DNA from: Flavobacteriales bacterium
GTDB taxonomy: Bacteria > Bacteroidota > Bacteroidia > Flavobacteriales_F > PHOS-HE28
Reading direction: 5' to 3'
Length of the DNA stretch: 64,000 nucleotides
NCBI GenBank assembly: GCA_023382455.1
Contig: JAHDVX010000007.1
Span: forward strand, 1 to 64,000
The position numbers were made by a program, and so were the translations under genes. Position 1 is the stretch's first letter; each line of letters begins with the position of its first letter. This document shows positions 1 through 64,000 of this stretch, piece by piece. The notes beneath the pieces are model-generated. The model ran no database searches. It worked only from the letters and a program-made list of their open reading frames with translations, and was not told the origin of the DNA.

Positions 1-234
1 CGGAATGAATCCGACGGTAAAAGTAAATCACTCAACCTAACACAGAATCTGCGTGGGCTCAAGGACCTGGTGGCGGAGGCATGCCGGAGGCTGATTGAAG
101 GACCGCGGGAACGGAGGAAGGTCGTGGCCAAGAAGCTCCCGTTCCCCCTGTTCAAGGGCGGGCGCCCTGCAAAGCCCGGGGAGGAAATGACGCCGGATCG
201 TGTGGCCGAGATCCTCTGGGGCAGCGGGGAATGA
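1..234 (+). CDS. VapB-like antitoxin, 5'-truncated by window edge
   Basis: Frame 1 open from base 1 to TGA 232-234 (...LPFPLFKGGRPAKPGEEMTPDRVAEILWGSGE*); ATGA overlap with a PIN toxin start at 231. Confidence 0.55.
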   Translation, partial: RNESDGKSKSLNLTQNLRGLKDLVAEACRRLIEGPRERRKVVAKKLPFPLFKGGRPAKPGEEMTPDRVAEILWGSGE

Positions 235-440
235 ACCATCCTTGGCTGCCCGATGTGAACGTATGGCTGGCCCTGAGCCTGCCTGGCCATGTGCATCAAC
301 CTGCCGCCCAAGCCTGGCTGGATGGCACGGAGGAAGTCCTTTGGTTTTGCCGTGCATCCCAACAGGGGTTTCTCCGCTTGTAGGCCACCAGGGCAGTGGT
401 CGCGCCCTACCTCCTGGAGCCGTTCAGCAATAGGGAGGCG
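231..440 (+). pseudogene. VapC-like PIN-domain toxin interrupted by in-frame TAG
   Basis: MNHPWLPDVNVWLALSLPGHVHQPAAQAWLDGTEEVLWFCRASQQGFLRL*ATRAVVAPYLLEPFSNREA; same frame continues past TAG 381-383. Confidence 0.7.
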
Positions 441-495
441 TCGGTTAAAATGGGGGAGCTTGAGCCGCTTCACGGCTCCGTATACCGTAGGCGGG

Positions 496-759
496 TCACC
501 CTCGACCCATCCCTCCCTCCTGCCGCTTGCGTTTCCGGTTCCCGTACCAGCGCATGTAGTGCTTCATGGTCCAACCGTAGACCAGACCTGCCACCAGCCA
601 CAGCACCAATGACCGGGCCAGGGAACCGGCGGTGAGCGCTTCCTTCTGCGCCAAGGGATACACGATACCCATGAAGATGAACATGAACACGCCCCAGACC
701 AGGCCTTGAACGACCCAGCCTTTCCCTGCGTAAGGGTTCCGTTCCGGTCGATCCTTCAT
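496..759 (-). CDS. small membrane protein
   Basis: MKDRPERNPYAGKGWVVQGLVWGVFMFIFMGIVYPLAQ..., two hydrophobic segments. Confidence 0.6.
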   Translation of the reverse strand: MKDRPERNPYAGKGWVVQGLVWGVFMFIFMGIVYPLAQKEALTAGSLARSLVLWLVAGLVYGWTMKHYMRWYGNRKRKRQEGGMGRG

Positions 760-830
760 GCTTTCCGGTTTTGTGTCCCGCTCAACCCTGAAGGGCTGCG
801 GCCCGCTGCAAGATAGGCTCAAATTAGGGG

Positions 831-1697
831 TTATGCCTTTTCTTCTTTTCGCCCGATTCGTCCTTGGCCCTTTCCCGGTTTCCCGCTTAGTGCCGCCTTG
901 GCATTCAATCCGGTAACTACCTTCTTTCCTGTTCGAGCCTCCAATTCCATCCTGGCCACATGCGCCACATGGCCGCCTTGCCGGGCCACTTCCTTGCTTG
1001 ATTCAAATGTCCGAGGCTCGGTGGCTTGTGAAATATCCTTGGTCGAGGCCTCCGCCAGCATATTGAGAATAAGCTCCGTATTGGTCATGTTATCACGCAG
1101 GCTCTCCTTCCTAAGCCCCTTCAACACCTTTTACTGCTTGGTGGTGTTGCCGCTCCATGCCTTGGTAATGATATCCGTGAGCGTTGCAAACTGAACGCCT
1201 TCCTTAAGTCCGATGCGTTTCCATTCATCCGTGAGCTCTTTCCGGACCTCGATGCTCTTGAGTCGTTGATTGATCCAATTCTCCGAATAGCCCAATCGCA
1301 GATATTGTTCCAGGGCCCTGTCAATTGAAAGTTCCGGATCGGCCAATTCGTCCATCCGCTCAGAAGCAACCAAGGCCAGCCAGCGTTTGAAGGGCTCCGC
1401 CTTGGGCGATGGTATGGACTGGACCAACCGGAAAAGCTGCTCTGTGTCGGCAACATCGGTTTGCCGCATCTTACCGTCACCAGCAGGCATTTTCAACTGT
1501 CCGATTTTCCCGGACAGTTCACTTCCCTCCTTTTCCAGCTTGACCTTCAGGTCATTCCAGTACTTCCGAGGGCGCTCGGTTCCGGTAAGCGCCTCGATGA
1601 CATCGATGAGGGAGAAGTACCATTTCTCACTGGCATCGTCCCATACTGTCCGCACTTGCTTCTCTTCGAAGATTTTAATGGTGTTCCGTTCGGTCAT
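831..1697 (-). pseudogene. Bro-N/phage antirepressor-like protein split by in-frame TAA
   Basis: ORFs 1131..1697 and 831..1127 share a frame: ...ITKAWSGNTTKQ*KVLKGLRKESLRDNMTNTELILNMLAEAS... Confidence 0.75.
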
Positions 1698-1793
1698 TCC
1701 GCAAGATCATCGGAACAAGGTAAGCCTATATTGACGCTCCCGGTTCACGAAGACATCCCCGTGGAGAACCATGCCATCATACTGATCGGGCAG

Positions 1794-3152
1794 CTATCCC
1801 ACCTTGTCCAGCAAGTCCAAGGCTTTCCGTTCCACCTCCTCGCTCTCCCATCGTTCCTCGATCCCCGGCATGGCCAGCACCTGCTCCATGATGCGGTCGT
1901 GGCGCCGCCCTTCACGCAGCGCATCCACGTAAGGGATATCGGTGAACTTCACCTGGCTGTACAGGGGCATCCAGCGATCGGGGTGCTTGGCTTGGAGGTG
2001 GCCCTCGATCTTCTTGCGCAGCAGGAACCGCGGATCGGCCACCAGGTCGCGCATTTCGATGAAGTTGCGCATGCTGAGGTCCGCGATGGCGTGCCCGTTG
2101 GCCACGCGCTCCGCGTTGTAGGCCGCCAGCACCGTGCCCCAGTTGTCGTCGCCGTGGCGGTCCAGCAGCTTGCACAGTACGTGGCAGTCCTCGAAGCCGG
2201 CGTTCATGCCCTCGCCATAGAAGGGCACGATGGCGTGGGCGGCATCGCCCAGCAGGGCCACCGTGGAGCCATGCACCCAAGGGCTGCAGCGCACCACCAC
2301 CAGGTTGGCTTGCGGGTGGCGCATGTACTGCTCCGTCATGTTGGGGATCAGCCCGTATGCATCCGGGAAGTGCGCACGGAGGAAGCGGTCGGCCTGTTCC
2401 TCGGTGCGGATCACATCAAAGCCGGCATCGGGCGCCTCGGGCACGGCCTTGTGGGGCATGAATAGCGTGCCGGTGAAGCTGCCGTTTCCGTTGGCCAGGC
2501 CCATGAGCATGTAGTACCGCCTCGGCCAGATGTGCAGGCAGTTCGGGTCCATCAGGGATTTGCCGTCGGGACCGGCGGGGAAGGAGATCTCCTTGTAGTC
2601 GTGCTCGATATATTCCTGACTGTAGTTGAAGCGGCCGAACTGCATCTTCAGGCGCACCGCGCTGAAGGCCCCGTCGCAGGCCAGCACCACATCGCCGGTG
2701 GAGGCCACGGGCTCCGCACCCTTGCGGCTGAACGTACACGTGGCCCTGTCCAGGTCCACATCCTCGCAGCGGTGGCCGAAGTGCAGGGTGACGCCCGGCA
2801 CGCGCTCGGCCTCGTCCAGCAGGCGGTTGTTCAGCTCGCCGCGGCTCACGGACCAATTGGCCTTGTGGTCGATGCTGTAGGCCAGTTGGTTGGTGCGGCC
2901 CTCGGGATCGTGTGTCATGCGGGCATATACAGGCACGGTGATCTTACGCACGGCCTCCTCCAGCCCGGCCAGGCGCAACGCGGCCCAGCCCCTGTGGCTC
3001 ACCACCAGGTTGATGGAGCGGCCCTCCCAAGGCTTGGCCTTGCGCGGGTCATCGCGGCGCTCGTACACGTCCACCTTGTGGCCACGCTTGGCCAGCAGCA
3101 CGGCCAACAGGCTGCCTACCAGCCCGCCACCGACGATGGTGATGGATTTCAT
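1794..3152 (-). CDS. kmo: kynurenine 3-monooxygenase
   Basis: FAD GGGLVGSLLAVLLAKRG motif and full-length KMO-like sequence; adjacent to kynU. Confidence 0.9.
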   Translation of the reverse strand: MKSITIVGGGLVGSLLAVLLAKRGHKVDVYERRDDPRKAKPWEGRSINLVVSHRGWAALRLAGLEEAVRKITVPVYARMTHDPEGRTNQLAYSIDHKANWSVSRGELNNRLLDEAERVPGVTLHFGHRCEDVDLDRATCTFSRKGAEPVASTGDVVLACDGAFSAVRLKMQFGRFNYSQEYIEHDYKEISFPAGPDGKSLMDPNCLHIWPRRYYMLMGLANGNGSFTGTLFMPHKAVPEAPDAGFDVIRTEEQADRFLRAHFPDAYGLIPNMTEQYMRHPQANLVVVRCSPWVHGSTVALLGDAAHAIVPFYGEGMNAGFEDCHVLCKLLDRHGDDNWGTVLAAYNAERVANGHAIADLSMRNFIEMRDLVADPRFLLRKKIEGHLQAKHPDRWMPLYSQVKFTDIPYVDALREGRRHDRIMEQVLAMPGIEERWESEEVERKALDLLDKVG

Positions 3153-3183
3153 TTTGCTGTTTGGTGATGGGTCCCTTGCTCCA

Positions 3184-3210
3184 TCAGCGGTCTCCCGAAG
3201 GGGACCCTGA
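3184..3210. repeat. REP-like palindrome, same family as copies inside the GT9 gene
   Basis: TCAGCGGTCTCCCGAAGGGGACCCTGA, near-perfect dyad. Confidence 0.7.
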
Positions 3211-3225
3211 TGATACTGTATCTGT

Positions 3226-3372
3226 GGTGAATGGTGATGGGTGAATGGTGATGGGTGCCCAGATACATATCGGGGGGTGAATGGTGATTGGCGGTTGGAA
3301 CACTCACGTCACACTTTTCACTAGGTACTGGTCGCTATTCGCCAGTCATTATTCGCCGGTCACCATTCCCCG
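3226..3372. repeat. heptad array with inverted arms (locus A)
   Basis: ggtgaat ggtgatg ggtgaat ggtgatg ggtgccc ... ctattcg ccagtca ttattcg ccggtca ccattcc. Confidence 0.8.
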
Positions 3373-4654
3373 CATTCATTTTCCCGCCCAAGCACTTCTC
3401 CAGCGCCTGCCCGAAGCGGTACACGTCCTCGAAGGAATTGTACATGGGCACCGGTGCCAGGCGGATCACGTTGGGGGCGCGCCAATCCACGGAAACGTAT
3501 TCCTGGGTGAGGCGGTCGTACAGCAGTTTGCCCTTGCCGTGGGCGATCACGGAGAGCTGGCAGCCGCGCTGGGCGGGGTCGGCCGGGGTGATGATCTCCA
3601 GGTTCACGCCGTGTTTGGCGCCCACTTCCTTGATCACCGCCTCGGCATAGCCCGTGAGCAATAGGCTCTTTTCCCGCAGGCGCTCCATGCCGGCATTCAC
3701 GAACTGGGTGAGGGACAGGAAGTGGATGGCCATGTTCAGCACAGGCGCGTTGCTCACCTGCCAGCCTTCGGCCGTGGGCATGGGGTTGAACTCGGGGCCC
3801 ATCAGGAATCTCGTCTTCTTATCGTGCCCCCACCAGCCGGCGAAGCGCGGCAGGTCGGACTTCAAATGCCGCTCGTGGATGAAGGCGCCGCCCACGCTGC
3901 CCGGGCCGCTGTTCAGGTATTTGTAGGTGCACCAGCAGGCGAAGTCCACTTGCCAATCGTGCAGGCGCAGCGGCACGTTGCCTGCGGCATGGGCCAGGTC
4001 GAAGCCGGCGTGGGCACCCACGGCGTGGGTCTTTTCGGCGATGGCGGCGATGTCGAAGAATTGGCCGGTGTAGTACTGCACGCCACCGAAGAGCACGAGC
4101 GCGAGTTCATCACCCAGCTCCTCGATCTTCGCCAGGATGTCCTCCGTGCGCAGCGTGTGCTCGCCCTCGCGCGGTTGCACTTCCACCAGGTGCTGCTTGG
4201 GGTCCAGCCCGTGGAACCGGATGTGCGAGGCCAGGGCGTAGGTGTCGCTGGGGAAGGGCCGGTGCTCGGTGAGGATCTTCACGCGTTTGCCGTGTGGCCG
4301 GTAGAAGCTCACCAGCAGGAAGTGCAGGTTGCTGGTCAGCTGGTTCATCATCACCACCTCCTCGCGGCGGGCGCCGACGATGGTGGCGGCACCGTCGGTA
4401 AGGCGCTCGTGGTAGCTGAACCAGGGGTGGCGTGCATGGAAGTGGCCTTCCACACCGAATCGGCCCCAATCCTCAAGTTCGCGCTCCAGCGTGGCGCCGG
4501 CATCCTTGGGCTGCAGGCCCAGCGAGTTGCCGGTGAAGTAGATGATCTCGGTCTCCTTCACCTTGGGGATCAGGAACTGCTGGCGGTACTCGCCGAGCAT
4601 GTCGCGGCCGTCCCACTGACGTGCGGATTCCAGTGTATTCCGGGGAAGCATCAT
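3335..4654 (-). CDS. kynU: kynureninase
   Basis: MMLPRNTLESARQWD...IIYFTGNSLGLQPK...CWCTYKYLNSGPGSVGGAFIHERH; PLP Lys motif. Confidence 0.93.
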   Translation of the reverse strand: MMLPRNTLESARQWDGRDMLGEYRQQFLIPKVKETEIIYFTGNSLGLQPKDAGATLERELEDWGRFGVEGHFHARHPWFSYHERLTDGAATIVGARREEVVMMNQLTSNLHFLLVSFYRPHGKRVKILTEHRPFPSDTYALASHIRFHGLDPKQHLVEVQPREGEHTLRTEDILAKIEELGDELALVLFGGVQYYTGQFFDIAAIAEKTHAVGAHAGFDLAHAAGNVPLRLHDWQVDFACWCTYKYLNSGPGSVGGAFIHERHLKSDLPRFAGWWGHDKKTRFLMGPEFNPMPTAEGWQVSNAPVLNMAIHFLSLTQFVNAGMERLREKSLLLTGYAEAVIKEVGAKHGVNLEIITPADPAQRGCQLSVIAHGKGKLLYDRLTQEYVSVDWRAPNVIRLAPVPMYNSFEDVYRFGQALEKCLGGKMNAGNGDRRIMTGE

Positions 4655-4707
4655 GGCGGGGACGAAAGTACAGGCCTGCAACGGAGCATCATACCCCTGC
4701 CCCTCCC

Positions 4708-5580
4708 CTATCCGCCGAGCAACACGCCCAGGCCGATGCAGGCGGGGATGGCGATCATCACACCGTCCACCAGGATACCGTAGTAGAAGGGATCGCGTTC
4801 CGGCCTGGCCCGCACGGTAAGGATCGCGGCGAAGGCATAGCCCGCGAGCACGGTCCAGGATGCCGCGATGTGGCCGAGGTTGCGCAGGAAGACCACCTCG
4901 AACGCGGCCGAGCAAAGCAGCAACACGAGCGCGATGGCCTTGGCGCCCTTCACGCCGAACACCAGCGGCACCGTGCGCAGGGCGGGATCGTCGGTGGGCT
5001 GGTCGCGGATGTCGAACAGGATGGCCAGGGCGAGGATCAACGGTACGCGCATGCAGGTGAGGCCGATCACCGTGAAGGGCGGAAAGCCGACGGGATCCAT
5101 CTGCAGCGGCACGGCCACGGCCACCACCGACCAGATCACCGCGATGAGCAATGCCTTGAGAAAGGGCACGGAGCGCAACCCGATGCCCAGCCCCTTGGCC
5201 GAAGTGAACGGGGTGACGTAGAAGAACGTGAGCACCACGGCCGGCAGCATCACCTTCCAGATGCGCGGCCAAAGCGGCCACATCAGCACGAATGCTGCGG
5301 CGCCGGCCATGCCCACCAGGACATGCATCAACTTCCGGTTTCGCTCATACCACCGCAGGTTGATGTACTCCTCCGCCTCCGGCCCGGCGATGCGGGCCAG
5401 CCGGGTGACACCATACGCGGCGAAAGACCCGAGGAAGCCGGCCATGGCATAGCGCCGCGCCAGCGAGCCCTCGTGGAGCCAGAGGGAGGTCTGCAGGATC
5501 TGGGCGGCCACCGCAGCGGCCACCCACACGTGACCGAAGATCAGCCAGCGCCACACCGGATGCCGGACCTCGTCCCTCAT
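4708..5580 (-). CDS. UbiA-like prenyltransferase family membrane protein
   Basis: Multi-TM protein with FDIRDQPTDD motif and VDGVMIAIPACIGLG C-terminus. Confidence 0.6.
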   Translation of the reverse strand: MRDEVRHPVWRWLIFGHVWVAAAVAAQILQTSLWLHEGSLARRYAMAGFLGSFAAYGVTRLARIAGPEAEEYINLRWYERNRKLMHVLVGMAGAAAFVLMWPLWPRIWKVMLPAVVLTFFYVTPFTSAKGLGIGLRSVPFLKALLIAVIWSVVAVAVPLQMDPVGFPPFTVIGLTCMRVPLILALAILFDIRDQPTDDPALRTVPLVFGVKGAKAIALVLLLCSAAFEVVFLRNLGHIAASWTVLAGYAFAAILTVRARPERDPFYYGILVDGVMIAIPACIGLGVLLGG

Positions 5581-5583
5581 CGG

Positions 5584-6204
5584 TCAGGGATTGCGTGCGG
5601 GATCGAGCACCAGCTTGTTCATCAGCAGGCCGGCCGCCACGCCGGCAGCCGTGGACAGCAGGCTCTTCACCACGCGCTTGGGCCGCCCCGCCGCGCTGTA
5701 CCCCGTGGCGTAGATGGGATCGCCCTCCATGTTCGGGTCGCTGATGGAGCCGCGTGTGACGTATACCCGGGGCCAGGCCATCAGACCGGCATACACCGGG
5801 GGAATAAGCAGGGAGTTCACCTCCAGGTCCAGCGCCATGGTGAGGCCCGCCCCCAGCGCAAAGCCGCCGATCACCGGCCCCCAGGGCTTGTAGCCATTGC
5901 GCGCATCGCGTTCCCCGTTGATGAACCAGCGCATCTGAGGCACCGTGTACTCGTTGCCGAACAGCGTGTCCATGAAGTACCACACCTTTTCCTGGCCCAA
6001 ACTGTCCGTAACACTGAACACGCCGCTGGTGGGCTCCGCGCGCTCCACCCAACGGTCCTTCTTCGGCACCAGGTAGCGGATCTCCAGGGTGCTTTGGCCC
6101 ACCACTTTCCCTTCCAGCACCTGGCCGTTCATCAGGTTGATCTTGTCCTGGGCACCGGCCACGCCGGAAAACAGGAACAATAGGACCAGGGGAAGTATGC
6201 GCAT
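5584..6204 (-). CDS. secreted hypothetical protein
   Basis: Signal peptide MRILPLVLLFLFSGVAGAQ; INLMNGQVLEGKVV. Confidence 0.65.
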   Translation of the reverse strand: MRILPLVLLFLFSGVAGAQDKINLMNGQVLEGKVVGQSTLEIRYLVPKKDRWVERAEPTSGVFSVTDSLGQEKVWYFMDTLFGNEYTVPQMRWFINGERDARNGYKPWGPVIGGFALGAGLTMALDLEVNSLLIPPVYAGLMAWPRVYVTRGSISDPNMEGDPIYATGYSAAGRPKRVVKSLLSTAAGVAAGLLMNKLVLDPARNP

Positions 6205-6254
6205 GTGGTCGGCGAAGTTGGGGCAGGATGGGGAAACGGCCAATGGGGCTTATA

Positions 6255-6416
6255 GAGCGCATCTCAAAAAAGCCCTTCGGGCTGCGCTCGGGTCTTTCAC
6301 GCCCAAGCGTCGTTGTCGAAGACCTCACAGAGCACCCGACTATGCTCGGTCTCGACGCCTAGCCTGGGCGCGAAATACCTCTTGCTCGCTGCCAAAAGCT
6401 ATTTTGAGATGCGCTC
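6255..6416. mobile_element. MITE-like imperfect palindrome with 15-bp perfect terminal inverted repeats
   Basis: gagcgcatctcaaaa (6255-6269) / ttttgagatgcgctc (6402-6416); arms also similar internally. Confidence 0.6.
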
Positions 6417-6495
6417 CAGCCAATTGACAACCCTCACCTCCGGCACGCCGCCTCCCGGTATCTTTGCGCGCCTTTCAGGCCAACCCTTTACCAAC

Positions 6496-9369
6496 ATGTC
6501 GCTCAACAGCTATCAATCCCGCCACATCGGCGCCGATGCCCGCGAACTGGAAGCCATGCTCAAGGCCATCGGCCAGCCCTCGCTGGACGCCTTGGTTGAA
6601 CAGACCCTGCCGGACAGCATCCGTTCCTCCAAGCCCATGGGCATCGGCCATGCACTTGGCGAAAGCGAACAGCTGGAGCACATGCGCCAGCTCGGCGCGA
6701 AGAACCAGGTGTTCCGCAGCTTCATCGGCATGGGCTACTACGGCACGCACACGCCCTCGGTGATCCGCCGCAACGTGTTCGAGAACCCCGGATGGTACAC
6801 CAGCTACACGCCGTACCAGGCCGAGATCAGCCAAGGACGCCTGGAGGCCCTGCTCACCTTCCAGACCGTGGTGGGCGACCTCACCGGCCTGCCCATTGCC
6901 AACGCCTCCCTGCTGGACGAGGGCACGGCCATCGCCGAGGCCATGCTCATGTTCCACAACGAGCGCGCCAAGGACAAGGAAACCTGCAACGCCTTCTTCG
7001 TGGACCAGCGCCTGTTCCCGCAGAACATTGACGTGCTGCGCACCCGCGCACTGCCGTTGGGCATCGAGCTGGTGATCGGCGACGCCCTGAAGGATCCCAT
7101 CCCCGCCCACTGCTTCGGCATGGCCCTGCAATACCCGGCCATGGACGGCGCGGTGCATGACCTGCGCGGCATCACTGCCAAGGCCAAGGAGGCCGGCGTG
7201 AAGGTGGCCGTGTGCAGCGACCTGCTGGCGCTCACCATGCTCACGCCCCCGGGCGAGTGGGGAGCCGACGTGTGCGTGGGCAACAGCCAACGCTTCGGCG
7301 TGCCCATGGGCTACGGCGGCCCGCACGCCGGGTTCTTCAGCACCACCGAGGAATACAAGCGCCTGATCCCCGGCCGCATCATCGGGGTGAGCAAGGACCG
7401 CCGCGGCCGCCAGAGCCTGCGGATGGCCCTGCAGACCCGCGAACAGCACATCCGCCGCGAAAAGGCCACCAGCAACATCTGCACCGCACAGGCCCTGCTG
7501 GCCGTGATGGCCGCCATGTACGCCGTGTACCACGGCCCCGAGGGACTGAAGGAGATCGCCCGCCGCACCAACCTGCTCGCACAGCAGGTGGCCGATGGCG
7601 CAAAGGCCCTCGGCTTTGCGCCCCAGCATGAGGCTTTCTTCGACACCGTCAGCCTGGCGCTCCCCGCGGGTACGGAGATCGCCCAGCTGCGCAAGGGGCT
7701 GCAGGCCCGCCGCATCAACGTGGCCTACCACGGCAACCTGATCGGCATCGCCCTGGACGAGACCAGCACCGAGGCCGACGTGAAGGAGCTGCTGGCCGCG
7801 CTGGCCGAGGCCTGCGGAAAGAAGGCGCCCGCCTCTCGCATCGAGGCCGGCACCAACATCCCCAAGGAGCTGCAGCGCACCAGCGATTTCATGACGCACC
7901 CGGTTTTCCGTTCGTACCACACCGAGACCGAGCTCATGCGCTACCTAAAGCGCTTGGAGAACAAGGATTTCTCGCTCACCCACGGCATGATCCCCTTGGG
8001 CAGCTGCACCATGAAGCTGAACGCAGCCACCACCCTCATCCCCCTGATGTGGCCGGAGTGGGCGGGCCTGCACCCCTTCGCCCCGACGGAACAGGCGGCG
8101 GGCTTCCACACATTGATCGGCGAACTGGAAAGCCTGCTCGCCAAGGCCACGGGGCTGAGCGCCACCAGCCTGCAGCCCAACAGCGGCGCGCAGGGTGAAT
8201 ACACCGGCCTGCTCACCATCCGCGCGTACCACGAGGCCCGCAACGAAGGGCACCGCAACATCGCCCTGATCCCCAGCAGCGCCCACGGCACCAACCCCGC
8301 CAGCGCCGTGATGGCCGGCATGAAGGTGGTGGTGGTGAAGGCCGATGCCGATGGCCAGGTGGACGTGGCCGACCTGAAGGCCAAGGCCGAACAATACAAG
8401 GACACCTTGGCCTGCCTGATGATCACCTACCCCAGCACGCACGGCGTGTACGAGGCATCGATCAAGGAGGTGATCCAGACCGTGCACGACAACGGTGGCC
8501 TGGTGTACATGGACGGCGCCAACATGAACGCCCAAGTGGGCCTCACCTCGCCCGGCGAGGTGGGCGCCGACGTGTGCCACCTCAACCTGCACAAGACCTT
8601 CGCCATCCCACACGGCGGCGGCGGACCCGGCGTGGGCCCCATCTGCGTGAACGACAAGCTGAAGCCCTTCCTGCCCGGGCACCCCTTGGTGGCCACCGGT
8701 GGCGCCAAGGCGATCCCCGCGGTGAGCTCCGCGCCGTTCGGCAGCGCGCTGATCCTGCTGATCAGCTACGCCTACATCAAGATGCTCGGCGATGAGGGCC
8801 TCACCGACGCCACCCGCTACGCCATCCTGAACGCCAACTACCTGAAGGCAAAACTGGAAGGCCATTACCCCGTGCTCTACAAGGGCGACATGGGCATGGT
8901 GGCGCACGAGATGATCCTGGATTGCCGCGAGTTCAAGAAGACCGCCGGCATCGAGGTGGAGGACCTCGCCAAGCGCCTGATGGACTACGGCTTCCACGCG
9001 CCCACCGTGAGCTTCCCGGTGGCCGGCACGCTGATGGTGGAGCCCACCGAAAGCGAGAGCCAGGCCGAGCTGGACCGCTTCGCCGAAGCGATGATCAGCA
9101 TCCGGCAGGAAATTGATGACATCGTGGCCGGCAAGCTGGACAAGGCGGACAACCCGCTGAAGATGGCCCCGCACACCGCCGAGGAGGCGCTGGCCGATGC
9201 ATGGTCGCACAGCTACGGCCGCGAACGTGCCGTATTCCCCGTGAACGGCCTGCGCGCCGCCAAGTACTGGCCCACCGTGAGCCGCGTGGACAACGCGTAC
9301 GGCGACCGCAACCTGGTGTGCAGCTGCCCCCCGATCGAGGAGTACATGGGTGTGGAGGAGACGGTGTGA
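6496..9369 (+). CDS. gcvP: glycine dehydrogenase (decarboxylating)
   Basis: MSLNSYQSRHIGADARELEAMLKAIG...; PLP site LNLHKTFAIPHGGGGPGVGPI. Confidence 0.96.
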   Translation: MSLNSYQSRHIGADARELEAMLKAIGQPSLDALVEQTLPDSIRSSKPMGIGHALGESEQLEHMRQLGAKNQVFRSFIGMGYYGTHTPSVIRRNVFENPGWYTSYTPYQAEISQGRLEALLTFQTVVGDLTGLPIANASLLDEGTAIAEAMLMFHNERAKDKETCNAFFVDQRLFPQNIDVLRTRALPLGIELVIGDALKDPIPAHCFGMALQYPAMDGAVHDLRGITAKAKEAGVKVAVCSDLLALTMLTPPGEWGADVCVGNSQRFGVPMGYGGPHAGFFSTTEEYKRLIPGRIIGVSKDRRGRQSLRMALQTREQHIRREKATSNICTAQALLAVMAAMYAVYHGPEGLKEIARRTNLLAQQVADGAKALGFAPQHEAFFDTVSLALPAGTEIAQLRKGLQARRINVAYHGNLIGIALDETSTEADVKELLAALAEACGKKAPASRIEAGTNIPKELQRTSDFMTHPVFRSYHTETELMRYLKRLENKDFSLTHGMIPLGSCTMKLNAATTLIPLMWPEWAGLHPFAPTEQAAGFHTLIGELESLLAKATGLSATSLQPNSGAQGEYTGLLTIRAYHEARNEGHRNIALIPSSAHGTNPASAVMAGMKVVVVKADADGQVDVADLKAKAEQYKDTLACLMITYPSTHGVYEASIKEVIQTVHDNGGLVYMDGANMNAQVGLTSPGEVGADVCHLNLHKTFAIPHGGGGPGVGPICVNDKLKPFLPGHPLVATGGAKAIPAVSSAPFGSALILLISYAYIKMLGDEGLTDATRYAILNANYLKAKLEGHYPVLYKGDMGMVAHEMILDCREFKKTAGIEVEDLAKRLMDYGFHAPTVSFPVAGTLMVEPTESESQAELDRFAEAMISIRQEIDDIVAGKLDKADNPLKMAPHTAEEALADAWSHSYGRERAVFPVNGLRAAKYWPTVSRVDNAYGDRNLVCSCPPIEEYMGVEETV

Positions 9370-9372
9370 CCG

Positions 9373-9401
9373 GTGATTGGTGGAATTCATCCACCGATCA
9401 C
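9373..9401 (+). terminator. hairpin downstream of gcvP
   Basis: gtgattggtgga-attca-tccaccgatcac, 12-bp stem with one mismatch. Confidence 0.5.
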
Positions 9402-9570
9402 GCCTATTGTACCGATCGGGTAGTTCGGCCTGATGCCAGGTTGACCGGTGCCATGCCCATTTCCGGTCAGGGATATTGACGGTGTGCTCAAGGCCGCAGC
9501 GCCGAATGTGCGCTTGTGAATGGAATGTGGATGGACAGGGACCGGGCCGTCGTTAGCCGCTTGCCCGGGC

Positions 9571-10332
9571 TCAGCGCCCTCCCATCGCCGTGCGCACCTG
9601 GCGCATCAGGCTTCCGGCGAAGATGAACTCCTGCAGCTCCTGGTTGTCGCTTTTCACCAGCTCATCCCGGCTGCCTTGCCACCACAACTGCTTGTTGTGG
9701 ATGAAGAAGATCTCGTCGCCGATGCCGATCACCGAGTTCATGTCGTGGGTGATCACGATGGTGGTGGTGTTGTACTCCTCGGTGATCTCCTGGATCAGGT
9801 TGTCGATCACGATGCTGGTCTGGGGGTCAAGGCCGCTGTTGGGCTCATCCACGAAGAGGTACTTGGGGTTCATGGCAATGGCCCGGGCGATACCCACGCG
9901 CTTCTGCATGCCCCCGCTGATCTCCGCCGGGAACTTGCTGTTCGCGCCCTCGATGTTCACCCGCTTGAGGCAGAAGGCGGCACGATCACGCATCTCGCTC
10001 TCGCTCATGGTGGCGAACATGCGCAGGGGGAACAGGACGTTCTCCATCACCGTGAGCGAGTCGAAGAGGGCGCTGCTCTGGAACAGCATGCCGATCTCCT
10101 GCCGCAGCAGCTTCTTACGCTCCTTGTCCATGCCCTGGAAGGACTCTCCGTCATAGAGCACCTCGCCGGTGGTGGGCGGATGCAGGCCCACGAGGCATTT
10201 GGCCAGCACGCTCTTGCCGCTGCCGCTCTTGCCGATCACCTGGTTCACCTTGCCCTTGCCGAAGCGGGCATTGATGCCCCGAAGCACCTCCACCGCGCCG
10301 AAGCTCTTGCTCAGGTCCTTCACCTCGATCAT
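9571..10332 (-). CDS. ABC transporter ATP-binding protein (MlaF-like)
   Basis: Walker A GKSGSGKS, signature SGGMQKRVGIARA, Walker B YLFVDEPNSGLDP. Confidence 0.9.
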   Translation of the reverse strand: MIEVKDLSKSFGAVEVLRGINARFGKGKVNQVIGKSGSGKSVLAKCLVGLHPPTTGEVLYDGESFQGMDKERKKLLRQEIGMLFQSSALFDSLTVMENVLFPLRMFATMSESEMRDRAAFCLKRVNIEGANSKFPAEISGGMQKRVGIARAIAMNPKYLFVDEPNSGLDPQTSIVIDNLIQEITEEYNTTTIVITHDMNSVIGIGDEIFFIHNKQLWWQGSRDELVKSDNQELQEFIFAGSLMRQVRTAMGGR

Positions 10333-11069
10333 AGCAGCAGCAATTGCGTGAGCAGGTAGTTGGCGATCAAGATCACCACATCGCTGTAGACCACGGCGCG
10401 CGTGCTGCTGATGCCCACCTCGCGTGTACCACCTCGGGTGTAGTAGCCTTGGTAGCCCGAGACCGTGGCGATGATGACGGCGAACACCACCGTCTTGATC
10501 AACGCATAGGTGACGATGTACGGGTCGAAATCCCACTGTACCCCGGCAATGTAGTTCGAGGAACTGATGATCCCGGACAGCACCCCGGCCATCCACCCCC
10601 CGAAGATGCTCAGGAACATGCTGATCATGATCAGGAACGGATTGATGATGGCCGTGGCGATGATCTTGGGCAGGATCAGGTACCCGGCGGAGTTCACCCC
10701 CATGATGTCCAAGGCGTCGATCTGCTCGCGCACCCGCATGGAGCCGATCTCGGCCGCGATGGTGGACCCCACCTTGCCGGCCAGGATCAGGGAGATGATG
10801 GTGGGGCTGAACTCCAGGATGGTGCTCTGGCGCACGGTGAAGCCCACCACATAGAAGGGGATCAACGGGGAATCGATGTTCGTCTTGGTCTGGATGGCGA
10901 TCACCGCCCCCATGAACAGGGAAAGCAGCGCCACGATACCTAAGCTCTTGACGCCCAGGAGTTCCATCTCCTCCACAGTACGGCGCCAATACACCCGGAA
11001 ACGCTCCGGCTTGGAGAAAACCTCCCCCAGGAGCATGAAATAGCGGCCGATATGGAACAGCAGCGTCAT
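10329..11069 (-). CDS. ABC transporter permease (MlaE family)
   Basis: MlaE signature LILAGKVGSTIAAEIGSMRVREQIDALDIMGV; overlaps ATPase start. Confidence 0.92.
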   Translation of the reverse strand: MTLLFHIGRYFMLLGEVFSKPERFRVYWRRTVEEMELLGVKSLGIVALLSLFMGAVIAIQTKTNIDSPLIPFYVVGFTVRQSTILEFSPTIISLILAGKVGSTIAAEIGSMRVREQIDALDIMGVNSAGYLILPKIIATAIINPFLIMISMFLSIFGGWMAGVLSGIISSSNYIAGVQWDFDPYIVTYALIKTVVFAVIIATVSGYQGYYTRGGTREVGISSTRAVVYSDVVILIANYLLTQLLLL

Positions 11070-11181
11070 GGATCGCCCGGCGAATGTAGGGGCCGCCCCG
11101 CAACCGGAATTCCGCAGGGGGCTTTTGCCCGGAGGGGCCACCTCCTACATTTGCAGGCCTGCCGCCACCGGCGGAAACGGC

Positions 11182-11412
11182 ATGCCCACCCTGGTCTTCC
11201 CCCATTCGCGCACCTTGCTTGCCATGCTCGGCTCCCTGCTGATCCTCTCGGGCTGTGCCTCGCAGCGTTACGGCACGCCCCACCGGAAGAAACGAGGGTG
11301 CGACTGCCCGAAATGGAATGCGGCGCCAGCCCCGGCAACGCCGGAATACCGCGTGGAACAACACCGCCCACCACCTGACCTGGCCTGCTTCAGCGATGCC
11401 ACGCACCACTGA
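11182..11412 (+). CDS. small lipoprotein
   Basis: Lipobox LLILSGC; HRKKRGCDCPKW. Confidence 0.5.
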   Translation: MPTLVFPHSRTLLAMLGSLLILSGCASQRYGTPHRKKRGCDCPKWNAAPAPATPEYRVEQHRPPPDLACFSDATHH

Positions 11413-12025
11413 TATCCTTCGCCTGCAGGCCCACCTGCCCCGCCATGCATGGCCCACGGTGGCCCATTGGTTGCGGCGCAACCCCGTGGTGGTCCGCATC
11501 AGCCCGCCGCGCAGCACCAAGCTGGGTGACTACCGGGTGGCCACCCGCACCATGGGCCACCGGATCTCGGTGAATGGCGACCTGAACCGATATGCCTTCC
11601 TAGTGGTGTTGATCCATGAGTTCGCCCATTACGCCACTTTTCAGAAATACCGCCGGCACGAGCCGCACGGGGCTGAATGGAAAGCCGAGTACAAGCGCCT
11701 GATGCGGCCGTTGCTCACCCGGGAGGTCTTCCCGGCCGATGTGCTTCGGGTGCTTACCCTTCACCTGGTGGATGCCCCCAGCAGCAGCTGCACGGACCAC
11801 GGGCTGATGCGCGTACTTCGCCGCTATGACCGTGACCCCCGGCCCTTCCTGGAGGAGCTGGATGCCAATACCGTGTTCCGCTTCAATCAGAAACTGTTCG
11901 TCAAAGGTCCCCAGCTCCGGAAGCGATTCCGCTGCCGGTGCCTGAATGACCGCCGTATCTATTTGATCGACCCCACCGCCGAGGTGCACCTGGAAGGCCC
12001 GTTGGCCTCCCGGCGTGCATCATGA
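11396..12025 (+). CDS. SprT-like zinc metalloprotease
   Basis: HEFAH motif plus SprT-like C-terminus RKRFRCRCLNDRRIYLIDPTAEV. Confidence 0.75.
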   Translation: MPRTTDILRLQAHLPRHAWPTVAHWLRRNPVVVRISPPRSTKLGDYRVATRTMGHRISVNGDLNRYAFLVVLIHEFAHYATFQKYRRHEPHGAEWKAEYKRLMRPLLTREVFPADVLRVLTLHLVDAPSSSCTDHGLMRVLRRYDRDPRPFLEELDANTVFRFNQKLFVKGPQLRKRFRCRCLNDRRIYLIDPTAEVHLEGPLASRRAS

Positions 12026-13134
12026 ACCGGCGTGCAATCCCCGACATGAAAAAGCACACTTACTGCGTCATCATGGCCGGCGGCATCGGAAGCCGTTTCT
12101 GGCCCATGAGCCGTACCGCGCACCCCAAGCAATTCCTCGATTTCCTCGGTACGGGGCGCACCCTGATCCAAGCCACCTTCGACCGCTTCACCGCCTGCTG
12201 CCCCCCGGAGAACATCTACGTGGTGACCAATGCCCAGTATGCGGCCCTGGTCCGCGAGCAGCTCCCGGCCCTGAAGCCCGAACAAGTGCTGCTGGAGCCG
12301 GATCGCCGGAATACCGCCCCCTGCATCGCCTATGCGAACCATGTGATCGCCAAGCGCGACCCGGAGGCCATCATCATCACCGCCCCCAGCGACCACCTGG
12401 TGAAGGACGAGGCCGGGTTCCAGGCCAGGCTGTCCATTGCATTGGAGCAGGCCGCTGCGGAGGATTGCCTCGTCACCCTGGGCATCACCCCCGACCGGCC
12501 CGACACCGGATACGGCTATATCCAGTTCAGTGGGCAGGGACCGGCGGACCGTCCGGACGTGAAGCGCGTAAAGACCTTCACCGAGAAGCCCGACCACGAA
12601 ACCGCCTTGCGGTTCCTGAACAGCGGGGACTACCTGTGGAACAGCGGCATCTTCATCTGGTCGCTCCGGAGCATCAGCAAAGCCTTCGGCCAGCACCTGC
12701 CGGAGATGGAGGCCCTGTTCGCCCAAGGCAAGGAGGCCTACGGCACCGCCGGTGAGGCCAAGTTCATCGCCGGTATCTATGGCAATTGCCAGAACATCAG
12801 CATCGACTACGGGATCCTGGAGAAAGCCAAGAACGTCTTCGTGGTGGCCGGCGATTTCGGCTGGAGCGACCTGGGCACCTGGGGCAGCTTGTTCACCCAG
12901 TTGCCCAAGGATGGCCACGGCAATACCGGTACCGGCCCCATCGTGCGCGTGTACGACGGGAAGAACAACATGGTGCACGTGCAGGACCAGCGCCTGGTGG
13001 TGCTCCAAGGCCTGGAGGACTACATCGTGGTGAGCACGCCCGATGCCCTGCTGGTATGCCGCAAGCACGATGAGCAGCAGATCAAGACCATCGTGCAGGA
13101 CCTGACCAAGGATACCGGGGACCGCTATGTCTGA
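12022..13134 (+). CDS. manC: mannose-1-phosphate guanylyltransferase
   Basis: VIMAGGIGSRFWPMSRTAHPKQFLDFLG; LLEPDRRNTAPCIAYA. Confidence 0.92.
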   Translation: MNRRAIPDMKKHTYCVIMAGGIGSRFWPMSRTAHPKQFLDFLGTGRTLIQATFDRFTACCPPENIYVVTNAQYAALVREQLPALKPEQVLLEPDRRNTAPCIAYANHVIAKRDPEAIIITAPSDHLVKDEAGFQARLSIALEQAAAEDCLVTLGITPDRPDTGYGYIQFSGQGPADRPDVKRVKTFTEKPDHETALRFLNSGDYLWNSGIFIWSLRSISKAFGQHLPEMEALFAQGKEAYGTAGEAKFIAGIYGNCQNISIDYGILEKAKNVFVVAGDFGWSDLGTWGSLFTQLPKDGHGNTGTGPIVRVYDGKNNMVHVQDQRLVVLQGLEDYIVVSTPDALLVCRKHDEQQIKTIVQDLTKDTGDRYV

Positions 13135-13417
13135 ATTGCGCCTCCATGCAGGCCCTTGGCCCGTGCGGCCAGAAGGCTGCGCAGCTGGCCTGAAATTCCG
13201 TTCCGTCCGGAAACCGTAGTTTTGCGGCCACGGGCTGCGGACCTGGGGCTGCTTCCAGCTCTTCTTGCCATAGATGGTGCCTGATTTTCGTCCGCGGCGT
13301 TTTCCATCGCCCGCCGTACCTTCATCGGTGAACTAGCGGCGGTGGCTGTATTCACCCGGCGCCGGGTTGCCGCGTTCATCACTTCCGCCTCCCGCGCCAC
13401 AATTCCCGCTATCCACC

Positions 13418-13849
13418 ATGGAGCTGGAACATCTTAGCCCTTCGCGGCCGGCATTAGAGAAGGAAAAGGCTGCCATTGCCTCATTTCTGACGGTACACTT
13501 GGAGCGGTTCGGCGATCCCGAGGAGCAGGTCCGTCGGGCCCTCGATTACGCCTTGGATCCCGCCCGGGGCGGATTCGTGCTCACCGCAAGGGAAGGCGGG
13601 GCGATCGCGGGTGCAGTGGTGGTGAACGACACGAAAATGGGCGGCTACATCCCGGCGAACATCCTGGTGTACATCGCCGTGGATGCCGGGCAGCGGGGCA
13701 AGGGGATCGGGCGCCGCCTTATGGAAGCGGCCATTGCCAACTGCACCGGCGGAATAGCCCTGCACGTGGAACCGGACAACCCCGCGAGGCAACTCTACGA
13801 ATCACTCGGATTCACCAACAAGTACCTGGAAATGCGCCTGGCCCAATGA
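13418..13849 (+). CDS. GNAT family acetyltransferase
   Basis: YIAVDAGQRGKGIGRRLMEAAI ... NPARQLYESLGF. Confidence 0.85.
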   Translation: MELEHLSPSRPALEKEKAAIASFLTVHLERFGDPEEQVRRALDYALDPARGGFVLTAREGGAIAGAVVVNDTKMGGYIPANILVYIAVDAGQRGKGIGRRLMEAAIANCTGGIALHVEPDNPARQLYESLGFTNKYLEMRLAQ

Positions 13850-14985
13850 GCGCGCCGATAGACCTGGAGGCCTTGCGCCGGGAACTGCATGCCCACCCCG
13901 AAGTGTCCGGGCAGGAACGAGCCACGGCAGCACGCATCGCCCAAGAGTTGCGTGCCCTGCAACCCGATGAGCTGCTCACTGCGGTGGGCGGGCACGGCAT
14001 ACTGGCCAGCTTCGGCACCGACCCCCAAGGACCGCAGGTGCTGGTACGCTGCGAGCTGGATGCCCTGCCGATCCAGGAGGTGAACACCATGGCGCACCTC
14101 AGCACCGCGCCGGGCGTGTCGCACAAATGCGGGCATGACGGCCATGCCGCCATGGTGGTGGGCCTGGCCGAAAAGCTCGCGGAACAGCGCCCCGGAAAGG
14201 GGCAGTGCCACCTGCTGTTCCAGCCCGCCGAGGAGAACGGGGCCGGTGCCGCCGCCGTGCTGGCGGACCCGCGCATGCAAGGTCGAAAGTTCGGTCTGGT
14301 ACTGGCCCTGCACAACCTGCCGGGCTATCCCATGGGCAGCGTGGTGGTGTGCAAGGGAGCCTTCACCGCAAGCGTGAACAGCCTGGTGATAAAGCTGGCG
14401 GGACGCACCGCGCATGCAGCGGAACCCGAGCACGGGAGCAACCCGGCCATGGCCATTGCCCGGATCATGGAAGGCGCATTGGCCCTGCAGCATAACGACC
14501 CGGAAGGCGACCATCTGCGCGTTGTGACCGTGGTGCATGTGTGCATCGGCAGTCCCGATTACGGCATCGCTGCCGGCTACGGTGAACTGCACCTGACCGT
14601 GCGCTGCTGGAACGATGAAGAACTGCGCGAACTGGAGCAGGAGATCGAGCAATTGGCGCGGAACGAAGCACGGCGGCACGGCCTGGGCGTACAGGTGGAC
14701 CCTTGCTTCACCTTCAAGGCCAACCGAAATGCCGATGCGGCCGTGGAGCGGGTTATCCAAGCGGCGAAAGCCACCGGCCATGCGGTGATCCAGCGTGAGC
14801 ATCCCTTCAAATGGGGCGAGGATTTCGGTCTTTTCACGGCGAGGTACCCGGGTTGCATGTTCGGCCTGGGCGCCGGGGAGGACCAGCCCGCCCTGCACAA
14901 CCCCGACTACGACTTTCCGGATGCCCTGATCCCCCACGGGATCGCGGTATTCGAGGCGGCCGTCCGCGACTTTCTCGCCTCCTGA
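13846..14985 (+). CDS. M20 family amidohydrolase
   Basis: LRRELHAHPEVSGQE; MAHLSTAPGVSHKCGHDGHAAM. Confidence 0.9.
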   Translation: MSAPIDLEALRRELHAHPEVSGQERATAARIAQELRALQPDELLTAVGGHGILASFGTDPQGPQVLVRCELDALPIQEVNTMAHLSTAPGVSHKCGHDGHAAMVVGLAEKLAEQRPGKGQCHLLFQPAEENGAGAAAVLADPRMQGRKFGLVLALHNLPGYPMGSVVVCKGAFTASVNSLVIKLAGRTAHAAEPEHGSNPAMAIARIMEGALALQHNDPEGDHLRVVTVVHVCIGSPDYGIAAGYGELHLTVRCWNDEELRELEQEIEQLARNEARRHGLGVQVDPCFTFKANRNADAAVERVIQAAKATGHAVIQREHPFKWGEDFGLFTARYPGCMFGLGAGEDQPALHNPDYDFPDALIPHGIAVFEAAVRDFLAS

Positions 14986-14986
14986 C

Positions 14987-16147
14987 ATGTTCAACGTTTC
15001 CACCATCGAACTGAGCGCGGAGGCCCTTCGGGCCAACCTCGCCTTTATCCGCCACTTAGTGGGGAAAGGGCCGGCGCTCTGCACCGTGGTGAAGGGCAAT
15101 GCCTACGGGCACGGCATCGGCACCTTCAGCGGCCTGGCCCAAGACCTCGGTGCCGACCGTTTTGCCGTGTATTCCGCCGCCGAGGCCTACGAGCTGAAGC
15201 AGCAATTGCACAACGGGGCCGGGCTGTACATCATGGGCGATGTGGACGGCCCCGGGCTGGACTGGGCGGTGAAGCACGATGTTTCCTTCAATGTGTTCGA
15301 GCGCGCCCGCCTATCGCAGGCGATCAAATCCGCCCAGGCACAAGGGAAGAGAGCGTTGATCCACTTGGAAGTGGAAACCGGGATGCACCGCACCGGCTTT
15401 GCCTTGGAAGAACTTCCGCAGGTGCTGGAGACCTGCCGCTTGAACGGGGCAACGCTGGAAGTGGCGGGCATCTGTTCGCATTTCGCCGGGGCGGAAAGCC
15501 GCAGCAACCACCTGCGCATACAGGGGCAGCAGAAGCGCTTCAAGGAGGCCCTGGCCGTGGCCGAGCGGGCAGGCATGCCCATTGGCCGCCGCCATTTGGC
15601 CTGTTCGGCGGGCTTGCTGAACGTGCCGGGCAGCTTGTACGACATGGTGCGCGTGGGCATTCTCCACTACGGGTTCTGGCCCAACGACGAAACCCGCCTG
15701 CGTTTCTGCCATGCCCATGGGCTGACCACGGATCCGCTGAAGCGCGTGATCCGCTGGTGGAGCCGCGTGATGTCCGTCTCCACCGTGCCCGCCGGCGGCT
15801 TCATCGGCTACGGCAACAGCTTCCAGGCCCAGGCGCCCGCGCGCATCGCCACCATCCCCATGGGCTACGCCTACGGCTATTCCCGCAGCCTGAGCAATGC
15901 GGGCCACGTGCTGGTGCGCGGCCAAAAAGCGCCCGTGCGCGGCATCGTCAACATGAACTGCATCACCGTGGATGTGACCGGCATTGACGGCGTGGAGAAG
16001 GGCGATGAAGCCGTGCTGATCGGCAGCCAGGGCGGCAACAGCATCAGCGTGGCCTCCTTCGGCGACCTGAGCGACCAGCTGAACTACGAACTGCTCACGC
16101 GGCTTCCCGCCGCCATCCCGCGCATGGTGGTGGACAAACATCCCTGA
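14987..16147 (+). CDS. alr: alanine racemase
   Basis: CTVVKGNAYGHG PLP lysine motif, C-terminal racemase domain. Confidence 0.85.
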   Translation: MFNVSTIELSAEALRANLAFIRHLVGKGPALCTVVKGNAYGHGIGTFSGLAQDLGADRFAVYSAAEAYELKQQLHNGAGLYIMGDVDGPGLDWAVKHDVSFNVFERARLSQAIKSAQAQGKRALIHLEVETGMHRTGFALEELPQVLETCRLNGATLEVAGICSHFAGAESRSNHLRIQGQQKRFKEALAVAERAGMPIGRRHLACSAGLLNVPGSLYDMVRVGILHYGFWPNDETRLRFCHAHGLTTDPLKRVIRWWSRVMSVSTVPAGGFIGYGNSFQAQAPARIATIPMGYAYGYSRSLSNAGHVLVRGQKAPVRGIVNMNCITVDVTGIDGVEKGDEAVLIGSQGGNSISVASFGDLSDQLNYELLTRLPAAIPRMVVDKHP

Positions 16148-16150
16148 CCC

Positions 16151-17224
16151 ATGGCCTTCCTCGAGCTGTATCGCCACACCCTTCGGCACAACCATCGGTA
16201 CCTCCAGAACCTCTTCCACAAACACCACGTGGAATGGGGCATCGTCACCAAGGTGCTGTGCGGCAACGAGACCTTCCTGCGCGAAGTGGTCGCCTTGGGC
16301 GAAAAGGAATTCCATGACACGCGCATCAGTAACCTGAAGATGCTCAAGAAACTGGCGCCCGAAGCCCAGACCGTATACATCAAGCCCCCGGCAAAGCGCG
16401 CCATTCCCAACGTGGTGCGCTATGCCGACGTGAGCTTCAATTCGGACCTGGGCACCATCCGCGCGCTGAGTGCCGAGGCGGTGAAGCAAGGCCGGCCGCA
16501 CAAAGTGATCATCATGGTGGAAATGGGCGACCTGCGGGAAGGCGTGATGGGCGACCACCTGGTGGAGTTCTACGCCCAGGTGTTCCGCCTGCCCCATATC
16601 GAGATCGTGGGCTTAGGCACCAACCTCAACTGCCTCAACGGCATCATGCCCACACAGGACAAGCTGATCCAGCTGGGGCTGTACAAGCAGCTGATCGAGG
16701 CCAAGTTCAACAAGCGGATCCCGTGGGCCACCGGCGGTACCACGGTCACCATTCCGCTGTTGTTGAAGAAGCAACTGCCCAAAGGCATAAACCATTTCCG
16801 GGTGGGCGAGGCCCTTTACTTCGGCAAGGACCTGTTCACCGACGGCCTGATCAAGGGCATGCGCGACGGCGTGTTCAAGCTGCACGCCGAAGTGATCGAG
16901 CTCCACGAAAAACCCATGGCCCCCATTGGCGAGCAGGGCACCAATGTGGCCGGCCATACCCCACATATCCGGGAAAGCGACCGGGGCCGCACGGCCTTCC
17001 GGGCCATTCTGGACATCGGCTTGCTGGATGTGAACCCCAAGGACCTGGAACCCCTGGCGAAGGATGTGGAGATCATTGAGGCCAGTTCGGACATGCTGGT
17101 GCTGGACCTGGGCACCAACCCGCACGGCCTGCGCGTGGGCGACCTGGTGCCCTTCCAGCCCAACTACATGGGCGTACTGGGCCTGATGAACTCGAACTAC
17201 ATCGACAAGGTGGTGCGGGACTGA
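16151..17224 (+). CDS. alanine/ornithine racemase-like fold-type III PLP enzyme
   Basis: GIVTKVLCGNETFLREV; VIIMVEMGDLREGV; GLGTNLNCLNGI. Confidence 0.75.
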   Translation: MAFLELYRHTLRHNHRYLQNLFHKHHVEWGIVTKVLCGNETFLREVVALGEKEFHDTRISNLKMLKKLAPEAQTVYIKPPAKRAIPNVVRYADVSFNSDLGTIRALSAEAVKQGRPHKVIIMVEMGDLREGVMGDHLVEFYAQVFRLPHIEIVGLGTNLNCLNGIMPTQDKLIQLGLYKQLIEAKFNKRIPWATGGTTVTIPLLLKKQLPKGINHFRVGEALYFGKDLFTDGLIKGMRDGVFKLHAEVIELHEKPMAPIGEQGTNVAGHTPHIRESDRGRTAFRAILDIGLLDVNPKDLEPLAKDVEIIEASSDMLVLDLGTNPHGLRVGDLVPFQPNYMGVLGLMNSNYIDKVVRD

Positions 17225-17353
17225 ACCGGTGCGGGGCGCTATACTTGCCCGGTACAGAGAAGGCCGGCCCGTTGAACCAGGGCGATACCCGCAAGCGTGG
17301 CCTCCGCCTTCGGCAGCGGTGGCCGATTGGCGCAACACCCGCGCAGAGACTCC

Positions 17354-18829
17354 ATGGAACGGGGGCCTGCGCATAATACCACGCGGATGGCTGAACTTGC
17401 GAAACAAGGACTGGCACGGACATTCGGCCTCGGCATGGCCACCATCATCGTCATGAGCTCGATCATCGGTTCGGGCGTGTTCAAGAAGGTGGCCCCGATG
17501 TCCGAAGCACTCGGATCGCCCGCCTTGGTGATCTTGGCGTGGGTGCTGGCGGGCCTGTTGATCTTGTGCGCGGTGCTGAGCATCGCCGAGCTGGCCGCCA
17601 TGTACCCGCACGCCGGCGGCGCCTTTGCCTGGCTGGAGAAGATCTACGGCAGCATGATCGCCTTCCTTTACGGCTGGTCGTGCTTCACCGTGATCCAAAC
17701 CGCGGCCATCGCCTCGGTGGCCTTTGTGTTCGCCGGGGCGGTGAACACCTTCACGCCCTTGCCCCACCTATCGCCGGCCTGGGAGAGTTGGTCCTTGCTG
17801 GGCATCCACCCCTTCGACAACATCGGTGCCAAGCTGGTGGCTTGCCTGCTCATCATCGCCCTTACCCTGGTGAATATCCGGGGGGCCAAGCACGGCGGGC
17901 TGGTAAGCCTGGTTTTCACCTTCTCCATCGTGCTGTGCATCGCCCTCATCATCGGGGCTTCTTTCGGCAGCGGGGCCGGTAGCTGGCAGACCTTCGGCAC
18001 TACAGCCGCCACCTACCCGGCCGAAGGCTTCACCTTGTTGGGCTTCATCAGTGTGATGTTCATCGCCATGCGCCATGCCTTCTGGGGCTATGAGGGCTGG
18101 ATCGCGCTGGGCTTCATCGGAGAAGAGGTGAAGCGCCCCGAGCGCAACCTGCCCCGCGCCATGGCCTTCGGCATTTTGATGATCACCCTGATCTACGTCC
18201 TGATCAACGTCGCGTACCTGTACGTGATGCCCATCGACGACATGCTGCGCGCCTTGGGCAGGGACCAGAACAACATTGCCGCCGTGGTGGTGGTGAACCA
18301 CCTGTTCGGCAATGGCGGGGCACTCATCGTCAGCGCAATGATCCTGATCTCCACCTTTGGCTGCACCAATGCCACCAGTCTGGTATCTGCACGGATCTAC
18401 TATGCCATGGCGCGTGAGGGCTGGTTCTTTCCCCAGGTGGCAAGCACCCATGGCCGGTACCGCACCCCGCATCTATCGCTGATCTACCAATGCGTGTGGG
18501 CCTGCCTGCTCACGTTCTCCGGTTCATTTGACCTGCTCACGGACCTGGTGATCATCGCCGCCTTCGTGTTTTATGGCCTGGTGGTATTCGGCGTGCTGGT
18601 GCTGCGCCGGAAACAACCCTCGGCGCCGCGCCCCTACAGGGCCTTCGGTTACCCTGCGGTACCTCTGCTCTTCACCCTGTTCTGCCTGGTGCTCCTGGCG
18701 GTCACCCTGGTGGAGTCCCCCGGCAAATCGGCGGCAGGCCTGACCTTGATCCTTTCCGGATTGCCATTCTATTACCTGTGGAACAAAAAGCGAAAGCAGC
18801 GCCCCACCGCCACAATGGCGGCCCATTAG
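17354..18829 (+). CDS. APC family amino acid permease
   Basis: GLGMATIIVMSSIIGSGVFKK; 12-TM pattern. Confidence 0.88.
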   Translation: MERGPAHNTTRMAELAKQGLARTFGLGMATIIVMSSIIGSGVFKKVAPMSEALGSPALVILAWVLAGLLILCAVLSIAELAAMYPHAGGAFAWLEKIYGSMIAFLYGWSCFTVIQTAAIASVAFVFAGAVNTFTPLPHLSPAWESWSLLGIHPFDNIGAKLVACLLIIALTLVNIRGAKHGGLVSLVFTFSIVLCIALIIGASFGSGAGSWQTFGTTAATYPAEGFTLLGFISVMFIAMRHAFWGYEGWIALGFIGEEVKRPERNLPRAMAFGILMITLIYVLINVAYLYVMPIDDMLRALGRDQNNIAAVVVVNHLFGNGGALIVSAMILISTFGCTNATSLVSARIYYAMAREGWFFPQVASTHGRYRTPHLSLIYQCVWACLLTFSGSFDLLTDLVIIAAFVFYGLVVFGVLVLRRKQPSAPRPYRAFGYPAVPLLFTLFCLVLLAVTLVESPGKSAAGLTLILSGLPFYYLWNKKRKQRPTATMAAH

Positions 18830-18913
18830 CCCACCCCACAAAGCACCCTTCCCGGCCTTGGTTCACCCCCCCCTTCCCCCAAGGCCCAAATTGGGTTTCC
18901 TTTGCACCCGCGC

Positions 18914-20038
18914 ATGCAGGACATCCCGTTGATCGCCGAGGCCGACCAGTTTGGTGAACTGATGAGCCGTTTGGGGCAGGTACCCTGCATTGCCTTGGAC
19001 ACCGAGGCCAGCAGCTTCCACCGTTTCCACGAGCGTATCGGCCTGATCCAGATCTCGGACCGATCCGAAACCTGGTTGATCGACCCGTTGACCATCCGTT
19101 CCATGGAGCCGTTGGGCGCCATACTCGGCAGCGAGGCGAGCGAGATCGTGATCCATGACGCGGATTACGACCTGCGGCTGCTCAAGCGCATGTACGGCTT
19201 CCGGGTGCGCCACATCTTCGATACGCTCATCGCCGCCGAGCTGATCAATGAGCCTGAGCTGGGCTTGGCCTCGCTGATGCTCAAGTACTTCGGGATCAAG
19301 CTGGACAAACGCTTCCAGAAGGCCGATTGGTGCAAGCGGCCGCTCACGCAGGACATGCTGGACTATGCCGCCATGGACACCCGCCACCTGATCGCCTTGC
19401 GGGATGAATTGACGGCCCAGTTGAAGGCCAAGGGGCGATGGGATTGGGCCATGGAGGAATTCGGGCTGCTCACCGAGCTGCCCTTCCAGGCCAAGGAGGA
19501 AGAGTTGCCCGGATTCCTGCGTATCAAGGGTGCCAAGGCGCTGAAGCCAAGGGAATTGGCCATTCTGCGATCGTTGCATGAATGGCGTGATTCCGTGGCC
19601 GGCAAACTGGACAGGGCCGCCTTCATGGTGCTGGGCAACGATGTGCTGCTGAGCTTGGCGAAAGCCCCGGTGAGCAACCTCGCCGAACTGGCCGCCCAGA
19701 AAGGCGTGGGTGCTTCAGCCGTGGCGAAGTATGGTGAAGCCATCCTGGCCGCACAGCAACAGGGAATGGCCACCCCGAAGGACCAATGGCCCCGGCTGGA
19801 ACGCCCCAAGCGGCACCCGCGCGACCCGCAGCTGGAGGAACGCGTGAAGCGCCTAAAAGCCGTACGCGACAAACTGGCAAGCGAGCAGGACCTGCGCCCG
19901 GGCATTGTGGCCGCCAACCACCTGTTGATGGACATTGCCCGCGCCAAGCCCGCAACCATCGGGGAGTTGATGGCCATTCCGCCCATACGGCGCTACCAGG
20001 CCGAGGTATTCGGGCCTGAACTACTGGGCGCGATCTGA
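18914..20038 (+). CDS. rnd: ribonuclease D
   Basis: DTEASSFHRFHERIGLIQIS, VIHDADYDLRLL, YAAMDTRHLIALRDEL; HRDC-like C-terminus. Confidence 0.85.
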   Translation: MQDIPLIAEADQFGELMSRLGQVPCIALDTEASSFHRFHERIGLIQISDRSETWLIDPLTIRSMEPLGAILGSEASEIVIHDADYDLRLLKRMYGFRVRHIFDTLIAAELINEPELGLASLMLKYFGIKLDKRFQKADWCKRPLTQDMLDYAAMDTRHLIALRDELTAQLKAKGRWDWAMEEFGLLTELPFQAKEEELPGFLRIKGAKALKPRELAILRSLHEWRDSVAGKLDRAAFMVLGNDVLLSLAKAPVSNLAELAAQKGVGASAVAKYGEAILAAQQQGMATPKDQWPRLERPKRHPRDPQLEERVKRLKAVRDKLASEQDLRPGIVAANHLLMDIARAKPATIGELMAIPPIRRYQAEVFGPELLGAI

Positions 20039-20138
20039 CCGTCCGGTACTTTCCTCACCGTCCCGGCGAACAGGCCGGTTTACGTTTGCACCATGTCGTC
20101 CCCTTCCCCGGTGGCCAACCTCGCCACACCCAGGCCCC

Positions 20139-20948
20139 ATGAGCCTTGAGTTGCTGGGCTACGCCGGTGCCGTGCTCATGGGCATCTCCCTGGGCATCTT
20201 CGGCGGCGGGGGCTCCACCCTCACCGTGCCCATCCTGGTCTACCTCTTTCACCAGGACCCCGTCACGGCCACCGGCCTATCGCTCTTCCTGGTGGGCGCC
20301 ACCAGCGCGGCAGGCCTCTTTGCACACCACCGGCAGGGCAACATCGAATGGCGTACAGCGGCCGTGTTCGGCGCAGCCTCGTTGATCAGCGTCTTCGCCA
20401 CCCGCCGCTGGCTGCTGCCGGCCCTGCCGGATCCGCTCTTCCACTTGGGCGGCATCGTGGTGGGCAAGGGCGTGTTCATCCTGGGCCTGTTCGCCGTGAT
20501 GATGGTCTTCTCGGCGCGCCGCATGATCCGCCGGGACCCCGGTGCCGATTCGGCAGCGGCGGTCCGGCCGCACGCCACCTTGCGGCTCGTGCTCAACGGC
20601 ATCGGCGTGGGGCTGCTCACGGGCATCCTCGGCGCGGGCGGCGGCTTCCTGATCGTGCCCGCCCTGGTGCTGCTGGCCGGCATGGACGTGAAGCGCGCCG
20701 TGGGCACCTCGCTCTTCATCATCACCGCCAATTCCTTCATCGGCTTCTTGGGCGATACCCAAGTGCATCTGGCGGACCATGCCGGGCTCCTTCTCCCCTT
20801 CCTCGCACTGGCCGTGGCCGGCATCATCGCGGGCAGCCGTGCCTCCAAGCGCTTGCAGTCCGCCAGGCTGCGCCCCGCCTTCGGCTGGTTCCTGGCCGCC
20901 ATGGGCGCCTTCATCATTGTTCGCGAACTTTGGACCCTCATGGGCTGA
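20139..20948 (+). CDS. sulfite exporter TauE/SafE family permease
   Basis: GISLGIFGGGGSTLTVPILVYL ... GVGLLTGILGAGGGFLIVPALVLLAGM. Confidence 0.88.
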   Translation: MSLELLGYAGAVLMGISLGIFGGGGSTLTVPILVYLFHQDPVTATGLSLFLVGATSAAGLFAHHRQGNIEWRTAAVFGAASLISVFATRRWLLPALPDPLFHLGGIVVGKGVFILGLFAVMMVFSARRMIRRDPGADSAAAVRPHATLRLVLNGIGVGLLTGILGAGGGFLIVPALVLLAGMDVKRAVGTSLFIITANSFIGFLGDTQVHLADHAGLLLPFLALAVAGIIAGSRASKRLQSARLRPAFGWFLAAMGAFIIVRELWTLMG

Positions 20949-20966
20949 GGCCCGATCGACAAGACC

Positions 20967-22376
20967 ATGACCATGAAAATCGAACAGATCTATACCGGCT
21001 GCCTGGCGCAGGGCGCCTACTACATCGAAAGCAACGGTGAAGCGGCCGTGATCGACCCCTTGCGCGAATCCCAGCCCTACATCGACCGCGCCGAAAAGAG
21101 CGGGGCCAAGATCAAATACGTACTGGAGACCCACTTCCACGCCGACTTCGTGAGCGGCCACGTGGACCTGGCGAAGCGCACCGGCGCCACCATCGTGTAC
21201 GGGCCCACGGCCAAGACCGAATTCCCCGCACACGTGGCCACCGACGGTGAGGAACTGAAGCTCGGCAAGCTGACCATCAAGGTGCTGCACACCCCGGGCC
21301 ACACCATGGAGAGCGCCACCTACCTGTTGCTGGACGAAGCGGGCAAACCGCACTGCATCTTCAGCGGCGACACGCTCTTCATCGGCGACGTGGGACGGCC
21401 GGACCTGGCCCAGAAGGCCGGATCCGTCACCATGGAGGACCTCGCCGGGCACCTCTACGATTCGCTCCACAACAAGATCATGACCCTGCCGGATGACGTG
21501 ATCGTGTACCCCGCGCACGGCGCCGGCAGCGCCTGCGGCAAGAACATGAGCAAGGAGACCTGGGACACCCTGGGCCACCAGAAGCAGGTGAACTACGCGC
21601 TGAAGGCGGCCTCCAAGGAGCAGTTCATCCGCGAGGTCACCGACGGGATCCTGCCGCCGCCGGCCTATTTCCCGCAGAACGTGGCGATGAACCGCGCCAG
21701 CACCCCCGGCGTGGCCAGCGTGAAGGAGAAGGGCCTGCGGGCCCTGACCCCGGAGCAAGTGGAGCTGGAGGTGGAGAGCCAAGGCGCGTTGGTGCTGGAC
21801 ACACGGCCCGCACAGGTGTTCAAGGACGGTTTCGTGCCGCGCAGCATCAACATCGGCCTGCGGGGCGACTTCGCGCCGTGGGTGGGAACCCTGATCCCCG
21901 ACGTGAAGCAACCGGTCGTGCTCGTGGCCGAGGAGGGCAGCGAGGAGGAGGCCGTGACGCGCCTGGCCCGCGTGGGCTACGACAACGTGCGCGGCTTCCT
22001 CAAGGGCGGCATGGCCGCGTGGAAGGCCGCCGGCCGCGAGACCGACAGCATCGAGAGCATCTCTGCGGAGGAATTCTGTCAACGCGCAAAGAAGGACAAG
22101 CTCCATATCTACGACGTGCGCAAGCCCGGTGAATGGAACGCGGAGCACCTGGAGGACGCGACCTTCACCCCGCTGCAATTCCTCAACGACCACCTGGCGG
22201 AGTTCAGCAAGTCGGAGCCTTGCTACATCCACTGCGCCGGCGGCTACCGCAGCATGGTTGCCGCCTCCATCCTGAAGGCACGCGGCCTGCACAACGTGAT
22301 CGATGTGGCCGGTGGGTTCAACGCGATCAAATGCACCGAGCTGCCGGTAACGGCGTTCGTGTGCCAGGCCAAGTGA
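20967..22376 (+). CDS. MBL-fold hydrolase with two rhodanese domains (persulfide dioxygenase-like)
   Basis: ETHFHADFVSGHVDLA, HTPGHTMES, FSGDTLFIGDVGRPDL, then two rhodanese modules (CIHCAGGYRS). Confidence 0.9.
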   Translation: MTMKIEQIYTGCLAQGAYYIESNGEAAVIDPLRESQPYIDRAEKSGAKIKYVLETHFHADFVSGHVDLAKRTGATIVYGPTAKTEFPAHVATDGEELKLGKLTIKVLHTPGHTMESATYLLLDEAGKPHCIFSGDTLFIGDVGRPDLAQKAGSVTMEDLAGHLYDSLHNKIMTLPDDVIVYPAHGAGSACGKNMSKETWDTLGHQKQVNYALKAASKEQFIREVTDGILPPPAYFPQNVAMNRASTPGVASVKEKGLRALTPEQVELEVESQGALVLDTRPAQVFKDGFVPRSINIGLRGDFAPWVGTLIPDVKQPVVLVAEEGSEEEAVTRLARVGYDNVRGFLKGGMAAWKAAGRETDSIESISAEEFCQRAKKDKLHIYDVRKPGEWNAEHLEDATFTPLQFLNDHLAEFSKSEPCYIHCAGGYRSMVAASILKARGLHNVIDVAGGFNAIKCTELPVTAFVCQAK

Positions 22377-22435
22377 GCTTGGATCCCTGAACAGGGTTCC
22401 GTGACCGACCGTTCTCCCCATCGTTTTATTGCTTT

Positions 22436-22458
22436 ATCGTATTTTTACGATATATTTG
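22436..22458 (+). promoter_or_regulatory. putative ArsR operator with Bacteroidota -7 element
   Basis: atcgta-tttt-tacgat dyad (22436-22451) abutting TATATTTG (22451-22458), 5 nt from ATG 22464. Confidence 0.55.
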
Positions 22459-22463
22459 CACCG

Positions 22464-22787
22464 ATGGGCATCACCCGCAGCGACCTCTTCACCCCGGCGC
22501 AGAACCGCTTGGCCGCCATGGCCAAGGTGCTGGGCCATCCCGCGCGCATCGCCATCCTGCAATACCTGGTGAAGCGCGGCAGCTGCGTGAACGGATCCCT
22601 GGTGGCCGAACTGGGCCTGGCGCAGGCCACCATCAGCCAGCATCTCAAGGAGCTGAAACAGGCCGGGCTGATCCAAGGCACCATCGAGGGCACCAGCATC
22701 TGCTATTGTATCGACCCCGAAGGCTGGGAGCTGCTGCGGAAGGAGCTTGGCAAACTGCTCACCAGCGTAAGCCTGAACTGCTGCTGA
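22464..22787 (+). CDS. arsR: ArsR/SmtB family regulator
   Basis: MAKVLGHPARIAILQYLVKRG...LGLAQATISQHLKELKQAGLIQG; terminal CC. Confidence 0.88.
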   Translation: MGITRSDLFTPAQNRLAAMAKVLGHPARIAILQYLVKRGSCVNGSLVAELGLAQATISQHLKELKQAGLIQGTIEGTSICYCIDPEGWELLRKELGKLLTSVSLNCC

Positions 22788-22808
22788 CCCTTTCCGTACG
22801 GAACGATC

Positions 22809-23753
22809 ATGACCGCCCCCCAAACCATGCTATCCATGAACACCGCACAAGAAACCAAGGACATGGTCCGCGCCAAGTACGCGGAGATCGCCAAACAGGA
22901 CAAGGACACCAATGCCGGCAGCTGCTGCGGCGCGGGTGGCTGCAGCACCGAGGTGTACAACATCATGACCGATGATTACACCCAGGTGGAAGGCTACAAC
23001 CCCGACGCCGACCTCGGACTGGGCTGCGGCCTGCCCACGCAATTCGCCGGGATCAAGAAGGGCGATACGGTGCTCGACCTCGGCAGCGGCGCCGGCAACG
23101 ACTGCTTCGTGGCGCGACACGAGACCGGTGAGGACGGCCGCGTGATCGGCGTGGACTTCACGCCCGAGATGATCACCAAGGCCAAGGCCAACGCCGCCAA
23201 GCTGGGCTTCCAGAACGTGGAGTTCCGCCAAGGCGACATCGAGGCCCTGCCGCTCACGGCCAACATGGTGGACGTGGTGGTGAGCAACTGTGTGCTGAAC
23301 CTGGTGCCCGACAAGCGCAAGGCCTTCAGCGAGGTGCTGCGGGTGCTGAAGCCTGGCGGCCGCTTCAGCATCAGCGATGTGGTGCTGCGCGGGGCGATCC
23401 CCGACACCCTACGCGCCAGCGCCGAGATGTACGCCGGTTGCGTGAGCGGCGCTCTTCAGGAGAGCGAATACCTCGGCATCATCCACGACCTGGGCTTCGA
23501 GCAGGTGAGCGTGCAGAAGCGCAAACCCATCATCGTGCCGGACGACATCCTCATACGCCACCTGAGCACAGAGGAGATCGCTGCCTACAAGGCCAGTGGT
23601 ACGGGCATCTTCAGCATCACGGTGTCGGCGTACAAGCCGGGCGCGGAAGCGACGAAGGATCCCTGTTGCGCGCCCAACGCAGAAGGCACGGAGAAGGTGA
23701 AGCTGGCCACCGGCGAGACCTGTGGCTGCGGGGTGAACAGTACTTGCTGCTGA
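22809..23753 (+). CDS. arsM: arsenite methyltransferase
   Basis: DLGSGAGNDCFVA, VVSNCVLNLVPDK, Cys-rich C-terminus. Confidence 0.92.
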   Translation: MTAPQTMLSMNTAQETKDMVRAKYAEIAKQDKDTNAGSCCGAGGCSTEVYNIMTDDYTQVEGYNPDADLGLGCGLPTQFAGIKKGDTVLDLGSGAGNDCFVARHETGEDGRVIGVDFTPEMITKAKANAAKLGFQNVEFRQGDIEALPLTANMVDVVVSNCVLNLVPDKRKAFSEVLRVLKPGGRFSISDVVLRGAIPDTLRASAEMYAGCVSGALQESEYLGIIHDLGFEQVSVQKRKPIIVPDDILIRHLSTEEIAAYKASGTGIFSITVSAYKPGAEATKDPCCAPNAEGTEKVKLATGETCGCGVNSTCC

Positions 23754-24169
23754 TGCGCATCCTCGTGCTCTGCACGGGCAACAGCTGCCGCAGCCAGATG
23801 GCCGAGGGTTACCTGCGCCATCTCGCGGGTGGCCGCGCCGAGGTGTACAGCGCCGGGATAGAAGCCCATGGGCTGAACCCGCGTGCGGTGGCGGTGATGG
23901 CCGAGGACGGCATCGATATCAGCGGGCACCGGTCCGAGCTGCTCGACGCCTACCACGACCTCCCCTTCGACCACGTGATCACCGTATGCGACAGCGCCCG
24001 GGAACGCTGCCCGTGGTTCCCGTCAACGGCGGAACAACACCACCGGGACTTCCCCGATCCGGCCAAAGCGACCGGCAGCGAAGAGGAGATCAGGACCGCG
24101 TTCAAGGAAGTGCGCGACGAGATCAAGGCCTGGTGCCGGGAATTCATCCTGCACATCCTTCCTTCGTGA
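23753..24169 (+). CDS. arsC: low-molecular-weight phosphatase-type arsenate reductase
   Basis: VLCTGNSCRSQMAEG P-loop; FPDPAKATGSEEE. Confidence 0.88.
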   Translation: MRILVLCTGNSCRSQMAEGYLRHLAGGRAEVYSAGIEAHGLNPRAVAVMAEDGIDISGHRSELLDAYHDLPFDHVITVCDSARERCPWFPSTAEQHHRDFPDPAKATGSEEEIRTAFKEVRDEIKAWCREFILHILPS

Positions 24170-24230
24170 TGATCCTCACAGAACCGTCGCGGCACCGGAG
24201 CGAACTTTGCGCCTCCGAACCTGAACCACG

Positions 24231-24434
24231 ATGAAACAGAACCTCGGCAACACGGACCGCCTCATCCGCATCAGTGCGGCGGTGGTGATCGCCGTGCTGG
24301 TCTATGCCGAGGTAGTGACCGGCCCGTGGGCCATGGTGCTGCTGGCGGTGGCCGCCGTGCTGGTGATCACCGGCTTCATCCGCTTCTGCCCGCTGTACCG
24401 GCTGTTCGGCATCTACACCTGCAAGAAGCCATGA
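24231..24434 (+). CDS. DUF2892-type membrane protein
   Basis: MKQNLGNTDRLIRISAAVVIAVL...FCPLYRLFGIYTCKK. Confidence 0.85.
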   Translation: MKQNLGNTDRLIRISAAVVIAVLVYAEVVTGPWAMVLLAVAAVLVITGFIRFCPLYRLFGIYTCKKP

Positions 24435-24643
24435 AGCGCACCTGGCTGATCACCGGTCTCGGCATCGCGCTGGGCGCAGTGGCCGGGTGGGCCTACTGGT
24501 ACTGGTGGGGCTGCACCGAAGGCTGCGCCATCACCAGCAGCCCGGTGAACAGCAGCCTCTACGGCGGGCTGATGGGTGCCCTGCTGGTGAACAGCTTCAA
24601 GAAGGAGGAACCCCGAGCGAAAACCAACAAAACCGACCACTGA
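24431..24643 (+). CDS. DUF6132-like small membrane protein
   Basis: WGCTEGCAITSSPVNSSLYGGLMGALLVN. Confidence 0.7.
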   Translation: MKRTWLITGLGIALGAVAGWAYWYWWGCTEGCAITSSPVNSSLYGGLMGALLVNSFKKEEPRAKTNKTDH

Positions 24644-24949
24644 ATGTTCCGCACCCTTTTCGGCATGGGCCCCAAGGTGGACCTGAAGGAGATCAAGGCA
24701 AAAGGCGCCACCATCCTCGATGTGCGCACCACCGGTGAATACGCCGGGGGCCACATCAAGGGCTCGATCAACATCCCGCTGGACCAGCTGGCCGGCAAGC
24801 TGAAGAAGCTGCCCAAGGACAAGCCGGTGATCGCCTGCTGCCTCAGCGGCGGCCGCAGCGGCAGCGCCGTCTCCCTGCTGAAGGCCGAAGGCTACGAGGC
24901 GTACAACGGCGGCGGCTGGGCCGGCCTGGACCGTGTGCTCAAAAGCTGA
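24644..24949 (+). CDS. rhodanese-like protein
   Basis: ILDVRTTGEYAGGHIKGSINIPL ... CCLSGGRSGSA. Confidence 0.88.
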   Translation: MFRTLFGMGPKVDLKEIKAKGATILDVRTTGEYAGGHIKGSINIPLDQLAGKLKKLPKDKPVIACCLSGGRSGSAVSLLKAEGYEAYNGGGWAGLDRVLKS

Positions 24950-24951
24950 CC

Positions 24952-25191
24952 ATGGCGTGGCTGCAACGCTTCGGCTTCATGCGCCTGCTGCGTGCAGCGC
25001 TGGCGGTGTTATTCCTGGTGGATGCATTACGCGGGGGCGGGGCCGTGGCTTGGATACTGGCCGCACTGCTCGGCGCCCAGGCGTGGTTCAACGTGGGCTG
25101 CTGCGGCACCGCCTGCGCCGCACCGGCGATGAACAGAAACTCCGGCACGGATGTTCAGGAAGTGGATTTTGAAGAAGTGAAGGCACCATGA
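24952..25191 (+). CDS. small Cys-containing membrane protein
   Basis: Hydrophobic ORF with [12 protein letters not shown] between rhodanese and thioredoxin genes. Confidence 0.65.
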
Positions 25192-25493
25192 GCACAAAGA
25201 CCGGCTTCAAGGAATTGATCAACGGCGACAAGCCGGTGGTGGTGGATTTTTTCGCCGAATGGTGTGGGCCCTGCAAGATGATGAAGCCCATCCTGGATGA
25301 ATTCAAGGAAATGGTGGGCGACCAGGCCGTGGTGCTGAAGGTGGACGTGGACAAAAACCCGGCAGCGGCACAGGCCTACAACGTGCGCGGCGTGCCCACG
25401 CTGGCCATCTTCAAAGGCGGCCAGATCGTGTGGCGGCAAAGCGGGGTGATAGGAGCCGCCCAATTGCAAGAGGCCCTGCGGCCGTTCCTGTAA
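25188..25493 (+). CDS. thioredoxin
   Basis: [20 protein letters not shown] ... [12 protein letters not shown]. Confidence 0.92.
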
Positions 25494-25647
25494 GGCCCCG
25501 CCCGCACGGACCCAAGTGGTGACCTGGGGAGGCAACCATCTTCCGGAATTTTTCGGGGGTAATCGTTCACATCCGGGTGGTTTCTTCGATAGGTGGTTGA
25601 ATGGCCCCGCAACGGGGCCTCGACCACAAACACAAAAGAACCATACC

Positions 25648-26739
25648 ATGAGCCTTCGTAAGCTTACCTCATTCGTTGCTGCATCGGGCATTGCCCTGTC
25701 GTTATCCGCGCAACTGCCCCGCATCGTGGTGCAGGGATCGGGCACACCGCAGGTGTTCACCGATTTTGAGGCAGCCGTGACCGCCGCCCAGCCCAACGAC
25801 GTGCTCTACCTCAGCGGTGGCACCTTCGGCTTCACCGGCGGCTTCACCATCGACAAGCCCCTGCATCTGATCGGTGCGGGCATCCACCCGGACAGCTCCT
25901 CGGTAACGGCCATCACCACCTTGCAGGCCCTTACGGCCGAGCCCCTCATCATCACCACGGCGGCCACCGGCAGTTCGTTCACCGGACTCGTGTTCACCAA
26001 TGCACCTGGCACCAGCGGATGGGTGCCCATCGTGCGATACGGGAACAGCGCTGCCGACGACTTGCCCGCGGGTATCGTTTTCTCGCGTTGCCGCTTCGTG
26101 AACTCGGTGCAGCTTGCCTTCGATGCCAATGTCACCAGCGTGGCAAGCTCCGTGACCACGGTCTTCGACGAGTGCCTCTTCCACTATCGGCTGGAGGGCT
26201 ACAAGCGCGGTGCTACCCTCACCCGCTGCATTTTCGATCGCTCCGGCCCGGGCTTCTACAACATCACCCACTTCGAGAACGGGGGGCTGCTGATGGAAAA
26301 CTGCGTGCTGCTCAAGGCGATCATGGCCAACGTGTACAACGGCACGCTCCGAAACTGTATCAGCACCGCCACCAACTACTTCGGCTACGACATCCCCGGC
26401 ACCACGATCACGAACTGCGTGATTGCTGCGGTAAATCTTTCCGGTTCCGGCGCGGTGAACGCCACCAACACCATCACCGGGGCCGATCCGGCCACCTTCT
26501 TCGTTTCGGAAACGGACGACTACTACCAGTTCACCGACGACCTTCACCTGCAAACGGGCTGCGTGGGCGTGGGCCATGGCACCGGTGGCACCGATGTGGG
26601 CATCTACGGCAGTTCCTCCCCGTACAAGCCAGGCGCCATGCCCTTCAACCCGCACTTCCGCCAGGCCGACATCGCGCCCAGCACCAACAACAACGGCGCG
26701 CTGCCCGTGAACATCCGCGTGGCCGCCCAAAGCCACTGA
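25648..26739 (+). CDS. secreted right-handed beta-helix-like protein
   Basis: Signal peptide; FTDFEAAVTAAQPNDVLYLSGGTF; repeated strand pattern. Confidence 0.65.
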   Translation: MSLRKLTSFVAASGIALSLSAQLPRIVVQGSGTPQVFTDFEAAVTAAQPNDVLYLSGGTFGFTGGFTIDKPLHLIGAGIHPDSSSVTAITTLQALTAEPLIITTAATGSSFTGLVFTNAPGTSGWVPIVRYGNSAADDLPAGIVFSRCRFVNSVQLAFDANVTSVASSVTTVFDECLFHYRLEGYKRGATLTRCIFDRSGPGFYNITHFENGGLLMENCVLLKAIMANVYNGTLRNCISTATNYFGYDIPGTTITNCVIAAVNLSGSGAVNATNTITGADPATFFVSETDDYYQFTDDLHLQTGCVGVGHGTGGTDVGIYGSSSPYKPGAMPFNPHFRQADIAPSTNNNGALPVNIRVAAQSH

Positions 26740-26778
26740 TCCATGCTCGGTTCCGATCACGCAACGAAACGAACACCA

Positions 26779-27723
26779 ATGGAGCGCAGCATCCTTTTCC
26801 CCGCCTTGCTGGCCGCCACGCTGGCCCAGGCACAGGACATCAACGGCTACCGCTACTGGTACGATGATGCGGTTTCCGCGGCCGTGACCACCACTGTGGC
26901 CGCTACGCCCGAACTGGTGCTGAACAGCGCGCTGCCCACGGGCAGCTTGGCACCCGGTTTTCACCGCTTCAGCATGCAGGCCCGCGATACCGACGGCAAA
27001 TGGTCGGTGCCCTACACCACCTGGTTCACCCGCAGCAGCACCACCGTGAACGGCTACCGTTACTGGCTGAACGACGACCCGGCAACGGTTGTCACCGGCA
27101 CACTTTCCGCGGCAGGCACGGTGGACCTGAACAGTGCCGTGGCGATGGGCAGCCTAACCCGCCACTACAACCTGGTGACCATACAGTTCCGTGAGAGTGA
27201 TGGGCTTTTCAGCCCGCCGATCACCAAGGCCTTCGTGCGCGGCACGGGCGAGGTGAACGGCTACGAGTACTGGATCGACGATGCCATCGCCGACCGGATT
27301 ACCAACGCCATCAGCCCCGCCGGTGTGGCCGACCTGATCGCCGACCTGCCGGTGCCGACCACGGAAGGCGACCACGTGTTCACCATCCGCTTCAGCAGCG
27401 TGAAAGGCACTTGGAGCGTGCCGCTCAGCAGCACCTTCAACTATGTGGTGGGCATTGAGGAGCTACCGGGGATCAGCGACCTGTTGCTCTTCCCCAATCC
27501 CGCCACCGACCAGCTGGGCCTGCGCCTGACCAGCGACGCATCGCGCACGCTGCAGCTGGACGTGCTGGACGTGGCCGGCCAGCAGGTGCTTGCGCTGGAC
27601 GCTTGGGCCGTCCAAGGCAGCGGCTGGCGCAACTGGGACATCAGCGGCCTGACCCGCGGAACATACCTGTTGCGGATCTCGGCCGAACACGGCAGCAGCA
27701 ACATCCGCTTCATCAAGCAATAG
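26779..27723 (+). CDS. T9SS type-A sorting domain protein with three tandem repeats
   Basis: INGYRYWYDDA/VNGYRYWLNDD/VNGYEYWIDDA; LLLFPNPATDQL...GTYLLRI. Confidence 0.85.
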   Translation: MERSILFPALLAATLAQAQDINGYRYWYDDAVSAAVTTTVAATPELVLNSALPTGSLAPGFHRFSMQARDTDGKWSVPYTTWFTRSSTTVNGYRYWLNDDPATVVTGTLSAAGTVDLNSAVAMGSLTRHYNLVTIQFRESDGLFSPPITKAFVRGTGEVNGYEYWIDDAIADRITNAISPAGVADLIADLPVPTTEGDHVFTIRFSSVKGTWSVPLSSTFNYVVGIEELPGISDLLLFPNPATDQLGLRLTSDASRTLQLDVLDVAGQQVLALDAWAVQGSGWRNWDISGLTRGTYLLRISAEHGSSNIRFIKQ

Positions 27724-27749
27724 GGGCACCTTGTGCCTGCTCGAACACC

Positions 27750-27777
27750 GGGGCCGTCCCTTGCCAGGGGCGGCCCC
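27750..27777. terminator. GC-rich hairpin between convergent genes
   Basis: ggggccgtccc-ttgcca-ggggcggcccc, one mismatch; no U-tract. Confidence 0.45.
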
Positions 27778-27853
27778 GCACTTTGGCAATCCGCAGCGGC
27801 AATCTCCGCTAACAAAGAAAGGCCCTTGGCCAATGGCCGTTCACCAGAAGGGC

Positions 27854-28462
27854 TCAACTTTTCGGCACAAGGTGCACCTTCACCTCCCCCCGGGACAATG
27901 TGACCAGCCCCTTGCGCTGCAGTTGCTGCAACAGGCGCGTGACCACCTCGCGCGGCGAGCCCAGTTCTTGCGCGATGTCTTGGTGCGTAGCCTTCAGGAG
28001 CGTCTCGCCGGTGGCCTGGGCGCGCTTCACCAGGTAGTCCCAGAGCTGGTCGTCCATGCGGCGGAAGGCCAGCGTCTCGATGGTCTCCAGCAACTCACCG
28101 AAGCGTTGGGCCTGCGCAGCGCCCACGTACCGACGCCATTCGGGGTACACCATCCATTCATCGGCGTAGCGCGCGGGCACCATCTGCAACTCGGCGTCCT
28201 CCTCCACCACGGCCAGGATCGCACTGGTCTTGCGGGCCTCGCAGCAGGTGAGCGAGAGCGAGCAAGTTTCGCCGGGGAGGATGTGGTAGAGGAAGCGCTC
28301 CTTGCCGTCGGCGTCCTGTGCCAGGATGCGCAGGCTGCCCATGGACACGATGGGGATGTGCGTGATGACATCGCCGGGCCGCATGATCACGGTGCCTGCG
28401 GGATAACTGCGCCGCGTCACCACGGCTTCAAACGCTTGTTGAAGCGCTTTTTCGGTGAACAT
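27854..28462 (-). CDS. Crp/Fnr family regulator
   Basis: cNMP-like N-domain; HTH ATHQDIAQELGSPREVVTRLLQQLQRKGLV. Confidence 0.88.
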   Translation of the reverse strand: MFTEKALQQAFEAVVTRRSYPAGTVIMRPGDVITHIPIVSMGSLRILAQDADGKERFLYHILPGETCSLSLTCCEARKTSAILAVVEEDAELQMVPARYADEWMVYPEWRRYVGAAQAQRFGELLETIETLAFRRMDDQLWDYLVKRAQATGETLLKATHQDIAQELGSPREVVTRLLQQLQRKGLVTLSRGEVKVHLVPKS

Positions 28463-28549
28463 GCCCCCAATTTACGGCCTTGCCGGAACAGATCCATGGG
28501 CAGGGGGCCCACCACATGGACCGCTGCAAGGCGCGTGTGCCCTCAAGTT

Positions 28550-28936
28550 CTACCGGGACCGGACCGGCCGCACCCGGCTTTCCAGCCAGGCCCGCACGCC
28601 ATCCACATCCAGCTTACCTGTGGCCACTTGGATGACGAGGTCGTACCGGTCGTCCTCCGGTGCCGCAATGTCCTGTCCACCTTCCTGAAGAATGAGCCTG
28701 GCGAGTGCATATCCAGTCCGCTTGTTGCCATCGATGAACGGGTGGCCTGTAATGATCCCATGCATGATCGCAGCGGCCCTGTGGACTGCAGTCGGAAAAA
28801 GATCCTCGCCCCCGAAGGTCGCAAACGGCCTGTTCAAGGCTGCATCCAGGATTCCTTCGTCACGGACACCATGAGAACCTCCGAAGCGCTTCACCAATTC
28901 AGCATGGTAAAGCAGTGCTTCCGCACGTTCGATCAT
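28550..28936 (-). CDS. Doc-like Fic toxin
   Basis: HPFIDGNKRTGYALARLIL motif. Confidence 0.88.
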   Translation of the reverse strand: MIERAEALLYHAELVKRFGGSHGVRDEGILDAALNRPFATFGGEDLFPTAVHRAAAIMHGIITGHPFIDGNKRTGYALARLILQEGGQDIAAPEDDRYDLVIQVATGKLDVDGVRAWLESRVRPVRSR

Positions 28937-29133
28937 TGAGCCAGCCGGGTCAACAAACCCCGGTCCTCCTCGAGGATCTTCATGAAACGGTCCATCCGCT
29001 CCAACTTGGCCTTATCGGCATCTATCAAAGCTTCGATGGCATCAAGGACATGTTGCAACATTTCCTTGGGTGCATCTTCGGGCACCTTGGCCACGGCGGC
29101 GGCAATTGCCGCTTTTATTTCCTTGCTGGTCAT
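28933..29133 (-). CDS. putative antitoxin partner of Doc-like toxin
   Basis: MTSKEIKAAIAAAVAKVPEDAPKEMLQHV...; 4-nt overlap with toxin start. Confidence 0.6.
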   Translation of the reverse strand: MTSKEIKAAIAAAVAKVPEDAPKEMLQHVLDAIEALIDADKAKLERMDRFMKILEEDRGLLTRLAQ

Positions 29134-29204
29134 TGCCCAACAAATGTAAGCAGGGCGGATGCGCCCGTACTGCTCCTCCTGCAATCCTCCGGGTCGGATG
29201 CGCC

Positions 29205-30599
29205 CTATCCCCCGCTCACCATCGTGGCCGGGTCCACCCACTTGTCGAAGTCCTCGGCGCTGACGTAGCCCAAGGCCAAGGCGGCCTCCTTCAGGGTGGT
29301 GCCTTCGCGGTGGGCCTTGTTGGCGATTTCGGCGCTCTTGTAGTAGCCGATGTGCGTGTTGAGGGCCGTCACCAGCATCAGCGAGCTCTCCAGGTGGCGT
29401 TTCAGCACGGGCTTGTTGGGCTTGATGCCCTCGGCGCAATGGTCGTTGAAGCTGACGCAGGCATCGCCCAGCAGGTGTGCGCTTTGCAGCACGTTGGCGG
29501 CGATCACAGGCTTGAATACGTTGAGCTCGAACTGGCCCTGCATACCGCCCACGTTCACGGCCACGTCGTTGCCGATCACCTGGGCACAAACCATGGTGAG
29601 GGCCTCGGGCTGGGTGGGGTTCACCTTGCCGGGCATGATGGAGGATCCGGGCTCGTTGTCCGGGATGATGATCTCGCCGATGCCGCTGCGGGGGCCGCTG
29701 CTGAGCATGCGCACGTCGTTGCCGATCTTGTTCAGGCTAACGGCCAAACGCTTGAAGGCGCCGCTCAGTTCCACCATGGCATCGTGCGCGGCCAAGGCCT
29801 CGAACTTGTTGGGGGCGGTAACGAAGGGCAGGCCGGTGAGCTCGGCGATCTTCTTGGCCACCAGCACGCTGTAACCCTTGGGAGCATTGAGGCCCGTGCC
29901 CACGGCGGTGCCGCCCAGCGCAAGCTCGCGCACCATCTCCAAGGCATGCTCCACGGCGCGGATGCCGTTGGCCAGCTGCTGCGCGTAGCCGCTGAACTCC
30001 TGGCCCAGGGTGAGCGGCGTGGCATCCATGAAGTGGGTGCGGCCCGTCTTCACGATGTCCTTGAACTCCTCGCTCTTCTTCACCAAGGTAGCGTGCAATT
30101 TCCTCACGCCCGGCAGGGTCACCTTCACCGTGGCGGTGTAGGCGGCGATGTGCATGGCCGTGGGGAAGGTGTCGTTGCTGCTCTGGCTCTTGTTCACGTC
30201 GTCGTTGGGCTTCAGCACCTTCTCACCATCGGTGAGCTTGCCGCCTTGCAGCACGTGCGCGCGGTTGGCCACCACCTCGTTCACGTTCATGTTGCTCTGG
30301 GTGCCGCTGCCGGTTTGCCAGATCACCAGGGGGAACTGGTCGTCCAGCTTGTGCTCCAGGATCTCGTCGCACACCTTGCCGATGAGGTCGCACTTCTCCT
30401 GGGGCAGCTTGCCCAGCTCGGTATTGGCCAGGGCGGCGGCCTTCTTCAGGTAGGCGAAGGCGTGGATGATCTCCTTGGGCATGCTGGCCGGCGGGCCGAT
30501 GCGGAAGTTGTTGCGGCTGCGCTCGGTCTGCGCGCCCCAGTACTTGTCGGCGGGCACTTTCACCTCGCCCATGGTGTCCTTCTCGATGCGGTAGTCCAT
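29205..30599 (-). CDS. fumC: fumarate hydratase class II
   Basis: [14 protein letters not shown]; signature [13 protein letters not shown]. Confidence 0.95.
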
Positions 30600-30612
30600 T
30601 GCTTCTTGTTGG

Positions 30613-30631
30613 GTCGAGGCGATGCCTCGAC
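30613..30631. repeat. short perfect hairpin upstream of fumC
   Basis: gtcgaggc-gat-gcctcgac. Confidence 0.6.
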
Positions 30632-30649
30632 GGTACATAGGTGTTCTTG

Positions 30650-31006
30650 CTATTTCCGGTTGATCAGTTCCACGATGTTCTCAACGGGCCGGCCGATCAC
30701 CGCCCTGTGACCCCTGATCACCACTGGGCGCTCGATCAATTGTGGATTCTCGTGCATCACACGGATCCATTCATGCTCGTTCAGTTGCAGGCCTTGGTAT
30801 TTCTCCTTGTACAGCGCGTCCTTCTTCCGCACGAGCTGTTCCGCGGGCAGGCCCAGCTTGGCCAGCAGCTTGCGCAGGTCCTCCTCGGAAGGCGCCTCCT
30901 TGAGGTACTCCACCACATCGGGCTCAATGCCGTTCTCCTTCAGCAGGGACATGGCCTTGCAGCTGGTGCTGCAGCGCGGGTTGTGGAAGATGGTATAGTC
31001 GGACAT
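30650..31006 (-). CDS. ArsC-family (glutaredoxin-type) arsenate reductase-like protein
   Basis: [22 protein letters not shown] ... [15 protein letters not shown]. Confidence 0.85.
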
Positions 31007-31024
31007 GGTTTTGCGCAATGTGTC

Positions 31025-31171
31025 GATCAGAAGATCAGACAATCAGAAAATTGAATGCCCTCCGGCCATCAATAGCATCAGGTGTTCAAGGACTCCATTC
31101 CCCCGACGGCGTTCCGTGGTCCAACATGATTCATTCTGATCATCATATCGTCTGATCTTCTGATCGGATCA
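31025..31171. repeat. octad array with inverted arms (locus K)
   Basis: gatcagaa gatcagac aatcagaa ... ttctgatc atcatatc gtctgatc ttctgatc. Confidence 0.8.
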
Positions 31172-32269
31172 ACCGACCTTCTGGCTTTGCCCGTGCTGCA
31201 TGAGCCAGGCCTTGAGGAACTCATCGATCTCCCCGTTGAGCACATCGTCCACATTGCTGGTCTCGTGGTCAGTGCGCACGTCCTTCACCAGTTTGTAGGG
31301 CTGCAGTACGTAATTGCGGATCTGGCTGCCCCACTCGATCTTCTTCTTGCCGGCCTCGATCTCGCTGCGCTTGCTGCGGCGTTTCTCCAGCTCCATCTCG
31401 TACAGCTGGCTCTTGAGCAGTTGCAGGGCCTTGTTCTTGTTGTCCAGCTGGCTGCGGGTCTCGGTGTTCTCGATGATGATGCCGCTGGGCGCGTGGCGCA
31501 GGCGTACGCCGGTCTCCACCTTGTTCACGTTCTGGCCACCGGCGCCGCCACTGCGGAAGGTGTCCCAGGTGATGTCGGCCGGGTTGATGTCGATCTCAAT
31601 GCTCTCGTCCACCAGCGGGTACACGTACACGCTGACAAAGCTGGTGTGGCGGCGCGCGTTGCTGTCGAACGGGCTGATGCGCACCAGGCGGTGCACTCCG
31701 TTCTCACCCTTCAGCATGCCGAAGGCAAACTCGCCGCCCACCTCCATGGTGGCCTGTTTGATGCCGGCCGCGTCGCCGTCCTGATAATCGAGGATCTTCA
31801 CCTGGTAGCCTTCCTTCTCCGCCCACATGCGGTACATGCGCAACAGCATCAGGGCCCAGTCGTTGCTTTCGGTGCCTCCCGCGCCGCTGGTGATCTGCAC
31901 CACGGCGCTCAAGGGGTCTTCCTCAGCGCTGAGCATGTTCTTGAACTCCAGTTCCTCCAAGGCCGTGGCGGCTTTCTTGTACTGCGCCTCCAATTCCTCT
32001 TCGCTGGCGTCCTTGCTCTTGAAGAATTCGTAGGTCACTTCCGCGTCGTCCACCTCGCGCTTCACGTGCTCGTACAGCTCCACCCAGCGCTTCAGCTCGC
32101 GGATCTTGTGCATCACCGCCTGGGCCTTCTTCTGGTTGTTCCAGAAATCCGGGTCCAAGGTGTACTTCTCCTCTTCCTTGATCAGGCCGCGCTTCTCCTC
32201 AATGTTCAAGTAGCCTTTCAGCGCCTCCAAGCGCTCAATGAGGTCGTTGATCTTCTCGATGGTGATCAT
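31169..32269 (-). CDS. prfB: peptide chain release factor 2, uninterrupted ORF
   Basis: GGQ motif RSGGAGGQNVNKVETGVRLRH; RF2-like N-terminus MITIEKINDLIERLEALKGYL. Confidence 0.93.
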   Translation of the reverse strand: MITIEKINDLIERLEALKGYLNIEEKRGLIKEEEKYTLDPDFWNNQKKAQAVMHKIRELKRWVELYEHVKREVDDAEVTYEFFKSKDASEEELEAQYKKAATALEELEFKNMLSAEEDPLSAVVQITSGAGGTESNDWALMLLRMYRMWAEKEGYQVKILDYQDGDAAGIKQATMEVGGEFAFGMLKGENGVHRLVRISPFDSNARRHTSFVSVYVYPLVDESIEIDINPADITWDTFRSGGAGGQNVNKVETGVRLRHAPSGIIIENTETRSQLDNKNKALQLLKSQLYEMELEKRRSKRSEIEAGKKKIEWGSQIRNYVLQPYKLVKDVRTDHETSNVDDVLNGEIDEFLKAWLMQHGQSQKVG

Positions 32270-32308
32270 GCGCAAGGCCCGGTTTCGGGGCGGCAAAGTT
32301 ACGGTGCA

Positions 32309-32373
32309 GGCGGGGTATGGTCTTGCGAGGCTTTCGGGCGCGTCAGGCCACGTTATTTCAACCACACCCCGCC
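32309..32373. repeat. hairpin element upstream of prfB
   Basis: ggcggggtatggt / accacaccccgcc, 13-bp arms, one mismatch. Confidence 0.6.
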
Positions 32374-32381
32374 CCGGTGAA

Positions 32382-32399
32382 CCCCGATATTTATCGGGG
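32382..32399. repeat. perfect palindrome
   Basis: ccccgata-tt-tatcgggg. Confidence 0.65.
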
Positions 32400-32576
32400 C
32401 TGGGCGTATCGGGCCACAAGGATTCACACAGTTGGCTCAACCCAACATGAACCATCCCGCAGAGCTGAAACCAACGGACCGGTGCAAAACTTTTGCTTGC
32501 ACAACGGGGTGGTCGGAGCTAAATAGCAAGGTCTTTCGTTCCCGTTCCTGCCATTCACGCTCAATTCCCTATTTCC

Positions 32577-35076
32577 ATGAGCTTGATACGTCTTACCAAT
32601 TGCTCGTTGGTCCTTGCCGCCGGTCTTTCCGCGTACGCGCAGTCCATCTACATCCCGCCGGATTACTTCGGGGAGGACTACAGAAGTCCATCGGCTTCTG
32701 GGAGAATGAGGGCCAAGTGATCACCACAGATGGGTACAAGACCAAGGATGTGCTGTACTATTCCGAAGGTGGCCTGCCACGTGCCTATCTCCGGACAAGT
32801 CGCAGGTTTCCTTTGTGGTGGCGCGGATAGACACCAGCATAGCCACCGCCGACACCCTCTATCGACTGGACATGCGCCCCTACGGAAATACGGCACAACA
32901 GGTGACTCCGGTAAGCCTTGTTCAAAAGGACTGGTTCCAGAACTTCTACCTGCCCTGGTGCGGCGACAGTGGCGTTACCGACGTTCAAGGCTATTGCCGG
33001 GTGGTCTATCCAAATATCTTCCCCAAGATCGACATGCACTTCTACAGCGGTAGCGCGGGCCAAAAGATGGCCTTCGTGCTGCTCCCCGGCTGCGATCCCT
33101 CCAAACTGAAGCTCGCCTTCACCGGACAGGACAGCATCAACGTGGATATTTGGGGTACGCTGAAGATCTACTACGACGGCAAGTACATGGAGATGCCTTT
33201 CGCCCAGGCCTATCAGGTGGGCACGGGCAACACGATCATCCCCGTAAGCTGGCTACCCAGCTACAATGTGAACAATGGCGTGGTGAGCTTCCAGTACAGT
33301 TCCTACAACCCCGCGCTGCCCTTGGTGTTCCAAGTGGGGCCGCCGCCGGCATTGGGGGGCGGTGTGGCTACACCCGGCGTCTGTTGGGCAACCTATATTG
33401 GGAATGAGGGCCGGGACAGGGTTGCAGACAATGCAGTGGATCCAAACGGCAACTCCTACATCACGGGTACAACCTATTCAACTTTCGCCACCTTTGCCAA
33501 CAATGTGGGGCAAAACATTTTCTCGGCGACCTCAAATGTATACGTGGCGAGGTTCGATGCCAACGACAATCTGAGGTGGTATGACTACATCAGTAGCTCC
33601 GATGGGGCCTATGCGTTCTCAATAGCAACCAAGACCACGGAGACGACCACGGAGGTCTACATCGCAGGGCTCGGTATCGGAACGGACTTCTACCATCTAC
33701 CTGAAATTGGAGCATACAACAACAATGCACCTACCAACCACGGGTTCATTTCAAAATTCGACTATGACCAAGGTCTCCTCGTCTGGTCCACGCATTTTGC
33801 GGACTGGTGGGTGCGCAGCATTGCCGTGGACAGCGAAGGACGGTTGGTAGCGGTCGGCACCGCGGCTGGTGGCCTTCCGGTGGCCGCGAACCCGCCTGCC
33901 GGTTCGGTCAACTGGCCGTACAGCCCAGGGGGAGAAGGATATGTGGCATTGTTCACCGCCGGGGATGACCTGCTGTGGAGTACACATTTGGGGGGTATAA
34001 GCGAAGCACAGGCTGTAGCTGCCAATAAGGACATCGTCGTGGCAGGTGTTACCGCCAGTGACACGCTTTATCACGCGCACAACCCCGGGAATGGCGCCTA
34101 TTTCCATGGCACCCGGTTCCAAGGGCAGGGCAACGACGTAGTTCTTTATGCGTTCACCGAAGACGGCGTTGAAAAATGGGGAACGTTCGTGGGCGGCAAT
34201 CAGAACGACATTGTTAGTGTGAATGCATTGGCGATCGCCCCCGGCAACCACGACATCTATTTTTGCGGGAACACCGGGAGCACCAACCTCCCCATCAGCA
34301 CCGACGCACCATATTACAGCGACGCGATCAATCCGGAGGCAATCAATGGTTGGATCGCTCAATTCGATGGAAGTAACTATGCATTGAAGTACATGACCCT
34401 TGCCGGCGGCTCTTCGGGTTCGGACATGTACGGGATAGCTGCACAAGCCGACAACCAGTTTTTCGTTGTGGGAGGCACAGATTCCGATGATTTTCCCATC
34501 GTTCCCCGGGACGGGCTATACAATGCGGGGACCATGCTCGGCTCGCATGATGCCGTCATCATGGCCTTCACGCCCGACCACTACTTGGCATGGAGCTCCT
34601 ATTTCGGCGGTAACGAAGCAGGGGGTGGTTCGGATGGACTGACCAGTATAAGCGCTTTGGGCAATGAGAAGATCTACATTGGTGGTGCGACTTCCGTGGA
34701 ATTCTCCAGCACGAACTTCTATCCCTTTACCGAGGAAGGCGGTGGCGCGTGGTGGGATGACACCTACGGGGGTAACACAAGTGATGCGGTGGTGGGTGGC
34801 TTCTGCATCTCCGGAATCTTGAACGGGATTGCCGAACACGAAGCACAGGCACCCCGGCAAGCTTTGACCGCCACCCTGAACGAGGCCAGGCTGCTGCTAC
34901 CTCCGGGAAGGCATCCGGTCCAAGTGTTCGATGCCACCGGCAGGCTGTGCGTGCAACAACAGGTAAGCAGCGATGGCGTTACGCCCAACGTCATAGACCT
35001 GACCCCGCTTCAGCCGGGTTCCTACTGGGTACGTACGGAAGGCACCAAGGCCAGCCGGGTGTTCGTCATTCACTAA
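32577..35076 (+). pseudogene. T9SS-secreted beta-propeller/SBBP-like protein with two apparent frameshifts near the N-terminus
   Basis: Signal peptide frame, then GFWENEGQVITTDGYKTKDVLYY frame, then ORF 32815; C-terminal sorting domain. Confidence 0.7.
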
Positions 35077-35081
35077 GAAGC

Positions 35082-36455
35082 ATGCTTCGCCCGCTTTCAG
35101 TCGGCATGGTGCTGTCGCTCCTTTCCATGCAGGTGGCGGCACAACCCTTTTGGGTTCCTTCCGGCATACCCGGAACGGTGCTGAACCTGCAGGATATCGC
35201 CTCGTCCATGACGGGCGATACATTGCTCGCTGGAGGCTCCATTTCATATCAAGGAGATTGGTTTGAAAACAATCCCTTGATGCTGTATTTTAATGGGGGG
35301 TGGACAGCCCTTCCCAATGTGAATGGGCAGATTCTTGCCATGACCATATACCGCGATACCATCATCGTCGCTGGGAATTTCCATCTGATCAACGACACTG
35401 TTCCCGCGAACAACATCGCGTATTGGACCGCTGAGGGTTGGAAAACCTACGGCAACTTCGACGGCGGCATCAGGAAGCTCAAGGTAATCGACGATACGCT
35501 TTACGTCGCCGGTGGATTCCACAATGTTGACGGCATACCGATGGAAGGCATCGTGCGGCGGCAAGGCGGGCACTGGGAACCTGTGGGGCAATGGCAACTG
35601 AACGACCTCCCCGTTATCATCGACTTCGTAAAGTACCAAGGTTCATTGGTCGCCATCGGCATCCTGGAATACGATAATGGCCGGGGGATCTCCTATTTGG
35701 ACAACACGGACAACACCTGGAAACTGCTGGGACCGGGGTTTCTGGGAGGTTCTTCAAGCGGCCACAGCTTAGCGGTTTACCAGGATGAATTGTATGTCGG
35801 CGGGCAGATCGCCCTGGCTTCCGGCAATGCCGGGCAGGACATCATGCGCTGGGACGGCACGGCCTTCCACCCGGTGGGGAACGGGGTACAGCGCAACTTC
35901 AACGACTTCAATGGCTTCTCCGATGTGCGCGGGCTCGTGGTCCACAATGGCCTGCTCTTCGCCTGCGGCGGCTTCCGCTATGCCAGTGGCGTTCCGGCCG
36001 GTGGGGTCGCCATTTGGGACGGCAGCCAGTGGTGCGCCCCGGGCGGGGACATCACCCAAGGCATGGGCTACGGTGAGTCCTTGGCCTTTGTCGGCGATAC
36101 GCTCTTCGTGCTCTGCGGCCAGTACGCGGACGATACGTTCGTGAACCACTTGGCCCGGTATGATGGCACGGATTTTATCTACACCTGCTCACCGGTGGGA
36201 ATCACGGAACTCCCACAACCGACAACCCGTCCCCCGGTCATTAGGCAAACCTCCGAAGGCCAATGGCAGGTCTCGGGCCTGAGCGCGGGCCAACACCGGT
36301 ATGTGGTGATGGATGCCTTGGGCAGGATGGTGGAGGAAGGATTGCTCCAAAGCGGTGGGCAATCACTGATCTCAACGCATGGCCTTAGCGATGGGACCTA
36401 CGTGATCAAAATTGCTGATGACCGCGCACAGCGGGCGATGCTGATCCGCCGGTAG
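35082..36455 (+). CDS. T9SS type-A sorting domain protein
   Basis: Signal peptide; repeated GDTL(L/F)xxG blades; C-terminal GQHRYVVMDALGRMVEEG...GTYVIKI. Confidence 0.8.
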   Translation: MLRPLSVGMVLSLLSMQVAAQPFWVPSGIPGTVLNLQDIASSMTGDTLLAGGSISYQGDWFENNPLMLYFNGGWTALPNVNGQILAMTIYRDTIIVAGNFHLINDTVPANNIAYWTAEGWKTYGNFDGGIRKLKVIDDTLYVAGGFHNVDGIPMEGIVRRQGGHWEPVGQWQLNDLPVIIDFVKYQGSLVAIGILEYDNGRGISYLDNTDNTWKLLGPGFLGGSSSGHSLAVYQDELYVGGQIALASGNAGQDIMRWDGTAFHPVGNGVQRNFNDFNGFSDVRGLVVHNGLLFACGGFRYASGVPAGGVAIWDGSQWCAPGGDITQGMGYGESLAFVGDTLFVLCGQYADDTFVNHLARYDGTDFIYTCSPVGITELPQPTTRPPVIRQTSEGQWQVSGLSAGQHRYVVMDALGRMVEEGLLQSGGQSLISTHGLSDGTYVIKIADDRAQRAMLIRR

Positions 36456-36456
36456 C

Positions 36457-37110
36457 ATGGGACATTGGCGGTTGGATGCCTTGATGGCCGTGGCCATGTT
36501 GTGTGGATCAAGGCTGATCGCCCAAGTATTTTGGGCATCCGCAGGACTTCCCGGCCATGCAGCCAACTTCCAACAAGTATGGGCGGATGGTGACAGTGCC
36601 ATTTATTATGCCGGTGCCCCAAGCTTTGACTTAGACCACAACGCCCTGATGCGTTATACCGACGGCCATTGGGTAACCTTGGATTCCTTGGACGGGTTAA
36701 TCTCCACCGTGGTGAAATACCGGGATACGCTCTTTGTTGGAGGCAGCTTTGACGAAGGTGCTAACACAACCACGCACGGTGTGGAATATTACGACGGTTC
36801 AGCATGGCAACCTTACGGGGAATTCGACTATGACGCGAACGTGCGCCGCTTGCGCGTGGCGGCCGCCCATGTCGGCCGGTCCGCTTGCGATCACGAACTT
36901 GCGCCCATGAACGCCGCTGAACCTTGGACCGGACCCGACCAAACGCCCACGGATCCCAAGCGCTTGTGCATTGTGGAGGCCAAGCACCGGAGCACTGGCC
37001 AAGTGCGGTTCTATCTGCTGCACCATGTTGACTCGGGTTGGCGTTTCCCCGATCGCAGCTATTTCAGCAATGAACAAGTAGTGTTGCGCTGGGCCTACCT
37101 GAACTTGTAG
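36457..37110 (+). CDS. chimeric ORF: truncated paralog of preceding gene plus unrelated tail
   Basis: FWASAGLPGHAANFQQV... parallels FWVPSGIPGTVLNLQDI; similarity lost after ~36850. Confidence 0.6.
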   Translation: MGHWRLDALMAVAMLCGSRLIAQVFWASAGLPGHAANFQQVWADGDSAIYYAGAPSFDLDHNALMRYTDGHWVTLDSLDGLISTVVKYRDTLFVGGSFDEGANTTTHGVEYYDGSAWQPYGEFDYDANVRRLRVAAAHVGRSACDHELAPMNAAEPWTGPDQTPTDPKRLCIVEAKHRSTGQVRFYLLHHVDSGWRFPDRSYFSNEQVVLRWAYLNL

Positions 37111-37136
37111 GCCGGACGGGCCAGCCTGCGCCCCTT

Positions 37137-37607
37137 TCAGTGAACCATCGCCCGCAGCAGGGCCTCCACCTGGTCCGCCCCGAAACCTTTCCCAACGAAA
37201 TAGCGCACCACCTTGGCCTTGCGCAGGAAAGGGTCCGCTTCCTTGGTCCGCTCCCAGCGCTTGGCCACGGCCGCGCGCAACTGCTCTTCCTCTTCCCCGG
37301 CATCGATGGCCCGCAGGGCTTCGGCGATCAGGGCATCGCCCACGCCCTTCAGGCGCAGCCCCTGCTCCAGCTTCCTTCGGCCCCAGCCTTTTTGACGGCT
37401 CTTGCTCACGGCGTAGTGCGCGGCGAAGCGGGCCTCGTTCAAGTAATCCTCCTTGGCGAGCTGCTTGAGGATGGCCTCTGCATCCTTGTCCGGCGCGCCC
37501 CACAGTCGGAGCTTTTGCCGCACTTCCAAGGTGGACCGCTCCTGGCGCGCGCAGTAGGCGCGGGCTTGGGCGAGGAGTTCAGTTTCGGAGATTTGTTGTT
37601 GAGCCAT
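37137..37607 (-). CDS. recX: regulatory protein RecX
   Basis: CARQERSTLEVRQKLRLWG ... DYLNEARFAAHYAVSKSRQKGWGRRKLEQGLRLKG. Confidence 0.88.
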   Translation of the reverse strand: MAQQQISETELLAQARAYCARQERSTLEVRQKLRLWGAPDKDAEAILKQLAKEDYLNEARFAAHYAVSKSRQKGWGRRKLEQGLRLKGVGDALIAEALRAIDAGEEEEQLRAAVAKRWERTKEADPFLRKAKVVRYFVGKGFGADQVEALLRAMVH

Positions 37608-37675
37608 AAGCCACAAGCTTACCTTCCGCTGGTATAATCGCACGTCCCAAACTTGTGGCTTGGGGCTTATGGCTC
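37601..37675. repeat. heptad array with inverted arms (locus B)
   Basis: ccataag ccacaag ... cttgtgg cttgggg cttatgg. Confidence 0.75.
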
Positions 37676-37692
37676 GGAGAAGATCGAAAGGA

Positions 37693-39243
37693 TCACACCG
37701 CCTGCTCCTTCCCTTCGCTGTCCAGGATATGGAATTCCAGGTACCGGCTGGAGCCTGAGGACACCACCTTCACCCATTTCTTCCAGCGCCACCACCACTT
37801 GTGCTGGATGCTGGGCAAGCCCTTGGAGAAGTAGGCCGCGAGGAAGGGGTGAACGCTCAGGGTGAGGCCGTTCATCTGCTTCTCGCCGTGCAGGTAGTTC
37901 AGGGCGTTCTCGATCTCGTCGATGATCAGCACCGGTGCACTTACCTCTCCGGTGCCGCCGCAAGTGGGGCAGGCTTCGCTGGTGTCGATCTCCGTCTCGG
38001 GGCGCACGCGCTGGCGGGTCAATTCGATCACGCCGAACTTGCTGGGCGGAAGCACATTGTGCTTGGCCTTATCGTCGGCCATGGCATCCTTGAGCGCCTT
38101 GTGGAGGGTGCGGCGGTTTTCGGGCTCGTAGAGGTCGATGAAGTCCACGCAGATGATGCCGCCCATGTCGCGCAGGCGCAGCAGGCGGGCGATCTCCTTG
38201 GCGGCCTCCAGGTTGATGGCCAGGGCGTTCTGCTCCTGGTCGCTCCGCCCGCCCTTGCGGCTGCCGCTGTTCACATCGATGACGTGCATGGCCTCGGTCT
38301 TCTCCACGATCAGGTAGGCGCCGCTGGGCAGCAGCACCTGCCGGCCGAAGGCCTGCTTGATCTGCTTGTTGATGCCGTAGCTGTCGAAGATGTCGAGCTT
38401 GCCTTTGTAGTGCTTCACGATGCCCACGCGGTCGGGGGCGGTGCGCGCAAGGGTGTCCTTCACCTCCTCGTAGGCCAGGTCGTCATCCACCACGATACTG
38501 GTGAACTCCTTGTTGAGCACGTCGCGCAGCACGGCGCCGGTGCGGTCGATCTCGCCGAGCACCTGCTTGGGCGGCATGGCATTGCGCAGGTTGCGGAACA
38601 TCTCGTCCCACCGCTGCAGCAGGCTCTTCAGGTCGGCCTCCAGGTCCTCGCTGCGGCGGCCTTCAGCGTTGGTGCGGATGATGACGCCGAAGTTCTTCGG
38701 CCGGATCTCGTGCATGAGCGCCTTGAGACGCTTGCGCTCAGCCTCGTCGGTGAGGCGGCTGCTGATGCTCACCTTGTTGGTGAAGGGGACCAGCACCATG
38801 TAGCGCCCCGCCAAGGTCACTTCCGCCGTGAGGCGCGGCCCTTTGGTGCTGATGGGCTCCTTGGCGATCTGCACCAGGATGCTTTGGCTGGCGCTCACCA
38901 CGTCGGCCAGCTTGCCTTCCTTGGGGATGTCGGGGTCCAGCTTCCAGTCGTCGAGCAGGGAGCTCTTCCCGGTGCCGGCCACGGCGCCCTTGGCGAACTT
39001 GTAGCTGTTGCGGTACTGGGGGCCAAGGTCGTAATAGTGCAGGAATGCGTCCTTCTCATGGCCCACGTCCACAAAGGCGGCATTGAGCCCCGGGGCCACC
39101 TTGCGCACCTTGGCCAGGTAGATGTCGCCCACGGCAAAGCCGCGCTCGGTGCGCTCGCGATGCAGCTCCATGAGCAGCTTGTCGCGCACCACGGCGATGG
39201 CCACTTCGTCCCTTTGGGAACGTATGAGGAGTTCTAAACTCAC
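37693..39243 (-). CDS. rng: ribonuclease G/E
   Basis: GTG start; AFVDVGHEKDAFLHYYDL; MHVIDVNSGS; ICVDFIDL; CPTCGGTGEV. Confidence 0.93.
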   Translation of the reverse strand: MSLELLIRSQRDEVAIAVVRDKLLMELHRERTERGFAVGDIYLAKVRKVAPGLNAAFVDVGHEKDAFLHYYDLGPQYRNSYKFAKGAVAGTGKSSLLDDWKLDPDIPKEGKLADVVSASQSILVQIAKEPISTKGPRLTAEVTLAGRYMVLVPFTNKVSISSRLTDEAERKRLKALMHEIRPKNFGVIIRTNAEGRRSEDLEADLKSLLQRWDEMFRNLRNAMPPKQVLGEIDRTGAVLRDVLNKEFTSIVVDDDLAYEEVKDTLARTAPDRVGIVKHYKGKLDIFDSYGINKQIKQAFGRQVLLPSGAYLIVEKTEAMHVIDVNSGSRKGGRSDQEQNALAINLEAAKEIARLLRLRDMGGIICVDFIDLYEPENRRTLHKALKDAMADDKAKHNVLPPSKFGVIELTRQRVRPETEIDTSEACPTCGGTGEVSAPVLIIDEIENALNYLHGEKQMNGLTLSVHPFLAAYFSKGLPSIQHKWWWRWKKWVKVVSSGSSRYLEFHILDSEGKEQAV

Positions 39244-39349
39244 GGGAAGTTCGGTCTGGGTGAAGCGCCCGGGTGGGCGCCGAAACCGGCATGCACGGCA
39301 CACCCGTCCGCCAGTCAGGGCGAACGGGGTGCGCACAGTGCCTCAAGAC

Positions 39350-39445
39350 CTACCGGTTCTTCTTCTTGTGCCGGTTCTTGCGCAAGCGCTTCTTCCGCTT
39401 GTGTGTGGCCATCTTATGGCGCTTCCTTTTCTTACCGCAGGGCAT
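39350..39445 (-). CDS. 31-aa basic protein, AURKAIP1/COX24-domain-like
   Basis: MPCGKKRKRHKMATHKRKKRLRKNRHKKKNR*; absent from supplied ORF track. Confidence 0.8.
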   Translation of the reverse strand: MPCGKKRKRHKMATHKRKKRLRKNRHKKKNR

Positions 39446-39451
39446 GTGTGC

Positions 39452-40003
39452 TCAGTGTTTGTTCTTGATGTCGTTGATGTACCGGTCCGCGCCGTTGATC
39501 AGGGCGGTATCGGTCACCAGGGTTTTGTAGGTTTCCAGCAAGGCGATGGCCTTGTCCGTGCTGTCCAGTGTGGCGTAGGCCTGGCCCAGGTAGGCGTAGG
39601 CGTCCGGGTAGCCTTTGGTGTCCAGGGCGATCACCTTCCGGAAGCGGTCCATGGCCTTGTCGTACTGGTTGGTCTGCCAGCTGAACAGGCCCATGTGGTA
39701 TTGCGCCTCCACGTTCCCAGGCTCCTTGTCGGCCAGGTCGCGCAACTTCACGATCACCTGCATGGGAGGCCCGCCAGTAGCGAGCTCCGCCAGGATGGCC
39801 GATACCTTGGGGTCCGAACTGACCATGGCTGCACCGGCCCCTTCCGCCTTGGGCGTGGAGCCGCTGTTGGGGTCTTCGCTCACCCGTGCCGAGGAGGCGT
39901 TCTCCTCTGCCTTGCCGGACGGGGTGCGCGGCGCCAAAAAGAGCAAGGCCGTCACCGCGGCTGCGGCGGCGATCATGATCCCCTGTTGGCGCGTCAAACC
40001 CAT
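39452..40003 (-). CDS. TPR-repeat protein
   Basis: N-terminal TM; VEAQYHMGLFSWQTNQYDKAMDRFRKVIALD. Confidence 0.8.
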   Translation of the reverse strand: MGLTRQQGIMIAAAAAVTALLFLAPRTPSGKAEENASSARVSEDPNSGSTPKAEGAGAAMVSSDPKVSAILAELATGGPPMQVIVKLRDLADKEPGNVEAQYHMGLFSWQTNQYDKAMDRFRKVIALDTKGYPDAYAYLGQAYATLDSTDKAIALLETYKTLVTDTALINGADRYINDIKNKH

Positions 40004-40296
40004 CAGGCGCTCTTCTTCACCCGGTTCTTCACCTTGTCGATGAACACATCGGCCGGCTTGAACGACGGGATGTCGTGCGCCGGGATGATGATCGTGGTGT
40101 TGTTCTTCAGGATGCGGCCGGTCTTCTGTGCGCGGTGCTTCACCAGGAAGCTGCCGAACCCGCGCAGGTGCACGTCCTCGCCCGCCTCCAGGCTGTTCTT
40201 CACTTCATCCATGAACGCCTCCAGGGTGCCCAGCACCACGCTGCGCTCGATGCCCGTGCGCTTGCTGATATTGCCGACCAATTCCGCCTTCGTCAT
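40003..40296 (-). CDS. hup: HU/IHF family DNA-binding protein
   Basis: MTKAELVGNISKRTGIERSVV ... LRGFGSFLVKHRAQKTGRILK. Confidence 0.93.
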   Translation of the reverse strand: MTKAELVGNISKRTGIERSVVLGTLEAFMDEVKNSLEAGEDVHLRGFGSFLVKHRAQKTGRILKNNTTIIIPAHDIPSFKPADVFIDKVKNRVKKSA

Positions 40297-40364
40297 AACC
40301 CGATGTTCCTTTTTTGGGGGTGCGAAGATAAGCATCCTCCCCGTCCGATCATCTTTGTCCCTGT

Positions 40365-41420
40365 ATGCCAAGTGCTTCGTGGTTCAGCCGTCGGCTCCTG
40401 GCCTGGTACCGGGAGCATCACCGCCCCCTGCCCTGGCGCGAAACCCGCGACCCGTACCGGGTCTGGCTCAGCGAGGTGATCCTCCAGCAGACCCGGGTGG
40501 AGCAGGGCCTGGCCTATTACCTGCGCTTCGTGGAGCGTTGGCCCACCGTGCAGCAATTGGCAGCCGCCGATGAGCACGACGTACTGAAGCTCTGGCAAGG
40601 CCTCGGCTACTACAGCCGCGCCCGCAACCTGCTCACCGCTGCGCGGCAGGTGGTGCAGGAGCATGGCGGCCGATTTCCGGAAAGCCATGCCGGGCTTGCC
40701 GCCCTCAAGGGCGTAGGTGACTACACGGCCAGCGCCATCGCCTCCATCTGCTTCGGCCTCCCCGAAGCCGTGGTGGACGGCAACGTATACCGCGTGCTCG
40801 CCCGGTTCGCCGGCATCGGCACACCCATCGACAGCACCGCCGGGCGCCGCCAGTTCAAGGCACTGGCCGCGGAGCTGCTGGACCCCGCCCACGCCGGCGA
40901 CCACAACCAGGCCGTGATGGAGCTGGGCGCCACGGTGTGCACCCCGAAAAATCCGGATTGCCGCCACTGCCCGCTGCAAGCACGATGCGCGGCCTTGGCC
41001 ACGGGCACCGTGGGGCAGCTCCCCGTAAAGGCGGGAAAGGCCAAAAGCCGTGGCCGCTATTTCAATTACCTCCACATCACGGACGGGAACCGCATCTACA
41101 TGCGGCAGCGCACCGGCAAGGACATCTGGCAGGGCCTCTACGAGCTACCGTTGCTGGAAAGCCCGGGGCCGCTCACGCGCCGATCGCTGAAGGCCGCGCT
41201 GGACCACGCATTCGGCAGCGGCTGGAACATCGGGGACGAGGAGATGGAACAGCGCCACGTGCTGAGCCACCAGGTGATCCATGCCGTATTCTGGCAGGTG
41301 GAGCCGCCACCACAGGCCGCCTTGCCCGTGGAATGGAAGCGCGTAGGCCGGCGGAAATTGGGCCAACTGGCGGTGCCAAGGGTGATCGAGCGCTGGATGG
41401 AGGAAGGAAGGTGGGGATGA
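40365..41420 (+). CDS. mutY: A/G-specific adenine glycosylase
   Basis: [41 protein letters not shown]; FeS Cys cluster. Confidence 0.95.
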
Positions 41421-41520
41421 CGAGGGAGGCAAGGGAGGGAAAGAGGGAAAGGGAGGTGATGCGGGTAAAGGCCTCTCGTCCTTCGGCCTTATCTTCGCTC
41501 TCTCAATTATCGAATCATCC

Positions 41521-41964
41521 ATGAGCGGCGTGAACAAAGTGATCCTGGTGGGCAACCTCGGTGCCGACCCGGAAGTAAGGCATCTGGAAAACGGGGTGAC
41601 CGTGGCCAATTTCAACCTGGCCACCACGGAATACTTCCGGGACAAGGTGACCGGTGAGCGCCGCGAGCAGACCGAGTGGCACCGCGTGGTGGTGTGGCGC
41701 GGCCTGGCCGATGTGGTGGAGAAATACGTCCGCAAGGGCAGCAAGCTGTATGTGGAAGGCAAACTGCGCACCCGCAAGTGGGAAAAGGACGGCATCGAGC
41801 GGTACACCACGGAGATCATGGCCGACACGCTGAACATGCTGGACCGCCCCACGGGTGATGCGCCGCCCGCCGGAGCCCGCCCGGCAACCAGCCAGCCCCA
41901 AGCTGCCCCGGCCAACCCCGAACCGGTGATGGAAGCCGGACCGGACGACGACCTTCCCTTCTGA
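41521..41964 (+). CDS. ssb: single-stranded DNA-binding protein
   Basis: [22 protein letters not shown] ... DDDLPF C-terminus. Confidence 0.96.
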
Positions 41965-42038
41965 GCTTTGCGAAGACGTAGCCGACATCGACGGCCACGG
42001 GTGTTCCCCGTGGCTTCTCCCCAACACCTTCCGCGCTG

Positions 42039-43322
42039 ATGGGGAACCTCGACCCAATGGGGCTGGCCGCGCTCGCCGGTATCCTCCTGCTCCTCGTTCT
42101 CTCGGCCATGACCTCGGCCAGCGAGGTGGCCCTGTTCTCGCTCAACGCCACCCACATGCGCGACCTCAAGGAGCGCGGGGGGGCCAGCGGTGCCCGGGTG
42201 CTGCACCTGCTTTCGCGCCCGCGCCGCCTGCTGGCCACCATCCTGGTGACCAACAACTTCGCCAACGTGGGCATCACCGTGCTCTCCACCATCCTGGTGG
42301 CCACTCTGATCGACCTGAACGCCCTCAGCCCCGGAGGCCTCTTCCTGGTGCAGGTGGTAGCCGTCACCGCGCTGATCCTGCTCCTGGGCGAAGTGCTGCC
42401 CAAGGTGTACGCCACCAGCCACCCCCTGCGCACCGCGCAGCGCCTCAGCGGGTTCATCCTCGCCATGCAGACCTTCTGGGCACCGGTGACCAAGGTGCTC
42501 ACGGGCTCCACCTCCTTCATCGAAAAACGCTACCGCAAGCGGGCCAAGAACGTGGATGCCGAATCCCTCGGCCATGCGCTGGAACTCACCAAGGACGCCA
42601 GCACCACCGCCGAGGAACGCCGCATCCTGAGCGGCATCGTGAAGTTCGGGAACATCGAGGCGCGCCAGGTGATGCGGCCCCGCACCGAGATGACCGCCTT
42701 CAGCAAGGACATCTCCTTCCGCGAATTGCTCGATGCCATCATCAACAGTGGATTCTCCCGCGTGCCCGTGTATGAGGACACCGCCGACCGCGTGGTGGGC
42801 GTGCTGTACATCAAGGACGTGCTGCCCCACATCGACGCCACGGACTACGACTGGAACAGCCTGCTGCGGCCGGCCTACTTCGTACCCGAGAACCGCAAGC
42901 TGGACGAGCTGCTCAAGGATTTCCAGCAGAAGCATGTGCACCTGGCCATCGTGGTGGACGAGTATGGCGGCACCAGCGGGATCGTCACCCTGGAGGACGT
43001 GATCGAGGAGATCGTGGGCGAGATCACCGACGAGTACGACGACGTGGACCTGCTCTACAGCAAGCTGGATGATCACACGTGGGTGTTCGAGGGACGCACG
43101 CCCCTCACCGACCTCCACCGCATCCTGGGCATCGACGGAAAGCTCATCGAGGAGCACAAGGGCGAGAGCGAAACGCTGGGCGGCCTGGTGCAGGAGCTCA
43201 CCGGGCGCATCCCCCAGAAAGGCGAGCGCATCAACCTGCACAACTTCCGCTTCACCGTGGAAAGCGCCGACAACAAGCGCGTCCGCCGTGTGAAGGTCCA
43301 TGTACGCGATGATGCCCATTGA
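42039..43322 (+). CDS. gldE: gliding motility-associated protein GldE (CNNM/CBS family)
   Basis: DUF21, CBS pair, CorC-HlyC domains; between ssb and gldD. Confidence 0.87.
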   Translation: MGNLDPMGLAALAGILLLLVLSAMTSASEVALFSLNATHMRDLKERGGASGARVLHLLSRPRRLLATILVTNNFANVGITVLSTILVATLIDLNALSPGGLFLVQVVAVTALILLLGEVLPKVYATSHPLRTAQRLSGFILAMQTFWAPVTKVLTGSTSFIEKRYRKRAKNVDAESLGHALELTKDASTTAEERRILSGIVKFGNIEARQVMRPRTEMTAFSKDISFRELLDAIINSGFSRVPVYEDTADRVVGVLYIKDVLPHIDATDYDWNSLLRPAYFVPENRKLDELLKDFQQKHVHLAIVVDEYGGTSGIVTLEDVIEEIVGEITDEYDDVDLLYSKLDDHTWVFEGRTPLTDLHRILGIDGKLIEEHKGESETLGGLVQELTGRIPQKGERINLHNFRFTVESADNKRVRRVKVHVRDDAH

Positions 43323-43953
43323 GCGCGCGCCCCGCCGGTCCCTTTGGGCAACCCTGCTGCTGGCGGGGATGCTGGCTGCCGGCTGCGGCTACGATCCCGT
43401 GCCCAAGCCGCGCGGCTACTTCCGCATCGACCTGCCTCCGGACAGCGCCCGCCAAGTGGACGCCCAATGCGCGTTCTCGGCCCGGCTACCCGCCTATGCC
43501 CGCCTGGTGCCCGCCCCCGTGCCGGACAGCCTGACCGGCCGGGCCTGCAGGACCAACCTCGCCTTCCCCGCGCAGCGCGCCATGCTGCACATCACCTGGC
43601 GGCGGGTGCAGGGCGACCTGCCGGAACTGATCCACGACGCGCACGAATTCAAGGACAAGCACCAGGTGGTGGCCACCCGCATACGCACCGAGCCCGTGTT
43701 ACGGGACAGCGTCCGGGTGTTCGGCGCCCTGTTCGACGTGGAGGGCAACGTGGCCAGCCCCATGGTGTTCTACCTCACCGACAGCACGGACAACTTCCTC
43801 TACGGCGCCCTCTACTTCGATGTGCGCCCCAATGCCGACTCACTGGCCCCGGTGACCGCGCGCATCCGCGACGACATCCGCCGCCTGGCCAACACCCTCC
43901 GCTGGAAGGGGCCGGCCGGTGCGGTGCAGCACATTCAGCAAGGCCATCAGTAA
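43300..43953 (+). CDS. gldD: gliding motility lipoprotein GldD
   Basis: Lipobox LAAGCGYDPVPKPRGYFRIDLP; NLAFPAQRAMLHITWRRV. Confidence 0.9.
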   Translation: MYAMMPIERAPRRSLWATLLLAGMLAAGCGYDPVPKPRGYFRIDLPPDSARQVDAQCAFSARLPAYARLVPAPVPDSLTGRACRTNLAFPAQRAMLHITWRRVQGDLPELIHDAHEFKDKHQVVATRIRTEPVLRDSVRVFGALFDVEGNVASPMVFYLTDSTDNFLYGALYFDVRPNADSLAPVTARIRDDIRRLANTLRWKGPAGAVQHIQQGHQ

Positions 43954-44937
43954 CACCAAGGCGCCCAGCTGGTGCAACACGCCCAGCGAGATCCACACTT
44001 GGCTGACCAGCGCCAGCACCCCCAGGGTGATCTGCAGGAACACCGCCAGGAACAACAAGCGGTCCCCGCCCTTCAGCGCCGCATTGGACCGGTTGACGTA
44101 GCCGAACCACGTAATGGCCGCCGCCACCACCCACGCGAAGTTGCGGTGGAAGAACTGCACGCCGTCCTTGTGGTTGACCAGGCTGTACCACAGGCCGTCG
44201 TCACCGATCAGCGCCCTCAGGTTGTCCGGCAGGAACTGCCCCGCCATCAAGGGCCAGGTGGGATAGATACGGCCGGCATCCAGGCCTGCGGTGAACGCCC
44301 CGAAGACGATCTGCACCACCAGCAGCACCAGCAACCACCGCGACCATTTGCCCGCCGGGGTGCCATCGCCGGTGTAACTGCGCCTCCCCTGCCTGATGTC
44401 GAAGACCGTCCACAGCACCAGGCAAAACAAGGCGAACGCCGCGCACAAGTGGATGGCCAGGCGGAAGTGGCTCACGCGCACGTTCTGCTCCAGCCCGCTC
44501 ACCACCATGAACCAGCCCAGCGCGCCCACCAGGCCGCCCCCGATGAGGATGCTCCAACTGCGCCGAATCAACCAGCCCTTCAACAGGCCTTTCCGCCAGA
44601 ACCATACGAACGGCACGAAGAACACCAGGCCCATCAGCCGGCCCCAATTGCGGTGCAGCCACTCCCAGAAGTAGAGCACCTTGAACTCATGCAGGCCGAT
44701 GTGGGCGTTCACCAGCTCATACTGCGGGATCTGCTTGTACTTCGCGAAAGCCTCCTCCCACTGCACCTCATTGGTGGGCGGGATGGCGCCGAGGATGGGT
44801 TGCCATTCGGTGATGCTGAGGCCGCTGCCGGTAAGCCGCGTGATGCCGCCGATGCTCACCATCACGGCGATCATGGCACAGCCCAGGATCAGCCAATTCA
44901 CCACCGGGCGCAACGTGCGCTTGCCCTCATCCACCAT
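43840..44937 (-). CDS. ctaA: heme A synthase
   Basis: GGITRLTGSGLSITEWQPILGAIPP; EFKVLYFWEWLHRNWGRLMGLVF. Confidence 0.92.
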   Translation of the reverse strand: MVDEGKRTLRPVVNWLILGCAMIAVMVSIGGITRLTGSGLSITEWQPILGAIPPTNEVQWEEAFAKYKQIPQYELVNAHIGLHEFKVLYFWEWLHRNWGRLMGLVFFVPFVWFWRKGLLKGWLIRRSWSILIGGGLVGALGWFMVVSGLEQNVRVSHFRLAIHLCAAFALFCLVLWTVFDIRQGRRSYTGDGTPAGKWSRWLLVLLVVQIVFGAFTAGLDAGRIYPTWPLMAGQFLPDNLRALIGDDGLWYSLVNHKDGVQFFHRNFAWVVAAAITWFGYVNRSNAALKGGDRLLFLAVFLQITLGVLALVSQVWISLGVLHQLGALVLLMALLNVLHRTGRPLPAEGVGQAADVVADARGHRGQ

Positions 44938-44949
44938 CGGGGCGCAAAA

Positions 44950-46230
44950 CTACTTCCCCGGCAGGTTCAGCACCACCTGTCCGTTGGCCACGATGCCCAT
45001 GGCCTTGCCGGTGAAGCGGTGGCCGATGAACGGGGTGTTGCGGGAACGGCTCACGATGTGTTCCCGGGTGAACATCCACTCGTGCTCCGGTGCGAAGAAG
45101 GTGGCCTCCAGGGGTTCACCTTCCACCAGGTGCGGCACCGGCAGGCCCAGGGCCGCGCGCGGGCCTTGGCAGAAGCGCTCGGCGATCCGCTTGGCGGGCA
45201 TGCGGCCCAGCAGCGCGGTATTGGCCACGGCGTAGGCGGTTTCCAGGCCGATGATGCCGAACGCCGCATGGCCGAACTCCACGTCCTTGTGCTCGGTGTC
45301 CTCCGGCCGGTGGTCGCTCACGATGCAGTCGATGGTACCGTCCTTCACGCCATCGCGCAGCGCCTCGATGTGGCTCGGGCTGCGCAGGGGCGGCATCACC
45401 TTGTAGTTGCTGTCGAAGCCGCGCAGCACGCCATGGTCCAGCAGCAGCTGGTGGGCGGCCACGCTGGCGGTGACGCGCAGTTTCCGCGCCTTGGCCCGGC
45501 GCAGGAGCTCCACGCCCTCGGCCGTGCTCACCACGTCCACATGCAGGCGGCCGCCGGTATACTCCAGCAGGTCGAGGTCGCGGGCCAGCCGGATGGCCTC
45601 GGCCACCGGCGGCACGCCCTTCAAGCCCAGGCGTGCGCTCATCACGCCCTCATGCACCTGTCCGCCGGCCATCAGGTCGTTGTCCAGCGCCAGGGCCATC
45701 ACCCGGGCATCGATGTTGCCGGCGTACTGCAGGGCCAGCAGCATCAGCCTGCTGTTGCGGGCCGGGTGCAGGTCGTCCGTGAAGGCCACGGCACCGGCCT
45801 GCTGCATGTCGTACATCTCGGCCAGTTGCTCCCCTTTGCAGCCCTTGGTCAGTGCCCCCAGCGGCAGCACGGTGACCGCATGGCCCTGCCCCTTGCGCAG
45901 CAGGTACTCCACGGAGGCCCGGTTGTCGGTGGGGGGCTGGGTGCCGGGCAACACCGCCACGGCGGTGAAGCCCCCGGCTGCGGCGGCATCCAGGCCGTTG
46001 CGCAGGCCTTCCTTGTACTCCTCGCCGGGGTCGCGGAAATGTGCACGCAGGTCCACCCAGCCCGGCGAGGCGTGAAGCCCTTCCACGGCGACCACCTCGG
46101 CATCGCCCTTGGGCAGCCGTGCGCCCGCTTTCACCAGGCGCCCGTCCGCGATGTGCAGGTCAACGACCGAGCCGTGCAGCGGCCCTCCGGGGTCCAGCAC
46201 GGTCACTTGGCGAAGCAGCAGCTCTTTCAT
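44950..46230 (-). CDS. dihydroorotase-like amidohydrolase, likely non-catalytic
   Basis: VDLRAHFRDPGEEYKEGL, SDHRPEDTEHK, LETAYAV. Confidence 0.8.
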   Translation of the reverse strand: MKELLLRQVTVLDPGGPLHGSVVDLHIADGRLVKAGARLPKGDAEVVAVEGLHASPGWVDLRAHFRDPGEEYKEGLRNGLDAAAAGGFTAVAVLPGTQPPTDNRASVEYLLRKGQGHAVTVLPLGALTKGCKGEQLAEMYDMQQAGAVAFTDDLHPARNSRLMLLALQYAGNIDARVMALALDNDLMAGGQVHEGVMSARLGLKGVPPVAEAIRLARDLDLLEYTGGRLHVDVVSTAEGVELLRRAKARKLRVTASVAAHQLLLDHGVLRGFDSNYKVMPPLRSPSHIEALRDGVKDGTIDCIVSDHRPEDTEHKDVEFGHAAFGIIGLETAYAVANTALLGRMPAKRIAERFCQGPRAALGLPVPHLVEGEPLEATFFAPEHEWMFTREHIVSRSRNTPFIGHRFTGKAMGIVANGQVVLNLPGK

Positions 46231-48263
46231 CGGATGATGCGTATTAGCGGGATCTCCAGAAGCAGGAAGAACAAGGCCGCGAGGATGAACCATTTCCACA
46301 GCTTCACGCCCTGGTCCATGGCCTGGAGCCCGGCGCTGAGCCCGTTGCCGCCCTTGTCCATCACGGCGATGGTGCCCAGGCCGCGGCGTGTCAATTCTTC
46401 CTTGAGTTCATCCGCTGTGTACGCGGCCAGGTCGCCCTCCTTGCGGGAGAGGTCCAGCGCGATCACGGCCAGGGTGTCGTCCTCCACGGTGAGCGCGTAC
46501 GGACCGGGTGCAAGGTTGCCGTCGTGCAGCACCAGCATGGCCCCGCCCACCGTGCGGCGCACCTCGGGAATGATGTCGATGCTGTCCGGGCCTTTCAGGT
46601 GCGGAGGGACATCCCCCCGCAGGTCGATGCTTTCCAAGGGGATCGCGGCCTCCTCGCCGATCACGTGGTAAAGAGCCCCCATGGGCCTTGCCAGCTCGGC
46701 CATGCGCAACATGGCAGTGACGAAGAGCGCGTGGCGGCTGAAGGTGCCGCCGGCCTCGCCCAACGGGGCGGCGCACAGATAGGCCCGGCCTTTGCCCATG
46801 GGAACGGCGCAGAGGAAGGCGCCGCCGCTTTGCAGCCTCAACAACACCTCGGCCACCGGCGGGGGGGCCAGGGCATAGCGCGTGCGCACCAGCGGCAGGT
46901 CCACGTTGGCGGGCATGGAAGAGAAGACGTCGCGGAAGAAGGGCGCCCGCAGATCGATGCGTTCCACGCGCATGGCCGCCGTGTCCCGCGCGCCGAAGCC
47001 CGCGCCGAGCAGCGCCAAGGCCGCACGGTAGCTGGCCGCATCCGCCTGCCCGGCGGGGAACAGGGCGAGGCTGCCCCCGCCCTCCACGAATTCCTTCAGG
47101 GCACCGGCCAGTCCACTGGGCACCTCCGGTAGCGCGTTCAGCACCACCAGGTCCTGCCGCTCCAGCGCGGAGAGGTCGATCTGCCGGTATGGTTGCACGC
47201 TGAAGGCGTGCACACTGTCGTGGGCGAACACCGCCGCCAGGTCCCTGTCACCGGCCTCGTCGCCGCCGCTCACCAGCAGCACGCGGAGCTTCCCGGCCGT
47301 GCGCCAGGCGATATGGAAATCATTGTCGAAGGTGATCGGCCGGTCCTCAATGGAAACCGTGCCCCGGTGGATCCCGGCAGCGTCGTTGGTGAAGGTGAGT
47401 ACGGTGTCCAGCACGGCATCCGCGCCGATGCGGAAGGTGGCCATGGCGCGCTGGCGGCCGTCCACGGTGAGCCGCAGCGGCACGTTCAGCAGCTCCTGCC
47501 TTCCGTAGTTGCGGAGGCGCACATGCAGTTCCTCCACCTGCCCCATGCGCCGCACGGGCGAGGCAAACCAGACCGAATCGATGGCCAGGTTGGTGGCACC
47601 GGCTGCCTCCAGGGGAACGATCACGGTGTGCACCGTGCTGTCGTTGGTCCACTGGTCCACGTCCGTGGTGGTGCGCTGCAGGTCGGTGAACAGGAAAGCA
47701 CGCTTCACCGGGGCTTCGCTGCGCGAAATGGCCTCGCGCTGCCGCTGCATCACCTGCGACAGCGGACGCACCTGCGGGCCCACCTCCACCTGGCCGGCGG
47801 CGGCCAACGCCTCATCGCGGCCCAGCAACAATTGTTGCCGCCCTTCGAAGGCATTGGTGAGTACCTGGAAGCGGTCCGTGGGGCCATGCGCCATCACGGC
47901 ATCCTGTGCATCGGCGCGGGCCTGGTCCAGCAGGCGCCCGCCACTGTTGCGCCCGTCCATGCTCCAACTGTTGTCCAGGTAAAGGCCCACGGCCCGGCGC
48001 CCAGGCTTCACCGCACCCACCTCCGAGGTGATGTACGGCTGCGCGAAGGCCAGCACCAGGCAGGCCAGCGCCAGCATGCGCGTCAGCAGCACCAGCCAGT
48101 GCCTCACCTTCTTGCGCGATCGGGTCTGCTGCGTCACCTCCTGCAGGAAGCGCACGTTGGGGAACTCGATCCGCTTGAAGCGGCGGAGCTGGAAAAGATG
48201 GATGATGATCGGGATGGCCAGCGCCGTGAGCGCCCACAGGAATACCGGGTTCAGAAAGGCCAT
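46227..48263 (-). CDS. BatA/VWA-domain membrane protein
   Basis: MAFLNPVFLWALTALAIPIIIHLFQLRRFKRIEFPNVRFL; YLDNSWSMDGR. Confidence 0.87.
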   Translation of the reverse strand: MAFLNPVFLWALTALAIPIIIHLFQLRRFKRIEFPNVRFLQEVTQQTRSRKKVRHWLVLLTRMLALACLVLAFAQPYITSEVGAVKPGRRAVGLYLDNSWSMDGRNSGGRLLDQARADAQDAVMAHGPTDRFQVLTNAFEGRQQLLLGRDEALAAAGQVEVGPQVRPLSQVMQRQREAISRSEAPVKRAFLFTDLQRTTTDVDQWTNDSTVHTVIVPLEAAGATNLAIDSVWFASPVRRMGQVEELHVRLRNYGRQELLNVPLRLTVDGRQRAMATFRIGADAVLDTVLTFTNDAAGIHRGTVSIEDRPITFDNDFHIAWRTAGKLRVLLVSGGDEAGDRDLAAVFAHDSVHAFSVQPYRQIDLSALERQDLVVLNALPEVPSGLAGALKEFVEGGGSLALFPAGQADAASYRAALALLGAGFGARDTAAMRVERIDLRAPFFRDVFSSMPANVDLPLVRTRYALAPPPVAEVLLRLQSGGAFLCAVPMGKGRAYLCAAPLGEAGGTFSRHALFVTAMLRMAELARPMGALYHVIGEEAAIPLESIDLRGDVPPHLKGPDSIDIIPEVRRTVGGAMLVLHDGNLAPGPYALTVEDDTLAVIALDLSRKEGDLAAYTADELKEELTRRGLGTIAVMDKGGNGLSAGLQAMDQGVKLWKWFILAALFFLLLEIPLIRIIR

Positions 48264-48283
48264 CGGCCACAAAGGTGGGGATT

Positions 48284-48370
48284 GTTGGCAGTTGTCGGTT
48301 GTCAGTTGTCGGTTGTCAGTTGTCGGGGCCGAAGCGCAGCCGTACAACGGACAACTATCAACTAACAACC
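48284..48370. repeat. heptad array with inverted arms (locus D)
   Basis: gttggca gttgtcg gttgtca gttgtcg gttgtca gttgtcg ... tacaacg gacaact atcaact aacaacc. Confidence 0.88.
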
Positions 48371-48372
48371 TT

Positions 48373-50046
48373 TCAGGCGTTGCCACCCGCCAACTTCGAG
48401 TGCTTCCTGCCGTAGAGGAAGTACACGCACAACCCGGCGGCCATCCAACCGAAGAACACCAACCAGCTGTTGGCGGGGATCTCGATCATCAGGTAGGCGC
48501 AGCTGAGCATGCCGATGCAGGGGATCAGCGAGTAGCGGTGCTTGAAGGTGCGGACCGCGGTGCCCACGGCAAACAGGGCAAATGCCGCAAGCAGCACCGA
48601 TTGGCGGTCCAGGTGCATGCTGGTGAAGGCCGCCCAGAGCCGTTGCCGGTCCAGCGCGATCCAGGCGAGCACGACCAGCGGCACCAGATAACCGCCGTTG
48701 ATGTAGGGAATGCGGAACCGCTTGCGGCCGCGGTCGTCCAGCTTGTCCATCGGCGGCAGGAGCAGCACGCCCGCGCAGACCAGTGCAAAGGCGAAGAGCG
48801 TGCCGATGGAGGTGAGGTCGGTGATGAGGCCGCTGGGGGCGAAAAGCGCAGGCAGCCCCACCAGTACGCCGGTGACCACGGTGGCGAAGGCCGGCGTGCC
48901 GAACTTGCGGTGGAGGTGTCCGAATCGGGGCGGCAACAGGCCATCGCGGCTCATGCTCATCCAGATGCGGGGCTGGCCCAGCTGGAACACCAGCAGCACG
49001 CTGGTTGCGGCGATCACCGCGCCCACGCTCACCACGAAACCGAAGGAGGACAGCCCCACCTTGTTGAACACGTAGGCAAGGGGATCCATCACGCCCTTGA
49101 ACTCCGTGAAGGGCACCATGCCGGTGAGCACCAGCGCCGTCACGCAGTAGATCACGGTGCAGATCACCAGGGAATACACCATACTGCGGGGCAGGTCGCG
49201 CTGCGGGTCCTTGCATTCCTCGGCCGTGGTGCTGATGGCATCGAACCCGATGTAGGCGAAGAACACCGCGCTCACGCCCTTGAGCACCCCGCCCATGCCG
49301 TTGGGCAGGAAGGGCACATAGTTGGCCCCCTTGATGAACCAGACCCCCACCAGCACCACCGCCGCCAACAGCACCAGCTTCAACAGCACCATCCCGTTGG
49401 CCACGCGCTTGCTCTCGCGGATGCCGATGTAGACCAGCGCGGTCACCGCCACCACCACCAGGAAGGCGGGCAGGTTCATCACCACGTGCAGCCCCCCGAT
49501 CACCGGGGCCTCCGCCCAGGCCAGGCCGGCCACGGGCGCGCCCGTGGCCACGGCATGGTCGTAGGCTTCCTTCGCCCCCAGCGGGTCCGCCGCGAGCCAG
49601 GGCGGCAGGTGGATGCCGAATGCGGCGAGGATGTTGGTGAAATAGCTGCTCCACGAGATGGCCACCACCACGTTGCCGATGGCATACTCCAGGATCAGCG
49701 CCCAGCCGATCACCCAGGCCACCACCTCGCCGAAGGATACGTAGCTGTAGGTGTACGCGCTGCCGCTCACCGGCACGCGCCCCGCGAACTCCGCGTAGCA
49801 TAAGGCCGTGAAGCCGCACACCGCGGCGGTGATGATGAGCAGGATGACCACGCCCGGCCCACCTTCGTAGGCGGCGGAGCCCACGGTGCTGAAGATGCCG
49901 GCACCGATCACGGCCGCCACCCCCATCAGGGTGAGGTCGCGCACCGAAAGCGTTCGCTTCAGGCCGCCATGGCCGTCCGCCTCACGTTCAGCGCTTTCCC
50001 GCAGGATGCGGTCCACGGACTTGCGGCGGAAAAGGGTGCTGACCAT
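48373..50046 (-). CDS. APC family amino acid permease
   Basis: LTLMGVAAVIGAGIFSTVGSAAYEGGPGVV; multi-TM. Confidence 0.9.
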   Translation of the reverse strand: MVSTLFRRKSVDRILRESAEREADGHGGLKRTLSVRDLTLMGVAAVIGAGIFSTVGSAAYEGGPGVVILLIITAAVCGFTALCYAEFAGRVPVSGSAYTYSYVSFGEVVAWVIGWALILEYAIGNVVVAISWSSYFTNILAAFGIHLPPWLAADPLGAKEAYDHAVATGAPVAGLAWAEAPVIGGLHVVMNLPAFLVVVAVTALVYIGIRESKRVANGMVLLKLVLLAAVVLVGVWFIKGANYVPFLPNGMGGVLKGVSAVFFAYIGFDAISTTAEECKDPQRDLPRSMVYSLVICTVIYCVTALVLTGMVPFTEFKGVMDPLAYVFNKVGLSSFGFVVSVGAVIAATSVLLVFQLGQPRIWMSMSRDGLLPPRFGHLHRKFGTPAFATVVTGVLVGLPALFAPSGLITDLTSIGTLFAFALVCAGVLLLPPMDKLDDRGRKRFRIPYINGGYLVPLVVLAWIALDRQRLWAAFTSMHLDRQSVLLAAFALFAVGTAVRTFKHRYSLIPCIGMLSCAYLMIEIPANSWLVFFGWMAAGLCVYFLYGRKHSKLAGGNA

Positions 50047-50106
50047 ACGGGCGGTAGTGGGGGCAAAGTAGGGAGGAAGTCGGAATCCCGGGAAAGGGCC
50101 GGGCCG

Positions 50107-51837
50107 TCAATTCCCCTGCGCGCCATGGCCCCCTTCACCGCCACGCCGCACCCAGAACACGAACCCGTTCTTGCGGTACAGCTCCTCCAGGCCCGGTATG
50201 GCGGCCACATCCTGCGCACTGGTGACCTTGCACACCACGTACACCGGCCGATCCACCCTGCCGCCCAGGAGCCAGTCCTGGTCGTGGGCGCGGGGGTCGG
50301 TGATCGGCGCCACGCGGCTATAGAACCACTGGGCGTAGCTCTTGTAGTCCTTGGTCATCACGTAGCACTGCTCCCCTTGTCGCTGCCGGAAGAATTCCAC
50401 CGCCGCGCGCTGCGAGTAGCCTTCAATGCGGTTGATGAAGTAGTACAGCGTAATGGTGACGAAGAGCGCCGTGCCGCCGAACACCGCCACGATGCCGCTG
50501 CGGTACTGGGCGCGGCTGAAGAAGCGGTGGCCCAGGAAAAGCACGGCCACCACCATCCACACGCCCGCCAAGGCTTCCCAGCCGGTCCAGGTCACGTGGG
50601 CCTGCAGGTTCCCTTGCGCAAAGGGGTCGTTCGCCAGCAGGGGGGCGATCCACTCCGGATGCTTCCCCAGGAAAGGCAGGGCCAGGGTGACCGCCGCGAA
50701 GAGCGAACCGATGCCGCCCAACAGCACGCGCGACCACAGGGTGGCCGCGCCGCCCTGCCACAGCCGGTGCAACTGCAGCGCCGCCAGGTAGGTGAGCGGG
50801 AAGTAGCACAGGCTGCTGTAGTGGACGATCTTGGTCTTCACCAGGCTGAACAGCACCAGCACCACCCAGAAAAGGATGAGCATCCACTTTCTGAGGTTGC
50901 CGGTTGTTGGTTGCTGGTTGTCCGGTGACGCTGTGCCGCCGGGCCGGTCGGCAGCTGGGCCGGTGGACCGCTTCACCATTTCCTGCAAGGCGAACACCGA
51001 GGCGGGGAAGCAGCCGATGAGCAGCACCACGACGTGGTAGCCGAAGAAGCCGCCATGGCCGGCATCCTCGGTGGTGAGCATGGCCACCTGCCGCCAAAAG
51101 AAGGCGGTGATGAACTCCGGCCCGTTGCGCCAAGCGTCGATGCCGAACCAGAGGCCCGGCACGGCCAGCAGCATGGCGAGCATCAGCAGCACGCGCGGGA
51201 TGGAAACGTACAGCCGGAACCGGTTCAGGGCCCAGTACACCGCCGCCGCCATGCCCGGCAGGAGAATGCCCACGGGCCCTTTGGTGAGCACGGCCAGGCC
51301 GAGCCAAAGTCCGGCGAACAACGCTGCGCGGTACTTTTCACCGGTGCTTGTCGTTCCCGCCGCCGGGCTGTCACCCATGCGGATGAAGGCCAGGAAGCCG
51401 AGGAAGATGAAGAGGTTGAACCAGGGATCGATGATGCCGCTGCGGAAATAGAGGTGCGGCAGCACGGAGCCGACATAGGCCAAGGCCCAGAGCAGGCCGA
51501 ACGCCCCGCCCTGCCAACGCCGACCGATGCGGTACAGCGCAACCAACGTGATGATCCCCGCAACGGCGTTGGGCAGCCGCGCAGCGAACTCGTTCACGCC
51601 GAAGGCCGACATACTGAGGGCCTGCAACCACATGAACAGGGGCGGCTTCTCATGGAAGGGCACATAGCCGATCTGCGGTTGCAGCCAATTGCCCGTGGCC
51701 AGCATCTCGCGGGCGATCTCCGCGAAGTTGATCTCGTCCCAATCAAACAGGTGCACCGTGCCCAGGCCGGGCAGGAAGAGCAGGCCGGCCGCTATGGCGA
51801 TCCACCATTCCACCGGGATGCGCGCCCATGCCTTCAT
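50107..51837 (-). CDS. ArnT-like family 39 glycosyltransferase
   Basis: HLFDWDEINFAEIAREML, FHEKPPLFMWLQAL, LTKGPVGILLPGM. Confidence 0.88.
   Translation of the reverse strand: MKAWARIPVEWWIAIAAGLLFLPGLGTVHLFDWDEINFAEIAREMLATGNWLQPQIGYVPFHEKPPLFMWLQALSMSAFGVNEFAARLPNAVAGIITLVALYRIGRRWQGGAFGLLWALAYVGSVLPHLYFRSGIIDPWFNLFIFLGFLAFIRMGDSPAAGTTSTGEKYRAALFAGLWLGLAVLTKGPVGILLPGMAAAVYWALNRFRLYVSIPRVLLMLAMLLAVPGLWFGIDAWRNGPEFITAFFWRQVAMLTTEDAGHGGFFGYHVVVLLIGCFPASVFALQEMVKRSTGPAADRPGGTASPDNQQPTTGNLRKWMLILFWVVLVLFSLVKTKIVHYSSLCYFPLTYLAALQLHRLWQGGAATLWSRVLLGGIGSLFAAVTLALPFLGKHPEWIAPLLANDPFAQGNLQAHVTWTGWEALAGVWMVVAVLFLGHRFFSRAQYRSGIVAVFGGTALFVTITLYYFINRIEGYSQRAAVEFFRQRQGEQCYVMTKDYKSYAQWFYSRVAPITDPRAHDQDWLLGGRVDRPVYVVCKVTSAQDVAAIPGLEELYRKNGFVFWVRRGGEGGHGAQGN
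50895..50922. repeat. four heptads inside glycosyltransferase coding sequence (locus E)
   Basis: ggttgcc ggttgtt ggttgct ggttgtc. Confidence 0.8.
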
Positions 51838-51897
51838 CGCCCGGCGAAGGTAGACCCTGGCCGTACTGGGCAGGATGCATCCGATCGGACGGGACGC

Positions 51898-52032
51898 ACA
51901 GGATTTACTGGATGCGCAGGCCCGACAGGATGAACAGGGTCTACAGGATGAAACCGGGATCAAGAGCATCCGGGGATGGGCGAGAATGTTCATGGCATCC
52001 CTCGGATGAACTCATCCCGCTCATCCTGTCAA
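51898..52032. repeat. ACAGGAT-word repeat with inverted arm (locus F)
   Basis: acaggatttactggatg...acaggatgaacagggtctacaggatga ... catcccgctcatcctgtc. Confidence 0.7.
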
Positions 52033-52052
52033 GAGAAGGCCAACCACACCTG

Positions 52053-52811
52053 TCAGGGGCGCTTGCCCAGCACCTTCCACCCCAGCAGGCCGAGGCGCGC
52101 CAGGAAATAGCGGAAGCTCACATGGAGTACGCCGAAACCGTAGGTGGTGCTCCGGCGGAAGTTGATGGAGCTGGCCTCCTCGAAATACTTCGTCGGGCAG
52201 GTCACCTCGGCGATGGCGAACCGGTTCCAGAAGATCTGCCCGATGAACTGGTTGTCGAAGACAAAGTCCTCCGAGCAGCGCTTGTAATCGCATGTGCGGA
52301 GCACCTCGGCCGAATACGCGCGGTAACCGGTGTGATACTCGCTGAGCTTCTCCCCCATCAACAGGTTCTGCGTGAAGGTGAGCACGCGGTTGGCCACGTA
52401 CTTGTAGAGTGGCATGCCGCCCTTGAGGGCCCCGCCGCCCAGGATGCGGGAGCCGAACACCACCGGGTACAGCCCTTGGCCGATCACGGACACCATGGCG
52501 GTGATGAGCTTGGGCGTGTACTGGTAATCGGGGTGGAGCATCACCACGATGTCGGCGCCCAGCTCCAGGGCCTTGTCGTAGCAGCTTTTCTGGTTCCCGC
52601 CGTAACCCCGGTTTCTCTCGTGCACCACGATATGCCGGATGCCGATGCGCCGGGCCTCCTCCACGGTGCCGTCCGGGCTGTTGTCATCCACCAGTACCAC
52701 GTCATCCACCAGGTCGAAGGGGATCTCCTCGTAGGTCTGCTTCAGTGTATGCTGCGCCTTGTAGGCCGGCAACACCACCACGATCTTCTTTCCCTGGTAC
52801 ATGCCGGGCAA
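52053..52811 (-). CDS. family 2 glycosyltransferase (DPM1-like)
   Basis: VVVLPAYKAQHTLKQTYEEIP, LVDDNSPDGTVEEAR, NRGYGGNQKSCYDKAL. Confidence 0.92.
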   Translation of the reverse strand: MPGMYQGKKIVVVLPAYKAQHTLKQTYEEIPFDLVDDVVLVDDNSPDGTVEEARRIGIRHIVVHERNRGYGGNQKSCYDKALELGADIVVMLHPDYQYTPKLITAMVSVIGQGLYPVVFGSRILGGGALKGGMPLYKYVANRVLTFTQNLLMGEKLSEYHTGYRAYSAEVLRTCDYKRCSEDFVFDNQFIGQIFWNRFAIAEVTCPTKYFEEASSINFRRSTTYGFGVLHVSFRYFLARLGLLGWKVLGKRP

Positions 52812-52841
52812 AGATGGGATACTTCCGGGTATGCCCCCGAC

Positions 52842-53744
52842 CTATTCCGCCGGGCCCCTGCTGACGAGATAAACGCCCAAAAGGATCACACCCACCATGG
52901 CCAGTTGCATGGGCAACAGGGTCTCTCCGTCGAGCAGGCCCCAGCCGATGGCGATGATGGGCATGATGTAGGTGACCGAGGCGGCCCACACGGCCGAGGT
53001 GATCTTGATGAGGATGTTCCACAGGATGAGGGAGAGGCCGGTGCCGAATGCGGCGAGAATGGCCACGTAGCCGAGCGCGTGCCAGGCATGCGGGTTGGAG
53101 GCGAGCGTGCCGGGCAGATCCGTGAGGAAGATGCCCGCCAGCCCCAGGGGCCCGACCATGCTGATGGCCAGCACGGAGATGGCCGTGGCGGGCACCATGT
53201 ACAGCCAGCTTTTCACAATGTTGCCGCTGAAGCCGTAGCACACGGCACCGAGGATGGGGAGCGCGGCATGGATGGTCCAGACGGGTGCACCCTGGGCCTG
53301 CCTGTAGTAGATGGTGCCCACGGCGCCAAGCAGCCCGAGCAGCACGCCCACTACGTTGATGAACCGGGTCCGTATGCCGAAGACCAGGACCCCGATGACC
53401 AGGGTGAAAAGCGGCGAAAGGGTGTTCAGCATGCCGGCCAGGGAGCTGTCAATGCGGCTCTGCGCGATGGCAAACAGGAAGGCAGGGATGCCGTTGCCGC
53501 AAAGGGCGGTGCCGAGCAAAGGTTTCCAATGGGCCCGCAGCAGGCCCACATGCCGCAGGAGCAATGGACTGAGCACGAGCCAGGCGATGAAGAGGCGTGC
53601 ACTGGCCATCTGCATGGGCGAGAGCGCGGGCTCCCCGTGCTGAAAGAGGCCGCGCTTCATCAGGATGAAGGAACTGCCCCAGATCAAGGACAGGATGGCC
53701 AACAACAGCCATTTGAGCCGGTGGTCGGCAAGGCGGACCTTCAT
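52842..53744 (-). CDS. EamA/DMT family transporter
   Basis: LIWGSSFILMKRGL; two EamA halves. Confidence 0.88.
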   Translation of the reverse strand: MKVRLADHRLKWLLLAILSLIWGSSFILMKRGLFQHGEPALSPMQMASARLFIAWLVLSPLLLRHVGLLRAHWKPLLGTALCGNGIPAFLFAIAQSRIDSSLAGMLNTLSPLFTLVIGVLVFGIRTRFINVVGVLLGLLGAVGTIYYRQAQGAPVWTIHAALPILGAVCYGFSGNIVKSWLYMVPATAISVLAISMVGPLGLAGIFLTDLPGTLASNPHAWHALGYVAILAAFGTGLSLILWNILIKITSAVWAASVTYIMPIIAIGWGLLDGETLLPMQLAMVGVILLGVYLVSRGPAE

Positions 53745-53809
53745 TTCATGCGGAAAGGGCGCGAAATTAACCGGCCCACCACCCTGCGGATGGAACGAAA
53801 ATGTTGCTT

Positions 53810-53817
53810 TAATTTTG
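53810..53817 (+). promoter_or_regulatory. putative Bacteroidota -7 promoter element
   Basis: TAATTTTG matching TAnnTTTG, 17 nt before ATG 53835. Confidence 0.45.
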
Positions 53818-53834
53818 TCCCAATCCTTTCCGTC

Positions 53835-54335
53835 ATGAAAAAGCACCTGGCTTCCCTTTCGGTCCTGCTCCTGCTGGCATGCAGCCAAGGCCCCGTGGCC
53901 GAGAAGGCCGCCACCGTGGCCAACCGCACCGTGCAGGAAGTGGTGATCACCGAGGGCGAGCCCATGGCCTCCGCCGACCTGACCATCGGTGGCATGAGCT
54001 GCCAGATGATGTGCGGCAACATGATCAAGGGTGCGCTGGCGAAGGTGCCCGGCGTCACGGAAGCGGAAGTGGTGTTCCATGACGGCGATGCCGCCGGCCA
54101 TGCCAAGGTGACCTATGACCCCGCGAAAGTGGATGACGCCCAGCTGGTGGGAACCGTGCAGGCCTTGGCGGACGGCCAGTACACCGTATCGGCCATCGCC
54201 ATCACCAAGCAGGTGAAGCAGTCGCAACCGTCGGCTTCCGCCAAAACCGGGAAGAGCGACGCCACTGCATCCTTGATGCCTGAAGCGCGCATGCCCAATC
54301 TGGTGGCCATGCTGATGGCCCTGGTGCGCATTTGA
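53835..54335 (+). CDS. heavy-metal-associated domain lipoprotein
   Basis: Lipobox LLLLACS; LTIGGMSCQMMCGNMIKGALAKVPGVTEAEV. Confidence 0.78.
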   Translation: MKKHLASLSVLLLLACSQGPVAEKAATVANRTVQEVVITEGEPMASADLTIGGMSCQMMCGNMIKGALAKVPGVTEAEVVFHDGDAAGHAKVTYDPAKVDDAQLVGTVQALADGQYTVSAIAITKQVKQSQPSASAKTGKSDATASLMPEARMPNLVAMLMALVRI

Positions 54336-54422
54336 TCACGTTTTCCCGAGGGGAATTCCTTGGCTGCGAGCGTCCGTCCAGCGGGCGCGCTTCACATTAC
54401 CCCCAGGTTGCAGGCCCGGTGC

Positions 54423-55052
54423 CTACTTCAACCCGCGGAGCAAGGCCAGCACCTCATTCTGGATGGACACGCCCCGGTCCTTCGCATACCAGGCGTGCAC
54501 CTTCGCATAGAGTTCCTCCTTCTCCAGTTGCTGGCCGGCCGGCAGCTTCTTGTTCTCCCAAACGATGTCCTGGGCCTGCTGTGGCCGGGGTCCCCAGGTG
54601 AACAGCTCGGTTCCCTTGGGGTCGAACGCGATCAGCTTGGGAATGCTGCGTCCGCCCAAGGTCAGGTACCGGTCCATAAGGTCGAGGTGTTCGTCACGCA
54701 GCAGGATGGACAGGTTGATGTTCGGTGCGTCACCGGCCATCATCGCCAGCACGGGCATCACCTGCGAACTGTCGCCGCACCACGGCTCCGTGAGCACCAG
54801 CCAGTTCATCGGTCCGGCCTGGGCCAGGGCCTCGCGCAGCTCGGGCAGCAACTTCACCGTCTTCTCGTTCCGTACCGTGCGCGCCAGGTTCAGCTTGGTG
54901 TAGGCCACCATCTCCTCGCTTTGGTCCGGTCCGGTGGTCCGGCCCTCCTGTACCAGGCGCTCCAGCAGGGCGCGATAGGCGGCGGGGGTGATGCCCGCCC
55001 CCACGGCGGAGAGGAGCATGTCGGCGGTGGCGCCAGGTGCGGCGGTGTTCAT
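54423..55052 (-). CDS. thioredoxin-fold protein
   Basis: LVLTEPWCGDSSQVMPVLAMMA. Confidence 0.82.
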   Translation of the reverse strand: MNTAAPGATADMLLSAVGAGITPAAYRALLERLVQEGRTTGPDQSEEMVAYTKLNLARTVRNEKTVKLLPELREALAQAGPMNWLVLTEPWCGDSSQVMPVLAMMAGDAPNINLSILLRDEHLDLMDRYLTLGGRSIPKLIAFDPKGTELFTWGPRPQQAQDIVWENKKLPAGQQLEKEELYAKVHAWYAKDRGVSIQNEVLALLRGLK

Positions 55053-55621
55053 GGCCGGGTGTTTGCTTGTGCGGCGGTGGAGTCCGCGTTCATCTGTTGG
55101 AAGCGGGCCACCAGTTCCTCGTCGGTATACTTCAGGTTCTCGATCATCAGCGCCGATTCCTTGGCGAAGCGATGGTCCGGGAACTTCTCGATCACGGTCT
55201 GGTAGGCGCTTTGGGCCTCGCCTTTCTGCCCGAGGCCATTGTCAATGGTGAAGGCCTTGAGGTAGTACGTATCCGCGATCTTCCTCCAATGGGGAAAGTC
55301 GCGGATGATCCGGTCGTACAAGGCGATGCCGCCCTTGGGGTCGCCCAAGGTGCTGCGCAGGCTCGCGCCCCGGAAAAGGTATTCCGGTGTCATGGAATCC
55401 AACGGATACACCTGGGCATACATCAGGTACACGTCCAGCAAGGCCTGTGCACCCTTGCGGTCCACGCCGGGCCGCGCGTAGAGGCTGTCCTCCATGGCCC
55501 GCACACGCGCCATGGAAAGCGTATCGCTCCCATTACCGGCCGCTTGGTCCGAACCGCCTCCGCAGCCTCCGGATGCCAGCAGCACCAGGATGAGCGGGAA
55601 AAGCATCCATACGTTCCTCAT
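55049..55621 (-). CDS. TPR-like lipoprotein
   Basis: Lipobox LLASGGC; AYQTVIEKFPDHRFAKESALMI. Confidence 0.72.
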   Translation of the reverse strand: MRNVWMLFPLILVLLASGGCGGGSDQAAGNGSDTLSMARVRAMEDSLYARPGVDRKGAQALLDVYLMYAQVYPLDSMTPEYLFRGASLRSTLGDPKGGIALYDRIIRDFPHWRKIADTYYLKAFTIDNGLGQKGEAQSAYQTVIEKFPDHRFAKESALMIENLKYTDEELVARFQQMNADSTAAQANTRP

Positions 55622-56199
55622 TTCACGGGGGTGAATCGCATTTTGTACTTCGCGTCGGTCTTGCCCATGCTGATGTCGCGCAATTTGCCTTTGAGCATGC
55701 GCTTGCGCAAGGGCGGCAGCAAATCGGTGAAGAGGATGCCGTCCAGGTGGTCGTGCTCGTGCTGCAGCACCCGGGCCGCATAGCCGTCGAACTCCTCCTC
55801 GTGCTCGTTGAAGTCCTCGTCCATGTACTGCATCACGATGCGCGGCTGGCGATCCACCTCCTCACGGATGCCTGGAATGCTCAGGCAGCCTTCCTCAAAA
55901 GCCCACTCCTCCCCTTCCTCCTCCACGATGTACGGATTGATGAAGACCTTCTTGAAATCCTTCAGGTGCGCGTCCTCCGTGGGGTTGCCGTTCTCGTCCT
56001 CGGCAAAGGGCGAGCAATCCACCACGAACAGGCGGATGCTCTCGCCGATCTGCGGTGCCGCAAGGCCCACGCCGCTGGCCGCGTACATGGTTTCGAACAT
56101 GTCGGCGATCAATTGCTTCAGGCCCGGATGGCCCGGCTCGATGTCCTTCGCGACTTTCTTCAGGACGGGATCACCGTAGGAACGGATGGGTAGGATCAT
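55618..56199 (-). CDS. def: peptide deformylase
   Basis: GVGLAAPQIGESIR, EEGCLSIPGI, LQHEHDHLDGILF. Confidence 0.96.
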   Translation of the reverse strand: MILPIRSYGDPVLKKVAKDIEPGHPGLKQLIADMFETMYAASGVGLAAPQIGESIRLFVVDCSPFAEDENGNPTEDAHLKDFKKVFINPYIVEEEGEEWAFEEGCLSIPGIREEVDRQPRIVMQYMDEDFNEHEEEFDGYAARVLQHEHDHLDGILFTDLLPPLRKRMLKGKLRDISMGKTDAKYKMRFTPVK

Positions 56200-56218
56200 G
56201 GGTTTTGAAGAGTGCAAA

Positions 56219-56308
56219 AGTAGGCAGTAGGCAGAGGGCAGAGGCAGTAGGCAGCGCAGTACCTCGGGAGAAGCGCCGCTGCATACTGCTACTGCCAACT
56301 GCCGCCGC
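56219..56308. repeat. heptad array with inverted arms (locus G)
   Basis: agtaggc agtaggc agagggc agaggc agtaggc agcgcag ... gcatact gctactg ccaactg ccgccgc. Confidence 0.85.
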
Positions 56309-56319
56309 CGCCCGCTCCT

Positions 56320-56730
56320 TCACCGCCTCCGCTCCATCCACCCTTGCAGGATGATGGTGGCGCTGATGCGGTCCAGGGTGCCCTTGTCGCGGCGCGCCAT
56401 TCGGCCGATGCCGCTCTGGAGCATGGCCTGGTGGGCCATGGTGCTGGTGAAGCGCTCATCGGTGGTCTCCACCCAGTGCTTGGGGAATTGCGCCTTCAAG
56501 GCCGCGACGAACCGGGCCACGTGCGGCGTGGCGTCCGTGGGCGTGCCGTCCAGGTTGCAGGGCATCCCCACCACGAAGCCTTCCACCGCCTCCTTGCCCG
56601 TGTAGCGCTTCAGGTAGTCCATCAGCTCCGCGGTGGGCACGGTGGCCAGCGCGGAGGCGATGATGCGCGCGGGGTCCGTCACCGCAAGGCCCGTGCGCTT
56701 GAGGCCGAAATCGATGGCGAGGATGCGCAT
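56320..56730 (-). CDS. ruvX: Holliday junction resolvase-like RuvX/YqgF
   Basis: MRILAIDFGLKRTGLAVTDP ... DERFTSTMAHQAM. Confidence 0.92.
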   Translation of the reverse strand: MRILAIDFGLKRTGLAVTDPARIIASALATVPTAELMDYLKRYTGKEAVEGFVVGMPCNLDGTPTDATPHVARFVAALKAQFPKHWVETTDERFTSTMAHQAMLQSGIGRMARRDKGTLDRISATIILQGWMERRR

Positions 56731-56809
56731 GGTGCAAAGATGCCTCCTGATGGTGCATCGACCCAATGGGTCGACTGTACAAGGGCGGGGTGGCATCTTT
56801 GCACCATGC
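56727..56809. promoter_or_regulatory. divergent ruvX/dapD promoter region with 18-bp perfect inverted repeat and central dyad
   Basis: gcatggtgcaaagatgcc / ggcatctttgcaccatgc; TCGACCCAATGGGTCGA at 56758-56774. Confidence 0.6.
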
Positions 56810-57648
56810 ACGAATTGATCGAAAAGGCCTGGGCGGACCGCAGCCGCCTGGCGGACCCCGAAACGGTGCAGGCCATTGAGGGCGTGGTGGAGAAGCTGGA
56901 CCGCGGCGAGCTGCGCGTGGCCTCGCCCTCGGCTGTCAGGCCGAGCGCAGCCGAGGCCACAGCCGGGGGCGACGCCTGGAGAGTGAACGAATGGGTGAAG
57001 AAGGCCGTGCTGCTCTACTTCCCCATCCGCAAGATGGTGACGCTGGAGGCCGGGCCGCTGGAGTTCCACGACAAGATCCCCCTGAAGCGCCGCTATGCCG
57101 AACTGGGCGTGCGCGTGGTGCCGCATGCCATCGCGCGCCACGGCAGCTACATCGCGCCGGGCGTGATCCTGATGCCGAGCTACGTGAACATCGGTGCCTA
57201 CGTGGACGAGGGCACCATGGTGGACACCTGGGCGACCGTGGGCAGCTGTGCGCAGATCGGCAAGCACGTACACCTCAGCGGCGGCGTGGGCATCGGCGGC
57301 GTGCTGGAGCCCGTTCAGGCGGCACCGGTGATCATTGAGGACGGGGCCTTCATCGGCAGCCGTGCCATCGTGGTGGAGGGCGTGCACGTAGGCAAGGAGG
57401 CCGTGCTGGGCGCCAATGTGGTGCTCACCGCCAGTACCCGCATCATCGACGTCACCGGGCCGGAACCGAAGGAGATGCGCGGCCACGTGCCGCCCCGGTC
57501 GGTGGTGATCCCCGGCACCATGCCCAAGCGGTTTCCCGCCGGGGAGTACGGTGTACCCTGCGCACTCATCATCGGCCAGCGAAAGGAGAGCACCGACCGC
57601 AAGACCAGCCTGAATGAGGCGCTGAGGGAGCACAATGTGGCGGTATGA
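56806..57648 (+). CDS. dapD: 2,3,4,5-tetrahydropyridine-2,6-dicarboxylate N-succinyltransferase
   Basis: VNEWVKKAVLLYFPIRKM, hexapeptide repeats ... SYVNIGAYVDEGTMVDTWATVGSCAQIGKHVHLSGGVGIGGVLEP. Confidence 0.95.
   Translation: MHELIEKAWADRSRLADPETVQAIEGVVEKLDRGELRVASPSAVRPSAAEATAGGDAWRVNEWVKKAVLLYFPIRKMVTLEAGPLEFHDKIPLKRRYAELGVRVVPHAIARHGSYIAPGVILMPSYVNIGAYVDEGTMVDTWATVGSCAQIGKHVHLSGGVGIGGVLEPVQAAPVIIEDGAFIGSRAIVVEGVHVGKEAVLGANVVLTASTRIIDVTGPEPKEMRGHVPPRSVVIPGTMPKRFPAGEYGVPCALIIGQRKESTDRKTSLNEALREHNVAV
56919..56958. repeat. REP-like palindrome in frame within dapD
   Basis: ggcctcgccctcggctgtcaggccgagcgcagccgaggcc. Confidence 0.65.
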
Positions 57649-57651
57649 TGG

Positions 57652-57750
57652 GTTGTCAGTTCTTAGATGTCAGTTCTTAGTTGTCAGTTCTTAGTTGTCA
57701 GTTGATAGCCCGCCAGAACGACCGGCAACCAACAACAAGCAACAACGCCT
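57652..57750. repeat. heptad array (locus H)
   Basis: gttgtca gttctta gatgtca gttctta gttgtca gttctta gttgtca gttgata ... cggcaac caacaac aagcaac. Confidence 0.88.
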
Positions 57751-58975
57751 GAAACAATTCCTCGTCATACAGACCGCCTTCCTGGGTGATGCCGTGCTGG
57801 CTTCGGCGCTGCTGGAGAAGCTGCATGCCTTCTTCCCCGATGCGGCCATCGACCTGGTGGTGCGCAAGGGCAACGACGGCCTCTACGCCGGGCATCCCTT
57901 CCTGCGCAAGCTGTACGTGTGGGATAAGCGCAATGGCAAGAACCGCGACCTCTTCCGCTTGGTGAAGGAATTCCGCGAACAGCGCTATGACCATGTGATC
58001 AATGCCCAGCGATTCTTCAGCACCGGCCTGATGACCGTGCTTTCCGGCGGCAAGGAGACGATCGGCTACGACAAGAATCCGCTGAGCTTCCTGTTCTCCC
58101 GCAAGGTGAAGCACGCCATCCCCGACTGGAAAGCGCTTCAGGGATCCTATTCCTCAGGGTCCCCTTCGGGAGACCCTGAGGGGGCCCTGCAGGCCTCCTT
58201 CAAGCACGAGGTGGACCGCCTGAACGACCTGATCGAACACCTGACCGATGGCGAACGCCCCATGCCGAGGCTTTATCCCACCGCCGAGGCCCGGGAGAAG
58301 GTCCGCATCACATTGGACTCACGCCTGATAGCTACAGCTTCCTCAGGGCCTCTCGAAGAGGACCCTGCAGGGAGCGCCCCCCATCCTCAGGGTCCGCCCT
58401 CAGCTCCCTCAGGGTCTCCCAAAGGGGACCCTGTAGGGAGCGCCCATCCTCAGGGTCCGCTACGCGAGACCCTGAGGGAGGATGGGGGCTACGTCACCAT
58501 CGCTCCGGCATCCGTATGGTTCACCAAGCAATGGCCGCCGGAAAAGTGGATCGAGCTGATCAAGCTGGTGCCCGCCGACCGCCGCGTGCTGCTGATCGGA
58601 GGGCCGGGCGATGCGGCGCTATGCGAACGGATCGCCCAAAAGGCAGGCCGCGGCGAGGTGTTGGCCGGCAAGCTGTCCCTGTTGGAGACCGCCGCGCTGA
58701 TGGAAGACGCCGCCATGAACTACGTGAACGACAGCGGACCGCTGCACATCACCAGCGCCATGAATGCACCGGTTACGGCCGTGTTCTGCAGCACCGTGCC
58801 CGCCTTCGGCTTCGGGCCGCTAAGGCCCAATGGCCGTGTGGTGCAGTACAAAGGCCCGCTCTACTGCCGCCCTTGCGGGCTGCACGGCCACAAGACCTGC
58901 CCGGAAGGGCATTTCAAGTGTGCTGTCGACATTGGAGTAAGGGAAGTGCTGGGGGGCCAAGACCTTCGTTCGTAG
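57695..58975 (+). CDS. family 9 glycosyltransferase (ADP-heptose:LPS heptosyltransferase-like)
   Basis: FLVIQTAFLGDAVLASALLEKLHAFFP; VNDSGPLHITSAMNAPVTAVF; non-ATG start. Confidence 0.85.
   Translation: MSVDSPPERPATNNKQQRLKQFLVIQTAFLGDAVLASALLEKLHAFFPDAAIDLVVRKGNDGLYAGHPFLRKLYVWDKRNGKNRDLFRLVKEFREQRYDHVINAQRFFSTGLMTVLSGGKETIGYDKNPLSFLFSRKVKHAIPDWKALQGSYSSGSPSGDPEGALQASFKHEVDRLNDLIEHLTDGERPMPRLYPTAEAREKVRITLDSRLIATASSGPLEEDPAGSAPHPQGPPSAPSGSPKGDPVGSAHPQGPLRETLREDGGYVTIAPASVWFTKQWPPEKWIELIKLVPADRRVLLIGGPGDAALCERIAQKAGRGEVLAGKLSLLETAALMEDAAMNYVNDSGPLHITSAMNAPVTAVFCSTVPAFGFGPLRPNGRVVQYKGPLYCRPCGLHGHKTCPEGHFKCAVDIGVREVLGGQDLRS
58152..58181. repeat. REP-like palindrome in frame within GT9 gene (copy 1)
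   Basis: cctcagggtc...gaccctgagg. Confidence 0.85.
58341..58484. repeat. three further REP-like palindromes in frame within GT9 gene
   Basis: cctcagggcctctcgaagaggaccctgcagg; ccctcagggtctcccaaaggggaccctgtaggg; catcctcagggtccgctacgcgagaccctgagggaggatg. Confidence 0.85.
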
Positions 58976-59018
58976 TGCGTAGTTCGTAGGGTTCCTGCGA
59001 ACTACGAACTCCGGACTT
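58964..59018. repeat. heptad array with inverted arms (locus I)
   Basis: cttcgtt cgtagtg cgtagtt cgtaggg ... cgaacta cgaactc cggactt. Confidence 0.85.
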
Positions 59019-59023
59019 CTTCA

Positions 59024-59470
59024 CTACTCCCCGATATCCTCGTTCCAAAGCTCCGGCTTCGCCCGGATGAATTCCTCCATCATCGCCACGCATTCCGGCA
59101 GGTCCAGGTCAATGACCTCCACGCCGTGATCCTCCATGAACTTACGCGCGCCGGGAAAGGTGCGGCTCTCCCCCACCACCACCTTGGGGATCTTGAACTG
59201 CACGATGGTGCCCGCGCACATGTAGCACGGCATCAAGGTGGAGTAGATCACCGTGTTGCGGTAGCTGCCGATACGGCCCGCGTTGTTCAGGCAGTCCATC
59301 TCGCCGTGCAGGATGGGGTTGTTCTCCTGCACCCGCTTGTTGCGGCCCGTGGCCACCAGCTTGCCGCCCTCCACCAGCGCCGAACCGATGGGGATGCCGC
59401 CCTCGGCCAAACCCTTGCGCGCCTCGTCGATGGCGGCTTGCATGAATGGATCCATATCTTCCATTATCAT
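59024..59470 (-). CDS. nucleoside/cytosine deaminase-like protein
   Basis: ILHGEMDCLNNAGRIG ... STLMPCYMCAGTIVQFKI. Confidence 0.85.
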   Translation of the reverse strand: MIMEDMDPFMQAAIDEARKGLAEGGIPIGSALVEGGKLVATGRNKRVQENNPILHGEMDCLNNAGRIGSYRNTVIYSTLMPCYMCAGTIVQFKIPKVVVGESRTFPGARKFMEDHGVEVIDLDLPECVAMMEEFIRAKPELWNEDIGE

Positions 59471-59874
59471 CCCAGATCAGTATCCATTTCCACTAACCTC
59501 AACTTCGCGATCCGTTCAAAATGCCTCTTGTTCAGGGTGGCCAATGGCAGCCCGGCGGCCATGGCAGTAGAAGCAATGAACAGGTCGGCCAGATGGATCT
59601 GCTTTCTTTTCCTTTTCAGCTCACGATTGATCTCAACCGCCGTATCAATGGCCACTTCATCCAATGCGATCACGGGAATGGGCTCTAGGATCTCGTCCCA
59701 GAAGGCCATCTGGCCCGTTGTGGCACCGGAGTAGATCTCGTACTTCGTCACCGCGGAGATCGCGAAATGATGGCCAGCCCTCACCAAGGCAAGCCAGTGC
59801 GTTCGCTGCTTATCCTTCTTCCGGTAATAGTCGATCAGGACGGAGGTGTCCAGAAGCACTACTTCCCCCGCCAT
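59467..59874 (-). CDS. VapC-like PIN-domain toxin
   Basis: VVLLDTSVLIDYYRKKD ... HLADLFIASTAMAAGLPLATLNKRHF. Confidence 0.88.
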   Translation of the reverse strand: MAGEVVLLDTSVLIDYYRKKDKQRTHWLALVRAGHHFAISAVTKYEIYSGATTGQMAFWDEILEPIPVIALDEVAIDTAVEINRELKRKRKQIHLADLFIASTAMAAGLPLATLNKRHFERIAKLRLVEMDTDLG

Positions 59875-60083
59875 TGCCCAAGTGCCTTTCGGTTGCCGGC
59901 AATCGTCTCCAACTGCTTGGAAGTAGCCGTGGGGCCGGCAAGCAACAGTGCTTCCAGATCTTCCTGTCCAGTGCGTTGGCTGCGTTGTTCAATCGCTTTC
60001 CGTAACCGCTCCAACTGTCTGACAGGCATCCGTTGCACCGCTTTGAGCAATTGCTCAAAATCAATGTCCACTTGGATATTCAT
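59859..60083 (-). CDS. antitoxin partner of PIN toxin
   Basis: MNIQVDIDFEQLLKAVQRMPVRQLERLRKAIEQ; overlaps toxin start. Confidence 0.7.
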   Translation of the reverse strand: MNIQVDIDFEQLLKAVQRMPVRQLERLRKAIEQRSQRTGQEDLEALLLAGPTATSKQLETIAGNRKALGQWRGK

Positions 60084-60355
60084 ACTCCCAAAGATAGCCC
60101 AACAACGTGTGCCCCTTCCCCGATCGGTCGTGTCCAACCTGACGCCAACCTACTGAGGCGGCATGAAAGAAACGGACGGTTCAAGGGTGGGAGAGCGCGA
60201 AAGGAGCGGCCCTGGCACTACCTCGAACCTTTGCACCATATCGTTCTTCCACCGAATGGAAAATGAGAACGGATCTTCCTCACCGGCTCAGTAATGGGTC
60301 CGCCGCGCGCGCACCTCTCACAGTCGCCCTATTTTCGCGGCCCCGAAAAACACGC

Positions 60356-61840
60356 ATGTCCCCCGCACACGCATACACCGTGGATCCCAAGCGCTTGGAA
60401 GGCGTGACGGACCAACCGCTGTTCAAAGCGGCGGGCCGGGTAGCGGACCGCATGGGCGTGCGCGCCTTCGCCATCGGCGGCCATGTGCGCGACCTGCTGC
60501 TGGGCCGCCCCTGCAAGGACATCGACATCGTGTGCGAGGGCGACGGCATTGCCTTTGCCGAGGCCGTGGCCAAGGAACTTGACGCCGGGCCCGTGCACGT
60601 CTTCAAGAACTTCGGGACGGCCATGTTCACCCTTCGGCAGGCTCAGGGTGACATGGAGCAGATCGAGTTCGTGGGCGCCCGCAAGGAGAGCTACAGCCGC
60701 AACAGCCGCAAGCCGGAGGTGGCGCCCGGCACCATCAGCGACGACCAGCAACGGCGCGACTTCACCATCAATGCGCTGGCCATCTCGCTGAATGCCCCCG
60801 ATCGAGGCCAGCTGGTGGACCCATTCAATGGTGTCGAAGACCTGCGCAAGGGCATCATCCGCACGCCGCTGGGCCCCGACGTCACCTTCAGCGACGATCC
60901 GCTGCGCATGCTGCGCGCCATCCGCTTCGCCACGCAGCTGGGTTTCTTCATCGACGTGCCCACCTTCGAGGCCATCCAGCGCAATGCCGAACGGCTCGAC
61001 ATCATCAGCGCCGAACGCATCCACACCGAGCTGAACAAGATCATCCTGGCGCCCGTGCCCAGCGTCGGCTTCAAGCTGCTGCTGAACAGCGGGCTGCTGG
61101 TGCGCTTCTTCCCCGAGATGGTGGACCTGCTGGGCGCCGAGGAAAAGGCCGGCATCGGCCACAAGGACAATTTTTACCACACCATCCAGGTGCTGGACAA
61201 CGTGGCCGCCCACAGCGACGACCTGTGGCTGCGCTGGGCCGCCGTGCTGCACGACATCGCCAAGCCGCGCACCAAGCGCTTCGAGCCCGGCCGCGGCTGG
61301 ACCTTCCACGGCCACGAGGACAAGGGCGCCCGCATGGTGCCGGGCATCTTCCGCCGCCTGAAGCTGCCGCTGGACGAAAAGATGAAATTCGTGCAGAAGC
61401 TGGTGGCCCTGCACCTGCGGCCCATCGCCCTCACCAAGGAGGAGGTGACCGACAGCGCCGTGCGCCGCCTGCTCTTCGATGCCGGCGAGGCCATCGACGC
61501 GCTGATGATCCTGTGCAAGGCCGACATCACCAGCAAGAACGAGGCGAAGAAGAAGCGTTACCTGGCCAACTACGCGGTGGTGATGCAGAAGCTGCGCGAG
61601 GTGGAAGAGAAAGACCGCGTGCGCAATTTCCAGCCGCCCATCACCGGCGAGGACATCATGCGGGCCTTCAACATCACGCCCTGCAAGGCCATCGGCGACA
61701 TCAAGACGGTGATCAAGGACGCCATCCTCGACGGCAAGATCCACAACGACCGCCAACAGGCCTGGCAGTTGATGGTGGAGGAAGGCCGGAAGCTGGGGCT
61801 GACGCTGTCACCGGGGATGGAGGGGCCGACGAAGGCGTGA
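60356..61840 (+). CDS. cca: CCA tRNA nucleotidyltransferase with HD domain
   Basis: [48 protein letters not shown]. Confidence 0.92.
60627..60651. repeat. REP-like palindrome in frame within cca
   Basis: tcaccct-tcggcaggctc-agggtga encoding FTLRQAQGD. Confidence 0.7.
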
Positions 61841-61854
61841 ACGGAATTGCTTGC

Positions 61855-61946
61855 TGTCCTATGTCCCATGTCTTATGCACAAGCTGCGAGCCGTGAACTT
61901 CGAGCCACGAGCCCGCTTAGGACATAAGACATGGGACAGCATGGAT
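61855..61946. repeat. compound heptad array with inverted arms (locus J)
   Basis: tgtccta tgtccca tgtctta ... gctgcga gccgtga acttcga gccacga ... aggacat aagacat gggacag. Confidence 0.87.
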
Positions 61947-61980
61947 ACACAGTTACCTTCGCATTCCATTCCTCCCCGCC

Positions 61981-62535
61981 ATGTCCATTTACCGCTTCCG
62001 CGTGCTGATCGACCATTCCAGCGAGGCGTTCCGGGACATCGAGATCGCCTCGGAGCAGACCTTCCTGGAGTTCCACAACGCCATCAAGGAGGCCTTCGGC
62101 TTCAAGGGACAGGAAATGGCCTGCTTCTACGTGAGCGATGCCGATTGGAACAAGGGCATCGAGGTTCCCTTGGCGGACATGGGCTTCGCCGAGGAAGGCC
62201 AAGTGCCGCTGCTGATGCACGAGGTGGAGGTGGGCGACCATGTGCGCGACCCCGACCAACGCTTCGTCTACGCCTACGATTTCCTGCACATGTGGATGTT
62301 CCTGGTGGAACGCATCGGCACCACGGAACCGGAACCGGACGCCACCTACCCCCGCGTGGTGATGGCCATGGGCCATGCGCCGGACGAGCATGCCAAGGAC
62401 GACGACCTGGAAGACCCCATGGCCGCCCTGACCGAGGAGGACTTGGATGAGCGTGAAGCAGATCCCTACGACGAGGATGACGATGATGCCTACGGCGGGG
62501 AGTTCGGTGAGGGCTACGAGGAGGAATACCGCTGA
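61981..62535 (+). CDS. plasmid pRiA4b ORF-3-like (IS1096 TnpR-like) protein
   Basis: YRFRVLIDHSSEAFRDIEIASEQTFLEFHNAIKEAFGF; acidic C-terminus. Confidence 0.78.
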   Translation: MSIYRFRVLIDHSSEAFRDIEIASEQTFLEFHNAIKEAFGFKGQEMACFYVSDADWNKGIEVPLADMGFAEEGQVPLLMHEVEVGDHVRDPDQRFVYAYDFLHMWMFLVERIGTTEPEPDATYPRVVMAMGHAPDEHAKDDDLEDPMAALTEEDLDEREADPYDEDDDDAYGGEFGEGYEEEYR

Positions 62536-62553
62536 ACCCGCGCCCGGCAACGC

Positions 62554-63453
62554 ATGACGCCCCATGGGACCCTGGTGGTGATCGGCGGCCCCACGGCCAG
62601 CGGCAAGACCGCCATGGCCGCCCAGGTGGCCAAGCATTTCGGCACGGAGGTGATCAGCGGGGATTCGCGCCAGTTCTACCGCGCCATGCGCATCGGCACG
62701 GCGCGGCCCACGGATGCGGAGCTGATGGGCGTGCGGCACCACTTCCTCGGCCACCTGGAATTGGAAGAAACCTGGAGCGCCGGTGAATTTGCCCGGCAGG
62801 CGGAACCCGTGCTGCAAGAGCTGCTGGCCCGGCATGGCATCGCCGTGCTGGTGGGCGGCAGCGGCCTCTACCTCAATGCCCTCACCCACGGGCTGGACCC
62901 CATGCCGCTGGCGGACCACCGCATCCGTGAACGGCTGCAGAAACGCTTCGCCGAGCACGGCCTGCCGGACCTGATCGCCGAGCTGGGACGACTGGACCCC
63001 GCCATGGCCGGGCAGATCGATCGCAACAACCCGCACCGGGTGATCCGAGCGCTCGAGGTATGCATGGCCAGCGGCAGGCCCTATAGCGACCAGCGGCACG
63101 GCCATCGCCAACGGCAGGACCTGCACCTGCTGCGCATCGCCCTGGACCTGCCCCGCGAAGCGCTGTACGCACGCATCGATGCCCGCGTGGACCGCATGAT
63201 CGCCGAGGGCCTGGAGCAGGAGGCCCGCTCCCTCCTGCCCTTCCGTTCCCTCAACGCCCTGCGCACTGTGGGCTACCGCGAATTCTTCGAGCACTTCGAC
63301 GGGAAGATCGATCGCGACGAGGCGATCAACCTGATCAAGCAGCACACGCGCAACTACGCCAAGCGCCAGCTCACCTGGCTGCGGAGGGAGAAGGATTGGA
63401 GGTGGGTCAGGCCCGATCAAGCAGACATCATTACCCACCTCTTGGACGCTTGA
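62554..63453 (+). CDS. miaA: tRNA dimethylallyltransferase
   Basis: VIGGPTASGKTAMAAQVAKHFGTEVISGDSRQFYRAMRIGTARP. Confidence 0.95.
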   Translation: MTPHGTLVVIGGPTASGKTAMAAQVAKHFGTEVISGDSRQFYRAMRIGTARPTDAELMGVRHHFLGHLELEETWSAGEFARQAEPVLQELLARHGIAVLVGGSGLYLNALTHGLDPMPLADHRIRERLQKRFAEHGLPDLIAELGRLDPAMAGQIDRNNPHRVIRALEVCMASGRPYSDQRHGHRQRQDLHLLRIALDLPREALYARIDARVDRMIAEGLEQEARSLLPFRSLNALRTVGYREFFEHFDGKIDRDEAINLIKQHTRNYAKRQLTWLRREKDWRWVRPDQADIITHLLDA

Positions 63454-63497
63454 ACCACGCCGTCAACGCGCCATCGGGAGACCTTACTTTCACGCCC

Positions 63498-63818
63498 ATG
63501 TCCACCGACCGCCTAGCCCAGCTTCGCAATATGCTCGCCGAGGATCCCGGCGACAAGTTCCTGCGCTATGGCATCGCCCTGGAGCTGAAGCGCGCCGGCG
63601 ATATGGAGGCTGCCGCCGCCGACCTGGAGCAGCTGCTGCGCGACGACCCCGCCTACATCCCCTGCTACTATCAACTGGCACTGGTGCTGGCCGACCTGGG
63701 CCGTACGACGGAGGCCATGGAGGCCTGTTCGGCGGGTGCGCTGCAATGCATCGTCACCGGCGATCGCAAGGCCCGCGCGGAATTACTGGCCTTGAAGTCC
63801 GAACTGGAGGATGCGTGA
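63498..63818 (+). CDS. small TPR protein
   Basis: MSTDRLAQLRNMLAEDPGDKFLRYGIALELKRAGDMEAAAADLEQLL. Confidence 0.75.
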   Translation: MSTDRLAQLRNMLAEDPGDKFLRYGIALELKRAGDMEAAAADLEQLLRDDPAYIPCYYQLALVLADLGRTTEAMEACSAGALQCIVTGDRKARAELLALKSELEDA

Positions 63819-63824
63819 GCAGCC

Positions 63825-64000
63825 TCAATTGCTCCAGCTACCCACGTTGGTGTAGCCCCAGTGGTCGGGATCGGCGTGCTCGAAATCCGATTGGTAGCGC
63901 TTCGGGATCTCCTGCAGGAACGATCCCACCTTGTACGAAGGGAAGATCTCCTCGTAGGTGAGCATGGATTGCAGCGAGATGCGGCGGTAGATGTGCTCGC
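63825..64000 (-). CDS. C-terminal part of an unidentified protein, cut by window edge
   Basis: Open minus frame ...YRRISLQSMLTYEEIFPSYKVGSFLQEIPKRYQSDFEHADPDHWGYTNVGSWSN*. Confidence 0.45.
   Translation of the reverse strand, partial: EHIYRRISLQSMLTYEEIFPSYKVGSFLQEIPKRYQSDFEHADPDHWGYTNVGSWSN

Follow-up and report, generated by a model that had tools for sequence, protein, structure and literature searches.

REP-like palindromes read in frame in a heptosyltransferase-like gene of a Flavobacteriales genus, and their probable spread by a RAYT

The window, that is, the whole 64,000-nucleotide stretch of DNA analysed here, contains a heptosyltransferase-like (GT9) gene in which four imperfect 30-bp palindromes and one half copy are read in frame. 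We consider it very likely (probability about 0.85) that these palindromes are genus-private REP-like elements, spread by a REP-associated tyrosine transposase (RAYT) and carried as passengers in the loops of genes. To judge from close relatives, the genus that hosts them comprises uncultured Flavobacteriales represented by metagenome assemblies; the genome of the window (G000) is an assembly of 51 contigs. The relevant features of the window are:

57749..58975, + strand: GT9 (heptosyltransferase-like) gene, core reading of 408 aa
58152..58181, + strand: REP copy 1 (CCTCAGGGTC-CCCTTCGGGA-GACCCTGAGG), in frame as SSGSPSGDPEG, in the N-domain loop before HEVDRLN
58335..58445, + strand: 45-nt unit present twice as a direct repeat (58335-58379 and 58401-58445, 87% identical)
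58341..58370, - strand: REP copy 2, degenerate, in frame as SSGPLEEDPAG, in the interdomain linker
58385..58396, + strand: half REP (CCTCAGGGTCCG), what is left of the first unit's right-hand REP
58407..58436, - strand: REP copy 3, in frame as PSGSPKGDPVG, with a GCTC foot tag at 58403-58406
58448..58477, + strand: REP copy 4, in frame as PQGPLRETLRE, with a GAG foot tag at 58478-58480
3182..3212, - strand: degenerate copy of the same family (CATCAGCGGTC-TCCCGAAGGG-GACCCTGATG), with a GCTC tag at 3178-3181, apparently extragenic

The first-pass annotation of this DNA had reported four in-frame palindromes in a heptosyltransferase-like reading frame. All four were recovered with the frame open, and the two low-complexity peptides that it quoted are exact. 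It had also described copies lying near one another with a direct repeat, which we refine to the 45-nt unit, whose second instance lies 66 nt (22 codons) downstream of the first, plus the half copy. Copies 3 and 4 form a REPIN-like inverted pair with the foot tags pointing outward, and the unit preceding them, made of copy 2 and the half copy, is its relative at the 66-nt offset. Hairpin folding with an interrupted stem is predicted for 4/4 copies. In copies 1 and 4 the 10-bp stem (CCTCAGGGTC/GACCCTGAGG) leads into an inner stem of 3 bp that has a single bulged base and ends in a triloop. The hairpins of copies 2 and 3 are degenerate versions of this one, the imperfections being a GGGCC arm in copy 2 and CCCTGCAGG and CCCTGTAGG feet in copies 2 and 3. 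The core 9-mer CTCAGGGTC occurs six times in the window against 0.62 expected, a number reached in 0/100 shuffles. Many matches to this 9-mer in the genome of the window were rejected as elements, being ordinary coding sequence. The spacers of the window also hold tandem 14-nt units (GTTGTCAGTTCTTA and relatives), at 57652-57707 directly upstream of the GT9 gene and at 48291-48332.

The GT9 reading frame runs uninterrupted across all palindromes to position 58975 on the forward strand; it may begin at the TTG at 57695 or with a codon near 57749. A profile search matched it to PF01075 (E=3.6e-25). The nearest solved folds that Foldseek found for its AlphaFold model are GT9 3tov and heptosyltransferase II 1psw (E about 1e-18), and the model has the GT-B fold. 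The protein did not reach NCBIfam equivalog cut-offs, and profile and model identify it at the level of family and fold. The model, a check proposed in the first-pass annotation, comprises two domains with a mean pLDDT of 83 and most core blocks above 90. The inserts fall in low-confidence stretches between the well-folded domains, with a pLDDT of about 57-60 in insert 1 (residues 131-150) and below 50 in residues 201-237; judging from the model, they would be exposed at the surface. The conserved residues are retained, and dN/dS of the core is about 0.2-0.25 against relatives. Since the core is confidently modelled and has this dN/dS, the gene looks functional and the inserts are probably disordered passenger peptides.

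The other proposed check was an alignment of orthologs. An alignment of about 30 GT9 orthologs defined three insert sites in the genus: one follows GNDGLF, one precedes HEVDRLN and one lies in the interdomain linker ahead of YITIAPASVWFTKQWP. The insert peptides are absent from most species and from the outgroup; orthologs carrying the same peptides family-wide were not found, and most orthologs within the genus do not have them. They are also absent from dozens of GT9s across Bacteroidota, which are mostly about 320-335 aa long. The inserts present at these sites differ between genus members, and the two sites occupied in the window are both free of palindromes in the nearest sister (G017). 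The GT9 of G032 (locus L009) contains a 69-nt tandem array within the gene, giving repeats of PQGPEAETLREQYEAETLRKEE. Synteny with G003 and G022 along the 136-kb contig revealed no credible gene other than GT9 with an insert of this family.

Palindromes of other kinds are found in two nearby genes. A dapD-like ORF at 56344-57648 (tetrahydrodipicolinate succinyltransferase-like) has an in-frame insert, PSAVRPSAAEAT, at 56926-56961, which comes from a different imperfect palindrome (GGCCTCG...CGAGGCC); at this spot G022 has no insert and G003 has another odd peptide, GIPGQARNDG. A CCA tRNA nucleotidyltransferase-like ORF at 60263-61840 contains a palindrome of another family, TCACCCTTCGGCAGGCTCAGGGTGA, at about 60627-60651, in frame as TLRQAQGD, and its protein is about 5 aa longer than in G003 and G022.

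We searched for the family as the pattern AGGGTC-N10-GACCCT, with the backwards pattern as control. The genome of the window has 23 exact-core copies and relatives have 36, 22 and 20; degenerate copies are incompletely counted, and the copy set is complete for only some genomes. The pattern is present in 28/35 genomes of the genus. Outside the genus, 23 outgroup genomes gave only two single matches, and the backwards control was near zero. Of 79 distinct middles, 61% have all three pairs of a 3-bp inner stem, compared with 10% in shuffles made with the same orientation choice as the real data (maximum 22% in 2000). This stem is formed by many compensating pairs, such as CGC/GCG, CCG/CGG, CAC/GTG, CTC/GAG and TCT/AGA, and the outer arm pairs covary as well (GC/TA). 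A foot tag, GAGC, follows one foot only, with GCTC(C) as the tag-strand consensus. Among neighbouring copies of mixed orientation, nine pairs have outward and two have inward tags; neighbours of the same orientation are commoner (20, mostly in tandem arrays). In the genome of the window, inverted REP pairs with a constant 59-60 nt offset were seen at L163/L187 (contig C13, about 89 kb), L159 (start of contig C10), L189 and L190. These pairs, some of them at contig ends, may be REPIN-like units and a source of assembly breakage.

As 20-40 bp imperfect hairpin palindromes dispersed over the genome and predominantly extragenic, the copies conform to the description of REPs. Their number is modest, at most 23-36 exact-core copies, compared with a REP copy number that is often >100 per genome (PMC2817692). 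The foot is neither GTAG/GTGG nor CGTC, and the family is therefore filed as REP-like only, outside the GTAG and CGTC superfamilies. Searches of Rfam gave only chance-level matches below gathering scores, and the part of the literature that we covered did not describe the family.

The RAYT candidates first found in the genome of the window and in some relatives lay near mostly unrelated palindromes. The right clade became evident only once the AGGGTC-N10-GACCCT pattern had been defined. Its representative and our query, a protein from contig C288 of G031, matches the NCBIfam model REP_Tyr_transpos with E=2.2e-18, below the curated cut-off, and carries an NHVH motif; this subfamily is present in 11 genomes of the genus. 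In a quickly built tree with 51 RAYT-like proteins, and with palindromes sought within 700 bp of the genes, 14/15 members of the clade are flanked by the palindrome, usually within 20-130 bp, and the sole exception starts 44 bp from a contig end. Near the other RAYT-like genes the palindrome was never found (0/36). A pair of RAYTs with 99% support (L048 and L200) has repeats with AAGGTC arms instead of AGGGTC. Genus genomes with the RAYT have a median of nine copies against one in those without it (Mann-Whitney p=0.002, uncorrected for kinship).

Palindromes thus flank the RAYT gene in relatives, as in REPtrons. The assembly of the window's genome, some contigs of which end in these palindromes, has no member of the clade, although a gap in the assembly may hide one; the best match is 29% identical and belongs to other RAYT clades. 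Because the cognate transposase is absent from this assembly, its copies are probably relics. Ten near-identical tandem REPs lie immediately downstream of the RAYT gene on contig C237 of G032 (L217). Other RAYTs of the genus (L051, L053, L056 and L057) have their own distinct hairpins nearby, for example CGCACGCGAGCG... and GCGTAGCC...GGCTACGC, and several REPtron families may coexist in the genus.

A codon-model test was applied to both flanks of 126 clusters of copies. At the strict threshold, 82 have neither flank coding, 34 have one and 10 have both, with a few more at a looser threshold. All ten clusters with both flanks coding are in frame, without frameshifts or stops; the GT9 copies of the window have one flank just under the strict threshold and are in frame by inspection. 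Genes with intragenic copies encode GT9, Mfd, an alpha-2-macroglobulin-like (A2M-like) protein, an XdhC-like protein, kynureninase and an MmeI-like methyltransferase. For GT9, Mfd, the A2M-like and XdhC-like proteins and the MmeI-like methyltransferase, different species have inserts in the same loops. Mfd has same-position inserts in three species and the A2M-like protein in four, with sisters lacking them; parsimony requires 3 and 4 changes, respectively. Such a pattern reflects recurrent gain or recurrent loss, and we favour gain on sequence grounds, since the insert sequences differ. Two MmeI-like restriction-modification proteins (L131 in G032 and L178 in G028) have two or three in-frame REPs just before the methyltransferase motif DYILGNPPF.

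With tandem copies counted singly, 26 of 38 credible in-gene copies read GSxxxDP and 12 read QGP..TLRE, 6 of the latter in one tandem array. None uses the third frame, which holds TGA where the arm ends CTGAGG. A third-frame match with two mismatches in the A2M-like gene of G012 proved to be a chance match elsewhere in the gene. Copies at L083 lie upstream of a DnaE-like start and were rejected as intragenic, as were those at L084 and L100, where the ORFs are implausible.

The family shares much with the REP/RAYT (TnpA-REP) REPtrons of E. coli, Pseudomonas and Stenotrophomonas (PMC2817692, PMC8266576, PMC3116915). Both have bulged imperfect hairpins of about 30 bp, a one-sided foot tag, inverted REPIN-like pairs, mostly extragenic copies and a flanked Y1/HUH RAYT gene. 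The present family differs in its GCTC/CTCC-like tag in place of GT[AG]G, its lower copy number, its recurrent insertions in conserved genes, its host genus of uncultured Flavobacteriales and the lack of a cognate RAYT in the assembly of the window's genome. TnpA-REP of E. coli recognises the bulge and the foot tag (PMC8266576), and by analogy the conserved bulge and tag seen here fit recognition by a RAYT. In Bacteroidetes, the hairpins flanking TnpA-Y1 subclass 2.6 are atypical and lack GT[AG]G (PMC6006769). By description, the present system resembles this subclass in its occurrence in Bacteroidota, a length of about 180-190 aa, NHVH and YIH-x-NP motifs and atypical hairpins that lack GT[AG]G; the RAYT read here shows no evident WQ motif, which is listed for the subclass.

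Intragenic REPs were reported in 2013 from housekeeping genes of Opitutus terrae, Thauera, Xanthomonas and Rickettsia conorii, with REP clusters within ORFs that code for as many as 82 aa; two Xanthomonas species carry different REPs at about one recB position (PMC3733652). Those REPs belong to the GTAG or CGTC families, whereas the present family belongs to neither and, within a single genus, has inserted in orthologous loops of two or more species in at least five gene families. What we describe is a new REP/RAYT family and not a new kind of element, as intragenic REPs were already known.

We suggest that the RAYT most likely recognises the bulged hairpin and the one-sided foot tag on single-stranded DNA and thereby spreads copies. 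Insertion would occur mostly between genes; within genes, the survivors would be frame-keeping copies in tolerant loops or linkers, and the GT9 enzyme would bear its inserts as neutral, disordered peptides rich in Gly, Ser, Pro and Asp. Points that count against this explanation are the RAYT-less assembly of the window's genome, the atypical foot tag and a copy number that is modest for a REP. The inserts could instead be selected functional additions that tune linkers, act as regulatory RNA hairpins or form protein-interaction loops, as might be indicated by the finding that several species have them in the same protein loops and that most are read in a single frame, giving GSxxxDP peptides. 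We regard this as unlikely: a small number of tolerant loops and the loss of stop-bearing frames account for both patterns, sequence, length and copy number vary between species, the closest sisters have no inserts, and unrelated palindromes occupy similar sites, as in DapD. That the repeats arose and spread by local tandem duplication or recombination alone, without a transposase, seems more doubtful still. The 45-nt unit in GT9, the 69-nt array in the G032 GT9 and the ten-copy array by the G032 RAYT speak for such events, but the copies are dispersed over the genome, lie in unrelated genes and are specifically tied to one RAYT clade, so local duplication would play a secondary part at best.

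The first-pass annotation had likened the palindromes to Rickettsia palindromic elements (RPEs). The likeness holds in so far as both are read in frame in diverse proteins, housekeeping proteins included, and RPE-4 and RPE-6, read as CGTC REPs, have themselves been called intragenic REPs (PMC3733652). It does not extend to membership or special kinship, and we hold it highly improbable that the elements are true RPEs or a horizontally acquired relative. They are a 30-bp, genus-specific REP-like family, mostly outside genes; among the searched genomes the family is limited to one Flavobacteriales genus with its own RAYT clade, apart from single matches, whereas RPEs belong to another phylum and RPE-1 is a longer palindrome (PMC3733652). 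The two are set apart here by description. We give equally little credit to an assembly artefact or a pseudogene, in which the GT9 ORF would be chimeric or decayed and open by chance. The draft assembly does have 51 contigs, with family repeats at some contig ends, but no stop interrupts the frame anywhere in the gene, and the core is under purifying selection with its conserved residues in place. Judged from the assemblies, a collapsed or misassembled repeat in GT9 is unlikely because its copies differ from one another and inserts of this kind occur in independent assemblies.

Taken as RAYT-spread passengers, the palindromes offer a clean natural experiment, with one transposase clade, matching repeats whose arm changes are matched, parallel in-frame loop insertions and sisters with empty sites. 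With this system it can be studied how conserved proteins acquire new disordered segments and what is recognised by a RAYT in the absence of a GTAG tag, and annotations of such genomes will contain many odd low-complexity peptides. We further speculate, while thinking it rather unlikely, that the RAYT/REP system inserts preferentially and repeatedly, in frame, into a few loops of conserved proteins throughout the genus (GT9, Mfd, the A2M-like protein, XdhC and the MmeI-like methyltransferase). If so, it would serve to diversify the loops and linkers of housekeeping proteins and would not be purely an extragenic repeat.
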